DNA from: Chloroflexota bacterium
Lineage (GTDB): Bacteria; Chloroflexota; Dehalococcoidia; Lucifugimonadales; GCA-2719675
Assembly (NCBI GenBank): GCA_002719675.1
Contig: PBID01000016.1
Location: 66,837 to 130,836 of the forward strand
DNA length: 64,000 nt
Direction: 5' to 3'
Part shown: piece by piece, positions 1-64,000 of the stretch
Layout: each line of letters begins with the position of its first letter
Numbering within the stretch: the first letter of the stretch is position 1
Program-made: the position numbers and the translations under genes
Notes under the pieces: generated by a model
Seen by the model: only the letters and a program-made list of their open reading frames with translations
Database searches by the model: none
What the model was told of the DNA's origin: nothing

Positions 1-256
1 ATTAAATTAACTGTTATTTGAAATAAAATGAATTAAACTTTCATATAATTATTAAAATGTTATATTATATGATTTTCCTAATTGAAATATAGAGTAGGTT
101 ACATTTTTTTGTTTAAAAATGTAGTTTTTATCTTACGTTAGTTATGTGTGATATTTTTCTTTAGTTTAAGGCGTCAAAATCAGTAAATTTTTCAATGATA
201 ATATTTTTTCACAAATCCCAGTAATTTCTTGGGCAATTGTAGATTTTTCTAAAACT

Positions 257-1417
257 GTGTATTACGTTGCTGTTGTGGGGATCTTTTTTCCATTATGGAT
301 GTCTAAAACACTTAATATGTCAGATGCTATCATTGGAAACACCATAGCTTTATCAATGGTTGTTACATTGATGGCTGCTCCATTAATCGGTTCAATTTCT
401 GATCAAACAGGGAAACGGTTACCTTATTTAATTTTAGGAATATTAGCCTGCACAGTCCCGACATTTTCTATAGGATATATGGAGAATGTTTTTATTTCTA
501 TAGTTGTATTTTCAATTGGTTTGATATCTATTAATCTTGTTGATGTTATATACAATGCTATGCTATTTGATGTTAGCGAAGAATCAAATAGAGCTAAAGT
601 ATCAGGATTTGGAGCTGCTACAGGTTATTCAGGTGCAATATTAGCTATAATTTTATCCATTTTATTTACTGAAGATGGCAATTATTTAGTTGGTTTCAGA
701 ATAGTTGCTTTGACATTATTTTTTTTATCTATTCCTTCTATGATTTTTATTAGAGAAAAAAAATTAGGTGCAAGAAAATTTGTTTCGTTGTGGCAATCTT
801 TTTTCTATGCTTTCGTAAATTTCAAGAGGACATTTGATGGAATTATTCGTACTAGAAAAGATATCAGTACTTTTTTAATAGCAAAGTTTTGGTATACATC
901 TTCTGTTTATACAGCCCAAACATTCGCAGTTTTGTATGGAGTACAAACAGCCGGTTATTCTGAAATACAAGTACAGGTGTTGGTATTTTTTGGTACATTA
1001 ATAGCTATTCCGAGTGCTTATTTTTTAGGAATTTTGGTAGGGAAATTTGGATCTAAAATAGTTTTGATCAATATGTTGAGTATTTGGACTTTAGTTTTGC
1101 TAACAGGTGTATTTTTACCAGATATGAATTTTGACACCCAATTTTTGTGGATTATTTTGACAGTTTTATGTGGTATTTCTATGTCAGGAATTTGGGTGTC
1201 AGATCGTCCTTATATGTTAGATATTCTCCCAAAGAGTATTATTGGTCAAGGTTTTAGTGTACATAGTATGTCTGCGAGATTATCTAGCATTATTGGACCA
1301 TTCACTTGGGGTATAATTTCTACCACAATTAATTTGGGACAACAGGCAGCTTTGATGTCTTTGGTTGTTTTTTCATTGACAGGTTTATTTTTTGTGTTTA
1401 AATTGGACAAAAAATAG
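257..1417 (+). CDS. MFS transporter, Atg22/UMF1-like (N-terminus probably extends upstream, see findings)
   Basis: Multi-TM ORF; upstream in-frame sequence reads ..PVISWAIVDFSKTVYYVAVVGIFFPLW, similar to the Atg22-like MFS N-terminus; GTG at 257. Confidence 0.8.
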   Translation: MYYVAVVGIFFPLWMSKTLNMSDAIIGNTIALSMVVTLMAAPLIGSISDQTGKRLPYLILGILACTVPTFSIGYMENVFISIVVFSIGLISINLVDVIYNAMLFDVSEESNRAKVSGFGAATGYSGAILAIILSILFTEDGNYLVGFRIVALTLFFLSIPSMIFIREKKLGARKFVSLWQSFFYAFVNFKRTFDGIIRTRKDISTFLIAKFWYTSSVYTAQTFAVLYGVQTAGYSEIQVQVLVFFGTLIAIPSAYFLGILVGKFGSKIVLINMLSIWTLVLLTGVFLPDMNFDTQFLWIILTVLCGISMSGIWVSDRPYMLDILPKSIIGQGFSVHSMSARLSSIIGPFTWGIISTTINLGQQAALMSLVVFSLTGLFFVFKLDKK

Positions 1418-1443
1418 AATATATATTTACAAGGAGAAATAAT

Positions 1444-3150
1444 TTGACGAATAATCAAAGTACTATGAAAAGAATAAAAGAATTACCCAAGAATTCGCGG
1501 AAACAACTTTTAGGTTGGTATATGTATGATTGGGCAAATTCAGCTTTTTCTACAAGTATAAGTACCGCATTATTACCAGTATATTTTGTCATATTATTTC
1601 AACAAGCAATAGGTTCTCAAATAGAATTTTTTTCTCTGAAATTCACAGGGAGTTCATTGTGGAGTTTGTCTATTGGTATTTCAACTTTAATAGTGGCAGT
1701 AGTAAGTCCTGTCTTGGGTGTTATTGCTGATCAAAGGGGTATCAAAAAACTTTTGCTTTTTTATTTTACTTTAGTTGGTTCGTTTTTTACTGTATTAATA
1801 TTTTTCACGTCTTATTCTGATTCTGCTTGGGCTTGGATTTTATTTTTCTTTATTATTGCAAACATTGGTTTTTCAGCAGCGAATGTCTTTTATAATGCTT
1901 TGTTGAATGATTTGGTTTTACCTCAAATGCTTGATGAAGCTAGCAGTAAAGGTTTTGCATTTGGATACATTGGAGGAGGTTTAGCTTTAGCGATTCACTT
2001 GGTTGTCGTTCAATTGACAACTGATACACCGCATTCTGACCTATTTGTTAGATTGTGTATAGCTTCTGTTGGAATTTGGTGGTTTGGGTGGTCTATTTGG
2101 ACATTTAAATCATTAGAAAATCTGAAATTTGATAAATCGGAAGTGAAAATCAGTTTATTTGAATATATTTCTTTAGGATTTTCTGGATTATTAAAAACTT
2201 TTCAACAGATTCGTAATTATAAAGTTGTTGTAATTTTTCTGATTGCTTTTTTGTTTTTTAGTGATGGGTTAGCAACTATATTGGGTGTTGCAGGTGCTTA
2301 TGCATCGGATAGTTTGGGCGTTGGAATGTCATTTGTTATGGGAACAATTTTGATTATTCAGTTTGTAGCAGCACCTGGTGCAGCATTTTTCGATTGGTTA
2401 TCAAGAAAACTATCAACAAAAAAGTCATTGTTAATATCTTGGATTGGCTGGGTAGTTGCAATAATATTTGCGATTGGATTAGCTCCTCTGATTCCAGTAA
2501 GTGATTCAGAGCTTGATTATGTTTTAGAAAAATCTTCTACAGATCAATATATCATTTTGAAGTCTCCAGAATTGTCAGATTCAAAAAATGAATCAGATTT
2601 TTATAAACTTTATTCAGACATTGAAGAAGGAGATTTTATTTCCTCAAAAAGAAAGAATCAATTAGTTTCTGATATCGAGGGAACTTCTACTTCAAAATTT
2701 GGTGTTTTAGTAAGAGATAAAAATGATGCAGATTCAAAAATTGTATTAGGTAAAATGCATCCTTCCAACCTCGGAGATGGTATGATCGATTGGTTTCCGA
2801 TTGCTGTGAGAGATTTAATTTGGATACCTTTAGGATTGTCTGCCGGATTACAGTTTCTTATTTTAGGTGTTTTTGGTGGTTTTGTTATGGGAGGTAGTCA
2901 AGCATTAGCTAGAAGTTTATTTGCTTATATAATACCCAATAAAAAAAGTGGTGAATTTTTTGGATTTTTTGGCTTTGTTTATAAAACATCTTCCTTTATA
3001 GGTCCATTTATTTATGCTTTAACTGTAAGTTTATCTGATACAAGAGTTGGTATTTTTTCAATATTAATTTTTGTAGTAATTGGAACTATAATTCTAGGAA
3101 AAGTAGATGTTGCAGCTGGAAGATTATTTGCTGAGAGAGAAAATAGTTAG
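1444..3150 (+). CDS. MFS transporter, Atg22/UMF1-like, with a soluble insertion
   Basis: LLGWYMYDWANSAFSTSISTALLPVYF motif; multiple TM segments; TTG start after aaggaga. Confidence 0.85.
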   Translation: MTNNQSTMKRIKELPKNSRKQLLGWYMYDWANSAFSTSISTALLPVYFVILFQQAIGSQIEFFSLKFTGSSLWSLSIGISTLIVAVVSPVLGVIADQRGIKKLLLFYFTLVGSFFTVLIFFTSYSDSAWAWILFFFIIANIGFSAANVFYNALLNDLVLPQMLDEASSKGFAFGYIGGGLALAIHLVVVQLTTDTPHSDLFVRLCIASVGIWWFGWSIWTFKSLENLKFDKSEVKISLFEYISLGFSGLLKTFQQIRNYKVVVIFLIAFLFFSDGLATILGVAGAYASDSLGVGMSFVMGTILIIQFVAAPGAAFFDWLSRKLSTKKSLLISWIGWVVAIIFAIGLAPLIPVSDSELDYVLEKSSTDQYIILKSPELSDSKNESDFYKLYSDIEEGDFISSKRKNQLVSDIEGTSTSKFGVLVRDKNDADSKIVLGKMHPSNLGDGMIDWFPIAVRDLIWIPLGLSAGLQFLILGVFGGFVMGGSQALARSLFAYIIPNKKSGEFFGFFGFVYKTSSFIGPFIYALTVSLSDTRVGIFSILIFVVIGTIILGKVDVAAGRLFAERENS

Positions 3151-3617
3151 CTTCTAACTTCTAACCAATTTTTTAAGATTTGATTGTCATGCTCAAATGC
3201 TAATTTTGGTAATTGATTTAATTCGAACCAATGTACATCTGTAGCATCTGATCCTGCTGCAGCTTCATGACTAATGAGATGTACTGAATAAACAGCTAAT
3301 ATTACTGGATTACCTTTTGTTGAATAAATTCCGATTAGTTTGTTTATTTGAACATCTAGCTCGGTTTCTTCTTTAACTTCTCGTAATAATGCATCTTCTG
3401 GAGTTTCATATCGATTCACATATCCAGATGGGAAAGCCCATTTTCCTATTTGTGGTTCTACACCTCTTTTGATTAACAATATTTGATTATTTTTAGCAAT
3501 AATGCTTGCTACAGCAAGTTTTGGATCTTCAAAAATAGTTTGTTTGCAATGAGAGCAAAATTGATTAATTAACTTGTTTCCACAGTTTTGACAAAAATTT
3601 TTTATTTGAGTCGACAT
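3147..3617 (-). CDS. NUDIX hydrolase with N-terminal zinc ribbon
   Basis: CxxC..CxxC ribbon followed by Nudix box GYVNRYETPEDALLREVKEETEL. Confidence 0.9.
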   Translation of the reverse strand: MSTQIKNFCQNCGNKLINQFCSHCKQTIFEDPKLAVASIIAKNNQILLIKRGVEPQIGKWAFPSGYVNRYETPEDALLREVKEETELDVQINKLIGIYSTKGNPVILAVYSVHLISHEAAAGSDATDVHWFELNQLPKLAFEHDNQILKNWLEVRS

Positions 3618-3660
3618 TTATTTAGTGCATTTAATTAAGTTAATATTTTTAATTGGATTA

Positions 3661-5286
3661 TTATCTTCTTCGAAAGTTTTTAGAACATAATAAATTTGCG
3701 CAATGTGCAGATTTTAGTGAACCTTGATTAGTGTCTCGAAATACAATTAAACCTAATCCATCAATTCCTATAGTAATTGATGAGTGGAACCATTTGTCTC
3801 CTGTGGACTGAATTGTAGTACTAGTTACAAGACTGCATTCGATATTCACGCAATGTCCAATTTTAAGTTTGTCGTTTGTTGCATCCCAATAAGAAATCAA
3901 ACCTAATCCGTCAATTCCTATAGTAATTGAGCTGAATTCTCCTGTGTTTCCAATTGAATCAACAATATTACTGACTCCGCCAGAACAGTCTAGGTTAGTG
4001 CAATGAAATATTTTCAGATCTCCGTTGATGCCATCATAATAACTTATTAGACCCAGGCCATCTACTCCAGTGGTGATTGAAGTGTGATAGTAAATTAAAC
4101 CTGAATTATCTATTGAAGAAATTTTAAAATTTGAACAATCTTGGTCGTTACAGTGAGCTACTTTTAAATTTTTATTAGTATTGTCTTCATAGCTGACAAG
4201 TGCTAATCCGTCACCGCCAATAGTAATTGACGAGTATCTACCTACTGATCCCACATCGTCAATTAATTTGATTTCAAAGTTTTCACAGAGTTTATCTTTA
4301 CAATGGGCTAATTTTAAATTTTGGAGAGTAAGGTCATAGTAACTTAATATTGGGAAATCATCACTTCCAATTGCAATACTAGTATATCTACCAACGTCGT
4401 TTAATGAATCAAGAGTTTTTATAGTTGTATCTGTACATTCGATATTATTACAAAAAGCAATTTTTAGATTTCCATTGAATCCATCGTAATACGAAATGAC
4501 AGGATTGCCTGTTGTGCTAATTGTAATGGAACTGTATTCTCCGATTTTAGCTGTAGAATCATCTACAATTGTTACAGATGTTGATGTGCATTTGATATCT
4601 TTACAATGGGCTACTTTAAGTACTTTGTTAGTATTGTCATAATATGAAACTATTGGTAATCCGTCAGAACCAATAGTAGTGGAATTTTGCAAACCAACAT
4701 CATTGGTTGAATCTAAGGTTGAAATAGTAAATCCTTTAGGGATTTGTCTATTGAGTTCATTACTTGATTGACCTGCGGGCCCTCTAGGACCAATGTCACC
4801 TTTTGCACCTTGGCTACCAGTGTCACCTTTTAGACCTTGGTTACCAGTGTCACCTTTTGCACCTTGGCTACCAGTGTCACCTTTAGTACCTTGGCTACCA
4901 GTATCACCTTTAGTACCTTGTAAACCGGTAATACCTTGAGGCCCAGTTCTTCCTTGGGTACCTTGTGGTCCTACGTTACCTTGTGGTCCTATAGGTCCAG
5001 TGTTACCTTTGATACCTTGGCTACCAGTGTCACCTTTTAGACCTTTTAATCCAATTTTGCCTTGGGCACCTTGTGGTCCTACGTTACCTTGTGGTCCTTG
5101 AGGCCCAGTTCTTCCTTGGGTGCCTTGCGGTCCTTCAGGTCCTATCAGGCATGAATTACTAATTAGAATCAATAACGATATAATGATTGATATAGTGATT
5201 ATAGATATAGATATTATAGGTGGTGAAAATTTATTCATATTTGAGTTTTGTAATTTTTGAAAATTTAAATTTGTATGCAATATCAA
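3661..5286 (-). CDS. Collagen-like repeat protein with seven-repeat Cys-containing C-terminal head (secreted/anchored); start probably at 5238 (MNKFSPP)
   Basis: Hydrophobic N-terminal segment ending ISNSC; uninterrupted Gly-X-Y triplets; seven ~50-aa repeats SITIGxDGLxLISYYDxxNxxLKxxHCxxxxC. Confidence 0.88.
   Translation of the reverse strand: MILHTNLNFQKLQNSNMNKFSPPIISISIITISIIISLLILISNSCLIGPEGPQGTQGRTGPQGPQGNVGPQGAQGKIGLKGLKGDTGSQGIKGNTGPIGPQGNVGPQGTQGRTGPQGITGLQGTKGDTGSQGTKGDTGSQGAKGDTGNQGLKGDTGSQGAKGDIGPRGPAGQSSNELNRQIPKGFTISTLDSTNDVGLQNSTTIGSDGLPIVSYYDNTNKVLKVAHCKDIKCTSTSVTIVDDSTAKIGEYSSITISTTGNPVISYYDGFNGNLKIAFCNNIECTDTTIKTLDSLNDVGRYTSIAIGSDDFPILSYYDLTLQNLKLAHCKDKLCENFEIKLIDDVGSVGRYSSITIGGDGLALVSYEDNTNKNLKVAHCNDQDCSNFKISSIDNSGLIYYHTSITTGVDGLGLISYYDGINGDLKIFHCTNLDCSGGVSNIVDSIGNTGEFSSITIGIDGLGLISYWDATNDKLKIGHCVNIECSLVTSTTIQSTGDKWFHSSITIGIDGLGLIVFRDTNQGSLKSAHCANLLCSKNFRRR
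3664..4698 (-). repeat. Seven ~50-aa protein repeats, each with C-x4-C
   Basis: Manual alignment: repeat lengths 51,50,50,50,50,50,44 aa. Confidence 0.92.
4771..5142 (-). repeat. Collagen-like Gly-X-Y coding repeat tract (~41 triplets)
   Basis: Translation GPEGPQGTQG...KGDTGSQG...GPRGPAG without interruption. Confidence 0.95.
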
Positions 5287-5354
5287 TTTTGAATATTGGT
5301 TTTCAAAATTTCTAGCGTAAATTTGGTTTAAAATTTGATTTATTGGAGGTATTA

Positions 5355-6155
5355 ATGGATTTAGAACTTAAAGGCAAAACTGCACTGGTTACAGGAAGCA
5401 CCAGAGGGATTGGGAAAGCAATTTCAATGGTTTTATCGAATGAAGGAGCAAATTTAGCAATTGTTGGAAGGTCTAGAGATAGATTGAATAGAAGTGCAAA
5501 AGATATTTTTGCCAAAACAGGGACGAAAGTTTTTAAAGTAGTTGCCGATACTGGAGAAGATGAATCTGTAGAAAATATGATTGATTCAGTTGCTACAAAT
5601 TTTGGGAAAATAGATATTTTAGTTAATTGCGCTGCAACTCCTTTAAGTCAGGTACCTGTAGTAACAGGAGAACATTTTAATAATCAATTATTTTTAGATG
5701 ATATAAACGTAAAGGTAATGGGATATATTAGGTGTATTAAATCTATAGTGCCTGTCATGAAAAAAAACAATGGTGGTAGGATAATAAATATAGCAGGTTT
5801 AGCATCAAGGAACGTAGGTTCAATGGTAGGTTCTATCAGAAATTCAGCCCTAGTTTCAATTACCAAAAATTTGTCATATGAATTAGGTAATTATGGTATA
5901 TCAGTTTGCGGTGTACACCCAGGTTATACTAGAACAGAATCTACTGAAGAGAAAATTTTAAATAGATCTAAAAATGAAGGTGTTTCGAAAGATCAAATCG
6001 TTTCAGAAATGAGAAGTACAAATCCTTTAGGTAAAATTATTGATGCTTATGAAGTCGCGAATGTTGTAGCATTTCTTTGTTCCTCTAAAGCAATTGCTAT
6101 CAACGGAGACTTTATTTCTGCTGGCGGAGGGGAAGGAAAATCAATATATTATTAA
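5355..6155 (+). CDS. SDR family NAD(P)-dependent oxidoreductase
   Basis: TGSTRGIG cofactor motif, NCAA; ATG at 5355 preceded by ggaggt; the track start at 5343 (TTG) overlaps the RBS. Confidence 0.88.
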   Translation: MDLELKGKTALVTGSTRGIGKAISMVLSNEGANLAIVGRSRDRLNRSAKDIFAKTGTKVFKVVADTGEDESVENMIDSVATNFGKIDILVNCAATPLSQVPVVTGEHFNNQLFLDDINVKVMGYIRCIKSIVPVMKKNNGGRIINIAGLASRNVGSMVGSIRNSALVSITKNLSYELGNYGISVCGVHPGYTRTESTEEKILNRSKNEGVSKDQIVSEMRSTNPLGKIIDAYEVANVVAFLCSSKAIAINGDFISAGGGEGKSIYY

Positions 6156-6171
6156 ATTAGTGATATAGATG

Positions 6172-6244
6172 CAGGAGCGGCAGGATTCGAACCCGCGACC
6201 CTTGGTTTTGGAGACCAATGCTCTACCAACTGAGCTACGCTCCT
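6172..6244 (-). tRNA. tRNA-Trp (CCA)
   Basis: Reverse complement AGGAGCGTAGCTCAGTTGGTAGAGCATTGGTCTCCAAAACCAAGGGTCGCGGGTTCGAATCCTGCCGCTCCTG; 7-bp acceptor, anticodon loop CTCCAAA, discriminator G. Confidence 0.97.
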
Positions 6245-6366
6245 ATAAAGTGTCAATATATATTATCATATTAAAATATCAAAAACTGGTTTATAATTTA
6301 TTTCTGATTTAAAATATTTTTGGTGATTTATTATAAATTATTTAGATTTATTTAGAAGTATATTTA

Positions 6367-7152
6367 ATGCATAGTGAAGCAATACATTTTTCTGGAATAA
6401 TTTCAGCTTTAATAGTTGGATTAATTATTGGATTTGCGCATTCAACAGATGGAGATCATGTTGTCGCAGTATCAACTATGGTTAGAGATTTTAGAAGTGT
6501 TTTTAAAGGTCTTTGGGTGGGATTATCTTGGGGATTAGGACATTCTACTCCTTTGCTTATTTTAGGAATTTTGGTCTTGCTTTTTAAACAGTCTATCATT
6601 GATTATTACGAACCGATTTCAGGATTTTTTGAATTTGGAGTTGGTTTAATGTTAGTTTATTTGGGTATACAAGTTTTTTGGAAATTAAAAAATAATGAAT
6701 TCCATGTTCATTCTCATGATCATGACGGTGAATCACATAAACATCTTCATGGTTCTCATTTTCATGAAGAAATTGAGAACCATAATCCTCATAAGGAGAG
6801 AAAACATGGACTTTTCCCAGAATTGTTTCCATTTTTCAGGATGAAGTCGTATACCATTGGTATAGTTCACGGATTAGCTGGTAGTGCTGCAATTTTGATT
6901 GCAATTTTGCCTACTAGCCCTTCTTTTGTTTCAGGTTTAATTTTTTTATTTTCATTTTCCTTAGGGACTATGATTTCTATGGCTATAATGACAGTGTTTC
7001 TTTCATTTCCTGTTCTAATATTTAGTAAGTCAAATTATTTTAGTAATTTGATTATGTCTATTGCTGCCTCTTTGAGTGTTTTATTGGGGATTGGTTTAAT
7101 GTCAGATTTGGGGTTAGGTACAAATTTCACAGATTTTCTATGGTATAGGTAA
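6367..7152 (+). CDS. NiCoT/UreH-like nickel/cobalt transporter-type membrane protein with His-rich loop
   Basis: GFAHSTDGDHVVAVSTMVR, GLSWGLGHSTP motifs and His-rich loop HVHSHDHDGESHKHLHGSHFHEE. Confidence 0.8.
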   Translation: MHSEAIHFSGIISALIVGLIIGFAHSTDGDHVVAVSTMVRDFRSVFKGLWVGLSWGLGHSTPLLILGILVLLFKQSIIDYYEPISGFFEFGVGLMLVYLGIQVFWKLKNNEFHVHSHDHDGESHKHLHGSHFHEEIENHNPHKERKHGLFPELFPFFRMKSYTIGIVHGLAGSAAILIAILPTSPSFVSGLIFLFSFSLGTMISMAIMTVFLSFPVLIFSKSNYFSNLIMSIAASLSVLLGIGLMSDLGLGTNFTDFLWYR

Positions 7153-7177
7153 AAATATTTTTAAGATTTTGGATTTT

Positions 7178-7530
7178 GTGAGATAGTCTATAAGCCGAGT
7201 TCTGTTCAAAATTTTACAATTCTTTTGCAGTCATCTATCTAGGTCTACGGTTGCCCGGAGACTCAAGCGGCTAACCCGTGGATTTGGTCTGGGAGAACCT
7301 TGATCCTCTTTTTGGCCTTGCTCCAGATGGGGTTTGCATTGCCTTGGATGTTGCCATACAAGCGGTAAGCTCTTACCTCACCATTTCAACCTTACCTTTT
7401 TCAAGGCGGTATATTTTCTGTTGCACTTTCCGTCGGGTCACCCCGCCCCGCAGTTAACGGGCATCATCTCCCAGAGGAGCTCGGACTTTCCTCTGTGGTT
7501 TAAATCACAGCGACTGCTCAACTATCTCAC
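7178..7530 (-). ncRNA. rnpB: RNase P RNA, bacterial type A-like
   Basis: 5' GTGAGATAGT pairs with 3' ACTATCTCAC (P1); GAGGAAAGTCCGAGCTCC; AAGGTGAAA-like and GGTAAGAGCTTACCGC elements; ACAGAACTCGGCTTATAGACTATCTCAC 3' end. Confidence 0.96.
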
Positions 7531-7569
7531 TGTAAAGATTTTAACTTGATACTTAGTATGAGTCCAGTT

Positions 7570-8913
7570 TTAAATATAAGTAAATTTTACTTCTAGGTTA
7601 TCTTCAACAGATATAGATTTAGCTAGAATTTTAATAATTAAACTTTTTGTTGGAATTGGTTGTTTTTCCCAATTTTCCCAATTTTCTGTAGCTTGTTTAA
7701 TATATTTTGGTGAAGATACTTCATCTAAAGTTTTTTTTGCCACATCTATTTCTTTAATATATTCACCTATAAGAGTTATATTAGTGGCTTTTGTTGCAGA
7801 TTCAGTGATGAATTTGTTTAGTTTAATTTTGGCTTTTTTGATGGAAACATCGCGTGCAATTTTCAAATCATTCATGGATGATTTGTTTATAAGGATTTCT
7901 TTAGATTTGATATGTGATTTCATTTTCTCGAATACTTTTTTTTCTAAGAGATCTTCTTTCACTGTATGATAATCACAAGTTCCTTCATTGTTTCTAGATT
8001 GACATTGATAATATCTATAAACTTGTTGATTTATTTTTGAAGCTTTGTTTTTCCAAGATTGTTTTTTTGTAACTCCCATCATTTTACCTTTACAGTAACC
8101 ACATTCAATTAACCCTGATAAAAGGAAAGGTTTGGATTCAAAGATTCTTCCTATTGGTTTGCGTGATTTAGTTATTTCTTGTGATTTTCGAAATATTTCT
8201 GGAGTAACTATTGCTTCATGCATCTTTGCTTTTCTTATGCCCAGTCTTGTATATGTTCCAATATATGTTACGTTCTTTAGGATGTCTCTAACATTTAGAG
8301 CGCTCCATGGTTTTTCTTTGCGGAATTTAATTTTTCTTTCATTGTTTAAATGATTTGCAATTTTCCTGAATCCCATTTCTGATTGTGTATATAATCTAAA
8401 GATTAATTCAACAACTGTAGCCTCTGATTTAATGATTTCAAGCCTGCTATCAGGTCCAATTTGATAGCCGTAGAGAGTACGTCCTAGAGGTTTCCCCTCT
8501 AATGCTTTTATCATCATAGATTCTTTAATTTTAGAACTTCTACTTTTTGAAATTCCTTCGAATCCGATATTATTTAACGCGTTTTGAAGGATGTTTGGAT
8601 CATTCTCATCCATACAGGCTACTTCGCTTCCGGTTTGCACCAATTCAAATAATTTTCTTGAAAATTCTTCTAGAGTTTTTCCTAAATGTTTAGCAGATGG
8701 AACAAGTATAAGAAATGTTTTCCCGGAATTTTTTATATAATGAATCATATTTGTATATTCATTTTGATTATTTAAAGCAGAATCATTACTTTCATAGAAA
8801 GATTTGATTGGTTGGTGCATGTTGTATTTGCAAAATTCTTCAAATTTTGAAGATGCTTCTTCTATAGAGTTATTATGTTGATTCAAATTTTGAAAATAAC
8901 TTATTGATAGCAT
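7570..8913 (-). CDS. Recombinase family protein (serine-recombinase homologue with degenerate catalytic domain)
   Basis: Recombinase-domain features (GKPLGRTLYGYQI..., RKIANHLNNERK..., W...VRDILKNVTYIGT), zinc ribbon CGYCKGK...CQSRNNEGTC, coiled-coil C-terminus. Confidence 0.85.
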   Translation of the reverse strand: MLSISYFQNLNQHNNSIEEASSKFEEFCKYNMHQPIKSFYESNDSALNNQNEYTNMIHYIKNSGKTFLILVPSAKHLGKTLEEFSRKLFELVQTGSEVACMDENDPNILQNALNNIGFEGISKSRSSKIKESMMIKALEGKPLGRTLYGYQIGPDSRLEIIKSEATVVELIFRLYTQSEMGFRKIANHLNNERKIKFRKEKPWSALNVRDILKNVTYIGTYTRLGIRKAKMHEAIVTPEIFRKSQEITKSRKPIGRIFESKPFLLSGLIECGYCKGKMMGVTKKQSWKNKASKINQQVYRYYQCQSRNNEGTCDYHTVKEDLLEKKVFEKMKSHIKSKEILINKSSMNDLKIARDVSIKKAKIKLNKFITESATKATNITLIGEYIKEIDVAKKTLDEVSSPKYIKQATENWENWEKQPIPTKSLIIKILAKSISVEDNLEVKFTYI

Positions 8914-8920
8914 TCAATTA

Positions 8921-9622
8921 TCAACTTACATAAAGTATTCTGTTGCACATTTTGCATTGAATTAGATCTTTTAATTGTATGATTTTTTGTAGCTCAGCTG
9001 TAGTTAAGGCGATCCTACATCCTTGGCATGTGTTTTTTTCAACTTTTACAATAGCTAATCCGTTTTTTGTTTTTCTCAAAAGTTGGTATTTTGATAAATG
9101 TTTTTTTTGGATTTTTGTTTCAACAGTATCTTTTTTTGTAATTAATTTTGAAATCTCCACTTCAGTTTCAGATTTAATTTTTGAAAATTTTTCTTTCTTG
9201 AGGCTCATTTGAGTTTTGATTTTGTCAATTGTAATAGAATCTTCCTTTAATTTTTTGTTGAATTCATCTTGCAACAACATAATTTTAAGAAGTTTGTTTT
9301 CTTCTACAGTTTTTTCTTGGTTTAAAAACCCCAGAGAATTTTCTATAGCTTCAAGTTCTTTAGGATTTGAGACTGAACCATCATATAGTTGCTTCTCAAT
9401 CGAAGAAGATTTTTGGTTGATGTCAGATAATTTATTTTCTGATTTACGTCTAAATTTTTCTATTTCAGAAAGTTTTGAAGTGGAGTGATTGATTTTATTT
9501 TGAGCAATGTTTAATTTATTCTTATTAGTTAATTCTTCATTAATTTTTTGGATATTATTATTTAACTTGTCTAACTTAGAGTCAATTTTTTGCAAGTCAA
9601 CCATCGACTTAATAGAATCCAT
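8921..9622 (-). CDS. Coiled-coil protein with C-terminal C4 zinc ribbon (COG1579-like)
   Basis: Long coiled coil, then TCQGCRIALTTAELQKI...IQCKMCNRILY. Confidence 0.88.
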   Translation of the reverse strand: MDSIKSMVDLQKIDSKLDKLNNNIQKINEELTNKNKLNIAQNKINHSTSKLSEIEKFRRKSENKLSDINQKSSSIEKQLYDGSVSNPKELEAIENSLGFLNQEKTVEENKLLKIMLLQDEFNKKLKEDSITIDKIKTQMSLKKEKFSKIKSETEVEISKLITKKDTVETKIQKKHLSKYQLLRKTKNGLAIVKVEKNTCQGCRIALTTAELQKIIQLKDLIQCKMCNRILYVS

Positions 9623-9754
9623 TATTTAGCCTTGTAGTTTTTTTTAAGAAAGTATACATTTATACTACATTTTTCTCTACCTAATCGATAGTATAATATG
9701 AAGAAATTTGTATATGATTGTTTTAGAATTTTACAAGTAAGTTTAGGAATTTTA

Positions 9755-11185
9755 ATGGAATTAATCAAATTACCAAAAACCAAGATGATATGTACTCTCG
9801 GTCCTTCGACTAATTCAGAAGATGTCATAATTCAATTAATTACAGCAGGAATGAGTATTGCTAGATTGAATTTTTCACATGGCGATTTACAAGAACATAG
9901 AAAATCTTTTCAAATAGTTAGAGATGCTGCTAAAAAATTAAATACTAGGGTAGGAATTTTAGTAGATGTTCCTGGACCTAAATATAGAACTGGGAAATTA
10001 AACGACCCATTTATAATGCTTGAAGAGGAACAAGAATTAATTCTTACAAGTAAGAGTAGTGAGCTAGCTGATAAAAATAAAATTTCAATTTTACCTTCAG
10101 GAATCCATAATGACGTTAGCCCTGGTTCTGTTATTTTACTTAACGATGGATTGATGGAATTGTCTGTCGAAAAAGTTGAAGGTCTTGAAGTTTTTTGCAA
10201 AGTGATTGTGGGAGGGAAACTTACTGAAAAAAGGGGTGTTGCTACTCCAGGAAAAAGTCCTTCTTTACCTTTTCCCGATCAAAATGCTGTTGATGCTTTA
10301 GAATTTGCGGCTGAATATGGTGCTGACTTTGTTGCTCTTTCTACAGTAACAAATGAATCACATGTTTTGTCTGCTAAAAAAATACTTCAAGAATTTAATC
10401 ATTCTCCAGTGATTATTTCAAAAATTGAACGTTCAGAAGCTTTAGAAAATTTCGATCAGATTTTGTCAGTTAGTGATGCTATTATGGTAGCTCGAGGAGA
10501 TATGGGTGTTGAAGTTAAGATGTCAAAATTACCAACTATTCAGAAGGAATTAATTTTTAAATGTAATAATGTTGGAAAGCCTGTAATTACTGCTACTCAG
10601 ATGTTAGAGTCTATGATAAATTCTCCTATACCAACTAGAGCTGAGGTTACTGATGTAGCGAATGCAATATATGATGGCACAGACGCTATTATGCTTTCGG
10701 GAGAAACTTCTATCGGATCTTTTCCTCTGGATGCTGTAAAAGTTATGTCTGAAATTGCTCAGGAAGCAGAATCTAGTTTATCTTATGAAAAGATTTTAAT
10801 TGATAAAAGAAATTATTTGGAACCTGATACAAGTGATGCTATAGCGTATTCTTCAGTTCAAACATCGAATCAATTAGATGCTGATTTTCTAGTTGCTTTT
10901 ACCGAATCTGGTAGCACAGCAGTTAGGGTTTCAAAATATAGGCCGCGAGCACCAATTTTAGCTCTTACCTCAACTGAAAATACATCAAATCAATTGACAC
11001 TTAGCTGGGGTGTATTTCCATTTACTATTTCAAAATTAGATAATGTAGATGATTTTTTTCATTTAGCTGAATCTTATTCAAAGCAATTAAAAAAAATGGA
11101 TCAAGGGAACGTTATAGTTCTAGTTGCCGGATTACCCATTGGTGTTTCAGGTGGTACAAATTTGTTAAGAGTAATCACTTTGTAA
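9755..11185 (+). CDS. pyk: Pyruvate kinase (track start 9698 is 19 codons upstream)
   Basis: KTKMICTLGPSTNS, ARLNFSHG, VARGDMGVE, ATQMLESMINSPIPTRAEVTDVANAIYDGTDAIMLSGETS. Confidence 0.96.
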   Translation: MELIKLPKTKMICTLGPSTNSEDVIIQLITAGMSIARLNFSHGDLQEHRKSFQIVRDAAKKLNTRVGILVDVPGPKYRTGKLNDPFIMLEEEQELILTSKSSELADKNKISILPSGIHNDVSPGSVILLNDGLMELSVEKVEGLEVFCKVIVGGKLTEKRGVATPGKSPSLPFPDQNAVDALEFAAEYGADFVALSTVTNESHVLSAKKILQEFNHSPVIISKIERSEALENFDQILSVSDAIMVARGDMGVEVKMSKLPTIQKELIFKCNNVGKPVITATQMLESMINSPIPTRAEVTDVANAIYDGTDAIMLSGETSIGSFPLDAVKVMSEIAQEAESSLSYEKILIDKRNYLEPDTSDAIAYSSVQTSNQLDADFLVAFTESGSTAVRVSKYRPRAPILALTSTENTSNQLTLSWGVFPFTISKLDNVDDFFHLAESYSKQLKKMDQGNVIVLVAGLPIGVSGGTNLLRVITL

Positions 11186-11214
11186 AAAATATTATTGTTC
11201 TAGAGGTGAATTAG

Positions 11215-13407
11215 TTGTTGAAAATTAAAGACTCTATGACAGGTGATTTAAAATCGGTAATCTCTGATAATCAAACTCAGGTAAAAATTTATACTTGCGG
11301 CCCTACTGTGTATCGAAGTGCACATTTAGGTAATATGCGTACTTATTTAATGGCAGATTGGATTCGTCGTGTAATTTCTTTAGACTCTAATATAAAAATA
11401 TTTCATGTTAAAAACATTACAGATGTTGGTCATATGCGTCAAGAGAGATTAGAACTGGGGGAAGATAGAATTATTTCTGCTGCTATTAATGAAAATAAAA
11501 CTGCTAGTGAGATTGCAGATTTTTATACTTCTGAGTTTTTTAGAGATGAAAAAAAACTTAATATAATTCCTGCAGAATTTTTTCCTAAAGCTACTGAAAA
11601 TATTAACGAGATGATTGAAATAATCGAAAAGTTATTGGTAGATGGATTCGCGTATAAAGTACTTGGAAATATTTATTACAATGTAGATAAATGGAAAGAC
11701 TATGGAATTTTGTCTGGTAATAATGGTAGTGATTTACTTGAAGCTGTCAGAATTAAAAAAGATTTGAATAAATTAGATCCTAGGGATTTTACGTTATGGA
11801 AGAAAGCAGAGAAGGGTAGGACTTTAAAATGGAAAAGTCCATGGGGCGAAGGATTTCCTGGGTGGCATATAGAATGTTCAGCAATGTCGATTAAATACTT
11901 AGGTAAATCTATAGATATTCACACAGGTGGTGTTGATAATTTATTTCCCCATCACGAGGATGAAATTGCTCAATCAGATGCATTCAATGGAGTTAAAACA
12001 GTAAAAACTTGGGTTCATGGACAGCATCTTTTGTGGGATGGTGTAAAAATGTCAAAATCTGAGATGAATGATCTAACAGTTTCTGATTTAGAAAATAAAG
12101 GGTTTGATCCAATTGCATTTAGATACTTATGTTTGACTTCTAGGTATTATAATCGGCTACATTTTTCTATTTCTTCTATTAAGTCAGCACAAAATGCTTT
12201 GAAAAAAATCCGACAAAAGGTTTGGATTTGGTCAGAAAATTTGGTTAATAAAAGTTCTGCAGATCAAATTTTGATCAAAAATTACAAATTAAAATTTCAT
12301 CAGTTTGTTTCAGATAATCTGAACTTACCTCTTGCAGTATCTCATATGTGGGCAGTAGTCCATTCTGATTTGTCAGATTCTAATAAATTTGAATTGTTAT
12401 TATATTTTGATAAAGTTTTTGGTTTAGGTTTAGATTCAATATCAAAAAATAAAATTGATCAAGAGATTAATTCAAAAATGTCTTTGCGATCTGATCTTCG
12501 TTTAAATCAGAATTATTCAAGCACAGACAAAATCCGCTCGGATATTGCTGGAAAAGGTTATTTAATAGAAGATACTTCAAAAAAATCTAGAATAAGACCT
12601 TTGATGAATTGGGAGAGTCCTGAAAAAAAGTTTTTGGATTGTTTAAAGTCTCCGAAAGATTTTGCTTTTTTACCTTTGAATGAATCGGAATTTGAAATTA
12701 CAGTAGGATTGATTGCTAGGAATGATCTAGCTGATATTACACGTTTCGTCTCTGGATTTTTAAATACGCTTAAGTTCAAAAATTCTGAATTGTTGATTGT
12801 AAATAACTCAACAAATGTTTATGTACACTCCTATCTAGCAAATTTAAATAAAGATTATCAAAATGTCCGAGTAATTCATTTGGATCATAATTATGGAGAA
12901 GCTACAGCAAAAAACATAATTTTGAAACAAAGTAGAGGCGAGATTCTTATATTGATGGATGTTAGTACAGAAGTTATTGGAGATATTTTTACTCCAATTA
13001 AAAATATATTGTCAGATGAAAAAATTGGTGTTTGTGGGATAGATGGATTAACTTCAGATGATTTTAGGCATTTTCATGAAGATAATAACAAGGGTCTTTT
13101 TGTTGATGCTATGCAGGCATACTGTTTTGCTTTCAGAAGAAACATTTTGTTGGATGTGGGCTTAATGCGTGAAAATTTTAGATTCTATAGGAATTTGGAT
13201 TTGGATTTTAGTTTACAGATAAAGAACTTGGGATATAAAATATTTTCTTTTGATATGCTTCCTTTGAACAAACATGAGCATTGGGTTTTTCAAGAATATT
13301 CTTCTGAAAGGGTCGATGAATTGAGCAAGAAGAACTACAAACGCTTCTTGAAAAAGTGGGATGGAAGAAATGACTTACTCGTAAAAAACCAAAAAAATCA
13401 GATTTGA
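11215..13407 (+). CDS. cysS: Cysteinyl-tRNA synthetase with fused C-terminal GT2-like glycosyltransferase domain
   Basis: CGPTVYRSAHLGNMRTY, HIECSAMS, PHHEDEIAQSDA, KMSKS; CysRS C-terminus IRSDIAGKGYLIEDT; then GLIARNDLADITRF...GEATAKNIILKQSRGEILILMD. Confidence 0.95.
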   Translation: MLKIKDSMTGDLKSVISDNQTQVKIYTCGPTVYRSAHLGNMRTYLMADWIRRVISLDSNIKIFHVKNITDVGHMRQERLELGEDRIISAAINENKTASEIADFYTSEFFRDEKKLNIIPAEFFPKATENINEMIEIIEKLLVDGFAYKVLGNIYYNVDKWKDYGILSGNNGSDLLEAVRIKKDLNKLDPRDFTLWKKAEKGRTLKWKSPWGEGFPGWHIECSAMSIKYLGKSIDIHTGGVDNLFPHHEDEIAQSDAFNGVKTVKTWVHGQHLLWDGVKMSKSEMNDLTVSDLENKGFDPIAFRYLCLTSRYYNRLHFSISSIKSAQNALKKIRQKVWIWSENLVNKSSADQILIKNYKLKFHQFVSDNLNLPLAVSHMWAVVHSDLSDSNKFELLLYFDKVFGLGLDSISKNKIDQEINSKMSLRSDLRLNQNYSSTDKIRSDIAGKGYLIEDTSKKSRIRPLMNWESPEKKFLDCLKSPKDFAFLPLNESEFEITVGLIARNDLADITRFVSGFLNTLKFKNSELLIVNNSTNVYVHSYLANLNKDYQNVRVIHLDHNYGEATAKNIILKQSRGEILILMDVSTEVIGDIFTPIKNILSDEKIGVCGIDGLTSDDFRHFHEDNNKGLFVDAMQAYCFAFRRNILLDVGLMRENFRFYRNLDLDFSLQIKNLGYKIFSFDMLPLNKHEHWVFQEYSSERVDELSKKNYKRFLKKWDGRNDLLVKNQKNQI

Positions 13408-13413
13408 TTTTTT
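13392..13413 (+). terminator. Candidate terminator-like hairpin overlapping the cysS stop codon
   Basis: AAAAAATCA-GATT-TGATTTTTT: 9-bp perfect stem, 4-nt loop, T6 in 3' arm. Confidence 0.4.
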
Positions 13414-13435
13414 ATGAAATATTTGGTGGGATTAA

Positions 13436-14437
13436 ATGGAGATTAACCTTTCTTTAGCTGTATTAATTTTTTTAATTTCTGCTTTATTGGTTGTTATAAG
13501 TGGGATAATTTTAGCAAAATCTGGTGATTCTATTGCAGAATATTCTGGATTAGGCAGAGTTTGGGTAGGTTCTCTTTTAGTTGCTGGTGCTACTTCTTTA
13601 CCTGAATTGGTTACTGTAATTAGCGCTGTGGTATTAGATTCTCCAAGTTTAGCTGGCGGGACTATTTTTGGAGCAAATATGATCAATATGGCAAAATTTT
13701 CAATTTTGGTTTTAATTTTTGGGGGATCAAATATTTTTCAAAATTTATTAAGGTTGCAAGTTTGGGTTGCCACTTTTGCTTTTTTATTGACTTGTGTAGC
13801 AGTATTGATGACAATTTTTTCAAGTAGTATAAAAATATTTGGGGTATCTCCTTTTGGAGTAATATTAATTATAATGTATATTTTGTCTTCTAAGTTTTTA
13901 TATCATAAAAGTGCACTTGATTCTTCTAAACAAAATTTTATAGAACATAACTCTGAAAATAATTCAATTAAGAGACAATGGGCTTTATTTTTTTTGTCGG
14001 CATTAATGCTTTTTATTTCAGCTCCATTTCTAACTTATAGTTCTGAACGAATTTCTGAATTCTCGAATGTCTCTCAAAGCTTCATTGGAGTTTTAGCTTT
14101 AGGTTTTTTGGCAAGTTTACCAGAGTTTACAGCAGCTGCAGCGGCGTTTAAAATTGGTGCTCCAGATTTAGGAGTGAGTGCTCTTTTTGGGAGTAATGCT
14201 TTTAATATTGCTGCCCTTGGTATTGCTGATATTTTTTATCATAAAGGATCTTTGTTTTCAAGTTTAGATATTAGTCATTTAGCAGCAGGTGTTTTTGCAG
14301 TAATTTTAATAGGTTTATGTCTTTTGCAACTTTATCAAAGAACAAAACTACGTCTGTTTTCACTAAGTACGCCTTCTCCTATAATTGTTATATTTTTATA
14401 TATAGTAGGACTTTTTGTTGTTTTTAAACTAGGGTAA
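13436..14437 (+). CDS. Sodium/calcium exchanger family membrane protein
   Basis: Two internally repeated motifs: VAGATSLPELVTVISA and GFLASLPEFTAAAAAFKIGAPDLGVSALFGSNAFN. Confidence 0.88.
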   Translation: MEINLSLAVLIFLISALLVVISGIILAKSGDSIAEYSGLGRVWVGSLLVAGATSLPELVTVISAVVLDSPSLAGGTIFGANMINMAKFSILVLIFGGSNIFQNLLRLQVWVATFAFLLTCVAVLMTIFSSSIKIFGVSPFGVILIIMYILSSKFLYHKSALDSSKQNFIEHNSENNSIKRQWALFFLSALMLFISAPFLTYSSERISEFSNVSQSFIGVLALGFLASLPEFTAAAAAFKIGAPDLGVSALFGSNAFNIAALGIADIFYHKGSLFSSLDISHLAAGVFAVILIGLCLLQLYQRTKLRLFSLSTPSPIIVIFLYIVGLFVVFKLG

Positions 14438-14445
14438 ATTTTAAA

Positions 14446-15444
14446 TTATTTATCTCTAGTTAAAACATAATCTACGAGATCAATGAGAGCTATTTTGTGT
14501 GAATTTTCAGGAAGAAACTTAATTTCATTTAATGCTGTTTTGCAAAACTGCTCTGCTATTTTTAATGCTTCAGAAATGTTTGATTTCTCTGATGCATTTT
14601 CAATTGCTTTGGAAAGTAAAATATTATTTGAAGGATCACCTAAAAATTGAATTATTGGATTTTCTATAGGGTTTTTTTCAATCGAAATAATTGAAGGTAA
14701 TGTGAGTGTCCCTTTTGAAAGATCAGCTGATGTTGGTTTGCCTGTTTTTTGTGAATCTCCAGTAAAATCAAGTATGTCGTCGATTATTTGGAATGCCATT
14801 CCCAAATTATATCCAAAATTTTTCAATGCATTGATTGTCCTTTGATCTGTATTACTTAAAATTGCGCCAGATTCTGAAGCTGTTGTAAATAATGATGCTG
14901 TTTTCTTATAAATTCTTTTGAAATATTTTTCTTTAGTTTGATCTGATGAATACGTTGAATACATTTGATCTAATTCACCTACGGAAAGTTCCATGATTGT
15001 TTCAGAGAATCTTTTGATTACGTAAATAGATTTAGTTTCACATATTAAAGATGCAGCTGCAGCAAAAATATAATCTCCAATTAAAACAGCTGAATTATCA
15101 CCCCATAAGTTGCTAATAGTTGCTTTCCCTCTTCTGAAATTTGAGTCATCTACCGTGTCGTCATGTACGAGAGTTGCGATATGAAGTAGTTCAACAGCAG
15201 CAGCTAATTTTTCAACAGTTTTCAGATTTTGATTGCCGAAACCCGCTGATAATAGCGATAGAGTTGGTCTTAATTTTTTCCCCGATGAATTTAGTGAATA
15301 CTCAAGTAATTGTGACAAAAATGGTAAGTGTTTTTCATTATTATAGCTTTTAGAGAGGTCTGAAATTTCATCTTTGACATTTTCAAGACTATTGTTAATA
15401 GGTGAATAAATATTTGATAGTAGATTGTTTCTGAGGGTATTCAA
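14446..15444 (-). CDS. Polyprenyl synthetase (trans-prenyltransferase)
   Basis: LLHIATLVHDDTVDDSNFRRG (first Asp motif), FQIIDDILDFTGD (second Asp motif). Confidence 0.94.
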   Translation of the reverse strand: MNTLRNNLLSNIYSPINNSLENVKDEISDLSKSYNNEKHLPFLSQLLEYSLNSSGKKLRPTLSLLSAGFGNQNLKTVEKLAAAVELLHIATLVHDDTVDDSNFRRGKATISNLWGDNSAVLIGDYIFAAAASLICETKSIYVIKRFSETIMELSVGELDQMYSTYSSDQTKEKYFKRIYKKTASLFTTASESGAILSNTDQRTINALKNFGYNLGMAFQIIDDILDFTGDSQKTGKPTSADLSKGTLTLPSIISIEKNPIENPIIQFLGDPSNNILLSKAIENASEKSNISEALKIAEQFCKTALNEIKFLPENSHKIALIDLVDYVLTRDK

Positions 15445-17114
15445 TTTTTTCCTATTTTTTTTGTTTCAGTTTCAATAATTGAATCATCTAATTTTTTGAA
15501 TAGAGGGGCACTCTTTTCAAGCTGAATTCCAGGGGAGAGTAAGTTTTTGTCCCATGACCATTTTATAGAACTTTCTTGATTGTCAGTGAACCCAAGCATT
15601 TTATGTAATTGTTGTGATGAAAAAGGTAAGTAAGGATATAAAACTACTTTGAGACAATTAATTACTGATAAGCATGTCCAAATTGTAGTTTGAGTAGATT
15701 CTATATCGTTTTTAATTGTTTTCCAGGGTTCTTTGTGGTCTAAATATTGGTTTGCAGATTTTGCTAAAGCCATAGCTTTTTCCAGTCCTGATCTGAATTT
15801 ACATTTTTCAATGTTTTCACTTATTTCAACAAATTTTTGATTGCATGTATTTAGTAATGCTATAGAGTCATTATCTAATGTACCTGGTTTTGGTATTTTG
15901 CCTTCAAAGTTTTTATGAGTTAATGTCATTACCCTGTTAACAAGGTTTCCATAGGTAGCTACTAATTCATCATTATTAGCGCGAATGTATTCTTCCCACG
16001 AGAAATCAGAATCGCTATTTTCTGGCATATTTGAAGCAATTGCGTATCTAAGAGGATCTGGGTCGTAAAGTGATAAATATTCTGGAAGCCATACAGCCCA
16101 ATTTCTACTTGTTGATTGTTTAGAACCTTCAATGTTTAAATATTCGTTAGCAGGAATATCATGAGGTAAATTTAGGTTGTCATATCCTATCAAAATAGCT
16201 GGCCAGATAATGCTATGAAATGGAATATTGTCTTTCCCCATGAAGTAATAGCTTTTTGCAGAAGATTTCCAAAAATCTTTCCAAGATATTTCAGATGATT
16301 GGTTGTCAGACCACTCGATTGATGCGGAAAGGTAACCAATTACAGCTTCAAACCAGACATATAACTTTTTGTTTTCATAATTTTTTAATGGAACGGGAAT
16401 TCCCCATTCTATGTCTCTAGTAATAGGCCTGTCCTTCAATCCGGATTTTATATACGACATAGAGAAATTTTTTACATTTGGCTTCCAAGTATCTTTGGTT
16501 TCTAGCCATGAAAGGAGTGTGTCTTGGAAATTACTTAGTTTTAAAAAGAAATGTTCAGTTTTTTTTAGTTTGGGAGTCGAATCACATAGCTTGCATTTCA
16601 TATCGATTAAATCTTTGGGATCTAAAGTGATCCCACAACTATCACATTGGTCACCTCGGGCATTTTTGTCATTGCATTTAGGGCATGTTCCGTTAACATA
16701 TCTATCTGCTAAAAATCTTTGGTCTTGTTCACAAAATGGTTGAGTCATAAAATCTTTATAAATTAATTTTTTTTCGTATAATTTTAAGAATATATCTTGT
16801 GCAACTTTTTGGTGATTTTTTGTATGAGTTGATGTGAATAAATCGAAAGTAATTCCTAATTCTTCCCAGTTTTTAACAAATTCTTGATGATATTTTTGGA
16901 ATACTTCTTTTGGAGAAATACCTAAATCTTCTGCAGTTAATGTTACGGGAGTTCCATGTGAATCACTTCCTGAAACCATTAGGACGTCATTACCTTTTGC
17001 TCGATGGTATCTTGCAAAAATGTCTGCTGGAATATAAGCACCAGCTGTTTGCCCAATATGCAAAGAACCATTTGCATATGGCCAAGCTACACATATGAGG
17101 ATTTTTTCATTCAT
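15441..17114 (-). CDS. metG: Methionyl-tRNA synthetase
   Basis: WPYANGSLHIGQTAGAYIPADIFARYHR, zinc-knuckle cysteines, KFSAS-like SKQSTSRN. Confidence 0.95.
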   Translation of the reverse strand: MNEKILICVAWPYANGSLHIGQTAGAYIPADIFARYHRAKGNDVLMVSGSDSHGTPVTLTAEDLGISPKEVFQKYHQEFVKNWEELGITFDLFTSTHTKNHQKVAQDIFLKLYEKKLIYKDFMTQPFCEQDQRFLADRYVNGTCPKCNDKNARGDQCDSCGITLDPKDLIDMKCKLCDSTPKLKKTEHFFLKLSNFQDTLLSWLETKDTWKPNVKNFSMSYIKSGLKDRPITRDIEWGIPVPLKNYENKKLYVWFEAVIGYLSASIEWSDNQSSEISWKDFWKSSAKSYYFMGKDNIPFHSIIWPAILIGYDNLNLPHDIPANEYLNIEGSKQSTSRNWAVWLPEYLSLYDPDPLRYAIASNMPENSDSDFSWEEYIRANNDELVATYGNLVNRVMTLTHKNFEGKIPKPGTLDNDSIALLNTCNQKFVEISENIEKCKFRSGLEKAMALAKSANQYLDHKEPWKTIKNDIESTQTTIWTCLSVINCLKVVLYPYLPFSSQQLHKMLGFTDNQESSIKWSWDKNLLSPGIQLEKSAPLFKKLDDSIIETETKKIGKN

Positions 17115-17211
17115 TAGTAATCAGCCTTTTTTATACTAGATATACTATTTTACTAGAATTTAAGCTTTGATGTATTAGAAGATATGTTTTTACTATGATA
17201 ATTTGAATCTT

Positions 17212-17892
17212 TTAATTGGTCATGTTGTTTTCAATTGTTGGGTCGAGAATTATTGTGAATTCACCTTTGATAGGTGAAATAGTTTCCAATGCTTGTGATG
17301 CTTGACCATAAAAAATTTGTTCGTAAATTTTTGTCATCTCTCGACATACTATTATGTTTCTATTGCCCATTATTTCTATGATAAGGTTTATTGTTGCTTC
17401 AAAACGATACGGAGATTCAAAAAAAATGGTAGGTATCAAATTGTTTTTTGCATTTAATAGCGCTTTTTGTTTTTTACCTTTTTTTTGGGGTAGAAATCCC
17501 AGATGTATGAAACTATCAGAATTCAATCCTGAAATCGATAGTGCTGAGGTAACTGCTGATGGTCCAGGGATAGGGATTATCTGGGCATTCATTTTCCTAG
17601 CTTCAGAAATCAAAATTGATCCAGGGTCATTTATTCCAGGAGTCCCTGCATCAGATACTAGTGCCATATTTGAAGTTGAAAGTTCTTTCAAAATTTTTGG
17701 TAATTTAGATGTTTGGTTATATTTATGATAACTTGTGGTTTTTGTTATAATTTCAAATTTTTTAAGTAACCTTTTAGTGATTCGAGTATCTTCTGAAATT
17801 ATTGTGTCTACTGTTTTTAAAGTGTTTATAGCTCTTAGTGTAATGTCTTCTAAATTACCTATAGGTGTAGAGACAACATATAATGATCCCAC
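17212..17892 (-). CDS. rsmI: 16S rRNA (cytidine-2'-O)-methyltransferase RsmI
   Basis: GSLYVVSTPIGNLEDITLRAI, VSDAGTPGINDPG, PIPGPSA. Confidence 0.95.
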   Translation of the reverse strand: MGSLYVVSTPIGNLEDITLRAINTLKTVDTIISEDTRITKRLLKKFEIITKTTSYHKYNQTSKLPKILKELSTSNMALVSDAGTPGINDPGSILISEARKMNAQIIPIPGPSAVTSALSISGLNSDSFIHLGFLPQKKGKKQKALLNAKNNLIPTIFFESPYRFEATINLIIEIMGNRNIIVCREMTKIYEQIFYGQASQALETISPIKGEFTIILDPTIENNMTN

Positions 17893-17896
17893 TTTT

Positions 17897-18694
17897 TTAA
17901 AGCCCCATAATTTTTTCTAACCCTACTGTTAAACCTGGAGTTTTAGTTACAGATTTGACTGCCATTAGCACTCCGGGCATGAAACTTTCTCTATTAATTG
18001 AATCATGCTTGATAGTGAGAGTTTGGCCTAAATGACCAAAAACTAATTCATGGAATGCAACTCTTCCAGGCATCCTACCACTATGAATAGAAACTCCTGA
18101 TTTAGAAACTCCACCTCTAGAATTTTTAATTAATTCTTTCTGAGATTCAGGAGATTGAAATTTTGTTTTTCTTTCTTTACCTGCAGCTTCAGCAATTGCT
18201 ATTGCTGTTCCAGATGGGGAGTCAATTTTTCCTTCATGATGCATTTCAATAAGATCAGCATATTCAAACCATTTGCCAGAAATTTTTGCCAAATGCATCA
18301 TTAAAACAGCTCCCATAGCAAAGTTAGGGGCAATTACTATACCAGTGTTGTTTGCTTCAGATTGTTTTTGTGCTTCTTGGTAAATTTCATCAGTGATACC
18401 TGTGGATCCTATTACTAAATGGGTTTTAGCTTTTGGTGCAATTTTAATTAGATTATAAGCAGCTTCTGAGTTGGTGAAATCTACAATAACATCAGTATTT
18501 AATAGTAATTCTGAAATTTGATTGGATGAAGGAACTGTAATTGGGCAATTTGGAATTTCTCCAGAGTCTTTTGATAGATGTTGATCAACTACACCTGTAA
18601 GTTCTGTTTCTATATCTTTATTAACGGCTTTGATAACTTCTTGTCCCATTTTACCTAGAGCACCATGGACAACAACTCTTATTTTAGACATCAA
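17897..18694 (-). CDS. dapB: 4-hydroxy-tetrahydrodipicolinate reductase
   Basis: VHGALGKMGQEV, VIGSTG, EMHHEGKIDSPSGTA. Confidence 0.94.
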   Translation of the reverse strand: MMSKIRVVVHGALGKMGQEVIKAVNKDIETELTGVVDQHLSKDSGEIPNCPITVPSSNQISELLLNTDVIVDFTNSEAAYNLIKIAPKAKTHLVIGSTGITDEIYQEAQKQSEANNTGIVIAPNFAMGAVLMMHLAKISGKWFEYADLIEMHHEGKIDSPSGTAIAIAEAAGKERKTKFQSPESQKELIKNSRGGVSKSGVSIHSGRMPGRVAFHELVFGHLGQTLTIKHDSINRESFMPGVLMAVKSVTKTPGLTVGLEKIMGL

Positions 18695-18785
18695 TTTCTC
18701 CTAAAATTTGAACAAAGATTTTACTATTGTAAATTTTACATGATCTTATCAAGTATTTTAAATATCAATTGATATAATATTTTAA

Positions 18786-20966
18786 TTATCGTCTTCCGCC
18801 AGAATCTCTTCCTCTGCCACCACCTCTGAAGTTTCCTCTTCCGCCAGAATCTCTATTGTCATTTTGTTCAGTTTTTGTAGGTTCTGATTCATTATTACTT
18901 AGTAATTTTTTTCTAGAGAGTGAAATTTTGCCGTTCTCGGTTCTGATAACTTCAACGGTAATTTCTTGATCTAGTTCAACTACATCTTCTACATATTCAA
19001 CTCTCTCTTGTGAGAGTTCACTAATATGAACTAATCCATCTTTGCCAGGTAATATTTGAACAAAAGCTCCAAAATCAGCAATTTTAACTACTTTTCCTGT
19101 ATAAATTTCTCCTACTTCTACTTCTTTTGTAAGATTTTGAACCATTTCAATAGCCATATCTGTAGATTCAGAATTAGTAGAAGCAACAAATATTGTCCCG
19201 TCATCTTGAACATCTAATGTCGCTTGAGTTTTTTCAACTATATCTTTAATAGTTTTACCTCCCGGCCCAATTACCAATCCAATTTTATCTACTGGTATAG
19301 TAATTTTTGTCATTTTGGGAGCGTATTTATTTAATTCTTCTCTTGGTTTTTCGATTGCTTGTTCCATTTTTTCAAGAATTTCTAATCTTGATGTTTTAGC
19401 TTGAGATAGGGCTTCTTTTACTACTTCTAGAGAAATTTGTTGAACTTTGATATCAAGTTGAATAGCTGTGATGCCAGTTTGAGTTCCGGCTACTTTGAAA
19501 TCCATATCACCAAAATGATCTTCTAGTCCTTGAATATCTGTTAAAGTAGCGAAATGATCGTCTTTTCCTGTAACTAATCCTATAGATATTCCAGCTACAT
19601 GGGACTTTATCGGAACACCTGCATCCATAAGTGATAATGATCCTGCACATGTACTGGCCATTGATGTACTACCATTTGAACTCATTGTATCGGCAACGAT
19701 ACGAATTGTGTAAGGAAAATCACTTTGATCTGGTAAAACAGGTGCAAGAGCTTTTTCAGCTAAAGCTCCATGACCAACTTCTCTCCTGCCAGTAAATCCT
19801 ATTCGACCTGTTTCTCCTACACTATATGGAGGAAAATTGTAATGTAACATAAATTCTTTTGTTTCTTGTGGAGACATATTGTCTAACTTTTGTGCATCGG
19901 TCAAGGGGCCAAGAGTTGTAACTCCTAAAATTTGAGTTTCTCCACGTGTGAACAAAGAGCTTCCATGAGTTCTAGGTAAGAGACTAACATCGCAATCAAT
20001 TTGACGTAGTTCGGTTAGTTTTCTATCATCAGGTCGTAAATTATCCTCAAGGATTTTAGATCTAAATATATTTTCAAGTTCTTGTTCAAATGCTTCGTTA
20101 ATTTCATTTTGTGTGAACTTTTCATTGAGTTCAGTTACAACTTTGTCTTTTATTTGTGATGTTTTGTTTGAAGTTTCTGATTTTGAGTTGGAATTTGACA
20201 TAGCCTCATGCAGGTCATTTCCTATTATTTCTTTAATTGATTTTGTGATCTCTTCTGAAGGGGCAAATGATTGGAATTCTGTTTTTTCTTTTCCAATTTT
20301 TTTAATTATTTCTTTTTGAAATTCTATAAATTCAGAGTTGATATTTTGTGCAATTGTAATTGCTTCTTCCATTATAGATTCTTCAATTTCATTACCATCA
20401 GCTTCTATCATGGTTACACCAAATTCATTTCCACAAACAAGCAGATCTAGTTCACTAGTTTCAAGTTCTTCAAAAGTAGGGTTTACTACAAATTCATTAT
20501 TTATATAGCCAATTCTACATGCTGAAACTGGTCCATCAAAAGGTATATCTGAAATTCCTAAAGATATTGAAGAACCTAAAATCGATAATATATCAAAAGG
20601 ATTCTCCAGGTCTAAAGATAGCGGCATTGCTACTATTTGGACTTCATTTCTGTAGCCCTTAGGAAACAAAGGTCTTAATGTTCTATCAGTTAATCTGCAA
20701 ATTAATATACTATCTGTACTAGGTCTACCTTCTCTTTTGAAAAAACTTCCAGGTATTTTCCCTCTGGCATACATTCTTTCTTCTACTTCTACAGTTAATG
20801 GGAAAAAATCAGCTCCATCTCGAGCATCACTACTTGTTGAGGTGACAAGTAACATATTGTCGTCTTGACAAATCAGAACAGATCCATTAGCTTGTTGTGC
20901 TAATTTACCTGTTTTAATACTAAATGTTTTGCCAGCAATTGTACGTTCAAAAATTTTTTCAGACAT
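18786..20966 (-). CDS. pnp: Polyribonucleotide nucleotidyltransferase with RGG-rich C-terminal tail
   Basis: RNase PH repeats, KH (IGLVIGPGGKTIKDI), S1 (GKVVKIADFGAFVQILPGKDGLVHIS); tail GGRGNFRGGGRGRDSGGRR. Confidence 0.97.
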   Translation of the reverse strand: MSEKIFERTIAGKTFSIKTGKLAQQANGSVLICQDDNMLLVTSTSSDARDGADFFPLTVEVEERMYARGKIPGSFFKREGRPSTDSILICRLTDRTLRPLFPKGYRNEVQIVAMPLSLDLENPFDILSILGSSISLGISDIPFDGPVSACRIGYINNEFVVNPTFEELETSELDLLVCGNEFGVTMIEADGNEIEESIMEEAITIAQNINSEFIEFQKEIIKKIGKEKTEFQSFAPSEEITKSIKEIIGNDLHEAMSNSNSKSETSNKTSQIKDKVVTELNEKFTQNEINEAFEQELENIFRSKILEDNLRPDDRKLTELRQIDCDVSLLPRTHGSSLFTRGETQILGVTTLGPLTDAQKLDNMSPQETKEFMLHYNFPPYSVGETGRIGFTGRREVGHGALAEKALAPVLPDQSDFPYTIRIVADTMSSNGSTSMASTCAGSLSLMDAGVPIKSHVAGISIGLVTGKDDHFATLTDIQGLEDHFGDMDFKVAGTQTGITAIQLDIKVQQISLEVVKEALSQAKTSRLEILEKMEQAIEKPREELNKYAPKMTKITIPVDKIGLVIGPGGKTIKDIVEKTQATLDVQDDGTIFVASTNSESTDMAIEMVQNLTKEVEVGEIYTGKVVKIADFGAFVQILPGKDGLVHISELSQERVEYVEDVVELDQEITVEVIRTENGKISLSRKKLLSNNESEPTKTEQNDNRDSGGRGNFRGGGRGRDSGGRR

Positions 20967-21023
20967 TGTGAATTCTCCATGATTACATTAGGGAAGGAAT
21001 ACAAGTTGAGAGAAGAGTTTTTA

Positions 21024-21293
21024 TTATTTTCTTAAATTGAGCGAGGCAATCAAAGAGAGATATCTTTGTGTGTCTTTAGACTTTAAATATCCAAGCAATT
21101 TTCTTCGTTGGCTAACCAAACGCAAGAGACCCCTTCGGGTTATTTCGTCGTGGTTGTGCTGTACTAGATGATCAGTTAGTCTAAGAATTCTTTTAGTGAG
21201 GATAGCTATCTGTACTTCCGTAGAACCAGTATCATTCTCGCTGAGTTTGTGATCATTAATAATCTGTTGTTTTGTACTTGTGTCTAGACCCAA
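21024..21293 (-). CDS. rpsO: 30S ribosomal protein S15
   Basis: DTGSTEVQIAILTKRI..LTDHL..HNHDEITRRGLLRLVSQRRKLLGYLK. Confidence 0.97.
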   Translation of the reverse strand: MGLDTSTKQQIINDHKLSENDTGSTEVQIAILTKRILRLTDHLVQHNHDEITRRGLLRLVSQRRKLLGYLKSKDTQRYLSLIASLNLRK

Positions 21294-21391
21294 TTGTCCA
21301 GTTTCCTAAATTCCATATTTATATTTTTTATATTTATTATATTATATCATAGTAAAGTTGAATCATTCAATGAATTGCATTTGCAAACAAT

Positions 21392-23578
21392 TTATTTGTT
21401 GACTTTAGCTTGGGATCTTTTTGAATGCAATATAGGTTCAGTATACCCGTTGGTAATTTGACGTCCCTTAAAAACCAAATCAAGTGCTGCTTGAAATTCT
21501 ATACTTTCATCAAAGTTTGAGGACATTGGGTTATAGCTTTTGTCAGTTGAATTTTGAGAATCAACAATTTTAGCCATTTTTTGAAATATCATGATTATTT
21601 CTTCCCGATTGGTAATTTTATGATGTAGCCAGTTAGCGAGATGTTGACTTGAAATTCTTAAAGTAGCACGATCTTCCATGAGTCCTATGTTATTGATGTC
21701 AGGAATTTTTGAGCAACCTATTCCTTGTCCTATCCATCTAGAAACATAGCCTAAAATTCCTTGAGCATTATTTTCTATTTCTTTAACGATTTCTTTTTGG
21801 CTTAGATTTCTATTTAGTAATGGAGGTGAGATTAATTTGTTAAAATTAATTTTTTTTCTTGAAGAGATATTTTTTTGGATTTGTTTAACCTTGATCAAAT
21901 GATAATGTATAGAATGCAACGCTGCAGCAGTAGGAGAGGGGACCCAAGCTGTATTAGCTCCAGATTTTGGATGAGAAGATTTTGTTTGCATCATTGAATC
22001 CATTTCGTCAGGCATTGCCCACATACCTTTTCCTATTTGAGCTTTTCCAATTAATCCGCATTCAATACCAATGTCCACATTTTGTTTTTCATATGATTCT
22101 AGCCAAGGTTGATTGCGAATTTCATCTTTAGGTAAAACTGGACCTGCTTCCATACTTGTATGAATCTCATCTCCTGTTCTATCTAAAAACCCAGTGTTAA
22201 TAAAAATTATTCGTTCTCTTGCTTCATAAATACATTGTTTAAGGTTTACAGTAGTTCTTCTTTCTTCATCCATTATTCCAATTTTGATTGTATTTTTTGG
22301 AAGATTTAGTGATTTTTCTACCAAAGAAAATAACTTAACTGTTAAAGCAACTTCTTGAGGACCATGCATTTTAGGTTTTACAATGTAAATGCTTTTTTTC
22401 TTACTGTTAGAAATTTTGCTTTTGCCTTTGATATCATGAATGGCAGATAAAGATGTTATCATAGCATCTAGAAATCCTTCTGGGACACTTTCTCCAGAAA
22501 TTGTTTTAACGGAATTAGTGTACATATGCATTCCAACATTTCTTACAAGAAGAAGGCTTCTACCATGCAAAGTAATTTTTTTACCTTGATTTGAAATAAA
22601 ATTTTTATCAGAATTTAAAGAACGGCTAATTATTTTACCTTCTTTTGATAATTTAGCAGTACACGTGCCTTTCATTAATTCTGTCCAATTCCTATATGCT
22701 TTAACTTTATCTTCAACATCAACAGCAGATACAGAATCTTCAAAATCTTGGATAGTTGTTATAGCGGATTCTAATAAAACATCTTTTATTCCAGCAGGAT
22801 GTTGCATCCCAATAGGATGATTTCTGTCAATTTGAATTTCCACGTGTAAATCATGATTTTTTAATAGGATACTAGTGATGTCTTTTTCGTTATTTTTTTG
22901 AAATCCTATAAACTGAGAAGAGTCAGCTAATGTTGTTATTGTTTGGTCTGTGAGAGTGATTTCAAGATGTTGGGTGGCGTTAACTTTTTTTAATGAAAAA
23001 TTAGATGCATGTGAATAACTGCCATTTCTAATTGGAAAAATTTTGTCTAACAAAATTGTTGAATAAGATACAACCTTAGCACCTCTATGTGGATTGTATT
23101 GAGAAGTTTTTTCAGAATTATTTTTTTCTGAAAGGATATCTGTTCCGTAAAGAGAGTCATAAAGACTCCACCACCTAGCATTTGCAGCATTGATTGCAAA
23201 TCTTGCATTATCAACAGGGACTACTAATTGTGGTCCAGCAATATTGGAAATTTCATCATCAATACCTTTTGTTGAGATTTTGAATTCAGGAGATTTTGGT
23301 TGTATATATCCAATTTTTTGTAAAAATGATTTATATTTTTTTATATCAAATTGATTAGATATATTATCTTTGTGCCAATTATCTATTTTTTTTTGTATTT
23401 GAGTCCTTTGATCAAGTAATTGACGGTTTTCATTGGAAAGTTTGTCTATGATTTGACTTAGAGAAGTCCAAAAGTTTTCTTGATCAACTCCAGTTCCCGG
23501 TATGATTTCATCATTTACTAAGTCGTATAGAGGTTTAGCTATTTGGATTTTGTCTGTTGAAATAAATTGTGAGTTCAT
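21392..23578 (-). CDS. glcB: Malate synthase G
   Basis: ~728 aa; ANARWWSLYDSLYGTD, YIVKPKMHGPQEVA, GIMDEERRTTVNLKQCI, INTGFLDRTGDEIHTSMEAGP. Confidence 0.95.
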   Translation of the reverse strand: MNSQFISTDKIQIAKPLYDLVNDEIIPGTGVDQENFWTSLSQIIDKLSNENRQLLDQRTQIQKKIDNWHKDNISNQFDIKKYKSFLQKIGYIQPKSPEFKISTKGIDDEISNIAGPQLVVPVDNARFAINAANARWWSLYDSLYGTDILSEKNNSEKTSQYNPHRGAKVVSYSTILLDKIFPIRNGSYSHASNFSLKKVNATQHLEITLTDQTITTLADSSQFIGFQKNNEKDITSILLKNHDLHVEIQIDRNHPIGMQHPAGIKDVLLESAITTIQDFEDSVSAVDVEDKVKAYRNWTELMKGTCTAKLSKEGKIISRSLNSDKNFISNQGKKITLHGRSLLLVRNVGMHMYTNSVKTISGESVPEGFLDAMITSLSAIHDIKGKSKISNSKKKSIYIVKPKMHGPQEVALTVKLFSLVEKSLNLPKNTIKIGIMDEERRTTVNLKQCIYEARERIIFINTGFLDRTGDEIHTSMEAGPVLPKDEIRNQPWLESYEKQNVDIGIECGLIGKAQIGKGMWAMPDEMDSMMQTKSSHPKSGANTAWVPSPTAAALHSIHYHLIKVKQIQKNISSRKKINFNKLISPPLLNRNLSQKEIVKEIENNAQGILGYVSRWIGQGIGCSKIPDINNIGLMEDRATLRISSQHLANWLHHKITNREEIIMIFQKMAKIVDSQNSTDKSYNPMSSNFDESIEFQAALDLVFKGRQITNGYTEPILHSKRSQAKVNK

Positions 23579-23633
23579 AAGGACCTATGACCGTTGAATT
23601 TTTTAAGCTGACATGATGAAGATATCTACGTAT

Positions 23634-24344
23634 TTAACGTCTAGATTGATTCCATGATCGTTTTTTATATCTAGTATTCGAGGATACCCTTGAATTAGAA
23701 GAATAAGATCTTGAAGTACCTGTTTTGTTGTCATTTGAAGGTTTTTCTTTACTCCATAAGTCTTTGAAATATTCTGGGGTAAAAAATTCACGAGTGTCTG
23801 CAATTTGTAGTAATTCTAATGAAAGATTTGCTTCAAAAGCAGCCACCTCTACATGTTTTCCAAAATCTTTAACTGTTTTAACTGCGTATGAAAAATCTCC
23901 ATCACCGGTAACCATGATACCTATGTCATATAGATCTTCCCATGCACATTTCAGAAGGTCTGTAGCCATCATTATGTCTACACCTTTTTCGACCGCTTGA
24001 TCTTTTCTTAGTTTGTAATTTCCGAGTCGAACTTCTAGAAATGGAGTGTTATATAAAGCGCCAAAAAAACGTTTCTGATGTATGTATGCTTGTTGTTCTC
24101 TATCAGAATCTCTTGTTACATTATAGTAATAAACTCTATATAATTTTCTACCTTTACAGAGTTTTTTAGTGAATAAGCTAAAGTCTACGTCAAATCTTTT
24201 GCAGTTTTCTTCTAAACTATGGTATAAATTACTACCATCTATAAATATTGCTACTCTATCTGATAAATCTATCTCTGGAAAAGTTTCTTGTTGTTTTTTG
24301 CCCATTCCTATAAATTTTAAATTTCTTTCAAATAATTTCTTCAA
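23634..24344 (-). CDS. NYN (LabA/DUF88-like) domain protein with basic C-terminal tail
   Basis: AIFIDGSNLYHSL, KGVDIMMATDLL, IMVTGDGDFSYAVK; tail SSNTRYKKRSWNQSRR. Confidence 0.9.
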   Translation of the reverse strand: MKKLFERNLKFIGMGKKQQETFPEIDLSDRVAIFIDGSNLYHSLEENCKRFDVDFSLFTKKLCKGRKLYRVYYYNVTRDSDREQQAYIHQKRFFGALYNTPFLEVRLGNYKLRKDQAVEKGVDIMMATDLLKCAWEDLYDIGIMVTGDGDFSYAVKTVKDFGKHVEVAAFEANLSLELLQIADTREFFTPEYFKDLWSKEKPSNDNKTGTSRSYSSNSRVSSNTRYKKRSWNQSRR

Positions 24345-24437
24345 CCAAACCTCACATCTTTATAATTGAGTCTGTCAGACTCTTTAAATTTGAATACTAC
24401 TTAAGTCTAACATAATTTAAATGAAAAAACATAAATA

Positions 24438-25796
24438 TCATTTAGCTATGTGTAGTTCCTTTTCAGTTTCAGAGATGCATTTTTTTATCTTAAGAACTAT
24501 CTCGTCAATTTCATTTTTTGTAATGGAAAGAGATGGTCCAATTCCAAGAATATTGTTTCCGAGTTTCAATAATAATTTATTTTCATACAAATATTTATTA
24601 AATATTGTTTCGATTTGATTAGCTTTAGAGGAGTATTTTTCAATTTCTTGAGGAGAATAGAATTCTATAGCTAACAACATACCTAAACCTCTAACATGTT
24701 TAATTAGTTTATGATTCAGTTTTAAAGACTCTAATTCACTCTTGAAATAATTCCCTAAATCTCTAGAATTTTCAACTAAGTTTTCTTTTTCTATAATTTC
24801 AATATTTTTTAAAGCAAGTGCAGATCCAACAGGATTTCCAGATGAAGTAAATACATGTTTGAAAAATTTATTAGGAGGATTAAATTGATTTGCAATTTTT
24901 TCAGATATTAGGGTTGCTGCAAGTGGTGAATATGAACTTGTGATACCTTTTGCTAGTGTTAGAATGTCGGGAGAAATATTCCAATGTTCTAAGGCAAACA
25001 TTTTGCCTGTCCTACCAAACGCAGTCACAATTTCATCTACAATTAAAATTATTCCAAATTCATTACAAATTTCTCTGATTTGCTCCCAATATCCTTCCCC
25101 CGGAATAGCAGCTCCAGGTCTTGTTGGAATAAGGTCAGCTATAAAAGCAGCTATTGTATCAGGGTTATTAGACAAAATAGTTTTTTTGGTAGCTTCGATA
25201 CATTTTTGAGTACATTCATCTGGAGAAGTAGCTCCGAATTCACAATTTGATGGAATAGGAAGAGGGACGTATACATTAGTAGGAAATTGAGGGAAGATGG
25301 TTTGATCTGGTTCTAGGATTTCATGTCCTAGAGGAGATAGTCCCATTGTAGCTCCGTGATAAGAGCCTCTGCGGCTAACTATCTTTACTCTATTTGTTTC
25401 ACCAGTTCGATTGAAATATGATTTTGTCAACTTGATTGCTGTTTCGTTTGCTTCGCTGCCGCTTGATGTGAAAAATGCCTTTGACATTTTTCCTGGTGAA
25501 ATTTCAACAAGTTTGTTTGCTAGATTGATAGTTGGTAGACCAATAGATTGCGGAGGATATAAATTTAATTTTAATGATTCTTTTGTTGCAACTTCAGCCA
25601 TTTCAGTTCTACCATAACCAATATTAACAGACATATATGAAGAATGAGCATCAGTCCACCAATCTCCATTTTCATCCTGGATTTTGATCCCTTTACCGTT
25701 TGTAACTATTAGAGGGCGATTAATATGGGGATTTGCTATAGGATTGAAATTAGGAACAAAAACATGTTTGAGGTCTATATCTTGATTTTTTTTCAT
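24438..25796 (-). CDS. Class III PLP-dependent aminotransferase
   Basis: FTSSGSEANETAIKLT, SYHGATMG, LIVDEIVTAFGRTGKMFA, LAKGITSSYSPLAAT. Confidence 0.92.
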   Translation of the reverse strand: MKKNQDIDLKHVFVPNFNPIANPHINRPLIVTNGKGIKIQDENGDWWTDAHSSYMSVNIGYGRTEMAEVATKESLKLNLYPPQSIGLPTINLANKLVEISPGKMSKAFFTSSGSEANETAIKLTKSYFNRTGETNRVKIVSRRGSYHGATMGLSPLGHEILEPDQTIFPQFPTNVYVPLPIPSNCEFGATSPDECTQKCIEATKKTILSNNPDTIAAFIADLIPTRPGAAIPGEGYWEQIREICNEFGIILIVDEIVTAFGRTGKMFALEHWNISPDILTLAKGITSSYSPLAATLISEKIANQFNPPNKFFKHVFTSSGNPVGSALALKNIEIIEKENLVENSRDLGNYFKSELESLKLNHKLIKHVRGLGMLLAIEFYSPQEIEKYSSKANQIETIFNKYLYENKLLLKLGNNILGIGPSLSITKNEIDEIVLKIKKCISETEKELHIAK

Positions 25797-25906
25797 TTAT
25801 TTCCTGCATTCAAATTTTTTCTACTGAATCTGGATTTTAAATTTGTGGAATTGTAAAAGATATTATTATGTCAAGCAAGGATAAATCATTTGAATTTCCA
25901 CTTGTT

Positions 25907-26092
25907 CTAAAATGAAACTGATATTGAAGAGACTATTGAAGATGTAATCAATGTAAAAACCCAGTATTTAAGAGTTTGAATAGTTTTAAAGAATGAAATC
26001 TTTCTTAAAAAGCAATGGATCGGTAAACTTATACTTGTGATCAGTATGATTATGATTAAAAAAATTATCATCCAAGATAAAAATAATTCCAA
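25907..26092 (-). CDS. Small hydrophobic (membrane) protein, 61 aa
   Basis: TTG start preceded by AAGGAG with ~6-nt spacing; one or two predicted hydrophobic helices. Confidence 0.45.
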   Translation of the reverse strand: MELFLSWMIIFLIIIILITSISLPIHCFLRKISFFKTIQTLKYWVFTLITSSIVSSISVSF

Positions 26093-26164
26093 AATTTACT
26101 CCTTAGTTACTGGCTAGATTTGACTGGTGCATTTGTTATCTTCTTCGGGTCTTATCTTTTTTAT

Positions 26165-27376
26165 TTAACCGACCACTTCTTTAAAATATCTGAGGTAATT
26201 TAAGCCTAGTATTTTCTTTAGTTCTATTTCATTAAATCCCCATTCTGCAAGCTTTACGGTCAGGTTTGGCCAATCTCCAAAATTATCATATCCAGAAATT
26301 CTATATTCAGGAGTTAATCTATGGTTTTCTCTGAAGCCACCCCAATTAAACTCTTTAGGGTTTTGTTTAAAATATTGTATTTGACCAGGCATGTTTTCTG
26401 GAAATTCAGAATCAAAGATAACACCTGTTTCTGGTCCATTTGCACATATGTCACTGCCTATTCCCACGTGATCAATTCCGATTACGTTGACTAAATGGAC
26501 AACATGTCTTGCAAAATCATCTAAAGTTGCAATTTTGCCGTTATTTTGAATAAAGCCTGGTACAATTACAACTCCAAAGAATCCTCCTTTATCCGCCACA
26601 GCTTTAGCTAGATCATCATCTTTTCCTCTGTCATGATAACAAATTTGATTGCTTGATGAATGTGTGATAATTATTGGAGATTTAGAAACTTCTAACGCAT
26701 CCCAACCTACTTGTTGACTGGAATGACTTACATCTATTGCCATATTCAGATCGTTTAATCGCTCTACAACTGTTTTTCCAAAATAACTGAGACCAGTTTG
26801 GTACCTTTCAGTACATCCATCACCTACAAGATTTCTTAAATTATATGTTAGTTGGACAACTCTAACTCCGAGTTGATGAAAATGATTTATATTATCTAAA
26901 TTGGTTCCAAAAGGAATAGTATCCTGGAAATCAAGTATTAAGCCTCTTTTTTTTGACTTGAAAGTATCTTCTATATCTTGTGAATTTAGTATGAGATTTA
27001 ATTCTCCGTTTAGTGCTTTTATATATTGTTTTGCTTGAGAAATTTTTTCTACTGAATTTTCAAATGCGTTTTCGATTGCACTTCCAACACTGTAAGTTCC
27101 ACTAGCTATATTTACTCCTGATTTTTTCCAAACTGACATGTATTGATTTCTAGCAGATTCTGAATTCACAATTTCATCTTCAGCAATTTTTGAAAGTCTT
27201 TGTATCGCTTCACTTCTTGAATACCCTAATTTTTCCATTGTGATCAGTTCAATTTTCATAGCTTCTGTAAATATAAAGCCAGTAGTAGCTGGAGGTTGTT
27301 GAGTATCAATTACGAGAGATTCTTCATGTAATATTTTTGCTTCAGTATTTGAAATCAATTGTTTCTTTTTTTTCAT
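26165..27376 (-). CDS. Membrane/renal-type dipeptidase family protein (peptidase M19)
   Basis: HQLGVRVVQLTYNLRNLVGDGCTER, MAIDVSHSS, IIITHSSSNQICYHDRGKDDDLAKAVADKGGFFGVV, VNVIGIDHVGIGSD. Confidence 0.92.
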   Translation of the reverse strand: MKKKKQLISNTEAKILHEESLVIDTQQPPATTGFIFTEAMKIELITMEKLGYSRSEAIQRLSKIAEDEIVNSESARNQYMSVWKKSGVNIASGTYSVGSAIENAFENSVEKISQAKQYIKALNGELNLILNSQDIEDTFKSKKRGLILDFQDTIPFGTNLDNINHFHQLGVRVVQLTYNLRNLVGDGCTERYQTGLSYFGKTVVERLNDLNMAIDVSHSSQQVGWDALEVSKSPIIITHSSSNQICYHDRGKDDDLAKAVADKGGFFGVVIVPGFIQNNGKIATLDDFARHVVHLVNVIGIDHVGIGSDICANGPETGVIFDSEFPENMPGQIQYFKQNPKEFNWGGFRENHRLTPEYRISGYDNFGDWPNLTVKLAEWGFNEIELKKILGLNYLRYFKEVVG

Positions 27377-27445
27377 TTTTGTTACCTAGTATATTTTTTA
27401 ATTTCTAATTAGGATATTATATATTAAATATTAAAGGGTAAAATT

Positions 27446-27652
27446 ATGATCGTATATACGCATCCGGACTGTGATTATTCAGCTGCATTGAAAGAAGAAT
27501 TAGATAGAGATGGAATTGATTATCAAGAAGTTGATTTAAAACTAAACAACGATGCTTGGTCGAAGGTAGAGGATTTAACAGGAGGTGAAAGGATCACACC
27601 TGTGGTAGTTGAAGGGGAAAGTGTAATTATTGGCTTTAAAGGGGTTGGTTGA
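27446..27652 (+). CDS. Glutaredoxin-like thioredoxin-fold protein (C-x-x-S motif)
   Basis: IVYTHPDCDYSAALKEELDRDGIDYQEVDL...ITPVVVEGESVIIGFKGVG. Confidence 0.85.
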   Translation: MIVYTHPDCDYSAALKEELDRDGIDYQEVDLKLNNDAWSKVEDLTGGERITPVVVEGESVIIGFKGVG

Positions 27653-27664
27653 ACTTTCTGATTT

Positions 27665-27685
27665 AGAAGCCGTGAGCTTCTTTTT
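27665..27685 (+). terminator. Rho-independent terminator downstream of the glutaredoxin-like gene
   Basis: AGAAGC-CGTGA-GCTTCT stem-loop followed by TTTT. Confidence 0.65.
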
Positions 27686-27734
27686 AGATGAGTGAGTAAC
27701 CTAGGATGCTTGATGTTAGATAATTATGATGATA

Positions 27735-28123
27735 TTAAGTGATGATAGCGATTGCTTCAATTTCTATGTCTAGACCGTCTTCTACTAGAGCACTTACTTC
27801 CACTACAGAGTTTGTAGGGAATTCATTTTTGAAATATTTTTGAAATATTTTTTCATGATCTGAATTAATTGGCCACCAGTCAGACTTGTTGGTTACGAAA
27901 GTGGTTAATTTGACGATATCACTTGGCTTTCCGTTTTCCGATTTCACCATTGAAGTAATCCTGTGTAAAATTACGTCGAGTTGTTGTAGATGCGATTCAC
28001 CTTGAGCAGAAGAATTTTTGCAGTTGTCCCAGATATAAATAAAATGTTTCCTGATCTTACACCTCGAGTATATATTTTACCTGCAGGATAAATATTTTCG
28101 AAATTAATTCTTTTGTTTTTCAT
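27735..28123 (-). pseudogene. RidA/YjgF family protein, frameshifted (1-nt deletion in homopolymer)
   Basis: N-terminal part MKNKRINFENIYPAGKIYTRGVRSGNILFISGTTAK and C-terminal part NSSAQGESHLQQLDVILHRITSMVKSENG.. are in different frames; total length 389 nt. Confidence 0.8.
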
Positions 28124-28141
28124 CGAATAAAATTGGTGTTT

Positions 28142-29113
28142 TTAAAGGTTTGCTATGTTTACAGGATTACCTTGTATAAATGAAATTATACTGTGCACAG
28201 CGCCTTCATTCAAGGCATCCATACATTCTGGAATTAGGTCAGCGTTATGGGGAGTAAGAATTACTTGTTCACATTTGAGTATTGGATGTGATTTTGGAAT
28301 AGGTTCGATTTCGAATACATCTAAAGCTGCACCTCCAATATGTCCATTTTGAAGATATTTTACTAGGGCATTATTATCTATCAGTCCACCTCTAGCTGCA
28401 TTGATAAAAAGTGTATTTTTTTTCATCATTTTGAATTCTTTTTCACCTAACATTTTTTCAGAATCTTGAGTTAATTTAACTTGAATTGAAATGATATCTG
28501 ATTTTTGAATTAGATGTTGTAATGAGACATATTTAAGATTGAGTGATTGTGCTTTTTCTACTGAAGGATTGAATGTCCATGCTATAACATTTAATCCTAG
28601 GTTATTAGCTAAGTTAGCTATTTTAGATCCAATATTTCCAGTTCCAATTAATCCTATAGTTTTTCCACTTATGAAGTAATTAGGTTTTGTATTCCAGTTG
28701 CCAGATTTGATTTGTGTTGTTTGATAAGCAGTTCTTTTAGCTAAAGAAAACATTAACCCTATTACGTGTTCGGCGACATATTTTGAATTTACACCTGGAA
28801 GATTACTAACTAAAATGTTAGATTTTTTTGCGGCTACTAAGTCTATATTGTCTAAACCTACCCCACAAGTAGCAATCATTTTTAATTTTGGTAATTTTTT
28901 GATTGAATGAGAATCCCATTTAATAGAGGCTCTAGTATTTAATATGATATCAGCATTTTTAACTCGTTGGATTTGGTCTTCAATGTTTTTTGGTAAAGAG
29001 TCGAATAGAGTGATTTGTCCATGTTTTTTTAATGTTTCTAAGTGAGTAGATCCTTTAATTTGTAAAGGATAATCTCCTGGGATTACTATAGACAAATCAT
29101 CTTGCTTTTTCAT
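28142..29113 (-). CDS. D-2-hydroxyacid dehydrogenase
   Basis: GKTIGLIGTGNIGSKIANLA, INAARGGLIDNNAL, GGAALDVFEIEPI, LTPHNA. Confidence 0.93.
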   Translation of the reverse strand: MKKQDDLSIVIPGDYPLQIKGSTHLETLKKHGQITLFDSLPKNIEDQIQRVKNADIILNTRASIKWDSHSIKKLPKLKMIATCGVGLDNIDLVAAKKSNILVSNLPGVNSKYVAEHVIGLMFSLAKRTAYQTTQIKSGNWNTKPNYFISGKTIGLIGTGNIGSKIANLANNLGLNVIAWTFNPSVEKAQSLNLKYVSLQHLIQKSDIISIQVKLTQDSEKMLGEKEFKMMKKNTLFINAARGGLIDNNALVKYLQNGHIGGAALDVFEIEPIPKSHPILKCEQVILTPHNADLIPECMDALNEGAVHSIISFIQGNPVNIANL

Positions 29114-29143
29114 TCAATTTTCCTGAAAATCATTTTATTTCAA

Positions 29144-29845
29144 TCAATTATATATTTTTTTGAGGATAAGTAATTTGTTTTTTGATGTGATTTCCATAGC
29201 AAAATTTTCGCTATCAATTTTTAAAGCGTGCTCTAAATCTTTCGGATGAAATTGTGGCTGTGTAATATCATTAAATTGTTTTGCACTTTCAGATTTCATA
29301 ATTAAATCGATAACATGTTTTTTATCCATGGGTTTGTTTTCTAGTAAACTTTTTAAATATAAAGCACAAATTTCATCTTCCTCAGTTTTTTCAATTCCCT
29401 GATATCCCATAGCTACAATATATATATTATCTAGATTACGACTTTTGATGATGTCGGTAGTACTTTTAGCAGTCATTAAGCCAGTTGCAAAAATATGTGT
29501 ACTATTATTTGTTTTAGCAGCTAAAGACACACCTAAAGTACCGGACCTAGTTGATTGGGCAATTTTTAATCCTGAAATTTTGTTGGCAATTGAGATTTCG
29601 TATGGAGAATTTCCGTGATCAAAGTTCAAAGGTTTGATTCCATTCACTTCTCCCATAGTAATGTTAGCTATCTGGTTTTTTTTAAGTTCAATAGCTTCTT
29701 CAATTGTTTCAGTTAGAAATATCGAATTTGCACCTTTGGAAAATGCTACAGCAGCTGTTGTGAATGCACGAAAAACATCGATGATAATGACAGTCCCCGT
29801 AGCCTTTTTAGCTCCATGTTTTAAGCTGTCTAAAGTAATTTGCAT
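29144..29845 (-). CDS. 2-phosphosulfolactate phosphatase (ComB) family protein
   Basis: IIDVFRAFTTAAVAFSKGA, GEVNGIKPLNFDHGNSP, QSTRSGTLGV. Confidence 0.88.
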   Translation of the reverse strand: MQITLDSLKHGAKKATGTVIIIDVFRAFTTAAVAFSKGANSIFLTETIEEAIELKKNQIANITMGEVNGIKPLNFDHGNSPYEISIANKISGLKIAQSTRSGTLGVSLAAKTNNSTHIFATGLMTAKSTTDIIKSRNLDNIYIVAMGYQGIEKTEEDEICALYLKSLLENKPMDKKHVIDLIMKSESAKQFNDITQPQFHPKDLEHALKIDSENFAMEITSKNKLLILKKIYN

Positions 29846-29873
29846 TCTATCTTAATTAACTCACCAGTAAAGA

Positions 29874-30773
29874 TTAAATTTCAGGCATTTTAAATGAAAT
29901 GTCTTCATTAGCTCCTACGACAGGTATTACTTTTTCTGGTTTCAAGAAATCTATTACAACATTAACTTGTTCTTCAGGAGTAGAAGCTCCAGAAGTAATA
30001 CCTACTTTTTTGATATTTTTTAGCCATTCTTTTTGGATTTGTTTTGGAGAGTTGATCAGTTTCGCTTGAACACCATATGATTCAGCAACTTCCCTTAAAC
30101 GATTACAGTTAGAGCTATTTTCTGATCCAATGACCAATATTATTTCGACCATTTTGCATAATTTTTTTACAACGTGTTGTCTGTTTGTTGTCGCATAGCA
30201 AATATCGTTTCTAACAACTACGTTATTGAAATTGTTTTGAATTGTGGAAATTGACCTTTCAGTATCATCTTCAGATAGTGTAGTTTGAGTTAAAATTGTG
30301 AGGGGTGTATTTTTTTCCCATTTAGGGAGATTGGGGTTTGTTTTTTCTCGGTCATCTATTAAATGCATTTGCTCTTGTCCCATAGTTCCTTTAACTTCTT
30401 GGTGTCCTTCATGGCCAACTAAAATAAGTTTCCGGCCATCCTTTGAGTATTTTTTTGCCTCATTATGCACTTTGGTTACTAGTGGACAAGTTGCATCTAG
30501 AACTTGTAAATTTCTAGATTTTGCTTCCTCAAAATCTGATGGAGCAGAACCATGAGCTGAGAAAACAACTTTTTCTCCTTCAGGAATTTCGGAAACTTTT
30601 TCTACAGTAATTGCGCCTTTTTGTTCAAGTTGATTGACAACGTATGAGTTGTGAACAATTTGATGTTTAACGTAAATGGGAGGTCCATATTTTTCAATAG
30701 CAATTTCTACGCTGTCTATTGCTCTTACAACTCCTGCGCAAAATCCTCTAGGAGATCCAAGGAATACTATCAT
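29874..30773 (-). CDS. ispH: 4-hydroxy-3-methylbut-2-enyl diphosphate reductase
   Basis: PRGFCAGVVRAIDSVE, IVHNSYVVNQLEQKGA, FSAHGSAP, DATCPLVTKVH, CYATTNRQ, GITSGASTPE. Confidence 0.96.
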   Translation of the reverse strand: MIVFLGSPRGFCAGVVRAIDSVEIAIEKYGPPIYVKHQIVHNSYVVNQLEQKGAITVEKVSEIPEGEKVVFSAHGSAPSDFEEAKSRNLQVLDATCPLVTKVHNEAKKYSKDGRKLILVGHEGHQEVKGTMGQEQMHLIDDREKTNPNLPKWEKNTPLTILTQTTLSEDDTERSISTIQNNFNNVVVRNDICYATTNRQHVVKKLCKMVEIILVIGSENSSNCNRLREVAESYGVQAKLINSPKQIQKEWLKNIKKVGITSGASTPEEQVNVVIDFLKPEKVIPVVGANEDISFKMPEI

Positions 30774-31005
30774 TGTAATTTTTTCTCCTCATATAATCTT
30801 ATGTATTAAACAATACAAAAACTATTTAACTTCCTTTAAATTATAAGGTATATAAGAAAAAAATGGGTATATTTTACTAGCTTTTTAATCAGCCTCATGG
30901 TGTATATTTTTGTTTTTTGATATGCTAGTCTAGTTTTGTTATGTACTTGCAACAAATTTTTCTTCTTTGATTGTTGCATATATTTAAATAACTATTAAGG
31001 AGTGT

Positions 31006-32178
31006 GTGAAAATGAAGTTGGCTTCGAGGATGGATAGACTAGGAACAGAGACAGCTTTTGAGGTTTTAGCTAAGGCTAAGAAACTTGAAGCGGAGGGAAA
31101 AGAAATAATTCATTTAGAAATAGGTGAACCAGATTTTGATACTCCAAATAATATTGTAGAAGCTGGTCGAGTTGCTTTGTCAAATGGATTTACCCATTAT
31201 GGGCCTTCTCCTGGTTTAATGGAAGTTAGAGATACAATAGCTCAAGAGGTTAGAGAGACTCGGGGGATAGATGTTACTGCAGAGAATGTTGTCATAACTC
31301 CCGGAGCGAAACCAATTATGTTTTTTGTGATTATGGCTTTAATTGATGAAGGAGATGAAGTTCTATATCCTAATCCAGGATTTCCAATTTATGAATCAAT
31401 GATAAATTTTGTTGGTGGTGTCCCTGTACCTATGGAATTGTCTATGGATTTAAATTTTGATATTGACTTAGATAAAGTAATTGAAAGCATCACTCCTAAA
31501 ACTAAAATGATCATAGTTAATTCTCCCAATAATCCTTGTGGAAGTATTGTCAGTAAATCTTCTTTAACCAAGTTAGCTGATTTAGCCTGCCAAAATGATA
31601 TTATTGTTTTGTCAGATGAAATTTATCGTCGTTTTTTATATGGCGGAGACTTTCAAAGTATTTCCAGTTTTAATGGGATGATTGACCGGACGATTATTTT
31701 AGATGGTCTGTCAAAAACTTATGCAATGACTGGTTGGAGAATTGGATATGGAGTCATGCCCATAGATCTTGTTGATTCTATTTCTAAATTATCTACAAAT
31801 TCTGTTTCTTGTACTGCTTCATTTACTCAAATAGCTGCATCTGAAGCAATTACTGGTCCTCAAGAAAGAGCTTTGGAAATTGTTGAAGAATTCAATAGGC
31901 GAAGACATATCATTGTGAATGGTTTGAATTCTATTAAAGGAATTAACTGTCCAATGCCTGAGGGAGCATTTTATGTGTTTCCTAGTATAAAAGATACAGG
32001 TATGGAGAGTAGATTTTTTGCTGACAAATTATTACAAGATTTTGGCGTAGCATCTTTAGCAGGTGAATCTTTTGGTGAGTTTGGAAAAGGACATCTTAGA
32101 TTTTCTTTTGCAAATTCTGTTGAAAATATTGAGAAGGCATTGGATAAAATTAATGAATTTGTTCAGAGTAATTCTTAA
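31006..32178 (+). CDS. Class I/II PLP-dependent aminotransferase
   Basis: HLEIGEPDFDTPNNI, THYGPSPGLMEVR, NSPNNPCGS, LSKTYAMTGWRIGY. Confidence 0.94.
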   Translation: MKMKLASRMDRLGTETAFEVLAKAKKLEAEGKEIIHLEIGEPDFDTPNNIVEAGRVALSNGFTHYGPSPGLMEVRDTIAQEVRETRGIDVTAENVVITPGAKPIMFFVIMALIDEGDEVLYPNPGFPIYESMINFVGGVPVPMELSMDLNFDIDLDKVIESITPKTKMIIVNSPNNPCGSIVSKSSLTKLADLACQNDIIVLSDEIYRRFLYGGDFQSISSFNGMIDRTIILDGLSKTYAMTGWRIGYGVMPIDLVDSISKLSTNSVSCTASFTQIAASEAITGPQERALEIVEEFNRRRHIIVNGLNSIKGINCPMPEGAFYVFPSIKDTGMESRFFADKLLQDFGVASLAGESFGEFGKGHLRFSFANSVENIEKALDKINEFVQSNS

Positions 32179-32271
32179 TTTTTTATTGAAATTTTGTTTG
32201 AATTTCAAATTAATCATTAAGTGATTTTGTCATTTGTATCATATAATTAAGTAAGAATTTAGTTATTTTGT

Positions 32272-33300
32272 TTGGGATTTGATATGTATAAACATAAAAT
32301 AGCGATAGTAGGGGCGACAGGAGCAGTAGGAACTGTTTTTTTGAAAATGCTGGAGGATAGGAAATATCCTTCTGAGTTATTAAGAATATTTGCATCTAAA
32401 AGATCTTTGGGTAAAAAAATTGATTATTTGGATGATCATTTATTTGTTGAGGAAATACAAGAGGATTCATTTTTTGATTCAGATTTTGTTTTTATTTCAG
32501 CAACTACTAGTATTAGTGAATCGATTGCAGAATTGGCGGTTAAAAGCGGGGCTATTGTGATTGATGATAGTTCTGCATTTAGATTGTCTGAAGAAGTACC
32601 TCTTGTAATCCCAGAAATTAATTCGAAAGATTTGACTGCTCATAAAGGTATTGTTTCAATACCTAATTGTTCGACTACACCTTTAGCTATGGTGTTAGCA
32701 TGTTTGACCCAGTTAAGTCGTCCATTAAGAGTGATCACAGATACATATCAATCTGTTTCTGGGACTGGTTCTGCAGCTGTTTCTGAGTTGTTAAATCAAT
32801 CAAAATCTGTTGCTGTAGGAAAAGAAGTATTGAAAGACGTTTATCCTCATCAAATTGCTTTTAATCTTTTCCCTCACATTGATGATTTACAATCAAATGG
32901 ATACACCAAAGAAGAAATGAAAATGGTTTTAGAAACAAAAAAAATTTTACATAGACCCGATCTTGAAATTTCTGCAACTTGTGTTCGTGTTCCCGTAATT
33001 GTAAGTCATAGCCAATCGGTTCACATAGAATTTGAAAATGAAGTCAAAGTTGATGATGCAATAGAGAAACTTGATAATTTTCCTGGGATTAAGATTTTAG
33101 ATGACTTAAATAATAATATTTATCCTACTCCACTTGATGCCGCAGGAAAGGATGATGTATTTGTTGGCCGTGTTAGGGCAGATAGCTATAGGTCTAATAT
33201 ATTAGTCTTATGGGTTGTAACCGATAATTTAAGAAAAGGTGCTGCTTTGAATGCATTACAGATATCAGATTCTATGATTGAAATGAAATTGGTTGTATAA
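32272..33300 (+). CDS. asd: Aspartate-semialdehyde dehydrogenase
   Basis: IAIVGATGAVGTVFLKML, PNCSTTPLAMVLACL, YQSVSGTGSAAVSEL, VRVPVIVSHSQSV. Confidence 0.95.
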   Translation: MGFDMYKHKIAIVGATGAVGTVFLKMLEDRKYPSELLRIFASKRSLGKKIDYLDDHLFVEEIQEDSFFDSDFVFISATTSISESIAELAVKSGAIVIDDSSAFRLSEEVPLVIPEINSKDLTAHKGIVSIPNCSTTPLAMVLACLTQLSRPLRVITDTYQSVSGTGSAAVSELLNQSKSVAVGKEVLKDVYPHQIAFNLFPHIDDLQSNGYTKEEMKMVLETKKILHRPDLEISATCVRVPVIVSHSQSVHIEFENEVKVDDAIEKLDNFPGIKILDDLNNNIYPTPLDAAGKDDVFVGRVRADSYRSNILVLWVVTDNLRKGAALNALQISDSMIEMKLVV

Positions 33301-33323
33301 TTTAAAGAGTAACATTATTTCAT

Positions 33324-34232
33324 TTGAAAAGGATTTTTACATTGAAAATAGGTAGACTACTTACTGCAATGGTTACTCCTTTTGATCCTTCAGGTAACAT
33401 TGATTATCCTCAAGCTCGAAAATTAGCTTCAGCTTTGGTACGCTCTGGGAGTGATGGTCTTGTAATAGGAGGTACTACCGGAGAATCTCCATCTATGACG
33501 GATGAGGAGAAAATCAGATTATTTGCTGAAGTCAAATCCGAGGTAGCTGAGAGGGCATCTGTTATAGCAGGGACTACTGATAATAATCATCAAAAATCTC
33601 TTGAATTATCTATTGAAGCAGAGAAAGTAGGAGTTGATGCTTTATTGTTGACTGTCCCGGCATATAATAAACCTACTCAAGAGGGTTTGTTCAGGCATTT
33701 TAAAAAAATATCAGAAGCAACAGATTTGCCTGGTATTCTTTATAATGTTCCTTCTAGAACTTCTTTAAATATGGATGTTAGTACCACTTTGAGATTATCA
33801 GAAATCGAGAACATTATTGGTATTAAAGAAGCATCTAGTGATCAATTTCAGATTACTCAAATTATTGACCAAGCACCTGATGGTTTTTTAGTTTGGAGCG
33901 GTAATGATGACGAAACTTTTCAAATCATGTCGGTTGGAGGTTATGGAATTGTTAGTGTTGCTTCAAATATAATTGGCTTGCAAATAAAAAATATGATCAC
34001 TTTGCTTTTAAGTGGTCAATTTTCAGATGCTGCTATCTTACACAGGAAACTGTTGCCCATTTTTAAAGGGTTATTTTGGGTGACTAATCCTATACCTATT
34101 AAATATGCTTTAAATAAATCTGGGTTTCATGTTGGATCTACAAGATTACCTTTGTATGAACCAGATATTGATTTTTCAAAAAACTTTGACTCATTGATTT
34201 CAAATTATGAAATTGATGTAACTAATGTGTAA
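33324..34232 (+). CDS. dapA: 4-hydroxy-tetrahydrodipicolinate synthase
   Basis: GGTTGESPSMTDEEK, PAYNKPTQEGLFRHFKKI, LYNVPSRT, IIGIKEASSD. Confidence 0.95.
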   Translation: MKRIFTLKIGRLLTAMVTPFDPSGNIDYPQARKLASALVRSGSDGLVIGGTTGESPSMTDEEKIRLFAEVKSEVAERASVIAGTTDNNHQKSLELSIEAEKVGVDALLLTVPAYNKPTQEGLFRHFKKISEATDLPGILYNVPSRTSLNMDVSTTLRLSEIENIIGIKEASSDQFQITQIIDQAPDGFLVWSGNDDETFQIMSVGGYGIVSVASNIIGLQIKNMITLLLSGQFSDAAILHRKLLPIFKGLFWVTNPIPIKYALNKSGFHVGSTRLPLYEPDIDFSKNFDSLISNYEIDVTNV

Positions 34233-36531
34233 TTGTTTTATGTTTGTTTCCTTACGATCTATTAAAAAATCCAAAATTTCTTTATTTGTAATATTCTCTT
34301 TTGGGTTAATGTTTTTTAGTTTTGCAGATTTGGGTGCTGCTGGATGGAAATCTTTAGGACCTTTAGGAGGGACACCTTGGTCTATAGCTTTTTCTCCTTC
34401 ATTCGAACAGGATGGAAATATTTTTATCGGAACTAACAAGGGGATTTATAAATCTATTGATAAAGGAAGATCTTGGCGTCAATCTACAAAGGGAATTGGT
34501 AGAAAGCTAGTCCCAACTATTGAAATTTCTCCTAATTTTCAAGACGATCAAACTCTATTTGTAGGGACTGCTAGAGGGGAATTATTTGTTACACAGGATG
34601 CAGGAGAAAACTGGAAGATGGTTTTCAAAGGCCCAGAACTCCGATCGAATAGTTCTATGACTTCTTCTAGCTTGGAAGCAATTTCTATTTCTCCAAATTT
34701 TGCGAATGATAGTACCGTTTTTGTAGGAGTATTTGGCGGGTATGTTTATCGTTCAACGGATAGAGGACTTTCATGGGAACAGTTTAAGAAAGGATTAGAT
34801 AGTAAGTACACTCTTGCCTTAGGTATTTCTCCAAATTTTTCTAGTGACGGAACTCTTTTTGCTGGCACAATCGATAAAGGTATATTTGTTTCATATGATA
34901 GAGGTGAAACATGGAAATTCACAGGCGAAGGATTACCTGATAAATTTATTCAAAGAATTGTTGTTTCTTCTAATTATTCAAATGATCAAACAGTTTTTTT
35001 GGCAATGCCTGGTGAAGGATTGTTTATATCTAGAAACCAGGGTAAATCATGGGTAAGAACTGGAGATGGTTTAGATAACAACTATGTAAGAACTATAGAT
35101 TTGTCTAATAATTATTCAAATGATCAAACACTTTATGTTGGAGCTTCATTCGGAATGATTTTTAAGTCAGTGAATGCTGGTGAAACTTGGACAAGGGTTA
35201 ACGAAGCGAAAAGGGAAGCTATATATGGAAGGAATATACAAGATAAGCAAATTAGGTCTCTTGCTTTATCACCAAATTTTACTAATGATGGGATAATTTT
35301 TTCTGGAACATCTGCTGGACTTTTTTATTCAGATGATTCAGGTGTTAAGTGGGTAAAAGTTACTGAAGGTCTAACAATTTCAACAATTAGAACTTTATCT
35401 ATTTCTCCAAATTTTGTGAATGATGGCATTGTGTTTGCTGGCACCAATAACACAGGCATTTTTAAGTCAGTGAATGCTGGTGAAACTTGGATGCAGGCTA
35501 ATTTTGGTCTAGACAATTTGAAAATTTGGATGATTGATATTTCACCAGATTTTGTTAACGATCAAACGATTTTTGCTACTGGAAAAACTGGATTATATAA
35601 ATCTGTTGATGCGGGTGATTCTTGGGTACCTTTGTCCAGAGATTCTTTTAAAGGTGTTATTCAAGCGGTAGATATTTCAGAGAATTTCAAAGAAGATACA
35701 ACTTTGTTTATAGCTACAACAGATGGAGCATTTAAATCAATTAATGCTGGTGAAACTTGGGAAAATATTAGTGAAAATTATTTTCAAAGTAGGATATTGG
35801 AAATAACTTCTTCACCAAATTTTGCTAACGATAAAACAATGTATATAGGAACTCTAGGAGATTTTGTATATAAATCTGTTGATGCGGGTGATTCTTGGGT
35901 AAAAATTTATCATGAAACTCATTCTGATCTTTCAGTGCATTCAATTGATATGTCTTTAAATTTTTCTGAAGATCAAACACTGATAATTGGTACTAACTTG
36001 GGAGCATTTAAATCAGTTGATGGTGGTGAAAATTGGATCAATATGTATGAAGGATTGCCAGTTTCACATAAAATGATCTCTTCTGTAAAAATTGCGTCTG
36101 ACGGGACAATGTTTGTTGGATTACCTAATGAAGGTATTTTTAAAAGTGATGATTCTGGAAAATCGTGGGGTCAAATAAATTTTGGATTGTTTAATGACTA
36201 TGTATCTGTTATAGATGTTTCTCCAAATTTTGCGAATGATCAAATTATATATGCAGGTACTCTAGGTAGCGGTGTATTTCGAAGTAGTGAGTTTAAGGCA
36301 GCACCTGAACCTACTCCTATTCCAGTACCTCAAACTTTATATTTTAGTGAAGAATCTTGGAATACACTTGGTTACGTGTTTGGAATCTTGGCATTAATGG
36401 TATTTATATTAATTGTCATGTATAGGAAAGCCTTAATAAGACTTTTATCTTCTAACAAAGAAATTTCAGGAAATGCAACTTGGAATGAAATTTTGAAGAA
36501 TACTTCTTCAAAACCCGATGAAGATAATTAA
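34225..36531 (+). CDS. BNR/YCF48-like beta-propeller repeat protein with signal peptide and C-terminal TM anchor
   Basis: Many repeats SPNFANDQTIFVGT..GIFKSVDAGETW; N-terminal hydrophobic leader; C-terminal YVFGILALMVFILIVMYRK. Confidence 0.9.
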   Translation: MCNCFMFVSLRSIKKSKISLFVIFSFGLMFFSFADLGAAGWKSLGPLGGTPWSIAFSPSFEQDGNIFIGTNKGIYKSIDKGRSWRQSTKGIGRKLVPTIEISPNFQDDQTLFVGTARGELFVTQDAGENWKMVFKGPELRSNSSMTSSSLEAISISPNFANDSTVFVGVFGGYVYRSTDRGLSWEQFKKGLDSKYTLALGISPNFSSDGTLFAGTIDKGIFVSYDRGETWKFTGEGLPDKFIQRIVVSSNYSNDQTVFLAMPGEGLFISRNQGKSWVRTGDGLDNNYVRTIDLSNNYSNDQTLYVGASFGMIFKSVNAGETWTRVNEAKREAIYGRNIQDKQIRSLALSPNFTNDGIIFSGTSAGLFYSDDSGVKWVKVTEGLTISTIRTLSISPNFVNDGIVFAGTNNTGIFKSVNAGETWMQANFGLDNLKIWMIDISPDFVNDQTIFATGKTGLYKSVDAGDSWVPLSRDSFKGVIQAVDISENFKEDTTLFIATTDGAFKSINAGETWENISENYFQSRILEITSSPNFANDKTMYIGTLGDFVYKSVDAGDSWVKIYHETHSDLSVHSIDMSLNFSEDQTLIIGTNLGAFKSVDGGENWINMYEGLPVSHKMISSVKIASDGTMFVGLPNEGIFKSDDSGKSWGQINFGLFNDYVSVIDVSPNFANDQIIYAGTLGSGVFRSSEFKAAPEPTPIPVPQTLYFSEESWNTLGYVFGILALMVFILIVMYRKALIRLLSSNKEISGNATWNEILKNTSSKPDEDN

Positions 36532-36532
36532 T

Positions 36533-37819
36533 TCAAAATATTGGGTTTACAAGGATGGTTTCTTTTCGATGTGGACCAGTAGAGATTATGTTAATTGGAA
36601 TACCAATCAATTCTTCAACACGATCTACATATTTTCTAGCACCCAAAGGGAGTTTAGATATATCAGTTAGTCCAGCAGTTTTAGTAGACCAACCTGGAAT
36701 TTCTTCGTAGACTGGAGTGCATTTTTCAAGGATTGAAATATTTCCTGGAAAGTCAGTAACTTTTTCTCCTTCTAATTCATAATGAGTACATATTTTGATT
36801 GAATCAAAATTGTCAAGAACATCTAACCTGGTCAGCACAAGAGAGGTATAGCCGTTGATTCTAGCACTATATCTAGCAGCAACTGAATCAAACCATCCAA
36901 CTCGTCTGGCTCTTCCAGTTGTAGCTCCAAATTCTTGAGCGAGTTCTCTAATGAGTTCTCCTTGTTCGTTTAATAATTCAGTAACAAATGGACCTCCTCC
37001 AACTCGTGTACTATAAGCTTTGAAAACTCCAAGTACGATATCTATTTGAGAGGATAATAGTCCTAAGCCAGTACATGCGCCTCCAATAGTTGGGTGTGAC
37101 GAAGTTACAAAAGGATAAGTTCCATGATCTAAGTCTAAAAGGGCACCTTGTGCACCTTCAACAATTAAATTTTTATTAGATTCAATGGAATCATAAACAA
37201 TATGTTCTACAGAATCAATAAATGGAGTAAGGGTTTTTGACCAAGACAAACACTTTTGATGAATTTCATCAATAGAAACAGGTTCTTTTTTGTGTACATT
37301 TTGTATGATTGCATTATGATGAGTTAGAACTGATTCTAGTCTTGAAAATAGAGTGTCAACATCTTTGAAATCTGCAGCTCTTATTCCAATTCTTGCAGCT
37401 TTATCTGTATAAGCTGGCCCGATACCTCTGCCTGTCGTTCCAATAGCTTCGTTACCTTTAGCAATTTCGTTCAGATTATCTAAAATGACATGATAAGGCA
37501 TTACTATATGAGCTCGTTCACTAATTTTTACTCTATCAGATACATTTTGTTTTTTTTGTTCGAGCTCACTAATTTCTGATAAAAATACATCTGGATTAAC
37601 GACTACACCATTTCCTATTACACCTTGAACTTTAGGCCATAAGACACCTACGGGGATTAAGTGGAAAACAAATTTCCCATCATCGTTAATTACTGTATGG
37701 CCAGCATTATTTCCACCTGAAAACCTTGCAACAATATCAGTTTTTTCAGATAGATAATCAACTATTTTACCTTTCGCTTCATCTCCCCATTGACCACCCA
37801 AAACGGCACAAACTGTCAC
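36533..37819 (-). CDS. purA: Adenylosuccinate synthetase
   Basis: GGQWGDEAKGKIVDYLSEK, GGNNAGHTV, GTTGRGIGPAYTDK, VEGAQGALLDLDHGTYPFVTSS. Confidence 0.97.
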   Translation of the reverse strand: MTVCAVLGGQWGDEAKGKIVDYLSEKTDIVARFSGGNNAGHTVINDDGKFVFHLIPVGVLWPKVQGVIGNGVVVNPDVFLSEISELEQKKQNVSDRVKISERAHIVMPYHVILDNLNEIAKGNEAIGTTGRGIGPAYTDKAARIGIRAADFKDVDTLFSRLESVLTHHNAIIQNVHKKEPVSIDEIHQKCLSWSKTLTPFIDSVEHIVYDSIESNKNLIVEGAQGALLDLDHGTYPFVTSSHPTIGGACTGLGLLSSQIDIVLGVFKAYSTRVGGGPFVTELLNEQGELIRELAQEFGATTGRARRVGWFDSVAARYSARINGYTSLVLTRLDVLDNFDSIKICTHYELEGEKVTDFPGNISILEKCTPVYEEIPGWSTKTAGLTDISKLPLGARKYVDRVEELIGIPINIISTGPHRKETILVNPIF

Positions 37820-38146
37820 TTCAACTCCTTAGTGTGTAGTATTAAGTATGTTTTAAAACAAGACCTGTTGGGGAGTATATCAGAGCTTTTCTTAAGTGGA
37901 AAGATTAGAATAAATTAATATTGATAAAGAATCTAAAATTCTTGAAATTTTTATATAGATTTCAATTTATTTATATATAATTTCTGTAAAAGTAAAAATA
38001 TTTAATTTCAATAATTTTTTAATCTTATTTAGTTTAGATTGATTTTTAATTGCACTTTTATTCCTATTTTAATAACATATTATAGTAAACGTGTTTATCG
38101 GGTTGTTTTTAAATTTTCTCTCGTTATTTAACAAGGAGATTTTCCT

Positions 38147-38965
38147 TTGGTTGTAAATGAATTGGCTTCTGTGCAAGAAGTTATTATGTTGTATATAGGT
38201 TCTCTAAGTAAAAAAAGTAGAAATTCTGATTATTTACAGGAACTCTACAGGTTTTCACAGTGGTGTGGGCCTGATAAACAAATAGATAAGGTTTCTGCTC
38301 CTGAAATAGGCGACTATAATGAAAGCACTATTATTAGATTAGGAATTGAAAATTCTGCAAATCGATTAACAGAAGTTAAAAAACTATTGGTTTATGCTTA
38401 TAAAGAAGGATTTATCACTCAAAACCTTTCTCAGCACGTTAGGCTTAGAAGGCCTAGAAAAAATGTATCTTCAAAAAATTTCACAAACGGTAAATCTAAT
38501 TCATCTAACAAAGAGTCTTTGACTAAGCAAGGTATTGCCGAATTGAATCGTGAATTAGAATCTTTAAAAAAAGGGAGACAGCCAATTGCAGATGAAATTA
38601 AGAGAGCTGCTGCCGATGGAGATGTCAAAGAGAATGCTCCTTTAGAATTTGCAAGACAGGAAATGGGTAAGTTAGTTGCACGGATTGATGAAATCGAAAA
38701 TATGCTAGCAAATTATGGTGTAATTGAAGCCAATGAAGATTCCGATTTTATAAATCTTGGTTCTAAAGTTGTTTTACTGGATGTTAAATCAAAGAAAAAA
38801 GTGAAATACATGGTAGTTGCAGCTCCTGAAGCGAGGCCTTTTGATGGAAGGATTTCAAATTTATCCCCCATAGGAAAAGCTGTTTACAAAAAATCGGTAG
38901 GAGAAGTTGTTGATGTTAAAACTCCTAGAGGTTTGATTAAGTACGAAATTATAAAAGTTTCTTAA
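38147..38965 (+). CDS. greA: GreA-type transcription elongation factor with N-terminal integrase SAM-like domain
   Basis: C-terminal half: LTKQGIAELNRELESLKK...GDVKENAPLEFARQEMGKLVARIDEIE..; N-terminal ~90 aa resembles phage-integrase core-binding domain; TTG start preceded by aaggag. Confidence 0.88.
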   Translation: MVVNELASVQEVIMLYIGSLSKKSRNSDYLQELYRFSQWCGPDKQIDKVSAPEIGDYNESTIIRLGIENSANRLTEVKKLLVYAYKEGFITQNLSQHVRLRRPRKNVSSKNFTNGKSNSSNKESLTKQGIAELNRELESLKKGRQPIADEIKRAAADGDVKENAPLEFARQEMGKLVARIDEIENMLANYGVIEANEDSDFINLGSKVVLLDVKSKKKVKYMVVAAPEARPFDGRISNLSPIGKAVYKKSVGEVVDVKTPRGLIKYEIIKVS

Positions 38966-39006
38966 TGTCCTGTTTCATTCTTTGTGAATGTAATACGTAA
39001 TTTATT

Positions 39007-41931
39007 TTGCTTGGTTCGGTGTTTTTGATGGCTACAGAACACAATCTTGAAGAAATCACAGAATTATCTCAGCATTTGGGTCGATTAATTGATGGCGAAG
39101 TGAAATTTGATCAAGTGACTCGGATGATATATTCAACTGATGCAAGTATTTATCAGATTGAACCATTAGGAGTAGTAATACCGCGTTCTGTTGAAGATGT
39201 AATTGCAACCATTGAGACTGCAATTAATTTTAATGTTCCTGTTTTACCTAGAGGTGGAGGAACAAGTCTTGCTGGTCAGACAATTGGTAGATCTATTGTA
39301 ATTGATTTTTCTAAATATTTGAATAATGTAATTGAAATCAATCAAGAAGAAAAATGGGCTAGAGTTCAGCCAGGAATTATTTTAGATGAATTAAATCATC
39401 AAATTAGAGATTTAAACCTGTTATTTTCTCCAGATCCTAGTACAAGTAGTAGGGGGAATGTGGGTGGAGCTATAGGAAATAATTCATGTGGGGCTCATTC
39501 TATTGTATGGGGTAAAACGGTAGATAATGTTATTGAACTTAATGGAGTTTTGTCAAATGGAGACCAAGTAAAATTCACAGAATTATCTGGTTCAGATTTC
39601 GACTTAAAAATGGATGGAAAATCTTTTGAATCAGAGATTTACAGGAAATTATCTTCTGTTATCGCTAGCAATAAAGAAGAAATAACTAATAGGTTCCCTA
39701 AAATTCAAAGAAGAGTGTCTGGATATAATTTGGATGAATTGATTTCTCCTGGAAATCTTAATATGGCAAGATTTGTGACTGGTTCTGAGGGGACATTACT
39801 TACAATTACTGACGCAAAAGTAAATTTAGTTGAAATTCCAAAAATTAAAGCATTAGGGGTTATACATTTTGATGATATGTTCAAATCAATGGAAGCTACT
39901 CCTTTGGTTTTAGAGTCAAAGCCTTCTGCAGTTGAAATGATTGGAGAAATGATTCTTAAACAGGCAAAATCTAATATTGTGTATTCTAAGATGATGGACT
40001 TTATTGATGGAGAGCCACAGTCTTTGTTAGTAGTTGAATACACAGGAGATTCATTCTCAGAAATTGACTCTAAACTAAATTCTTTGGAGAATTTAATCAA
40101 GTCCAAGAGATTAGGTTATTCTGTAGTAAGATTATTGTCAAATTCTGACCAAAATAAAGTCTGGAATGTTCGTAAAGCTGGGTTGGGTTTAATGATGAAT
40201 TCTCCTGGCGATGCTAAACCGATACCTTTTGTAGAAGATACAGCTGTAGATCCTCAATTATTACCCGAATTTGTTAGAAAATTTGATTTAATTGTTAAAG
40301 AAAATGGTACTACAGCAGGATATTATGGACATGCTAGTGTAGGTTGTTTACATATTAGACCGGTAATAAATTTGAAAAATCAAGTTGGTGTAGATCAAAT
40401 GACTTCTATTGCAGATTCTGTTAGTGATCTTGTACTAGAATTTGGTGGGTCATTGAGTGGAGAACATGGCGATGGATTAGTTAGAAGCTCTTTTAATAAG
40501 AAGATGTTTGGTTCAAAAATTTACAACGCTTTTAATGATGTAAAATTGGCATTTGACCCGAATAATATCATGAATCCTGGAAAAATTGTGGATTCTCAAT
40601 CTATCCAAGAAAATTTGAAGATAGGACCAAATTATAAGCCTGAACATATCAAAACGAATTTCAATTTTCATAAAGAAAATGGTTTTAATTCTGCGATTGA
40701 GATGTGTAATGGCCAAGGTGCTTGCAAAAAAATTACTGGCGGTACAATGTGTCCGTCATATATGGTTACGAGAGATGAAGAACATTCTACAAGAGGTAGA
40801 GCAAATGCATTAAGAGGTTATATATCAGGGGAATTGACTGCAGAAAATTCTATGGATAGAATTCGAGAAGTTTTGGATTTATGTTTAGAGTGTAAAGCTT
40901 GTAAATCTGAATGTCCATCAAATGTTGATATGACTAAATTGAAATATGAATTTTTACATCAATATCATCAAAATAAGAGATATTCATTACGAGATTTTAT
41001 TTTTGGAAATTTTCGAAAATTTGCGCAATATGGTTCCGTTATGGCGCCAATTTCTAATTGGGTTATGCGTAATGATATATTCAGAAAAATTTTATTTAGT
41101 TTTATAGGTATTGACCATAGGAGAAAGATTCCTGCATTTGCTCAACATTCATTCACTAATTGGTATCAAAATAATAGGAATATTTTTGGGCCTCATAAGA
41201 AAAATTCAACAAAGGTAATTCTTTTTCCAGACACTTTTACTAATTATAATCACCCAGAGATTGGTATAAATACATATAAAGTTTTGGTTTCTTTAGGATA
41301 TGAAGTAGTAGTCCCTGAATTAAAGTGTTGCGGCAAGCCATTATTATCTAAAGGAATGTTGCCAAAAGCAAAATCTTTAGCAAGTGAAAATATAAAGATT
41401 TTATCTCAAATAATCGATGATGATTCAGTGATTGTTGGGATCGAGCCTAGTTGTTTGTTGACAATTTTTGATGATTATCCAGATTTGTTAAATCAAGATT
41501 TAGAAATCAAAAATATTATAAATAAAGTGATGTTGGTAGGAGATTTGATAGTCAGAGATTTTTCTAAAGGATTGCCAGATAAATTGTTTAAAGCTGTGGA
41601 CAGTAAAGTTTTATTTCATGGTCATTGTCATCAAAAATCATTGTTTGGTACTAGTAAAATTAATCAATTGTTAAATTTATTACCTTCTATCGTTGTTGAA
41701 GAGATTCAATCAGGTTGTTGTGGAATGGCTGGGACATTTGGGTTTGAATCCGAGCATTATGAAATTTCCATAAAAATGGCTAAGAAAAATTTGGTAGATA
41801 AGATTAAGAGTCAATCGGGAGATTTTTTACTAGTTAGTGACGGAATATCTTGTAGACAACAAATCGATCATACACTTGGAATCAAATCATTGCACGCTAT
41901 GGATCTTTTTGCTTCTTTGTTAATTGATTAA
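39007..41931 (+). CDS. FAD-binding oxidase/Fe-S fusion protein (GlcD-GlcF or D-lactate dehydrogenase-like)
   Basis: LPRGGGTSLAGQTIG FAD-binding motif; SLSGEHGDGLVR; CLECKACKSECPS Fe-S motif; C-terminal CCG domains (KCCGKPL, SGCCGMAGTFG). Confidence 0.93.
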   Translation: MLGSVFLMATEHNLEEITELSQHLGRLIDGEVKFDQVTRMIYSTDASIYQIEPLGVVIPRSVEDVIATIETAINFNVPVLPRGGGTSLAGQTIGRSIVIDFSKYLNNVIEINQEEKWARVQPGIILDELNHQIRDLNLLFSPDPSTSSRGNVGGAIGNNSCGAHSIVWGKTVDNVIELNGVLSNGDQVKFTELSGSDFDLKMDGKSFESEIYRKLSSVIASNKEEITNRFPKIQRRVSGYNLDELISPGNLNMARFVTGSEGTLLTITDAKVNLVEIPKIKALGVIHFDDMFKSMEATPLVLESKPSAVEMIGEMILKQAKSNIVYSKMMDFIDGEPQSLLVVEYTGDSFSEIDSKLNSLENLIKSKRLGYSVVRLLSNSDQNKVWNVRKAGLGLMMNSPGDAKPIPFVEDTAVDPQLLPEFVRKFDLIVKENGTTAGYYGHASVGCLHIRPVINLKNQVGVDQMTSIADSVSDLVLEFGGSLSGEHGDGLVRSSFNKKMFGSKIYNAFNDVKLAFDPNNIMNPGKIVDSQSIQENLKIGPNYKPEHIKTNFNFHKENGFNSAIEMCNGQGACKKITGGTMCPSYMVTRDEEHSTRGRANALRGYISGELTAENSMDRIREVLDLCLECKACKSECPSNVDMTKLKYEFLHQYHQNKRYSLRDFIFGNFRKFAQYGSVMAPISNWVMRNDIFRKILFSFIGIDHRRKIPAFAQHSFTNWYQNNRNIFGPHKKNSTKVILFPDTFTNYNHPEIGINTYKVLVSLGYEVVVPELKCCGKPLLSKGMLPKAKSLASENIKILSQIIDDDSVIVGIEPSCLLTIFDDYPDLLNQDLEIKNIINKVMLVGDLIVRDFSKGLPDKLFKAVDSKVLFHGHCHQKSLFGTSKINQLLNLLPSIVVEEIQSGCCGMAGTFGFESEHYEISIKMAKKNLVDKIKSQSGDFLLVSDGISCRQQIDHTLGIKSLHAMDLFASLLID

Positions 41932-42998
41932 CTGCTACTTAAGTCTAAAAGTTTTGTTTGCTGGAGCGAAACTTTTCCAAATTTGTCAGGGTATGTGTGG
42001 AAAAAACATAATATCTCATTTTTATTAATTTTTATCATATCTGGATACCCGCACAATGATCCTGGTTCGTGTGCAACATTGTCATCATCTGGCTCATATA
42101 GTTGTCCTATTTTGTCCCATGATTTTCCGTTGTTTTTGGATTGGCTTATCGAAATTCCCTTAGGGTTAAGATTTTCATTTCTATATGTACATATAATTGC
42201 ACCAGAAGAAAGTTGAAGAAGTTTTATATTAGCTCCTTGAAATCCAGTTTTTTTAGTTTTGGACCAAGTTTTTCCTCCATCAATTGAATATGAAGAAACT
42301 GAGTTTTTTGTAATATGTTCTCGTATTACAGATAAATAATGTGATTTTGATAATTGTAGAATATCAATATCACTGAAATTTCTATTTTCTTCTTCAGCAA
42401 TAATTATTGGAGTTTCAAAAGACTTATGAGGATATGAACTAAATGTGATTCCAGCATGCCAACCTTCATCTCTACCTTTAGTCCCCATACATGCCCACAT
42501 CAATTTGTTTGTGGAAGTTAAATGGGGATTACTAGTTCCATATAATTCAGTCCAGAATGGAAAAATTTTAATTTCACTTGTTTCTTCAGACCATGTTTTT
42601 CCCTGGTCGAAAGAATGCTTTGAAGTAGTATAAAAGCCACTGAAAGGCTCATCACCTCCTAAAGAATGGTCAATTTTTATTCGTCCAATAATCATTACTA
42701 AATGATCATCAGATATATGTGCTAGGCCACCCATAGAAATACAATCCCATCCAACAAAATTCATTACAGGCTTTGGAGTTGACCAGGATTTTCCAAAATT
42801 TTCAGATTCAGAAATCACTACAGTACTATTTTCAGAATCTATTGGTAGAAATTTACAGCTGAAAAGTAAAATTAATTTTCCGCTATCAAGTTTTATAATA
42901 CTTGGAGATTTTGGGCTTTCAAAATCTGAGGATTGGAATAAATTTTTTGATTCGACAAATTTTAACTTGGAATTCTTTAAAAAACTTGGATTCTTCAT
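41928..42998 (-). CDS. Sialidase-like (BNR) beta-propeller protein
   Basis: Repeated Asp-box-like motifs: SENFGKSWSTPK, DQGKTWSEE, IDGGKTWSKT, KNNGKSWDKIG. Confidence 0.85.
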   Translation of the reverse strand: MKNPSFLKNSKLKFVESKNLFQSSDFESPKSPSIIKLDSGKLILLFSCKFLPIDSENSTVVISESENFGKSWSTPKPVMNFVGWDCISMGGLAHISDDHLVMIIGRIKIDHSLGGDEPFSGFYTTSKHSFDQGKTWSEETSEIKIFPFWTELYGTSNPHLTSTNKLMWACMGTKGRDEGWHAGITFSSYPHKSFETPIIIAEEENRNFSDIDILQLSKSHYLSVIREHITKNSVSSYSIDGGKTWSKTKKTGFQGANIKLLQLSSGAIICTYRNENLNPKGISISQSKNNGKSWDKIGQLYEPDDDNVAHEPGSLCGYPDMIKINKNEILCFFHTYPDKFGKVSLQQTKLLDLSSS

Positions 42999-44701
42999 AG
43001 TTGGATTTTCATTTTGATTTTTTCAATAGCAGTTTCAAAAGAGACTAATTCTTGTTTCCCTGATTTTCTTTCTTGAATTTCAACTTGTTGATTTTTTAAA
43101 TTTCTTTCACTTAAGACAATTCTAAATGGTAATCCTAGAAGATCTGAATCTTTGAATTTAACACCAGGTGATTCATCTCTGTCATCGTATAAAATATCTA
43201 AACCACAATCCATTAGATTTGAGTAAAATTCCTCTCCAATTTTTCGGATATTTTCTTGCTTGGTATTTATCACAGAAAGCATTGCATCAAAAGGAGCTAT
43301 AGATTTAGGAAAAATTATTCCTTTTTGATCATTATTTTGTTCTATTACAGCCGAGAGCAATCTTCCTATACCAATTCCATAGCATCCCATAATTATGGGA
43401 ATTTGTTTGTTTTCAGAATTAATATACATTGCCCCTAATTTTTCGGAATATTTTGTTCCTAATTTAAATACATGCCCAACCTCGATGCCTTTTTTTAGGT
43501 CAAGTTTATTATTGCATTTTACACATAAATCTTGAGGTTTAGCTAGAGCTATGTCACTAACAATATCTGAAGAAAAATCTCTTGGATAATTGGAATTTTT
43601 ATAATGGAAGTTTTCTTTATTGGAACCTATTATATAGTTGTTTCCAAAATTTAGTGAAGTATCTACAATAATTTTTATATTTTTCAGCTGAATTGGAGAA
43701 GCAAATCCGTATGGGATATTTAGATTAGATAGTTCTTCGGATGTAGCTAATCTTAAATCTTTGCCATCATTTAGATTACTTAATTTTGTTTCGTTGACAT
43801 CTAAATCACCACGAATAATTGCAGCTAGGGGCTGGTTGTTAGAATCTAAATATATTAATGTTTTGATCATTTTGTCGGGATCTAAAGATAAATTTTTTGT
43901 CAATGATTCAATTGTTTTAATTTCTGGAGTATGAATTTCTTCTAACGGCAGAATTTTTTCTGATATTGTTTTTTGTTTTATTCGAACGAATTCTGCTTTT
44001 TCAGAGTTGGCAGCATAATCACATTTTGAACATTTCAATATCGTATCTTCGCCTATACTAGAAACAGCCATAAATTCATGAGATGCTTGCCCACCTATGG
44101 CACCACTGTCGGCTTCTACTTTGATGGTTTCAAGTCCTATTCTATTGTAGATATTTTCATATGCAGCAATCATTGCATTGTAGTTTTGATCTAGACCTTC
44201 ATTAGAAATATCAAAAGAATAAGCATCTTTCATGTCAAATTCTCGTACTCTAATTAGTCCTCCTCTAGGTCGTGTTTCATCTCGGAATTTTGTTTGTATC
44301 TGGTATATTAAAAGAGGTAGATCTTTATATGTATTAACATGGGTTTTTACCATAAGAGTTAATACTTCTTCATGAGTGGGGGCCATAACTAATTTTCTTT
44401 TTCTTCGATCTGAAAGTTTAAATAAGTCTGATCCAAATATTTCTGTTCTACCACTAAGATCCCAGATTTCTTGAGGTTGCAGGACTGGCATTCTAATCTC
44501 TTGTCCACCAGCTTTGTCAATTTCATTACGAACTATATTTTCAATTTTTTTTAGTGATCTCCAAGCAATAGGCATATAACTATATATTCCTGAAGCAACT
44601 TGGTGAATCAGGCCTGATTTAATTAATAATTGATGACTAATTAATTCTGCGTCACCGGATGTTTCTTTTTGAGTTTTTCCGAAATTTTTACTAAGTTTCA
44701 T
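42995..44701 (-). CDS. proS: Prolyl-tRNA synthetase (bacterial type with INS editing domain)
   Basis: SHQLLIKSGLIHQVASGIYSYMPIAWRSLKKIE, FRDETRPRGGLIRVREFDMKDAYSFD, GCYGIGIGRLLSAVIEQ. Confidence 0.96.
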   Translation of the reverse strand: MKLSKNFGKTQKETSGDAELISHQLLIKSGLIHQVASGIYSYMPIAWRSLKKIENIVRNEIDKAGGQEIRMPVLQPQEIWDLSGRTEIFGSDLFKLSDRRKRKLVMAPTHEEVLTLMVKTHVNTYKDLPLLIYQIQTKFRDETRPRGGLIRVREFDMKDAYSFDISNEGLDQNYNAMIAAYENIYNRIGLETIKVEADSGAIGGQASHEFMAVSSIGEDTILKCSKCDYAANSEKAEFVRIKQKTISEKILPLEEIHTPEIKTIESLTKNLSLDPDKMIKTLIYLDSNNQPLAAIIRGDLDVNETKLSNLNDGKDLRLATSEELSNLNIPYGFASPIQLKNIKIIVDTSLNFGNNYIIGSNKENFHYKNSNYPRDFSSDIVSDIALAKPQDLCVKCNNKLDLKKGIEVGHVFKLGTKYSEKLGAMYINSENKQIPIIMGCYGIGIGRLLSAVIEQNNDQKGIIFPKSIAPFDAMLSVINTKQENIRKIGEEFYSNLMDCGLDILYDDRDESPGVKFKDSDLLGLPFRIVLSERNLKNQQVEIQERKSGKQELVSFETAIEKIKMKIQL

Positions 44702-44716
44702 TTTGTGTTTTGGGAT

Positions 44717-45877
44717 TTAAGAAATTTTTTGCATTTCTTTTTCAACAGATTTGATTTCTTGTATTAATGATGTAAGCATTTCATCTTCGTTAACGATTTT
44801 TGATTTTTTACCTTTTCTAAATATAATTGCTTTTCCTGCGCCTGCGGCAATTCCTACATCAGCATCTTTAGCTTCGCCTGGGCCGTTAACTTCACATCCC
44901 ATCACAGCGACCTTAACAGGAGTTTTAATTTCTTTTAGCATATTTTCGACTGATTTTGCAAGCGAGACAACGTCTACATCAGCCCTGCCACAGCTAGGGC
45001 AAGCTACTAGTACGGGAGAATTTTTTCTTAATTCAAGTGATTTTAATATTTCGAATCCTGTAGAAATCTCTTCTGTAGGATCATCGCTTAAGGAGACACG
45101 AATAGTATCTCCTATTCCTTCATATAATAGAATACCTAATCCGATAGAACTTCTAATTGATCCTGATTTTAATGTTCCAGATTCAGTGATTCCTAAATGA
45201 AAAGGATAAGGCACAAGTCGTGACATTCTTTTGTAAGCTTCAACAGTTGTAGAAATATCAAATGATTTTAGAGAGATTTTGATTGAATCAAAACCTAAGT
45301 TCTCTAATATTTCTATTTCCCATAAAGCTGTATTAATCATATGATCTACAGCTGAATATTCACCTTTAGCTTCAGAAGAAGATTTTGGCAATTTGTTCAC
45401 GCCGTCTTTATGTCTAGAAGTACCTCTACTTAAGCCTATGGAACCCACAGGAGGTAAACTTCCAAAATTCACTCCTATTCTAATTGGAATTTGTCTAGCT
45501 TTTGCTTCTTTAACAATTAATTTAACTTTACTAGAGTCTCGTATATTTCCAGGATTTAATCTTAAACAATCAATACCATTTTCAATTGATTTAAGGGCTA
45601 ATTCATGATGGAAATGGATGTCAGCTACTAAAGGAATATTGATTTGTTTTTTGATTTCTGAGATGGCTTCTGCAGATTCAATATCTGGAATCGCACATCT
45701 TACAATTTCGCAACCTGATTTTTGTAAGTCTTTAATTTGATTTACAGTTGCTGTAATGTTTTTTGTGTCAGTTTTTGTCATAGATTGAACAGAAATAGGA
45801 GCATCCCCTCCAATTTTGACATCTCCGACAAAAACAGGTTTTGTGATTCGTCTTGGTTTCAATTTTTCTCTCTTCAA
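44717..45877 (-). CDS. ispG: 4-hydroxy-3-methylbut-2-en-1-yl diphosphate synthase
   Basis: VSVQSMTKTDT, ADIHFHHELAL, LRLNPGNI, ACPSCGR, VAVMGCEVNGPGEAKDADVGIA. Confidence 0.96.
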   Translation of the reverse strand: MKREKLKPRRITKPVFVGDVKIGGDAPISVQSMTKTDTKNITATVNQIKDLQKSGCEIVRCAIPDIESAEAISEIKKQINIPLVADIHFHHELALKSIENGIDCLRLNPGNIRDSSKVKLIVKEAKARQIPIRIGVNFGSLPPVGSIGLSRGTSRHKDGVNKLPKSSSEAKGEYSAVDHMINTALWEIEILENLGFDSIKISLKSFDISTTVEAYKRMSRLVPYPFHLGITESGTLKSGSIRSSIGLGILLYEGIGDTIRVSLSDDPTEEISTGFEILKSLELRKNSPVLVACPSCGRADVDVVSLAKSVENMLKEIKTPVKVAVMGCEVNGPGEAKDADVGIAAGAGKAIIFRKGKKSKIVNEDEMLTSLIQEIKSVEKEMQKIS

Positions 45878-45928
45878 AAAAATTATAGATCCAGCATCAA
45901 TTAAGCAATTATCTCATTTATATTTCAA

Positions 45929-47110
45929 TCAGAAAATTTTTTCACCACTTATAATTCTTGCTATATCTAAGTAACTCAATACTAATATTAAACTAATTAA
46001 TCCAAGAAATCCTAGAATATGAATCAGGTTTTCTTTTTGGGAAGATAATTTTTTACCTTTTCTCAGTAATTCTATTATAACAAAAAGAAGTCTACCTCCA
46101 TCTAATGAGGGAATGGGAAGTAAATTTAAGATTCCAAGGCTAATGCTTAAAAAGCCTACAAAGTTGAGTAGAGGTGTTATACCAAAAGAGGCTATTTGAC
46201 CAGTTGCTTGGGCTATACCAATTGGGCCAGTGAAATTTGCTTCTGAAGTACTATTTTTCCATCCTAAAATAGACATTGAAAAAATATTTTTAAATTGTTG
46301 GAATCCTTTGGAAAATGCTTTTTGTGGAGGGTCGTTTGTTTTTATTTGTTTTGGATTTGATAATCCTATAGTAATTCCAATTGGCCCTTCTTGTATGCGG
46401 TCTCCTAAGTTGATGTTTGCATTAATTTTTTGTGCTTTAATTAATGAAATTTCTTTTAATGGATCTACTACATCTTGAACTACAATGCGCTTTGGAGGAT
46501 TTTCTCTAGGAATTAATTTTATTTGTTCAATTGTTGAAGTTTCTGGAGAAGATTTAATTCCAGATAAATTAGATGATTTTCTGACATTTAATGTTATAGT
46601 TTTGCCTAAATTATTATTGGTAGATTGGACAAGATGAGTATGATTAAGCAATTTTTTTTGATTTACTGAAACAATTATATCTCCAGTTTTTAAGCCTGAA
46701 GAATCGGCTGGAGAATTAGGAGAGACCTCTACGATTGTTACCGCACCATAGATTTGATTGTGAGGAAATAAAAACATTGTTGAAAAAAGTATTATTGGGA
46801 AAAGTAAATTGATTATTGCGCCTGAAGATAAAATTATGATTCTTTTGTAAATTTTTTGTTGGGAGAAATCGTTGGGTTTTTTTTCATTTGGGTCGTCTGA
46901 TAATTTTACAAACCCTCCTATAGGAATTGCATTAATTGAATACAATGTTCCTCTATATTTAAATCCTATTATTTTGGGAGGATATCCAATCCCAAATTCA
47001 TCTACTTTTACTCCGAAATATTTTGCAGTTAAAAAATGACCTAATTCATGAATTACTATCAAGAAAGTTAGAATTGGTATTATTAATATCCAATTGGGTA
47101 GGAGAAGCAT
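45929..47110 (-). CDS. rseP: RseP-like site-2 protease (M50) with PDZ domain
   Basis: VIHELGHFLTAKYFGVKVDEFGIGYPP, PDZ-like PADSSGLKTGDIIVSVN, NLLPIPSLDGGRL. Confidence 0.95.
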   Translation of the reverse strand: MLLLPNWILIIPILTFLIVIHELGHFLTAKYFGVKVDEFGIGYPPKIIGFKYRGTLYSINAIPIGGFVKLSDDPNEKKPNDFSQQKIYKRIIILSSGAIINLLFPIILFSTMFLFPHNQIYGAVTIVEVSPNSPADSSGLKTGDIIVSVNQKKLLNHTHLVQSTNNNLGKTITLNVRKSSNLSGIKSSPETSTIEQIKLIPRENPPKRIVVQDVVDPLKEISLIKAQKINANINLGDRIQEGPIGITIGLSNPKQIKTNDPPQKAFSKGFQQFKNIFSMSILGWKNSTSEANFTGPIGIAQATGQIASFGITPLLNFVGFLSISLGILNLLPIPSLDGGRLLFVIIELLRKGKKLSSQKENLIHILGFLGLISLILVLSYLDIARIISGEKIF

Positions 47111-47111
47111 T

Positions 47112-48257
47112 TTAAAGTTCCTTTGCCAATTGATATCCCTCTTCTTTTGCCCAATTATAAGAGTCTATTATTTGGTGAATATTTGGATTATCTTTTGGTT
47201 TATGGGTAGAAAGAGTTTTTTCAATTAAGGTGTATATTTGATTGAATTTTATTTTGTTTTTAAGAAATAATTCTACAGCTGTTTCATCAATTCCACATAA
47301 TGCTGCAGGCCAAGTTTCATTTAATTTGAGAAATTCTAAAGCGAGGTCAAAACAAGGATATTTTTGTTGTTCAATTTTTATAAAGTTTAATTGGTTAATT
47401 TTTGTAAGGTCTAGCCTTGTTAATTTTGGATTGATCTGTCTTTTTTGTTCAAACAATGCATATTGAATTGGCAATCTCATATCTGGGTGACTAAGCTGAG
47501 CTTTTATTGATCCATCGTCAAATTCAACCATAGAATGGATAATGCTTTCAGGGTGCATCACAACATCGATTTGTTCCCATCCAATGTTGAAAAGCCAATG
47601 AGACTCTGCTACCTCAAGAGCTTTGTTAATCATTGTAGAGGAATCAATAGTTATCTTGCCTCCCATTTTCCAATTTGGATGATTTAAAACTTGTTCAGGA
47701 GTTAAGTTAGAATAATTATTAGTTTTTTCGTTTCTTACTGCACCACCTGATGCTGTTAAAATCAATTTATTCACTCCGGAATCTTCACCTTTTATACATT
47801 GCCAAATTGCATTTGGTTCACTATCAAGAGGGTAAATATTGACATCATTTTTTTTAGCTAATTGAGAAATCAATTTTCCTGCAATGACAATTGATTCTTT
47901 ATTTGCAAGACCAATATTTTTTTTTGAATTGATAGCTTCAATAATTGGTTTTAAGCTAGAACAACCATTAGTAGCAGCGATCACAATGTCTACATCTGGG
48001 TCTTTAACCATATCTTCCATTAATATATTCGAGTATGAAAAATGCTTCAAAAAATGCTTGTTTGGTGAACTAGGGTTGAATGAAATTGATTTCGGAGAAA
48101 ATTCTTCAATTTGATTTTTGAGACAAGCAATATTATTATTTGCAGCTAGTCCTATAACTTTGAAATTATTTGGGAATGATCTAACTATATCAAGGGTTTG
48201 TGTACCAATAGAACCGGTTGACCCAAGAATAGCTAAACCTTTTTTTTTGATTACCAT
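47112..48257 (-). CDS. dxr: 1-deoxy-D-xylulose 5-phosphate reductoisomerase
   Basis: LGSTGSIGTQTLDIV, ALANKES-like GLANKESIVIAG, LTASGGAVR, HPNWKMGGKITIDSSTMINKALEVAESHWLF. Confidence 0.96.
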   Translation of the reverse strand: MVIKKKGLAILGSTGSIGTQTLDIVRSFPNNFKVIGLAANNNIACLKNQIEEFSPKSISFNPSSPNKHFLKHFSYSNILMEDMVKDPDVDIVIAATNGCSSLKPIIEAINSKKNIGLANKESIVIAGKLISQLAKKNDVNIYPLDSEPNAIWQCIKGEDSGVNKLILTASGGAVRNEKTNNYSNLTPEQVLNHPNWKMGGKITIDSSTMINKALEVAESHWLFNIGWEQIDVVMHPESIIHSMVEFDDGSIKAQLSHPDMRLPIQYALFEQKRQINPKLTRLDLTKINQLNFIKIEQQKYPCFDLALEFLKLNETWPAALCGIDETAVELFLKNKIKFNQIYTLIEKTLSTHKPKDNPNIHQIIDSYNWAKEEGYQLAKEL

Positions 48258-49087
48258 TTAAGAAAATAATACACTAAAGGTAGGTTAAAAACAATTGAAT
48301 CAATTCTATCTAATACTCCACCGTGACCTGGAATTAAATCACTCGAATTTTTTGTATTTAATAGCCTTTTGATTTTTGATTCCATTAGATCTCCAATTTG
48401 CCCAAAAATACTGATGCCTACACCTAAAAGAAGGATTTTAATTATAGGTATTGAATCTGAGGTGCTTGAAAGTGTTAATTCATAGACTATTGTAGTAGTT
48501 AAAATTGAACCTATAAGATTCGCAATTGATCCTTCCCAAGTTTTTGTGGGGCTGAAAGAAGGTGCCAACATTTTTTTTCCTAAAAACTTTCCAAAAATTA
48601 ACGCAAAGGTGTCTCCTATAGATGTAGATAAAAATATTAGAAGAAGCCATTCGAAACCATTTTGTTCTAAATTTCTGATTATAGGTGCAAAAGCTAATAA
48701 TCCACTTACATAAAATGGCCCACATATTGAAATAATCCAAAATAAAGTTCTACTTTTTTTGTCTAATTTACTGATGCCCAATAAAAGTAATAGCAAAGAA
48801 GTTTTTGCTAATAACCACAGATATACAATGTTTAAATTAATGTTGGAATGAATTCCAGTTGCTGAGAAGATCAATATTGCTCCCCAGGAACTAGTGATAA
48901 TAGGATTTATATGTATGTTTTCTTTTTTTGCCATTTTGCAAATTTCATAGATCGCGAAAAAGGCTATTATAGATGTAAATATTACAAGTATTGGTATGTT
49001 TTTATAAGAATTTATCCAAATAATTAGGATCACTATTGGCAGGCCAACGAGAGTTGTAAGACTTCTTTGTATAAATTTTTCATTCAT
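48251..49087 (-). CDS. cdsA: Phosphatidate cytidylyltransferase
   Basis: SIGDTFALIFGKFLGKKMLAPSFSPTKTWEGSIAN; GQIGDLMESKIKRLLNTKNSSDLIPGHGGVLDRIDS signature. Confidence 0.95.
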   Translation of the reverse strand: MNEKFIQRSLTTLVGLPIVILIIWINSYKNIPILVIFTSIIAFFAIYEICKMAKKENIHINPIITSSWGAILIFSATGIHSNINLNIVYLWLLAKTSLLLLLLGISKLDKKSRTLFWIISICGPFYVSGLLAFAPIIRNLEQNGFEWLLLIFLSTSIGDTFALIFGKFLGKKMLAPSFSPTKTWEGSIANLIGSILTTTIVYELTLSSTSDSIPIIKILLLGVGISIFGQIGDLMESKIKRLLNTKNSSDLIPGHGGVLDRIDSIVFNLPLVYYFLKW

Positions 49088-49107
49088 GATCAGAATCTTT
49101 TGGTAGG

Positions 49108-49812
49108 TTAATGTGTTGTTTTGCCATAACGCCTATGTCTTTCATTGTAATCTAATAATGCTTTTTTCATTTCTGTCTCATTAAAATCAGGCCATTTTAC
49201 TTCAGTACAATAAAATTCAGCGTAATGAGATTTCCATAGGAAAAAATTACTTAAACGCATTTCTCCAGATGTTCTTATTATTAGATCTACGTTAGGTAAT
49301 TGACCCGAGTATAAGTATTCTTCAAAAAATTCTTGATTAATTTCATCAATATCAGGTTTCTCTTTTATGATTTTTTTTACTGCATCCAGTATTTCTTCCC
49401 TTCCTCCAAAATCGAAAACAATATTTAGGTTCATCTTAGTATTATCTTTAGTAAAATTTTCAGCTTTTTGTATTTTTTCTTGAATGTTTTTTGATAATCT
49501 ATCTGGTCTTCCGATGTGTCTAACTCTAATGTTTTGATTTTTAAACCGTTGAATATCTTCGTCTAATGCTTGGTCCATGAGACTTAACAGGTATTTAATT
49601 TCTGAATTATTTCTTTGCCAATTTTCGTTTGAAAAAGCAAATAAGGATAAATTTTTAATTCCGAAGGTCAATGCATGATTTACAACAGAATAAATGTTTT
49701 TCAGGCCTGCATAATGCCCTTCTTTTCGGGACAAACCTTTTTCAATTGCCCATCTTCCGTTTCCATCCATGATAATTGCTATATGATTAGGTTTATCTTT
49801 TAATGGTGTCAT
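49108..49812 (-). CDS. uppS: Undecaprenyl (polyprenyl) diphosphate synthase
   Basis: PNHIAIIMDGNGRWAIEKGLSRKEGHYAG, FAFSNENW, DLIIRTSGEMRLSNFFLW. Confidence 0.96.
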   Translation of the reverse strand: MTPLKDKPNHIAIIMDGNGRWAIEKGLSRKEGHYAGLKNIYSVVNHALTFGIKNLSLFAFSNENWQRNNSEIKYLLSLMDQALDEDIQRFKNQNIRVRHIGRPDRLSKNIQEKIQKAENFTKDNTKMNLNIVFDFGGREEILDAVKKIIKEKPDIDEINQEFFEEYLYSGQLPNVDLIIRTSGEMRLSNFFLWKSHYAEFYCTEVKWPDFNETEMKKALLDYNERHRRYGKTTH

Positions 49813-49820
49813 AGGTGGAA

Positions 49821-50390
49821 TTATTTATCGATTTCCATGATTTCATTAATTTTTGTTTTGGTTATATTTTCTACTTTATCAGTGAATGTACTAGTGATTG
49901 ATTGAAGATCAGATTGTACAGTTTTACTTTCATCTTGAGATAATGATTTGTTTTTTTCCATATCTCTAAATTTATTCAAGTAATTTTTTCGAATATTTCT
50001 AATAGTTACGTTTGTGTCTTCGGATTTTTTGTTAACCATTTTTACCAAAGTTTGTCTTCGCTCTGTAGATAAGGGAGGTATATTGATTCGAATCATAGAT
50101 CCATCATTATTAGGAGAGAGACCTAGGTCCGAGATTTGTATAGCACGTTCAATTTCTTTAATGGATTGTTTATCCCATGGTTGTATAAACAATGACATTG
50201 GTTCAGGTGTAGATATTGTACATAATTGCGTAAGAGGTGTTAGTGTTCCATAATAATCAACTTTAATATTTTGCAATAATTTGGGATCTGCTCTGCCTGT
50301 TCTTATTGAAGATAGTTCAGTTTCATAAAAAGCTATAGCTTTTTCCATTTCATTTTTTGTCTGATTGAGAGTTTCTGTTTCTATTGACAT
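49821..50390 (-). CDS. frr: Ribosome recycling factor (track ORF extends to 50423)
   Basis: ELSSIRTGRADPKLL, VDYYGTLTPLTQLCTIS, IQISDLGLSPNNDGSMIRINIPPLSTERR; MSIETE start at 50390. Confidence 0.95.
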   Translation of the reverse strand: MSIETETLNQTKNEMEKAIAFYETELSSIRTGRADPKLLQNIKVDYYGTLTPLTQLCTISTPEPMSLFIQPWDKQSIKEIERAIQISDLGLSPNNDGSMIRINIPPLSTERRQTLVKMVNKKSEDTNVTIRNIRKNYLNKFRDMEKNKSLSQDESKTVQSDLQSITSTFTDKVENITKTKINEIMEIDK

Positions 50391-50448
50391 TTTGTACTCC
50401 CCATATTTATTTTGTAATAACAAAGTGAATTCAATTCAAGTGATGAAA

Positions 50449-51180
50449 TCATTCATTTTTAACTATTGATCCAATTTTCATTCCAGATATTGCTTCTAAT
50501 AAACTATTTTTTTTAAATATATCGAATACTATGATAGGTATTTTATTGTCCATACAAAGAGAAAGAGCTGTAGTATCCATTACGTCAAGACGTTTTTCTA
50601 AGACTTCTCTATGAGTAATAGAGTCATATTTTTTTGCATTTTTTATTACGTTAGGATCCTGTTCATAGATACCATCTGCTTTGTGTTTAGCCATTAATAA
50701 AATTTTTGCATCTATTTCGGTAGCCCTTAAAGCAGCAGCAGTGTCAGTGGTCATAAATGGATTTCCAGTTCCAGAAGCAAAAATTACAACTCTAGATTTT
50801 TCAAGGTGTCTTATTGCTCTTCTTCGGATGTAAGGTTCGGCAACTTGCGCTACATTTATAGCAGTTTGTGTTCTGGTTTTCACATTATTTTTTCTTTCAA
50901 GAGCGTCTTGCAATGCAAGAGCATTAATTATTGTTGCTAACATTCCAGCGTAATCTGCTTGTGCTCTATCCATGCCTTCTTTTTGTGCCTGTGCGCCTCT
51001 CCAAATATTTCCACCACCAACCACTATCCCAATTTCTACTCCAAGTTTGTAAACTGTTTTGATTTCTGAAGCCATATAGTCTAGAGAATCTCGATCGATT
51101 GTGTATCCATCATGGATGCTTTTAAAGGACTCTCCGCTAAGTTTTAGAAGGATTCTTGAATATTTTGCTGAAGGTTTCAA
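50449..51180 (-). CDS. pyrH: UMP kinase
   Basis: [71 protein letters not shown]. Confidence 0.96.
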
Positions 51181-51185
51181 TATTT

Positions 51186-51689
51186 TCAGTCTCCTAGAGA
51201 GAATCGTGTGAATCTACGAACTTTAATATTTTCTCCGACTTTTACTATAGTTTGTTGAACTAAATCATTAATTGATATTTCTGGATCTTTGATAAATGTT
51301 TGTTTTAGTAGAACATCTTCATCTTCGTTTATATCATCTTCCTTATTAGAATCAGATATTTCGATAATTTTTGGATTCATTGCTGCGACTTGCATGGCTA
51401 AATCGTGGGCAAGTAATTTGAAATCTTCAGTCCTTGCAACAAAATCTGTTTCGCAACTAATTTCAACAATAGATCCAACTTTACCGCCGTTGTGAATATA
51501 GGATTCAATTAAACCTTCATTTGTTTCACGGGAGGCTTTTTTTGCTGCAGTAGCTATGCCTTTACTTTTAAGAAATTCTTCAGCTTTTGTTAAATCTCCA
51601 TTACTTTTTTCTAATGCTTCCTTGCAATCTATGATTCCAGCGCTAGTCTTGTCTCTTAATTGTTTTATAGTTGATGCTGATACTTTCAT
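51186..51689 (-). CDS. tsf: Elongation factor Ts (short, 167 aa)
   Basis: [49 protein letters not shown]. Confidence 0.95.
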
Positions 51690-51708
51690 TTAGATACCTT
51701 GATAATAC

Positions 51709-52788
51709 TTAACTTTCTTTTTCAGGAGTAGGTTTTTTATTTCCAGATTCTTTTTCAGGAGTAGGTTTTTTATTTCCAGACTCTTTTTTAGGAGCAGGGT
51801 TTTTACTTTCAGGTTCTTTTTTAGGAGTAGGTTTTTTAGATGTCTCATCTTTATTTTTTTCATCTTTTTCAGAAGAAATTTTTTGTTTTTCAGCTTTTTC
51901 GATTTCTTTTTGTTTAGCTATTTCAGCTAATTTTTCTAATCTTAACTGACATCCATAAATATAGTTGTCAACAATTAAAGATGTTGCAAGCTGAATAGAT
52001 CGGATAGCATCGTCGTTTCCAGGTAAAACATGTGCTACCGGAGTTGGATCCCCATCTGTATCTACTAGAGCAATAATTGGGATATTTAATTTGCTAGCCT
52101 CTTTAACAGCAATATCTTCTTTAGCAATATCAACAATAAACAGAGCATCAGGAATCTTTTTCATATCTTTGATTCCGCCGAAATGTTTTTGCAATCTTGA
52201 TAAATTCTTTTCAATTTTTTGAGTTTCACGTTTTGTTAATTCAAAAATGGATTTTGTTTGAGGTTTGTTTCCAGATTTATTGCTCTCCAGTTTATTTAGA
52301 TCGCTAATTCTTTTTTTGATTGTTTCAAAGTTTGTTAAAGTACCACCTAGCCAGCGGTTAGTAACGTAAAATCCTCCCGCTTTGTTAGCACCATTTATTA
52401 TCGATTCTTGTGCTTGTTTTTTAGTTCCAACAAATAATATTTTTCCACCACTCAAGCCTAATTCCATAACAAATTTGGCAACTTCTTTGGTTAAACGTAA
52501 AGTTTGTTGGAGGTCAATAATATGTATTCCGTTTCTTTCAGCAAAAATATATTTTTTCATTTTTGGATTCCATCTTTTCCTTTGGTGCCCAAAATGAACT
52601 CCTGCTTCCAATAAAGCTTTCATTGTTATCGGTTTGGGAGGATTTTCAACAGAAATATTTCCGTCAGATTGACCAGTACTTTTAGATTGGTCAAGGTTTT
52701 GTTGACCAGTATCTATAGTTTCATTTTTTTTAGATGTTTCAACATCTAGAGATTCAGTTCCTACATTTTCTGTAGCTTCTTGTTCCAT
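51709..52788 (-). CDS. rpsB: 30S ribosomal protein S2 with N- and C-terminal low-complexity extensions
   Basis: MKALLEAGVHFGHQRKRWNPKMKKYIFAERNGIHIIDLQQT, NRWLGGTLTNFETI, PDALFIVDIAKE; Lys/Pro/Glu-rich C-tail. Confidence 0.95.
   Translation of the reverse strand: MEQEATENVGTESLDVETSKKNETIDTGQQNLDQSKSTGQSDGNISVENPPKPITMKALLEAGVHFGHQRKRWNPKMKKYIFAERNGIHIIDLQQTLRLTKEVAKFVMELGLSGGKILFVGTKKQAQESIINGANKAGGFYVTNRWLGGTLTNFETIKKRISDLNKLESNKSGNKPQTKSIFELTKRETQKIEKNLSRLQKHFGGIKDMKKIPDALFIVDIAKEDIAVKEASKLNIPIIALVDTDGDPTPVAHVLPGNDDAIRSIQLATSLIVDNYIYGCQLRLEKLAEIAKQKEIEKAEKQKISSEKDEKNKDETSKKPTPKKEPESKNPAPKKESGNKKPTPEKESGNKKPTPEKES
51712..51840 (-). repeat. 33-bp coding tandem repeats (11-aa units like GNKKPTPEKES)
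   Basis: Tail reads SKKPTPKKEPE/SKNPAPKKESG/NKKPTPEKESG/NKKPTPEKES; last two units nearly identical at the DNA level. Confidence 0.88.
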
Positions 52789-52930
52789 TTGATTTACCTG
52801 CCTATATCAGTACAAAGATTTATACTATACTTCCTCAACATATGTTTGGAAAAATGTAATTAAGTTAGATAGTATTTACTTGAGTATAGCATATTGGCAA
52901 ATTACTAGTAAATTTTATATATGTAATTAT

Positions 52931-55687
52931 CTAAATTAAATTAGATTTTAGTTGGACATTAATAGGTGTCATTTCTCCCCAATTAATTCCTGATTTTATA
53001 TCAATTTCTAGTGGTACTAGTAGCTTAAGAGAAGTACTCATGATTTTCGTTGCTAAATTAGCCATTTCCACCAACTCATTTTTGGGGACTTCAAAGATTA
53101 ATTCATCATGAACTTGTATAGTAATGGTACTTTTCAGATTTTGTTCTAAAAGTTCTTTTTGAATGTTAATCATGGCTAATTTAATTATTTCTGCTGCTGT
53201 TCCTTGAATTGGCATATTAACAGCCATTCTTTCTGCAGATGCTCGAATTCTAAAATCTTTTGAATGTATTTCTGGTAGATATCTTCTTTTACCTAAAATT
53301 GTTTGGGTATATCCATTTTCTTTGACCATTGATTTTGTATCTTCGATATATTTTAGAATTCCAGGGAACTCTTTAAAATATGTTTCTGTAAAAATTTTAC
53401 CTTGATCAGGTGTTAATCCAGTTTGCTGGCTAATGCCATAGGGGCTAAGTCCGTAAATTACACCAAAATTCATTATTTTGGCAATTCTTCTCATTTCTTG
53501 GGAGATGTTTTCAATAGGAATTTTGTAAATTTTTGATGCTGTCGAGGCATGAATATCTATTCCATTTTTAAAAGACTTGAGAAGATTGTTATCTTTTGTA
53601 AAATGAGCTAAAACTCTTAGTTCTATCTGAGAATAATCAGCTGACATCAATACTGACTTTTGTTGAGACTGTGTGATGAATGCTTTTCTTACTCTAAGTC
53701 CTAAATCGGTTTTGATAGGTATGTTTTGGACGTTAGGTTCAGCACTTGAAATTCTTCCAGTAGTAGTCCCGGTTTGATTGTATACAGTGTGTAGTTTCCC
53801 AGATTTCGTGTCGATTAATTTGGGTATAGTATCTACATATGTAGATTTAATTTTTGTAAGATGCCTGTATTTAAGAATATTTTCTAGGATTTCAAATGTT
53901 TGCGGATTTTCTTTATTTACAAGGTTTTGGAGAGTTATTAAAGAAGAAGCATCAGTAGAGAAACCTGTTTTTGTTTTTTTCATTTTAGGTAAATTTAGTT
54001 TGTCGAACAAAATTTCAGAAAGCTGCTGAGAAGAACTGATATTAAATTTTTCACCCACAGATGAATAGACTTTTTGAGTAATCATTTCGATTTCATCTGA
54101 TAATTCTTTAGACATATTGTTTAGATATTCAGCATTAATGGATATTCCATTGGATTGAATTTGATGTAAAACATATATAAATTCCATCTCAATATCATAA
54201 AAAATTTCGGTTAGTTTTTTCTCTTGAATTTCTTTGTTTAGATATGAGTACAATTTCCAGGTTAAATTTGATTGGTTGGTTGAATAACTAGCAAAATCTA
54301 TTAGGTTAAGGCTTGAAAGCTGTTTCTTTAAATCGTTGAAATCCATATATTTATTTGGTGTTTGATATTTTAAGCATTCTGCAGCTAGATCTGGAATTGT
54401 TTTTGATTGATATCCCAATAAATGAGCAGCTATTATATTGTCGAATTTCAAGTTATTAATTTTAATTCCATTATCAGATAAAATTTTAATAATTTGATTG
54501 CTATTGGTAGTGATTTTAGGTATAAATTTATTTTCGAAGAGGGGTTTTATTGTTTTAATCACATCCGATATTGGGATCTGTTCCTCATTTATATGGTTGA
54601 TGGGTATATACCAACCTTCGTTGATGCTATTAAAAAAAGAAATCCCCAAGATTTTTGAATCAGATAAATTTTCTGAGTATATTTCTACAGAGAAAGAAAA
54701 ACCTTTGTTTTGTTTGTTAAATTCATCACAAACTTTTTCTAGATCTGCATTTGATTGGATTATTTTGAAATTATGAGAATCTTGGTTCTTTTTGTCTGAT
54801 TGAGGAATTTTATTAATCAAGCTAAAAAAACCAAAATCTGTGATGGTTTTTGTAATTTTAACTTGATCAAAATCTCGGAATTTTGATTGATCTAAAGTAA
54901 AATTTAATGGAACATCAGTAACTATTTTTGTAAGAAATTTATAATTTATTAGTTCGTTTTTAGAATTTTCAATATTGTTTTTTATTCTGGGCGGGCTTAT
55001 GTGATCTATGTTTTCTAATATTCCTTCAATTGAGTGAAATTTTTTCAGAAGTTCAATTGCAGTTTTAGAACCTACTCCTGGAACTCCAGGGATAGCATCA
55101 GATTTATCTCCCTCTAATGCTTTGATATCTGCTACTGATTCCGGGCCTAGGCCTCCATATCTTTTTTTGACCATTTCAATGTCGTAAATTGGATTTTTTT
55201 TAGTTGTAGAATTAAATAGTACTTTCACATTTTCAGAAACGAGTTGGAATGTATCTGAATCGCTTGTTACAATTAAAGAAGGAATTCCTAATTCTTCTGC
55301 TTTGATGGATAGTGTTCCAATTAAGTCGTCAGCTTCAAAGCCTTCATGTTCAAGATATGGAATTCCAAGATCTTGGATGATTTTTTTAATAGGAGGAAAT
55401 TGTGCAATTAGTTCTGGTGGAGCTTTTGGGCGATCTTTTTTGTAGTCTTGAAAATTGATATGTCGGAAAGTTGGTTTAGGCAAATCAAAAGTCACCACAC
55501 AATGAGATGGATTAAAAGTATTTATAGCATTTAAAATTTGTGACGTAAATCCGTATACTCCATGGATTGGATCAGAAGTTCCAGGGAATGTCATTGGGAA
55601 TTTTATTCCGTGCCAAGCTCTATAAACAATTGAATGTCCATCAATTATTAGAAGTAACTTTTTTTCGCTTAAATTATCTTGAGTCAT
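52931..55687 (-). CDS. polA: DNA polymerase I (5'-3' exonuclease, degenerate 3'-5' exonuclease-like, polymerase)
   Basis: DGHSIVYRAWH; YLEHEGFEADDLIGTL; polymerase motifs SADYSQIELRVLAH, RRIAKIMNFGVIYGLSPYG, QVHDELIFEVP. Confidence 0.96.
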   Translation of the reverse strand: MTQDNLSEKKLLLIIDGHSIVYRAWHGIKFPMTFPGTSDPIHGVYGFTSQILNAINTFNPSHCVVTFDLPKPTFRHINFQDYKKDRPKAPPELIAQFPPIKKIIQDLGIPYLEHEGFEADDLIGTLSIKAEELGIPSLIVTSDSDTFQLVSENVKVLFNSTTKKNPIYDIEMVKKRYGGLGPESVADIKALEGDKSDAIPGVPGVGSKTAIELLKKFHSIEGILENIDHISPPRIKNNIENSKNELINYKFLTKIVTDVPLNFTLDQSKFRDFDQVKITKTITDFGFFSLINKIPQSDKKNQDSHNFKIIQSNADLEKVCDEFNKQNKGFSFSVEIYSENLSDSKILGISFFNSINEGWYIPINHINEEQIPISDVIKTIKPLFENKFIPKITTNSNQIIKILSDNGIKINNLKFDNIIAAHLLGYQSKTIPDLAAECLKYQTPNKYMDFNDLKKQLSSLNLIDFASYSTNQSNLTWKLYSYLNKEIQEKKLTEIFYDIEMEFIYVLHQIQSNGISINAEYLNNMSKELSDEIEMITQKVYSSVGEKFNISSSQQLSEILFDKLNLPKMKKTKTGFSTDASSLITLQNLVNKENPQTFEILENILKYRHLTKIKSTYVDTIPKLIDTKSGKLHTVYNQTGTTTGRISSAEPNVQNIPIKTDLGLRVRKAFITQSQQKSVLMSADYSQIELRVLAHFTKDNNLLKSFKNGIDIHASTASKIYKIPIENISQEMRRIAKIMNFGVIYGLSPYGISQQTGLTPDQGKIFTETYFKEFPGILKYIEDTKSMVKENGYTQTILGKRRYLPEIHSKDFRIRASAERMAVNMPIQGTAAEIIKLAMINIQKELLEQNLKSTITIQVHDELIFEVPKNELVEMANLATKIMSTSLKLLVPLEIDIKSGINWGEMTPINVQLKSNLI

Positions 55688-55757
55688 TAGAATTCTATTA
55701 AAAAACCAGTCAAAATTAAATATCTGAATTTGTATCAGTATATTAGACTAAAAATTA

Positions 55758-57179
55758 TTAAAAGTTTAGTTTTGATTCCATGTCAGAAATAATTTTTCTT
55801 GCTAATTTATTGGTTCTTGCTTCGCAATACAATCTGATTAATGGTTCTGTACCGGAAAATCTTATAGCTGCCCAGTTATCATTTTTTAGAATAAATTTAT
55901 ATCCATCTATTGAATTGATTTGTAGAATATCAATGCCCCCCAACTGGGAGATATTATCATTGATTAAATTTTTTACAATTTCTTGATTGGCTTTGGTGCT
56001 ATTTTTAAGTTGTATGTCTTCTCTTGTATAATAGAATTCACCAGAAATATTTTTAAGTTTTTTTAAAATTTTTGGGATTGTATATTCTGTTTTTGATAAA
56101 AATTCTAATATTTTTAATCCACTTAAGATACCATCTCGCTCACCTATAGCTCCGTTAAAAGCAAAGCCACCGCTTTCTTCGCCAGCCAGTACAGCTTTTT
56201 TTTCCAACATTTTTTCAGACAAATGTTTGAATCCAACTGGAGTTTCAAAAGTTTTGATATTAAAAAAATTACAAATTGAATTGATCTTATGGCTCATTGT
56301 AATGGATTTTACTATCGGGCCTGAATTTTTTTTGATTTCAATTTCATAATAGCAAAGAATAGAAAAGACATCTGCTGAATTTATGAATTGACCATTATTG
56401 TCTATCAATCCTAATCTATCACCGTCGCCATCTGTAGCTAAACCGACGTTAATTTTTTTTTCTCTCACTAATTGTTTTAGTTTGACTAAATTTTCTTCTA
56501 CTGGTTCAGGCGCTCTGATTCCAGGAAATTTAGGATTTTCTTCAGAGTTTATTTCATGTATTGACAGATTTTTATCAGAAAGAATTTTTTTAATATAACC
56601 AGATCCGGCTCCAAACATTGAATCAATTGCTATTTGAATTTTACTTGATTTAATAGAATCTAAATCAATAATTTTTTTAATATTTGAGTAGTAATCTTCG
56701 TATGGAGAAAAGAAGGTCATATGATTCTTGTTCGAATTATTTTTATTAACTTCTTTATAGGATTTGATGTTTTGTATGTATTTTTCTAATAATAATTGTT
56801 CGCTTGGTTTTGCTGTTCCACCATATCCAGGCTTAAATTTCAATCCATTCCATTCACTAGGATTATGGCTAGCAGTCACCATAATACCAGCTGAAGCTTT
56901 CTTTGTGATGATATTATGACCGATAAAGGGTGTTGGGCAAGGGGAGTCTGATAGTAATACTTTGAAACCATTTGAACAGGCGATTTTACTGATTGTTAAT
57001 GCAAACTCTTTAGATTTGAATCGTGTATCATAACCAACTATTAACAAGTTGTTTTTTGGTATAGTATCTTTTAAATAATTTAATGTTCCTTGGGTAAAGA
57101 CACCAACATTTTCAGTCGTAAAATCGGTATCGTTCATGATTCCACGCCAACCATCTGTGCCAAATTTAATTTGATTCAT
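55758..57179 (-). CDS. Phosphoglucomutase/phosphomannomutase family protein
   Basis: FGTDGWRGIMN, TASHNPSEWNGLKFKP, DGDGDRLGLID, GEESGGFAFNG, RFSGTEPLIRLYCEA. Confidence 0.95.
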   Translation of the reverse strand: MNQIKFGTDGWRGIMNDTDFTTENVGVFTQGTLNYLKDTIPKNNLLIVGYDTRFKSKEFALTISKIACSNGFKVLLSDSPCPTPFIGHNIITKKASAGIMVTASHNPSEWNGLKFKPGYGGTAKPSEQLLLEKYIQNIKSYKEVNKNNSNKNHMTFFSPYEDYYSNIKKIIDLDSIKSSKIQIAIDSMFGAGSGYIKKILSDKNLSIHEINSEENPKFPGIRAPEPVEENLVKLKQLVREKKINVGLATDGDGDRLGLIDNNGQFINSADVFSILCYYEIEIKKNSGPIVKSITMSHKINSICNFFNIKTFETPVGFKHLSEKMLEKKAVLAGEESGGFAFNGAIGERDGILSGLKILEFLSKTEYTIPKILKKLKNISGEFYYTREDIQLKNSTKANQEIVKNLINDNISQLGGIDILQINSIDGYKFILKNDNWAAIRFSGTEPLIRLYCEARTNKLARKIISDMESKLNF

Positions 57180-57180
57180 G

Positions 57181-58386
57181 TTAAAAGAATTTTTCTAAAT
57201 CTTTTGCAAATTCTGTGTTTTCCCAAGGTAGAGATAGATCGCTTCTTCCAAAATGTCCGTAAGTTGCAGTTTGTTCGTAAATGGGATTTCTCAATCCTAA
57301 CCTTGAAATAATTGCAGAGGGTCTTAAGTCAAAAACTTTTCTTATTGCACGTTCAATTTGGGAGTCTTTTATTTTGCCTGAACCGAATGTATTAACCATA
57401 ATTGATACAGGTTCTGCTTTTCCGATTGCGTAGGATAATTGAACTTCTACTTTATTAGCAATTTCGGTTTCGATAATATTTTTAGCTATATGTCTTGAAG
57501 CATAAGCTGCTGATCTATCAACTTTTGTAGGATCTTTGCCTGAAAAAGCACCTCCACCATGTTTTGCTGCACCGCCATATGTATCTACTATGATTTTCCT
57601 TCCTGTTAGACCAGCATCTCCAACAGGTCCCCCTATAACGAATCTTCCTGATGGATTAATGTAAATTTTTGTCTCTGAATCTAATAAATCCGAATCAATC
57701 ACTTCTTTGATGATTTTGTTATATAGATCATCTTTCATTTGATTATTGGTGACATTGTCATCATGTTGAGTTGAAATTAGGACAGTGTCAACTCTTTCAA
57801 CTTGATGATTTTCGTTATATTCCAATGTTACTTGACTTTTAGAATCTGGTCTTAGGTAACTAATTTCATTAGATTTCCTGGCAACACTCAATCTTTTTAG
57901 AAGGTCATGGGCTAAAGAGATAGCTAAAGGCATTTTTTCTTTTGTTTCATCACATGCATAACCAAACATCATTCCTTGATCACCGGCACCTTCTTGGTTA
58001 GTATTATCAGTTGATTGATCATTTCTATTTTCTAATGCAAGATCTACTCCAGCTTTAATATCTTGTGATTGTTTGCCAATGAAATTGAATATTTTTATAT
58101 TGTCAGGTGTATATCCATATTCTTCATTTGTGTAACCAATTTTTGTGATTGTATTTTTAATGATTTTTTCATAGTCAATGTTGGCATTTGTAGTGATTTC
58201 ACCAAATACCATTGCAAAACCTGTTCCAACGGCAGTTTCACATGCAACACGACTCATATTATCTTGTTTAAAACATTCGTCTAAGACAGCATCTGAAATT
58301 TGGTCGCACATTTTATCTGGATGGCCCTCTGAAACAGATTCAGAAGTAAACAGATATGAAGTGGGTTTTGAAGAACTGTTAGGCAT
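57181..58386 (-). CDS. metK: S-adenosylmethionine synthetase
   Basis: [58 protein letters not shown]. Confidence 0.97.
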
Positions 58387-58418
58387 TTTTAAAAACTCCT
58401 ATAAAAAATTAGAGATTA

Positions 58419-59690
58419 TTAAGTTCCGATCGACCAACTAGTTAAATATTTTTGTTGTTGCGGAGTTAGTTTGTCTATGTACATGTCCATAGATTGTAAT
58501 TTTAGACTTCCGACCAAGTTATCTATTTCACTTGGAACATTGTGAACATCTAAATTTAGGTCTTTTGATTTTTGGGCTAAATATTCTACGCATAAAGCTT
58601 GGTTTGCAAAAGACATATCCATTACTGCGGAAGGGTGTCCTTCAGCAGCAGCCAAATTAATTAATCTTCCTTCTCCAAGTAAATAAAGCTTTCTTTTGTC
58701 AGGTAGAATATACTCATCTATATCATCGCTGATTTTATTTTTGGTTTTTGATAATTCTTCTAATCCTGAAATTTCAATTTCCACATTAAAATGACCGCTG
58801 TTAGCAATTATTGCTCCGTTTTTCATTAATTCAAAATGCGATTTTGATATAACGTTCATACAACCTGTTAAGGTAATAAATACATCACCGATTTTAGATG
58901 CTTCAGACATTGACATAACTCTGTGACCGTCCATAGCAGCTTCTAGGGCTCTAGTAGGATTTACTTCTGTAACAATAGTATTTGCTCCCATTCCTCTGGC
59001 TCGAAGTGCAACTCCTTTACCGCACCATCCATATCCACAAATAACAATTGTTTTACCAGCCCATAGGATGTTTGTTGCTCTAGTTATTCCGTCTAAAGTG
59101 CTTTGTCCAGTCCCGTATCGGTTATCGAAAAGATGCTTTGTTTCAGCTTCATTTACGGCAATTATGGGATATTTAAGTTTGTTTTCTTTTGCAAGACTTT
59201 TTAATCGTATAACTCCAGTAGTTGTTTCTTCAGTGCCGCCAATTATGTTATCAAGTAAATTTGTTTTTTCTGTATGTAAAGTTGCTACTAAATCAGCGCC
59301 ATCATCCATTGTGATATTGGGTTTTTGATCTAGTACTGAATTAATATGTTGATAGTATGTGTCATTATCAACATTATTAATAGCATATGTTGCGATTCCA
59401 TATTCGGTAGTTAATGCTGCAGCCACATCATCTTGAGTACTTAAAGGATTGCTAGCGCACAGATATACTTCAGCACCACCACTTTGCAAGGCTAAAGCAA
59501 GATTAGCAGTTTCGCATGTGATGTGTAAACATCCCGATATTACGGTACCTTTTAAAGGTTGAGATTCTTTAAATTGTTTTTTTATTTGGTTTAAAACAGG
59601 CATTTCTTTCATAGCCCATTCTATTCTGTCGATACCTTGTTTTGCTAAAGATGAATCTTTTATATCACCTTTATCATTATTGTTTACCAT
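58419..59690 (-). CDS. ahcY: S-adenosylhomocysteine hydrolase
   Basis: CLHITCETANLALALQSGGAEVYLCASNPLSTQDDVAAAL, DDGADLVATLH, NRYGTGQSTLDGI, VICGYGWCGKGVALRARGMGA. Confidence 0.97.
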   Translation of the reverse strand: MVNNNDKGDIKDSSLAKQGIDRIEWAMKEMPVLNQIKKQFKESQPLKGTVISGCLHITCETANLALALQSGGAEVYLCASNPLSTQDDVAAALTTEYGIATYAINNVDNDTYYQHINSVLDQKPNITMDDGADLVATLHTEKTNLLDNIIGGTEETTTGVIRLKSLAKENKLKYPIIAVNEAETKHLFDNRYGTGQSTLDGITRATNILWAGKTIVICGYGWCGKGVALRARGMGANTIVTEVNPTRALEAAMDGHRVMSMSEASKIGDVFITLTGCMNVISKSHFELMKNGAIIANSGHFNVEIEISGLEELSKTKNKISDDIDEYILPDKRKLYLLGEGRLINLAAAEGHPSAVMDMSFANQALCVEYLAQKSKDLNLDVHNVPSEIDNLVGSLKLQSMDMYIDKLTPQQQKYLTSWSIGT

Positions 59691-59739
59691 TAATTTTCTC
59701 CTTTAGAATATAACCATTTTAAGATTGAGTTTTAAAAAT

Positions 59740-60630
59740 TCACAGATTTTTTATCCTAGAATTAATTTCATCTAAATTTATATTTGTTAGCTTGCTTACG
59801 CTAAAATATTCTACAGCGAATGAACCAAGAATTGTTCCAGCTTTCAAAGCTTTTTTTAATACATCTTCAGAATAATTTGAGTCGTTTCTAGATATATATC
59901 CTAAGAATCCACCTGCGAAAGAGTCACCTGCCCCTGTAGGATCTACAATTTTTGATACTGGATATGCTGGTATAGAAAATGTAAATTCTTTATGGAACAT
60001 AGTAGAACCCAAGCCTCCTTGTTTAATTATAGCTATTGAGGGGCCAAGTTGTAATAGTTTTTTCCCTGCATCTTTAATATCTTTTTCACCTGTAATTTGT
60101 TGAGACTCTCCAGAATCTACTAGTAGAACGTCTGTTTGATTAATCATTTTTATTAGAGAGAGATAATTGTTTTCTATCCAGAAATTCATTGTATCCATAA
60201 CTACTAAATTTGGTCTATTATCAAATTGGTTCAATACATCTAATTGAGTTTCAGGTGACATATTTGCTAGAAACAAATACTTCGATTTTTTATGTTTTTC
60301 AGATAATATTGGGTTGAAATTTGATAATACATTTAATTGTGTTTCGATTGTTTTTCTTTCCTTAAGGTCTTCCCCGTAATATTCACCAGACCATTTGAAT
60401 GTTTCCCCTTGAATCGTTTTGAATCCTGATAAATCTATTTTGTTTTCATGAAGGATATTTGTATCATTTTGATTAAAATTTTTTCCAACAACAGCTATAA
60501 GACTCACTTTTGAAAATTTTGAACAAGCTATTGAAAAAAAAGTTCCGGAGCCACCCAATATATTTTTTTTAGTAGTATTTGGTGTGGTTATTGTGTCATA
60601 CGCAACAGTACCTACAACTAATACTGACAT
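59740..60630 (-). CDS. PfkB-family carbohydrate/nucleoside kinase
   Basis: GGSGTFFSIACSKF; VDPTGAGDSFAGGFLGY signature. Confidence 0.9.
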   Translation of the reverse strand: MSVLVVGTVAYDTITTPNTTKKNILGGSGTFFSIACSKFSKVSLIAVVGKNFNQNDTNILHENKIDLSGFKTIQGETFKWSGEYYGEDLKERKTIETQLNVLSNFNPILSEKHKKSKYLFLANMSPETQLDVLNQFDNRPNLVVMDTMNFWIENNYLSLIKMINQTDVLLVDSGESQQITGEKDIKDAGKKLLQLGPSIAIIKQGGLGSTMFHKEFTFSIPAYPVSKIVDPTGAGDSFAGGFLGYISRNDSNYSEDVLKKALKAGTILGSFAVEYFSVSKLTNINLDEINSRIKNL

Positions 60631-60675
60631 TCTTTTCTCATCATAAAACAGGTATGTATATTTTTGAATAAATGA

Positions 60676-61032
60676 TTATTTTTCATTGCCATAATCAGTA
60701 GGATATCCATTTTCAATCCAAGTAGGAGTTCCTTCTTCAATGTTATAGAGGTTTTCAGGATTGATTCCCATTGAAGCAGCCATCTCACATGCTAACCCAC
60801 TTCTTACTCCAGCAGCACATATAAAGAACAATTTTTTATCCGTTGGAAGTTCATCTATTCTGCCAAGTAAATCATCAACTGGTATCAATTTTGCTCCAGA
60901 AACATGGCCCGATTCATATTCGTCTTGATTTCTGACATCTACGAAACATATGTCGTTATTAGAGTGCATGCCAGAAGCTTCTTGGACAGATATACGGTAG
61001 AATGTTTCACCTTCGTGTTTTTTAGCTGCCAT
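60676..61032 (-). CDS. Rhodanese-like domain protein
   Basis: FVDVRNQDEYESGHVSGAKLIPVDDL; active-site loop CAAGVRS. Confidence 0.93.
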   Translation of the reverse strand: MAAKKHEGETFYRISVQEASGMHSNNDICFVDVRNQDEYESGHVSGAKLIPVDDLLGRIDELPTDKKLFFICAAGVRSGLACEMAASMGINPENLYNIEEGTPTWIENGYPTDYGNEK

Positions 61033-61143
61033 AATTTTCCTCTGTGGTATTAGGTATTTGTTTTAAATATACTTAAAAGAGTGAATTAAATTTATCAATC
61101 TCTACTTTTCGAAGATACTACTTGTATCCATTCATGTCAACTT

Positions 61144-62121
61144 TTAATTCCAGTCGAAAACAACTCCCATTAAATTTGAAATATTGCCATATAACATTTC
61201 AAAAGCAGTTGTTGCTTCAGAGTAATGGAATTGATGTGTAATCATTTTTTTTGGGTTAATAGATTTTTGTGAAATTAGTTTTAGGGCTTGATCAGAAGCC
61301 CATATTCTGTTTGCATCTGTTGAGAATCCACCAATAATTTTTTTGCCTTGTATTTGTCCTGAGTCAAATTGCAACGGTTCATTTTCATATAAACCTATTA
61401 CTTGAATTATGCCTCCCTGGCTTGTAATTTCTAAAGATTGCTCAAAAGCAAATTTTCCGCTTGGGCCACCTACTGCTTCAATTACTACATTTGATTTTTT
61501 TGATTCAGTGATTTTGGATATATAATCATATAGGGAATTTTTTGAGGAATTGATAACAAATTTTGCTCCTAATTTAGTTGCTAACTTGCATCTAAAATCA
61601 AGGGTATCTACAGCAATGATTTTTTTTGGATTCTTAGATAAAGCTACTTGCATAATTAAGCTTCCTACTAAACCTTGGCCTATAATAGTAATAACTTGGT
61701 CTTTGATTGGCATTAATTTTGTAATCTCATCAATCCATAAAACAGCGCTTGTACTTAATGGCCAAAATGTACCTTCTTTTAGGTCAACTTCATCAGGTAA
61801 TTTGACGATTGAAGGTGTTAATTTTTTGTCTGCAGTGTCTACAGAAACATACTCTGAATGAGGAGCTACGGCCGCGACTTTATCTCCAACAGAAAATGAG
61901 CTAACTAAACTGCCGATTTCAACAATTTCTCCTGTTAAGCAATACCCCATCATTTTTTGTTGAATAGCTTCTGGTCTGACATACCTTCGCCATATTTCTG
62001 ATCCTCTAGATACTAAAGTGTATCTAGATTTTATTAAAACTTCAGTAGGTAAAATTTTTGGTATTGGTACTTCTTCTATGAAGATATTAAATTTGTTTTT
62101 TGCTTTGGCAATTCTTTTCAT
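61144..62121 (-). CDS. Zinc-type medium-chain alcohol dehydrogenase-like protein
   Basis: VSRGSEIWRR, GEIVEIGSLVSSFSVGDKVAA, IIGQGLVGSLIMQVAL Rossmann motif. Confidence 0.88.
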   Translation of the reverse strand: MKRIAKAKNKFNIFIEEVPIPKILPTEVLIKSRYTLVSRGSEIWRRYVRPEAIQQKMMGYCLTGEIVEIGSLVSSFSVGDKVAAVAPHSEYVSVDTADKKLTPSIVKLPDEVDLKEGTFWPLSTSAVLWIDEITKLMPIKDQVITIIGQGLVGSLIMQVALSKNPKKIIAVDTLDFRCKLATKLGAKFVINSSKNSLYDYISKITESKKSNVVIEAVGGPSGKFAFEQSLEITSQGGIIQVIGLYENEPLQFDSGQIQGKKIIGGFSTDANRIWASDQALKLISQKSINPKKMITHQFHYSEATTAFEMLYGNISNLMGVVFDWN

Positions 62122-62130
62122 ATAACTTCT

Positions 62131-63351
62131 TTAGAAGTAATCTGCGCACCAAGGTGAACGAGTACTATAAAACATTTGGTCAGCTAAGTGTAATTTTTCA
62201 AGAGAATTTGCTTCAATTAGTTTTGATTTCCATAAATTGAGCCAGCTGGTTCCTCCTAGATATAGGGAACTTAATTCTCTGATATCTATTTTGATGTCAT
62301 GGGGCAAATTTGTTTTTTCACATTTCACGAGATCCCCTGATTTTTTAAGTATAAATTTTGTATTATTTGAGTCTAGAATATTGTCTTCAACAAGTATCGT
62401 AATTTCTCCATCAACATTGTATTGCCTAGAAACTAATGCATTAGGAACATCAAGAATCCTTAAATGTAGCTGGTCTTCGATTTTTCTAGATAATTTTCTC
62501 GGATCTTCTAAAACCCAAGTAATTGGATCATCTAAGGGCCTAGAATTAGAAGTTATTTTATTAACCCCATCGATATTCATGCAAAAATTCAGTAGATTTA
62601 AATGTGCTTCGTCTGTAGTTGAAATGATTTCGTTGATCATTAAATTTCCATTTGTAGAAGTTGAATTGATATCTGTGCGATAGTTTACATAACCTTCAGG
62701 TTTTCCATCTTTTTTAAATAAAGCATAAGAGGATATGCCAGAAATATCTTTTCTTTCCATTTCAAGTTTTAGTCTATTCCATCTAGATATTTTTCTTTTA
62801 ATCATACCAGGGCGTTCATTCCAAGCAAGTTCATAAATTCCAGGCATTATATTTGAAATTTCTTTAGAAGAAAGCATTTCTATGTTTTCAACGCTATCAT
62901 AATCAATTAAAGTTTTTCTGAATTTAGTATCACGTCTATGGATTTCCCAGCTTTCTTGGAAAGAGGCAATTCCAAAACCGAATCTGCCATATGTACCGCT
63001 ATCAGCACTATATAAAAATGCTATTGGTTCATCTTTTTTAAGGATTTCATTAAATTGTTTTTTCATTAATTTTGACATAATTCCTTGTCTACGGTGAGTT
63101 GGATATACAACGACATCAATTATTCCTCCAGCTTTAACAACTCCTCCTGGCACAGATAAAGTGAACGTTAAAACACTATTAGCGCCTACGATTTTTCCAT
63201 CAACAAATGCGCCTAAACATCTATCAATCTCCATAGTATGTTTTCTTCTTTCAAGATAGTCTTGAAATGGTTTCATTGCGAATACTGTATAAACAATTTT
63301 TAGATATTCTTCTTCTTCATTTGGAGTGATATGTCTTATATTAATTTGCAT
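62131..63351 (-). CDS. GNAT N-acetyltransferase, Eis-like
   Basis: GGIIDVVVYPTHRRQGIMSKLMKKQFNEI (acetyl-CoA motif), FLYSADSGTYGRFGFGIAS. Confidence 0.88.
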   Translation of the reverse strand: MQINIRHITPNEEEEYLKIVYTVFAMKPFQDYLERRKHTMEIDRCLGAFVDGKIVGANSVLTFTLSVPGGVVKAGGIIDVVVYPTHRRQGIMSKLMKKQFNEILKKDEPIAFLYSADSGTYGRFGFGIASFQESWEIHRRDTKFRKTLIDYDSVENIEMLSSKEISNIMPGIYELAWNERPGMIKRKISRWNRLKLEMERKDISGISSYALFKKDGKPEGYVNYRTDINSTSTNGNLMINEIISTTDEAHLNLLNFCMNIDGVNKITSNSRPLDDPITWVLEDPRKLSRKIEDQLHLRILDVPNALVSRQYNVDGEITILVEDNILDSNNTKFILKKSGDLVKCEKTNLPHDIKIDIRELSSLYLGGTSWLNLWKSKLIEANSLEKLHLADQMFYSTRSPWCADYF

Positions 63352-63355
63352 GCAC

Positions 63356-63979
63356 TCAATTCCTTATTTGAGATTTCCATTCTTTGAATTTTTCAGACGT
63401 AAATCCAGGTTCTTTTAACATTTCATGTAATGTAGCTTCTTTTTTTGTGATATCCGATGCGTTTTTAATGATTTCTTTGACATTATGATTATTTGGAATT
63501 TTGGTGCATCCATCAGAATCAGCGACCAATATCTCTGAAGGATTTACAAGTAATTGTCCCACAGTAATTTGTGAATTTACCCTGATTAACTTAAATGCCC
63601 CATGCCCCGGGACTAAACCTTTGCCCCAAACAGGTAGTTTAATTTGCCTGATTCCTTCTATGTCTCGAACAGTACCATCAATAACTACTCCAACTACGCC
63701 GAGTGCTTTATGGACAGCAGCCATGCCGTCTCCAAATGAGGCTCCACGTCCATGTTTTGTATCAATGTCCTTAATAATAGAAATTATTGGTAGTGTTTCT
63801 TGCCCAATTAAGTCGTAATAATCATCCCAAGATAATCCATCTGAGTCTGGGTCGTTTGTAGTTACCTCAGCTGTTATAATTTTGCCTACTACGGGTCCAA
63901 ATTGAGGTAGCAATGATTTGATCTCGGGTCCTGTGTAATTTATTGGTTGAGAAGATAAGTTGTTACTTGTTTTTTCCAT
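63356..63979 (-). CDS. RraA-like/demethylmenaquinone methyltransferase-fold family protein
   Basis: GRGASFGDGMAAVHKALGVVGVVIDGTVRDIEGIRQIKLPVWGKGLVPGHG. Confidence 0.88.
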   Translation of the reverse strand: MEKTSNNLSSQPINYTGPEIKSLLPQFGPVVGKIITAEVTTNDPDSDGLSWDDYYDLIGQETLPIISIIKDIDTKHGRGASFGDGMAAVHKALGVVGVVIDGTVRDIEGIRQIKLPVWGKGLVPGHGAFKLIRVNSQITVGQLLVNPSEILVADSDGCTKIPNNHNVKEIIKNASDITKKEATLHEMLKEPGFTSEKFKEWKSQIRN

Positions 63980-64000
63980 ATTAATTTTTACGGCATCTGC

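Follow-up and report, generated by a model that had tools for sequence, protein, structure and literature searches.

Gene and domain organization

The 64-kb window, by which we mean the whole stretch of DNA analyzed, belongs to a 1.4 Mb MAG of SAR202 (Chloroflexota), a lineage that is abundant in the ocean and for the most part uncultivated. It encodes on its minus strand a protein composed of a hydrophobic leader, a collagen-like stalk and a C-terminal head of seven repeats (Table 1). The open reading frame 5286..3661 (−) was confirmed, but the gene bound of 5286 in the preliminary description was not upheld: this position is a TTG upstream of the ATG at 5238 (MNKFSPP), which is the conserved start. 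The ATG was chosen because the same-genus orthologue L034, from a SAR202 cluster bacterium MAG, begins with MNRFSP and the letters upstream of it differ. The two heads are 83% identical, with a dN of 0.10 and a dS of 0.94, thus indicating that the gene is under purifying selection, and its reading frame is intact. The gene order (SDR, this gene, NUDIX, two MFS genes) is retained in L034, although these neighbours are uninformative on function.

Table 1. Coordinates in the window of the gene and of its observed and predicted parts
Feature	Position	Strand	Basis or remark
Whole gene, ATG to stop	3661..5238	minus	525 aa; start as in orthologue L034
Hydrophobic N-terminal leader, residues 1-30, ends at Cys30	5149..5238	minus	sequence; lipobox degenerate, ...LISNSC
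Collagen stalk, residues 33-158, 42 unbroken Gly-X-Y triplets	4765..5142	minus	Pfam PF01391
Seven-repeat head, predicted propeller, residues 159-525, seven C-x4-C hairpins	3664..4764	minus	repeats and predicted fold
Outer strand GFTISTLD near the N-terminus of the head (head residues 11-18); by prediction it fills in blade 7 ('Velcro' closure)	4711..4734	minus	DSSP
C-terminal tail SKNFRRR, belongs to family motif P-x-[FV]-R-[RN]-R	3664..3684	minus	head alignment

Two further frames in the window are worth recording. A 730-aa frame (11215-13407, +) apparently fuses a cysteinyl-tRNA synthetase catalytic domain to a family 2 glycosyltransferase domain. A serine-recombinase-like protein (7570-8913, −) features Recombinase and zinc-ribbon domains but no match to the resolvase catalytic domain; the sister species (L034) has kept a homologue close by, and this points to domestication, not to a mobile element of recent date.

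The leader does end in a cysteine, as had been described, and Cys30, which is not part of the C-x4-C pairs of the head, is probably a lipid-attachment site or membrane anchor. The proposal that the protein is a surface lipoprotein is supported. Most relatives have a canonical lipobox directly before the collagen, at the place equivalent to Cys30, and both Lgt and LspA genes were found in the host genome. In contrast, the box of the window protein itself (LISNSC) fails the standard lipobox pattern, with the cysteine present at the expected place, and such a degenerate box with a retained cysteine is shared by its same-genus orthologue and by L017. Lipidation of Cys30 seems likely. The same genome also encodes a second collagen-stalked probable lipoprotein (L001:889-1821, −, contig C19), in which a canonical-looking lipobox is followed by collagen and then by a different C-terminal head without a Pfam match.

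The stalk matches PF01391 with 69.6 bits against a cut-off of 27.2. It is uninterrupted, as claimed, although we count 42 triplets instead of about 41. Proline occupies the X position in 11 triplets and the Y position in none, and there are six KGD motifs. The chains presumably trimerize into a triple helix, and a stalk that is triple-helical throughout would be approximately 36 nm long. Relatives from one family of the order (L007-L012, L019-L021 and L027) carry an extra conserved segment (SDHDHDSDYYT...VAWSSLTGVPxDLSSGG) between collagen and propeller; it gave no match in a Pfam search of L010 and is perhaps a trimerizing linker.

Repeats and predicted fold of the head

The head consists of exactly seven repeats of about 50 aa with one C-x4-C pair apiece, in agreement with the preliminary description. 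The first cysteines of the pairs lie at residues 212, 263, 313, 363, 413, 463 and 513, a spacing of 51/50/50/50/50/50, while 20,000 shuffles of the head yielded at most five C-x4-C pairs, whatever their spacing. AlphaFold2, run on the window sequence together with L034, returned a propeller fold of modest confidence (pLDDT 64, pTM 0.72), compared with pLDDT 53 and pTM 0.57 for one sequence alone. The model has about four strands per repeat, and its best Foldseek matches are the seven-bladed lectins PHL, PLL2 and PLL3 (best E 6e-12, TM 0.63-0.69); the glycoside hydrolase BT3686 and sialidases are also returned. We consider it very probable that the head adopts a propeller fold, and the fixed repeat number across the family, the strand pattern and the Foldseek matches all predict seven blades, as originally suggested.

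The arrangement of the strands also points to a means of closing the ring. An outer strand of the xIxxLD type follows the C-x4-C motif in repeats 1-6 but is missing after repeat 7, and one such strand (FTISTLD) stands ahead of repeat 1, where DSSP assigns a strand to head residues 12-18 of the model. This pattern suggests that the ring is closed by strand complementation, with the N-terminal strand completing the last blade. At the extreme C-terminus of the protein, most heads of the SAR202 order carry the basic tail P-x-[FV]-R-[RN]-R.

Cysteine pairs

The cysteines appear to be paired within blades, as had been proposed, although the support is indirect. Of the 310 repeats aligned, both cysteines are present in 240 and both absent in 67, and only three have a single one (one of these reads C-x5-C), so that the pairs are gained and lost jointly. 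In the model, the members of a pair lie on adjacent strands of one hairpin; in the two best-modelled hairpins (Cys54/59 and Cys305/310, head numbering) they are predicted to face each other across two-residue turns, a geometry that fits a cross-strand disulfide. Taken together, this is consistent with one disulfide per blade. In the Cys-free 47-aa relatives, the equivalent place reads like YAYKDGSGWHVETVD, and the cysteine pair plus about three extra residues may thus stand in for an Asp-box-like turn.

Oxidation of these cysteines is not readily explained by the gene content of the host. Neither VKOR nor DsbD was found in the genome, and the sole DsbA-family match looks like a FrnE-type protein that lacks a signal peptide and resides in the cytosol; both points count against cysteine oxidation. 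A link between the head and VKOR oxidases across genomes (14 shared genomes, Fisher p 0.03) was discounted, as 12 of the 14 fall within one family of the order.

Family and distribution

Searches of Pfam, NCBIfam and PDB sequences gave no significant match to the head, and the claim that the repeat belongs to no named family holds: the head family is without a name in any family library. LolA and designed TIM-barrel matches in the PDB were weak and driven by the repeats. Pfam matches to DUF1936, Baculo_19, NUMOD and similar models cover short pieces of repeats, mostly with no single stretch passing alone, and were not taken as kinship. A phage tail-fibre reading was likewise rejected, since the PHROG matches fall mainly on the collagen and no relatives of the head were found in the phage, plasmid and viral-contig collections that were scanned.

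A search with the head alone found relatives in 47 of the 197 genomes of the order, and a profile search of the phylum, for which 400 genomes were sampled, gave matches in 18 of them, the host genome included. All complete heads in the order have seven repeats, including L014 and L018, in which the last cysteine pair is degenerate. Heads both with and without a stalk exist: a Gly-X-Y stalk precedes 20 of the 23 order heads with a readable N-terminus (L025, cut by a contig edge, was left out of this count), and L018, L031 and L033 are stalkless. Elsewhere in the phylum, L036, L037 and L039 are Cys-bearing heads without collagen. On the tree, in which several branches are weakly supported, the stalk label requires about three changes. 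The family appears to be a widespread, selectively maintained surface protein in the SAR202 order.

Other Chloroflexota encode proteins with Cys-free repeats of about 47 aa (SLALDxxGxPHISYYDxxNxDLKYAYxDxxGW; L040, L043, L044, L046 and L048), in several of which seven or about fourteen repeats are present. This family is mostly unnamed save for fragmentary BNR_4 matches.

Proposed function and alternatives

In the working scheme that we propose, Cys30, the last residue of the leader, would be lipidated and would fix the protein to the cytoplasmic membrane on its outer face, and three chains would form a collagen rod that measures at most about 36 nm. Each chain would terminate in a closed seven-bladed β-propeller, in which the head's N-terminal strand would complete blade 7 and a C-x4-C disulfide would pin the strand 3-4 hairpin of every blade in place of an Asp-box-like turn. 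The heads would then act as multivalent, low-affinity binders, most likely of glycans carried by polysaccharides, by particles or by other cells, and bound heads would keep the ligand near the cell surface. We regard this scheme, in which a multivalent head on a lipid-anchored collagen stalk would bind ligands that are probably glycans, as evenly poised between right and wrong, and the protein may be an adhesin. A narrower version, in which the SAR202-order proteins are collagen-stalked propeller lectins with one disulfide per blade and inter-blade sites that bind deoxysugar-rich marine polysaccharides, is more speculative and rather unlikely to hold in full. For PHL, as many as seven fucose sites in each monomer are described (PMC6797808). 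One SAR202 strain in cultivation grows better with fucose and rhamnose (PMC10444878), which makes a binding role testable.

Conservation within the head bears directly on this question. All positions conserved above 80% in 14 non-redundant heads belong to the repeat consensus and are shared by most blades, none being blade-specific; the invariant columns are repeat-motif residues (Gly, Tyr, Cys, Leu and Asp). An enzyme with a single active site therefore fits less well than a structural ring or a set of equivalent sites repeated around the head. The window head has just two tryptophans, neither of them in the repeat consensus, and the absence of the PLL tryptophan pockets indicates that it does not belong to the PLL lectins.

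Propellers often serve as platforms for protein docking, and the head could be a structural or docking module that binds no sugar at all, such as an envelope or S-layer scaffold or a cell-cell spacer. The conserved basic tail and the missing tryptophan sugar pockets would suit such a role, as would the occurrence of S-layer-bearing monoderms among Chloroflexota (PMC12488501). However, a patchy occurrence (47/197 genomes) is ill-suited to an essential envelope scaffold and the best fold matches are lectins, so that we rate docking as possible but somewhat doubtful.

It is improbable that the stalk instead carries a BNR_4/sialidase-like propeller enzyme, either a PL24/25 lyase or a BT3686-like glycoside hydrolase. 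This idea draws on the Cys-free relatives, which exceed the curated BNR_4 cut-off (L043 with 49.1 bits), on the presence of BT3686 and sialidases among the Foldseek matches, and on the PL25 ulvan lyases, seven-bladed propellers of the BNR_4 group (PMC13193363). BNR_4 (PF15892) does not match the window protein itself at the Pfam gathering score, which only Cys-free relatives pass, and such enzymes have a single asymmetric active site that is difficult to reconcile with conservation confined to the repeat consensus. Since the Cys-free relatives match BNR_4, a group that includes seven-bladed lyases, kinship of the head with carbohydrate-active propellers is nevertheless plausible.

Least probable of all is that the H-C-x4-C motifs bind a metal or heme and do not form disulfides: a histidine does precede the first cysteine in about 75% of repeats and the genome lacks a recognizable dedicated disulfide oxidase, but this histidine is swapped for Q, R, K, F, Y or I with both cysteines retained, which speaks against a metal site, two adjacent cross-strand cysteines offer just two ligands per blade, and the hairpins of separate blades lie far apart in a propeller.

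The preferred reading, a multivalent binding head on a stalk, would bear on how cells of this lineage contact polymers or particles. It would also make the head a compact, repeat-based binding scaffold carried by a natural collagen rod.

Comparison with known systems

Bacterial surface proteins with a collagen stalk are already known, and so are seven-bladed lectins, whereas no report of a collagen stalk joined to a seven-bladed lectin head was found in the open-access literature. Streptococcal Scl1 and Scl2, Legionella Lcl and Bacillus BclA likewise combine an export signal, a Gly-X-Y rod and a globular non-collagenous domain, and a lollipop shape is known for Scl (PMC8968730). The window protein matches the NCBIfam SclA/SclB/Lcl models in part, over the collagen stretch only, and its scores against NF038329, NF038330 and NF046116 (84-87 bits vs cut-offs of 325-500) fall short of a full-length match. 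It differs from Scl, Lcl and BclA in its C-terminal predicted seven-bladed propeller, its probable lipid anchor and its lack of an LPXTG motif.

The Photorhabdus PLL/PHL lectins are the nearest structures to the modelled head, which would share with them repeated sites and seven blades, each made of four strands and about 50 aa long. Neither phmmer nor a profile search matched any PLL chain to the head sequence at E<=1. PLL lectins have conserved sugar-stacking tryptophans at the blade interfaces (PMC12203525); these are missing here, and the C-x4-C pair in each blade and the collagen stalk are additional differences. Remote kinship with the BNR_4 propellers, which include the PL24/PL25 lyases, is likely in view of the Cys-free seven-repeat relatives that pass the cut-off, although the window protein and its Cys-bearing relatives remain under it and have no asymmetric active site.

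Animal ficolins, collectins and C1q display recognition heads on a trimeric collagen stalk. The working principle is alike and the heads are unrelated, so the comparison is one of analogy only; if the head does prove to be a lectin, the SAR202 protein would be a bacterial counterpart, by design, of the ficolins and collectins.

Follow-up and report, generated by a model that had tools for sequence, protein, structure and literature searches.

A single intact reading frame in the window (the whole 64,000-nucleotide stretch of DNA analysed here, from a 1.40-Mb draft genome congeneric with SAR202 OSU_TB36) joins a complete cysteinyl-tRNA synthetase (CysRS) to a family-2 glycosyltransferase (GT), and this fusion is conserved through the order, the class and the phylum (Chloroflexota). 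Because the CysRS anticodon-binding domain also heads all CysRS-less members of the GT family, and its G34-contact positions are invariant there, the conserved unit, judged by sequence comparison, is the anticodon-binding domain plus the GT, with or without the charging domain. The best explanation we can offer, held tentatively, is that the fused protein is an accessory and probably active CysRS whose anticodon-binding domain doubles as a docking module for a GT-A glycosyltransferase, the most likely activity of which would be sugar transfer to tRNA; our confidence in this explanation is limited, in part because an atypical DxS motif leaves a non-catalytic role open. The gene and its parts are as follows.

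11215..13407 (+): whole fused gene, CysRS with anticodon-binding domain, linker and GT2 (Pfam, TIGR00435, homologues)
11215..12192 (+): CysRS class-I catalytic domain, residues 1-326 (Pfam tRNA-synt_1e, motifs in 44 homologues)
12193..12444 (+): CysRS helical-bundle (DALR) region, residues ~327-410 (TIGR00435 alignment, predicted model against 1u0b)
12448..12600 (+): CysRS anticodon-binding domain, ~50 residues (residue correspondence to E. coli CysRS)
12601..12684 (+): linker, residues ~463-490, ~28 residues (dN/dS 0.51)
12685..13404 (+): family-2 glycosyltransferase of predicted GT-A fold, residues 491-730 (Pfam, fold, motif alignment)

The frame comprises 730 codons plus the stop (730 aa) with no internal stops, and it opens with a TTG codon immediately 3′ of an in-frame TAG, with GAGGTG ~6 bases ahead. 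A preliminary description of this DNA had proposed a CysRS fused to a GT2-like domain at residues ~490-730, and both halves were borne out within the one frame: Pfam tRNA-synt_1e matched residues 19-326 (E=3.1e-89) and NCBIfam cysS (TIGR00435) residues 2-459 (388 bits; cut-off 340), while Glycos_transf_2 matched residues 497-622 (E=3.1e-10) and the tail has a predicted GT-A fold. Both Pfam matches lie above their curated cut-offs.

Full-length homologues (about residues 20-724, 43-78% identity) occur in 44 of 98 SAR202-type relatives, the window's own genome counted, so that the same tail is found on CysRS homologues of related genomes; several are on single-contig chromosomes, and in two further SAR202-type genomes the fusion gene is interrupted by contig ends. 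Among the SAR202 members, Glycos_transf_2 was matched independently in 43 of 44 and tRNA-synt_1e in all 44. At the level of the class, a GT-tail profile, whose scores leave a broad gap between the family and ordinary GT2s, detected 32 genomes at E<1e-70, with the next matches above 1e-20, one split fragment aside (E-values of these local searches relate to small sets); 29 of these 32 strong matches lie in frames of 715-850 aa and are fused, and the remaining three in shorter frames, at least one of them at a contig end. The GT subfamily was present in 106 of 400 genomes sampled across the phylum, where it takes two forms, fused to CysRS or as a stand-alone protein of ~300-340 aa, with some genomes harboring both. 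With dozens of orthologues fused in frame in the same way, a frameshift, an assembly error or a lost stop is ruled out as the origin of the fusion; the earlier suggestion of a lost intergenic stop, taken as a one-off artefact, is thereby refuted. Compared with the congener orthologue, dN/dS was low in both the CysRS (0.11) and the GT (0.13) and rose to 0.51 in the linker; both enzyme halves are thus under purifying selection and the linker is free to change. As to occurrence outside the phylum, a single pattern scan of genome contigs matched only a congener, SAR202 OSU_TB36, and a plasmid search returned ordinary CysRS and one weak GT2; in the open-access literature we found no description of a CysRS-GT fusion.

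Focusing on the CysRS half, we noted that the motifs HxGN (37-40) and KMSKS (278-282), together with C28, C221, H246 and E250 at the four Zn-ligand positions of CysRS, are present in the window protein and invariant or nearly so across 44 homologues. The predicted model of residues 1-463 aligned end to end with tRNA-bound E. coli CysRS (1u0b; Z 44.6 over 440 residues, rmsd 3.2), reaching residue 461 and including the anticodon-binding domain, and the anticodon-contact residues are kept along with the motifs. With these features, it is plausible that the fused CysRS charges tRNA-Cys with cysteine. Unlike ordinary bacterial CysRS (cysS), it carries a GT domain and is an accessory, second CysRS, a status that the preliminary description overlooked, as it did the DxS motif and the existence of CysRS-less relatives. 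A standard CysRS is encoded elsewhere in the window genome, on a separate contig (G000:C5), and another CysRS accompanies the fused one in 41 of 42 further fused genomes checked, the exception being G449 (88% complete), where the fused CysRS alone was detected; the extra CysRS rules out a role as sole or housekeeping enzyme in the window genome and in those 41 of 42. In the CysRS tree, the fused enzymes and their unfused relatives form a group apart from the SAR202 housekeeping CysRS, including that of the window's own genome (support 99), and the unfused members are the CysRS of some other lineages (L163, L164, L173). Borrelia CysRS, whose branch is very long, also falls within the fused group, with a placement that is unsure.

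Modelled alone (pLDDT 90.7), the GT tail is predicted to have a GT-A fold with a largely retained GT active site. The model matches GalNAc-T2 with Z ~20 over 234 residues and K4CP, SpsA and RmlT with Z 18-19, and the family shares with these enzymes the position of the first Asp and perhaps those of the base Asp and the C-terminal His: D582 is kept in 106, E586 in 105 and D662 in 110 of 113 aligned members, and the C-terminal His (H689) in 56 of 57 fused and 31 of 56 stand-alone proteins. An ungapped profile alignment to chondroitin synthase puts D662 where the xED motif has its catalytic base, although the 6p61 alignment permits another register. What sets the family apart from the four enzymes is its N-terminal anticodon domain, a C-terminal motif of its own, N-(F/Y)-x-R-F-L-x-K-W, and the DxD position itself, where the window protein has D582-x-S584-x-E586. 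For the DxD conservation that the preliminary description had singled out for inspection, the outcome was divided, with the first Asp mostly kept and the second missing in 113 of 113 members, which have DxS/G/A/N. Since DxD is not universal in GT-A enzymes, its absence lowers the claim of catalysis and not that of fold membership; some members may be inactive, because the second Asp is absent throughout and H689 is retained by only part of the CysRS-less proteins.

A rival reading is that the GT is not a catalyst and instead binds a nucleotide-sugar or RNA, regulating or stabilising the accessory CysRS or tRNA-Cys, a view to which the loss of DxD from every member, the disappearance of the C-terminal His from many CysRS-less proteins and the occurrence of DTNVE/DPGVE-like variants lend weight. 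We nevertheless regard it as unlikely, as D582, E586, D662, H689 and the G-loop region are nearly invariant among fused members, purifying selection acts on the GT half, and GalNAc-T2, the top fold match, uses DxH, so that an altered motif alone does not equal inactivity.

The CysRS-less proteins provide the strongest pointer to a role for tRNA in the family's activity. Each of the 56 stand-alone rows, which represent 55 genes because L116 and L210 are the same, opens with a CysRS anticodon-binding domain of ~50 residues. A profile built from the anticodon domains of unfused CysRS alone matched 56 of 56 (worst E 1.1e-7 in this 56-sequence set), and among 5,051 background ORFs it matched CysRSs and this GT family and nothing else; Pfam CysS_C matched the stand-alone domain weakly, at an E of about 0.007-0.009, below its cut-off. 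Residues R425, R429, Y434, D438 and D453 of the window protein correspond to R423, R427, W432, D436 and D451 of E. coli CysRS, the last of which presumably also has an anticodon role. With pairwise identity in the domain averaging 42% and falling to 20%, the equivalents of R423, R427, D436 and D451 and an aromatic residue at 432 are nonetheless found in every stand-alone row (56 of 56). The fused proteins have them in 74, 75, 77, 77 and 75 of 77 cases, respectively. The account of 1u0b in PMC12684709 that cites Hauenstein 2004 has R427, D436 and W432 contacting G34 of tRNA-Cys, and R423 doing so via water. Mean column entropy was 0.315 for the anticodon-contact positions versus 1.844 for the others (p=1e-4 by column permutation, which ignores phylogeny), whereas positions that are conserved in CysRS but not listed among the anticodon contacts drift in the stand-alone proteins (R439 to K in 19 of 56, W458 to L in 50 of 56), a contrast made by these two relaxed positions only. 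Genomes with CysRS-less forms also encode unfused CysRS with intact anticodon domains, and the GT therefore keeps a second copy of its own. The contact residues, being conserved in all CysRSs, may be partly structural.

An accessory CysRS might also have gained a cell-envelope-type GT with no substrate shared between them, the anticodon domain then serving as a structural N-cap. The domain accompanies the GT in every CysRS-less row, as a cap would, and the neighbouring genes are housekeeping genes; a cap, however, would not require the G34-contact positions to stay invariant when R439 and W458 are free to drift, and the fast-evolving interdomain linker does not suggest a tight interface, which together make this account improbable.

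For the docking model that we prefer, the anticodon-binding domain would grip the GCA anticodon of tRNA-Cys, or possibly another G34 tRNA, and tRNA geometry suggests that the GT, on its ~28-residue linker, would be held near the anticodon arm and not the distant acceptor end. The simplest acceptor would then be the tRNA itself, to which the GT would most likely transfer the sugar of a nucleotide-sugar donor. A fused protein could charge the tRNA with cysteine as well, and in the CysRS-less form docking and sugar transfer alone would remain; given that a stand-alone form exists, charging would not be needed for the proposed activity. We infer tRNA binding, GT catalysis, the sugar donor and the acceptor or product. 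Between the roles first suggested for the fusion, a tRNA-linked one is the better-supported half, with the anticodon domain staying on the GT where the aminoacylation domain is gone. It is possible, if rather doubtful, that tRNA-Cys-docked GTs throughout the phylum make a hitherto unknown glycosylated tRNA-Cys nucleoside (or a sugar-modified Cys-tRNA), and that some of them are bifunctional in that they both charge a tRNA and glycosylate it.

The other suggested role, in thiol metabolism, would have the CysRS part ligate cysteine to a GT-made sugar acceptor in the manner of MshC, a CysRS paralogue that joins cysteine to an amino sugar in mycothiol synthesis (PMC9437257), and short MshC-like CysRSs are present in the phylum, but this is very unlikely, given that the fused CysRS reaches 202 bits with TIGR03447, the model for MshC (cut-off 485), versus 388 with cysS, lies outside the clade of short MshC-like proteins (a Chloroflexota group separated with support 98, whose members in the tree likewise fall short of the curated MshC cut-off), retains the complete anticodon-binding domain that MshC lacks, and has CysRS-less relatives that cannot activate cysteine. 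The two proteins do share descent as CysRS paralogues and the same catalytic fold (Z ~41 for the predicted model).

Enzymatic domains appended to aminoacyl-tRNA synthetases (aaRSs) usually exploit the aminoacylated product. Here, evolution preserves the anticodon-reading domain with the GT, and the charging domain is optional. LysX (LysRS with an MprF domain) and other aaRSs carrying an additional enzyme (PMC9437257) are likewise aaRS-derived polypeptides joined to an enzyme possibly using their product, but they differ in amino acid, appended fold and chemistry, and the unit here is anticodon domain plus GT and not catalytic domain plus transferase. Another aaRS-derived enzyme, Glu-Q-RS (YadB), adds glutamate to the queuosine of the tRNA-Asp anticodon (PMC9437257) and so modifies an anticodon-loop nucleoside, as we propose for the present family, yet it keeps the catalytic half without an anticodon domain, the reverse of the CysRS-less GT form. 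Galactosyl- and mannosyl-queuosine carry a sugar on an anticodon nucleoside of tRNA-Tyr and tRNA-Asp in animals (PMC12518689); they are animal and queuosine-based, tRNA-Cys is not a queuosine tRNA, and the likeness to our case is drawn on chemistry alone. With the sugar-queuosines and Glu-Q-RS known, the proposed chemistry has precedents. If the family acts on tRNA, it would represent a bacterial anticodon-targeted glycosyltransferase, performing a class of modification described for animal queuosine tRNAs, and the anticodon piece retained on the GT suggests that a tRNA may bear a sugar modification not described before.

Two genes upstream of the fusion recur in its neighbourhood.

9698..11185 (+): pyruvate kinase gene, identity read from the sequence; its stop lies 29 bp upstream of the fused-gene start
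8921..9622 (-): gene for a CT398-like coiled-coil / C4 zinc-ribbon protein, with linkage in 28 loci

A pyruvate kinase family member lies upstream of the fusion in 17 SAR202-type loci, and three of the 28 loci linked to the CT398-like gene are those of stand-alone anticodon-domain GTs. Other conserved neighbours are a CaCA-type exchanger, polyprenyl synthase, MetRS, ManC, ETF and rhomboid; across the SAR202-type and stand-alone loci, the conserved neighbours were housekeeping genes, with no pathway link or informative operon partner. In the window genome, one tRNA-Cys (GCA) was found among 28 tRNA genes, which sets aside a duplicate or odd tRNA-Cys, and members of the order that carry the fusion did not differ in tRNA-Cys sequence from those that lack it, which counts against the docking model. 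Also in the window, a serine-recombinase-like protein (7570-8913, -) with strong Recombinase and Zn_ribbon_recom matches and a Resolvase catalytic domain below cut-off is found at the corresponding position in 23 SAR202-type loci, and its gene looks vertically inherited rather than mobile.

Several individual loci showed further variation. The stand-alone GTs formed three groups in the first tree, which suggested three independent losses of the CysRS part, but a single clade was not rejected (AU p=0.73), so that the anticodon domain may have been retained in one lineage rather than repeatedly. In G606 (L125, 9237-11090, -), ~300 residues (GPLTLIGSGETSE...) with no Pfam match precede the anticodon domain and GT in frame; this extension is, by its reading frame, another fusion partner. 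A fused-type CysRS (7923-9476, +) and a stand-alone anticodon-domain GT (9499-10473, -) are convergent neighbours in L124. Short MshC-like CysRS paralogues of 397-421 aa in Chloroflexota (L154-L162, and L118 at 1303-2559, +) scored 359-377 bits against the cut-off of 485 in the four tested, and possibly have an undescribed thiol or ligase function. In G589 and G653 (L128, L130) the CysRS and the GT are encoded by separate frames that overlap, owing to a frameshift or a sequencing error. Finally, L133 (9303-10934, -) is a decayed CysRS-GT paralogue that counts against the docking model, with its catalytic core deleted, its GT motifs degraded and a Lys/Gln-rich stretch in place of the anticodon domain, in a genome that also contains an intact fused copy.
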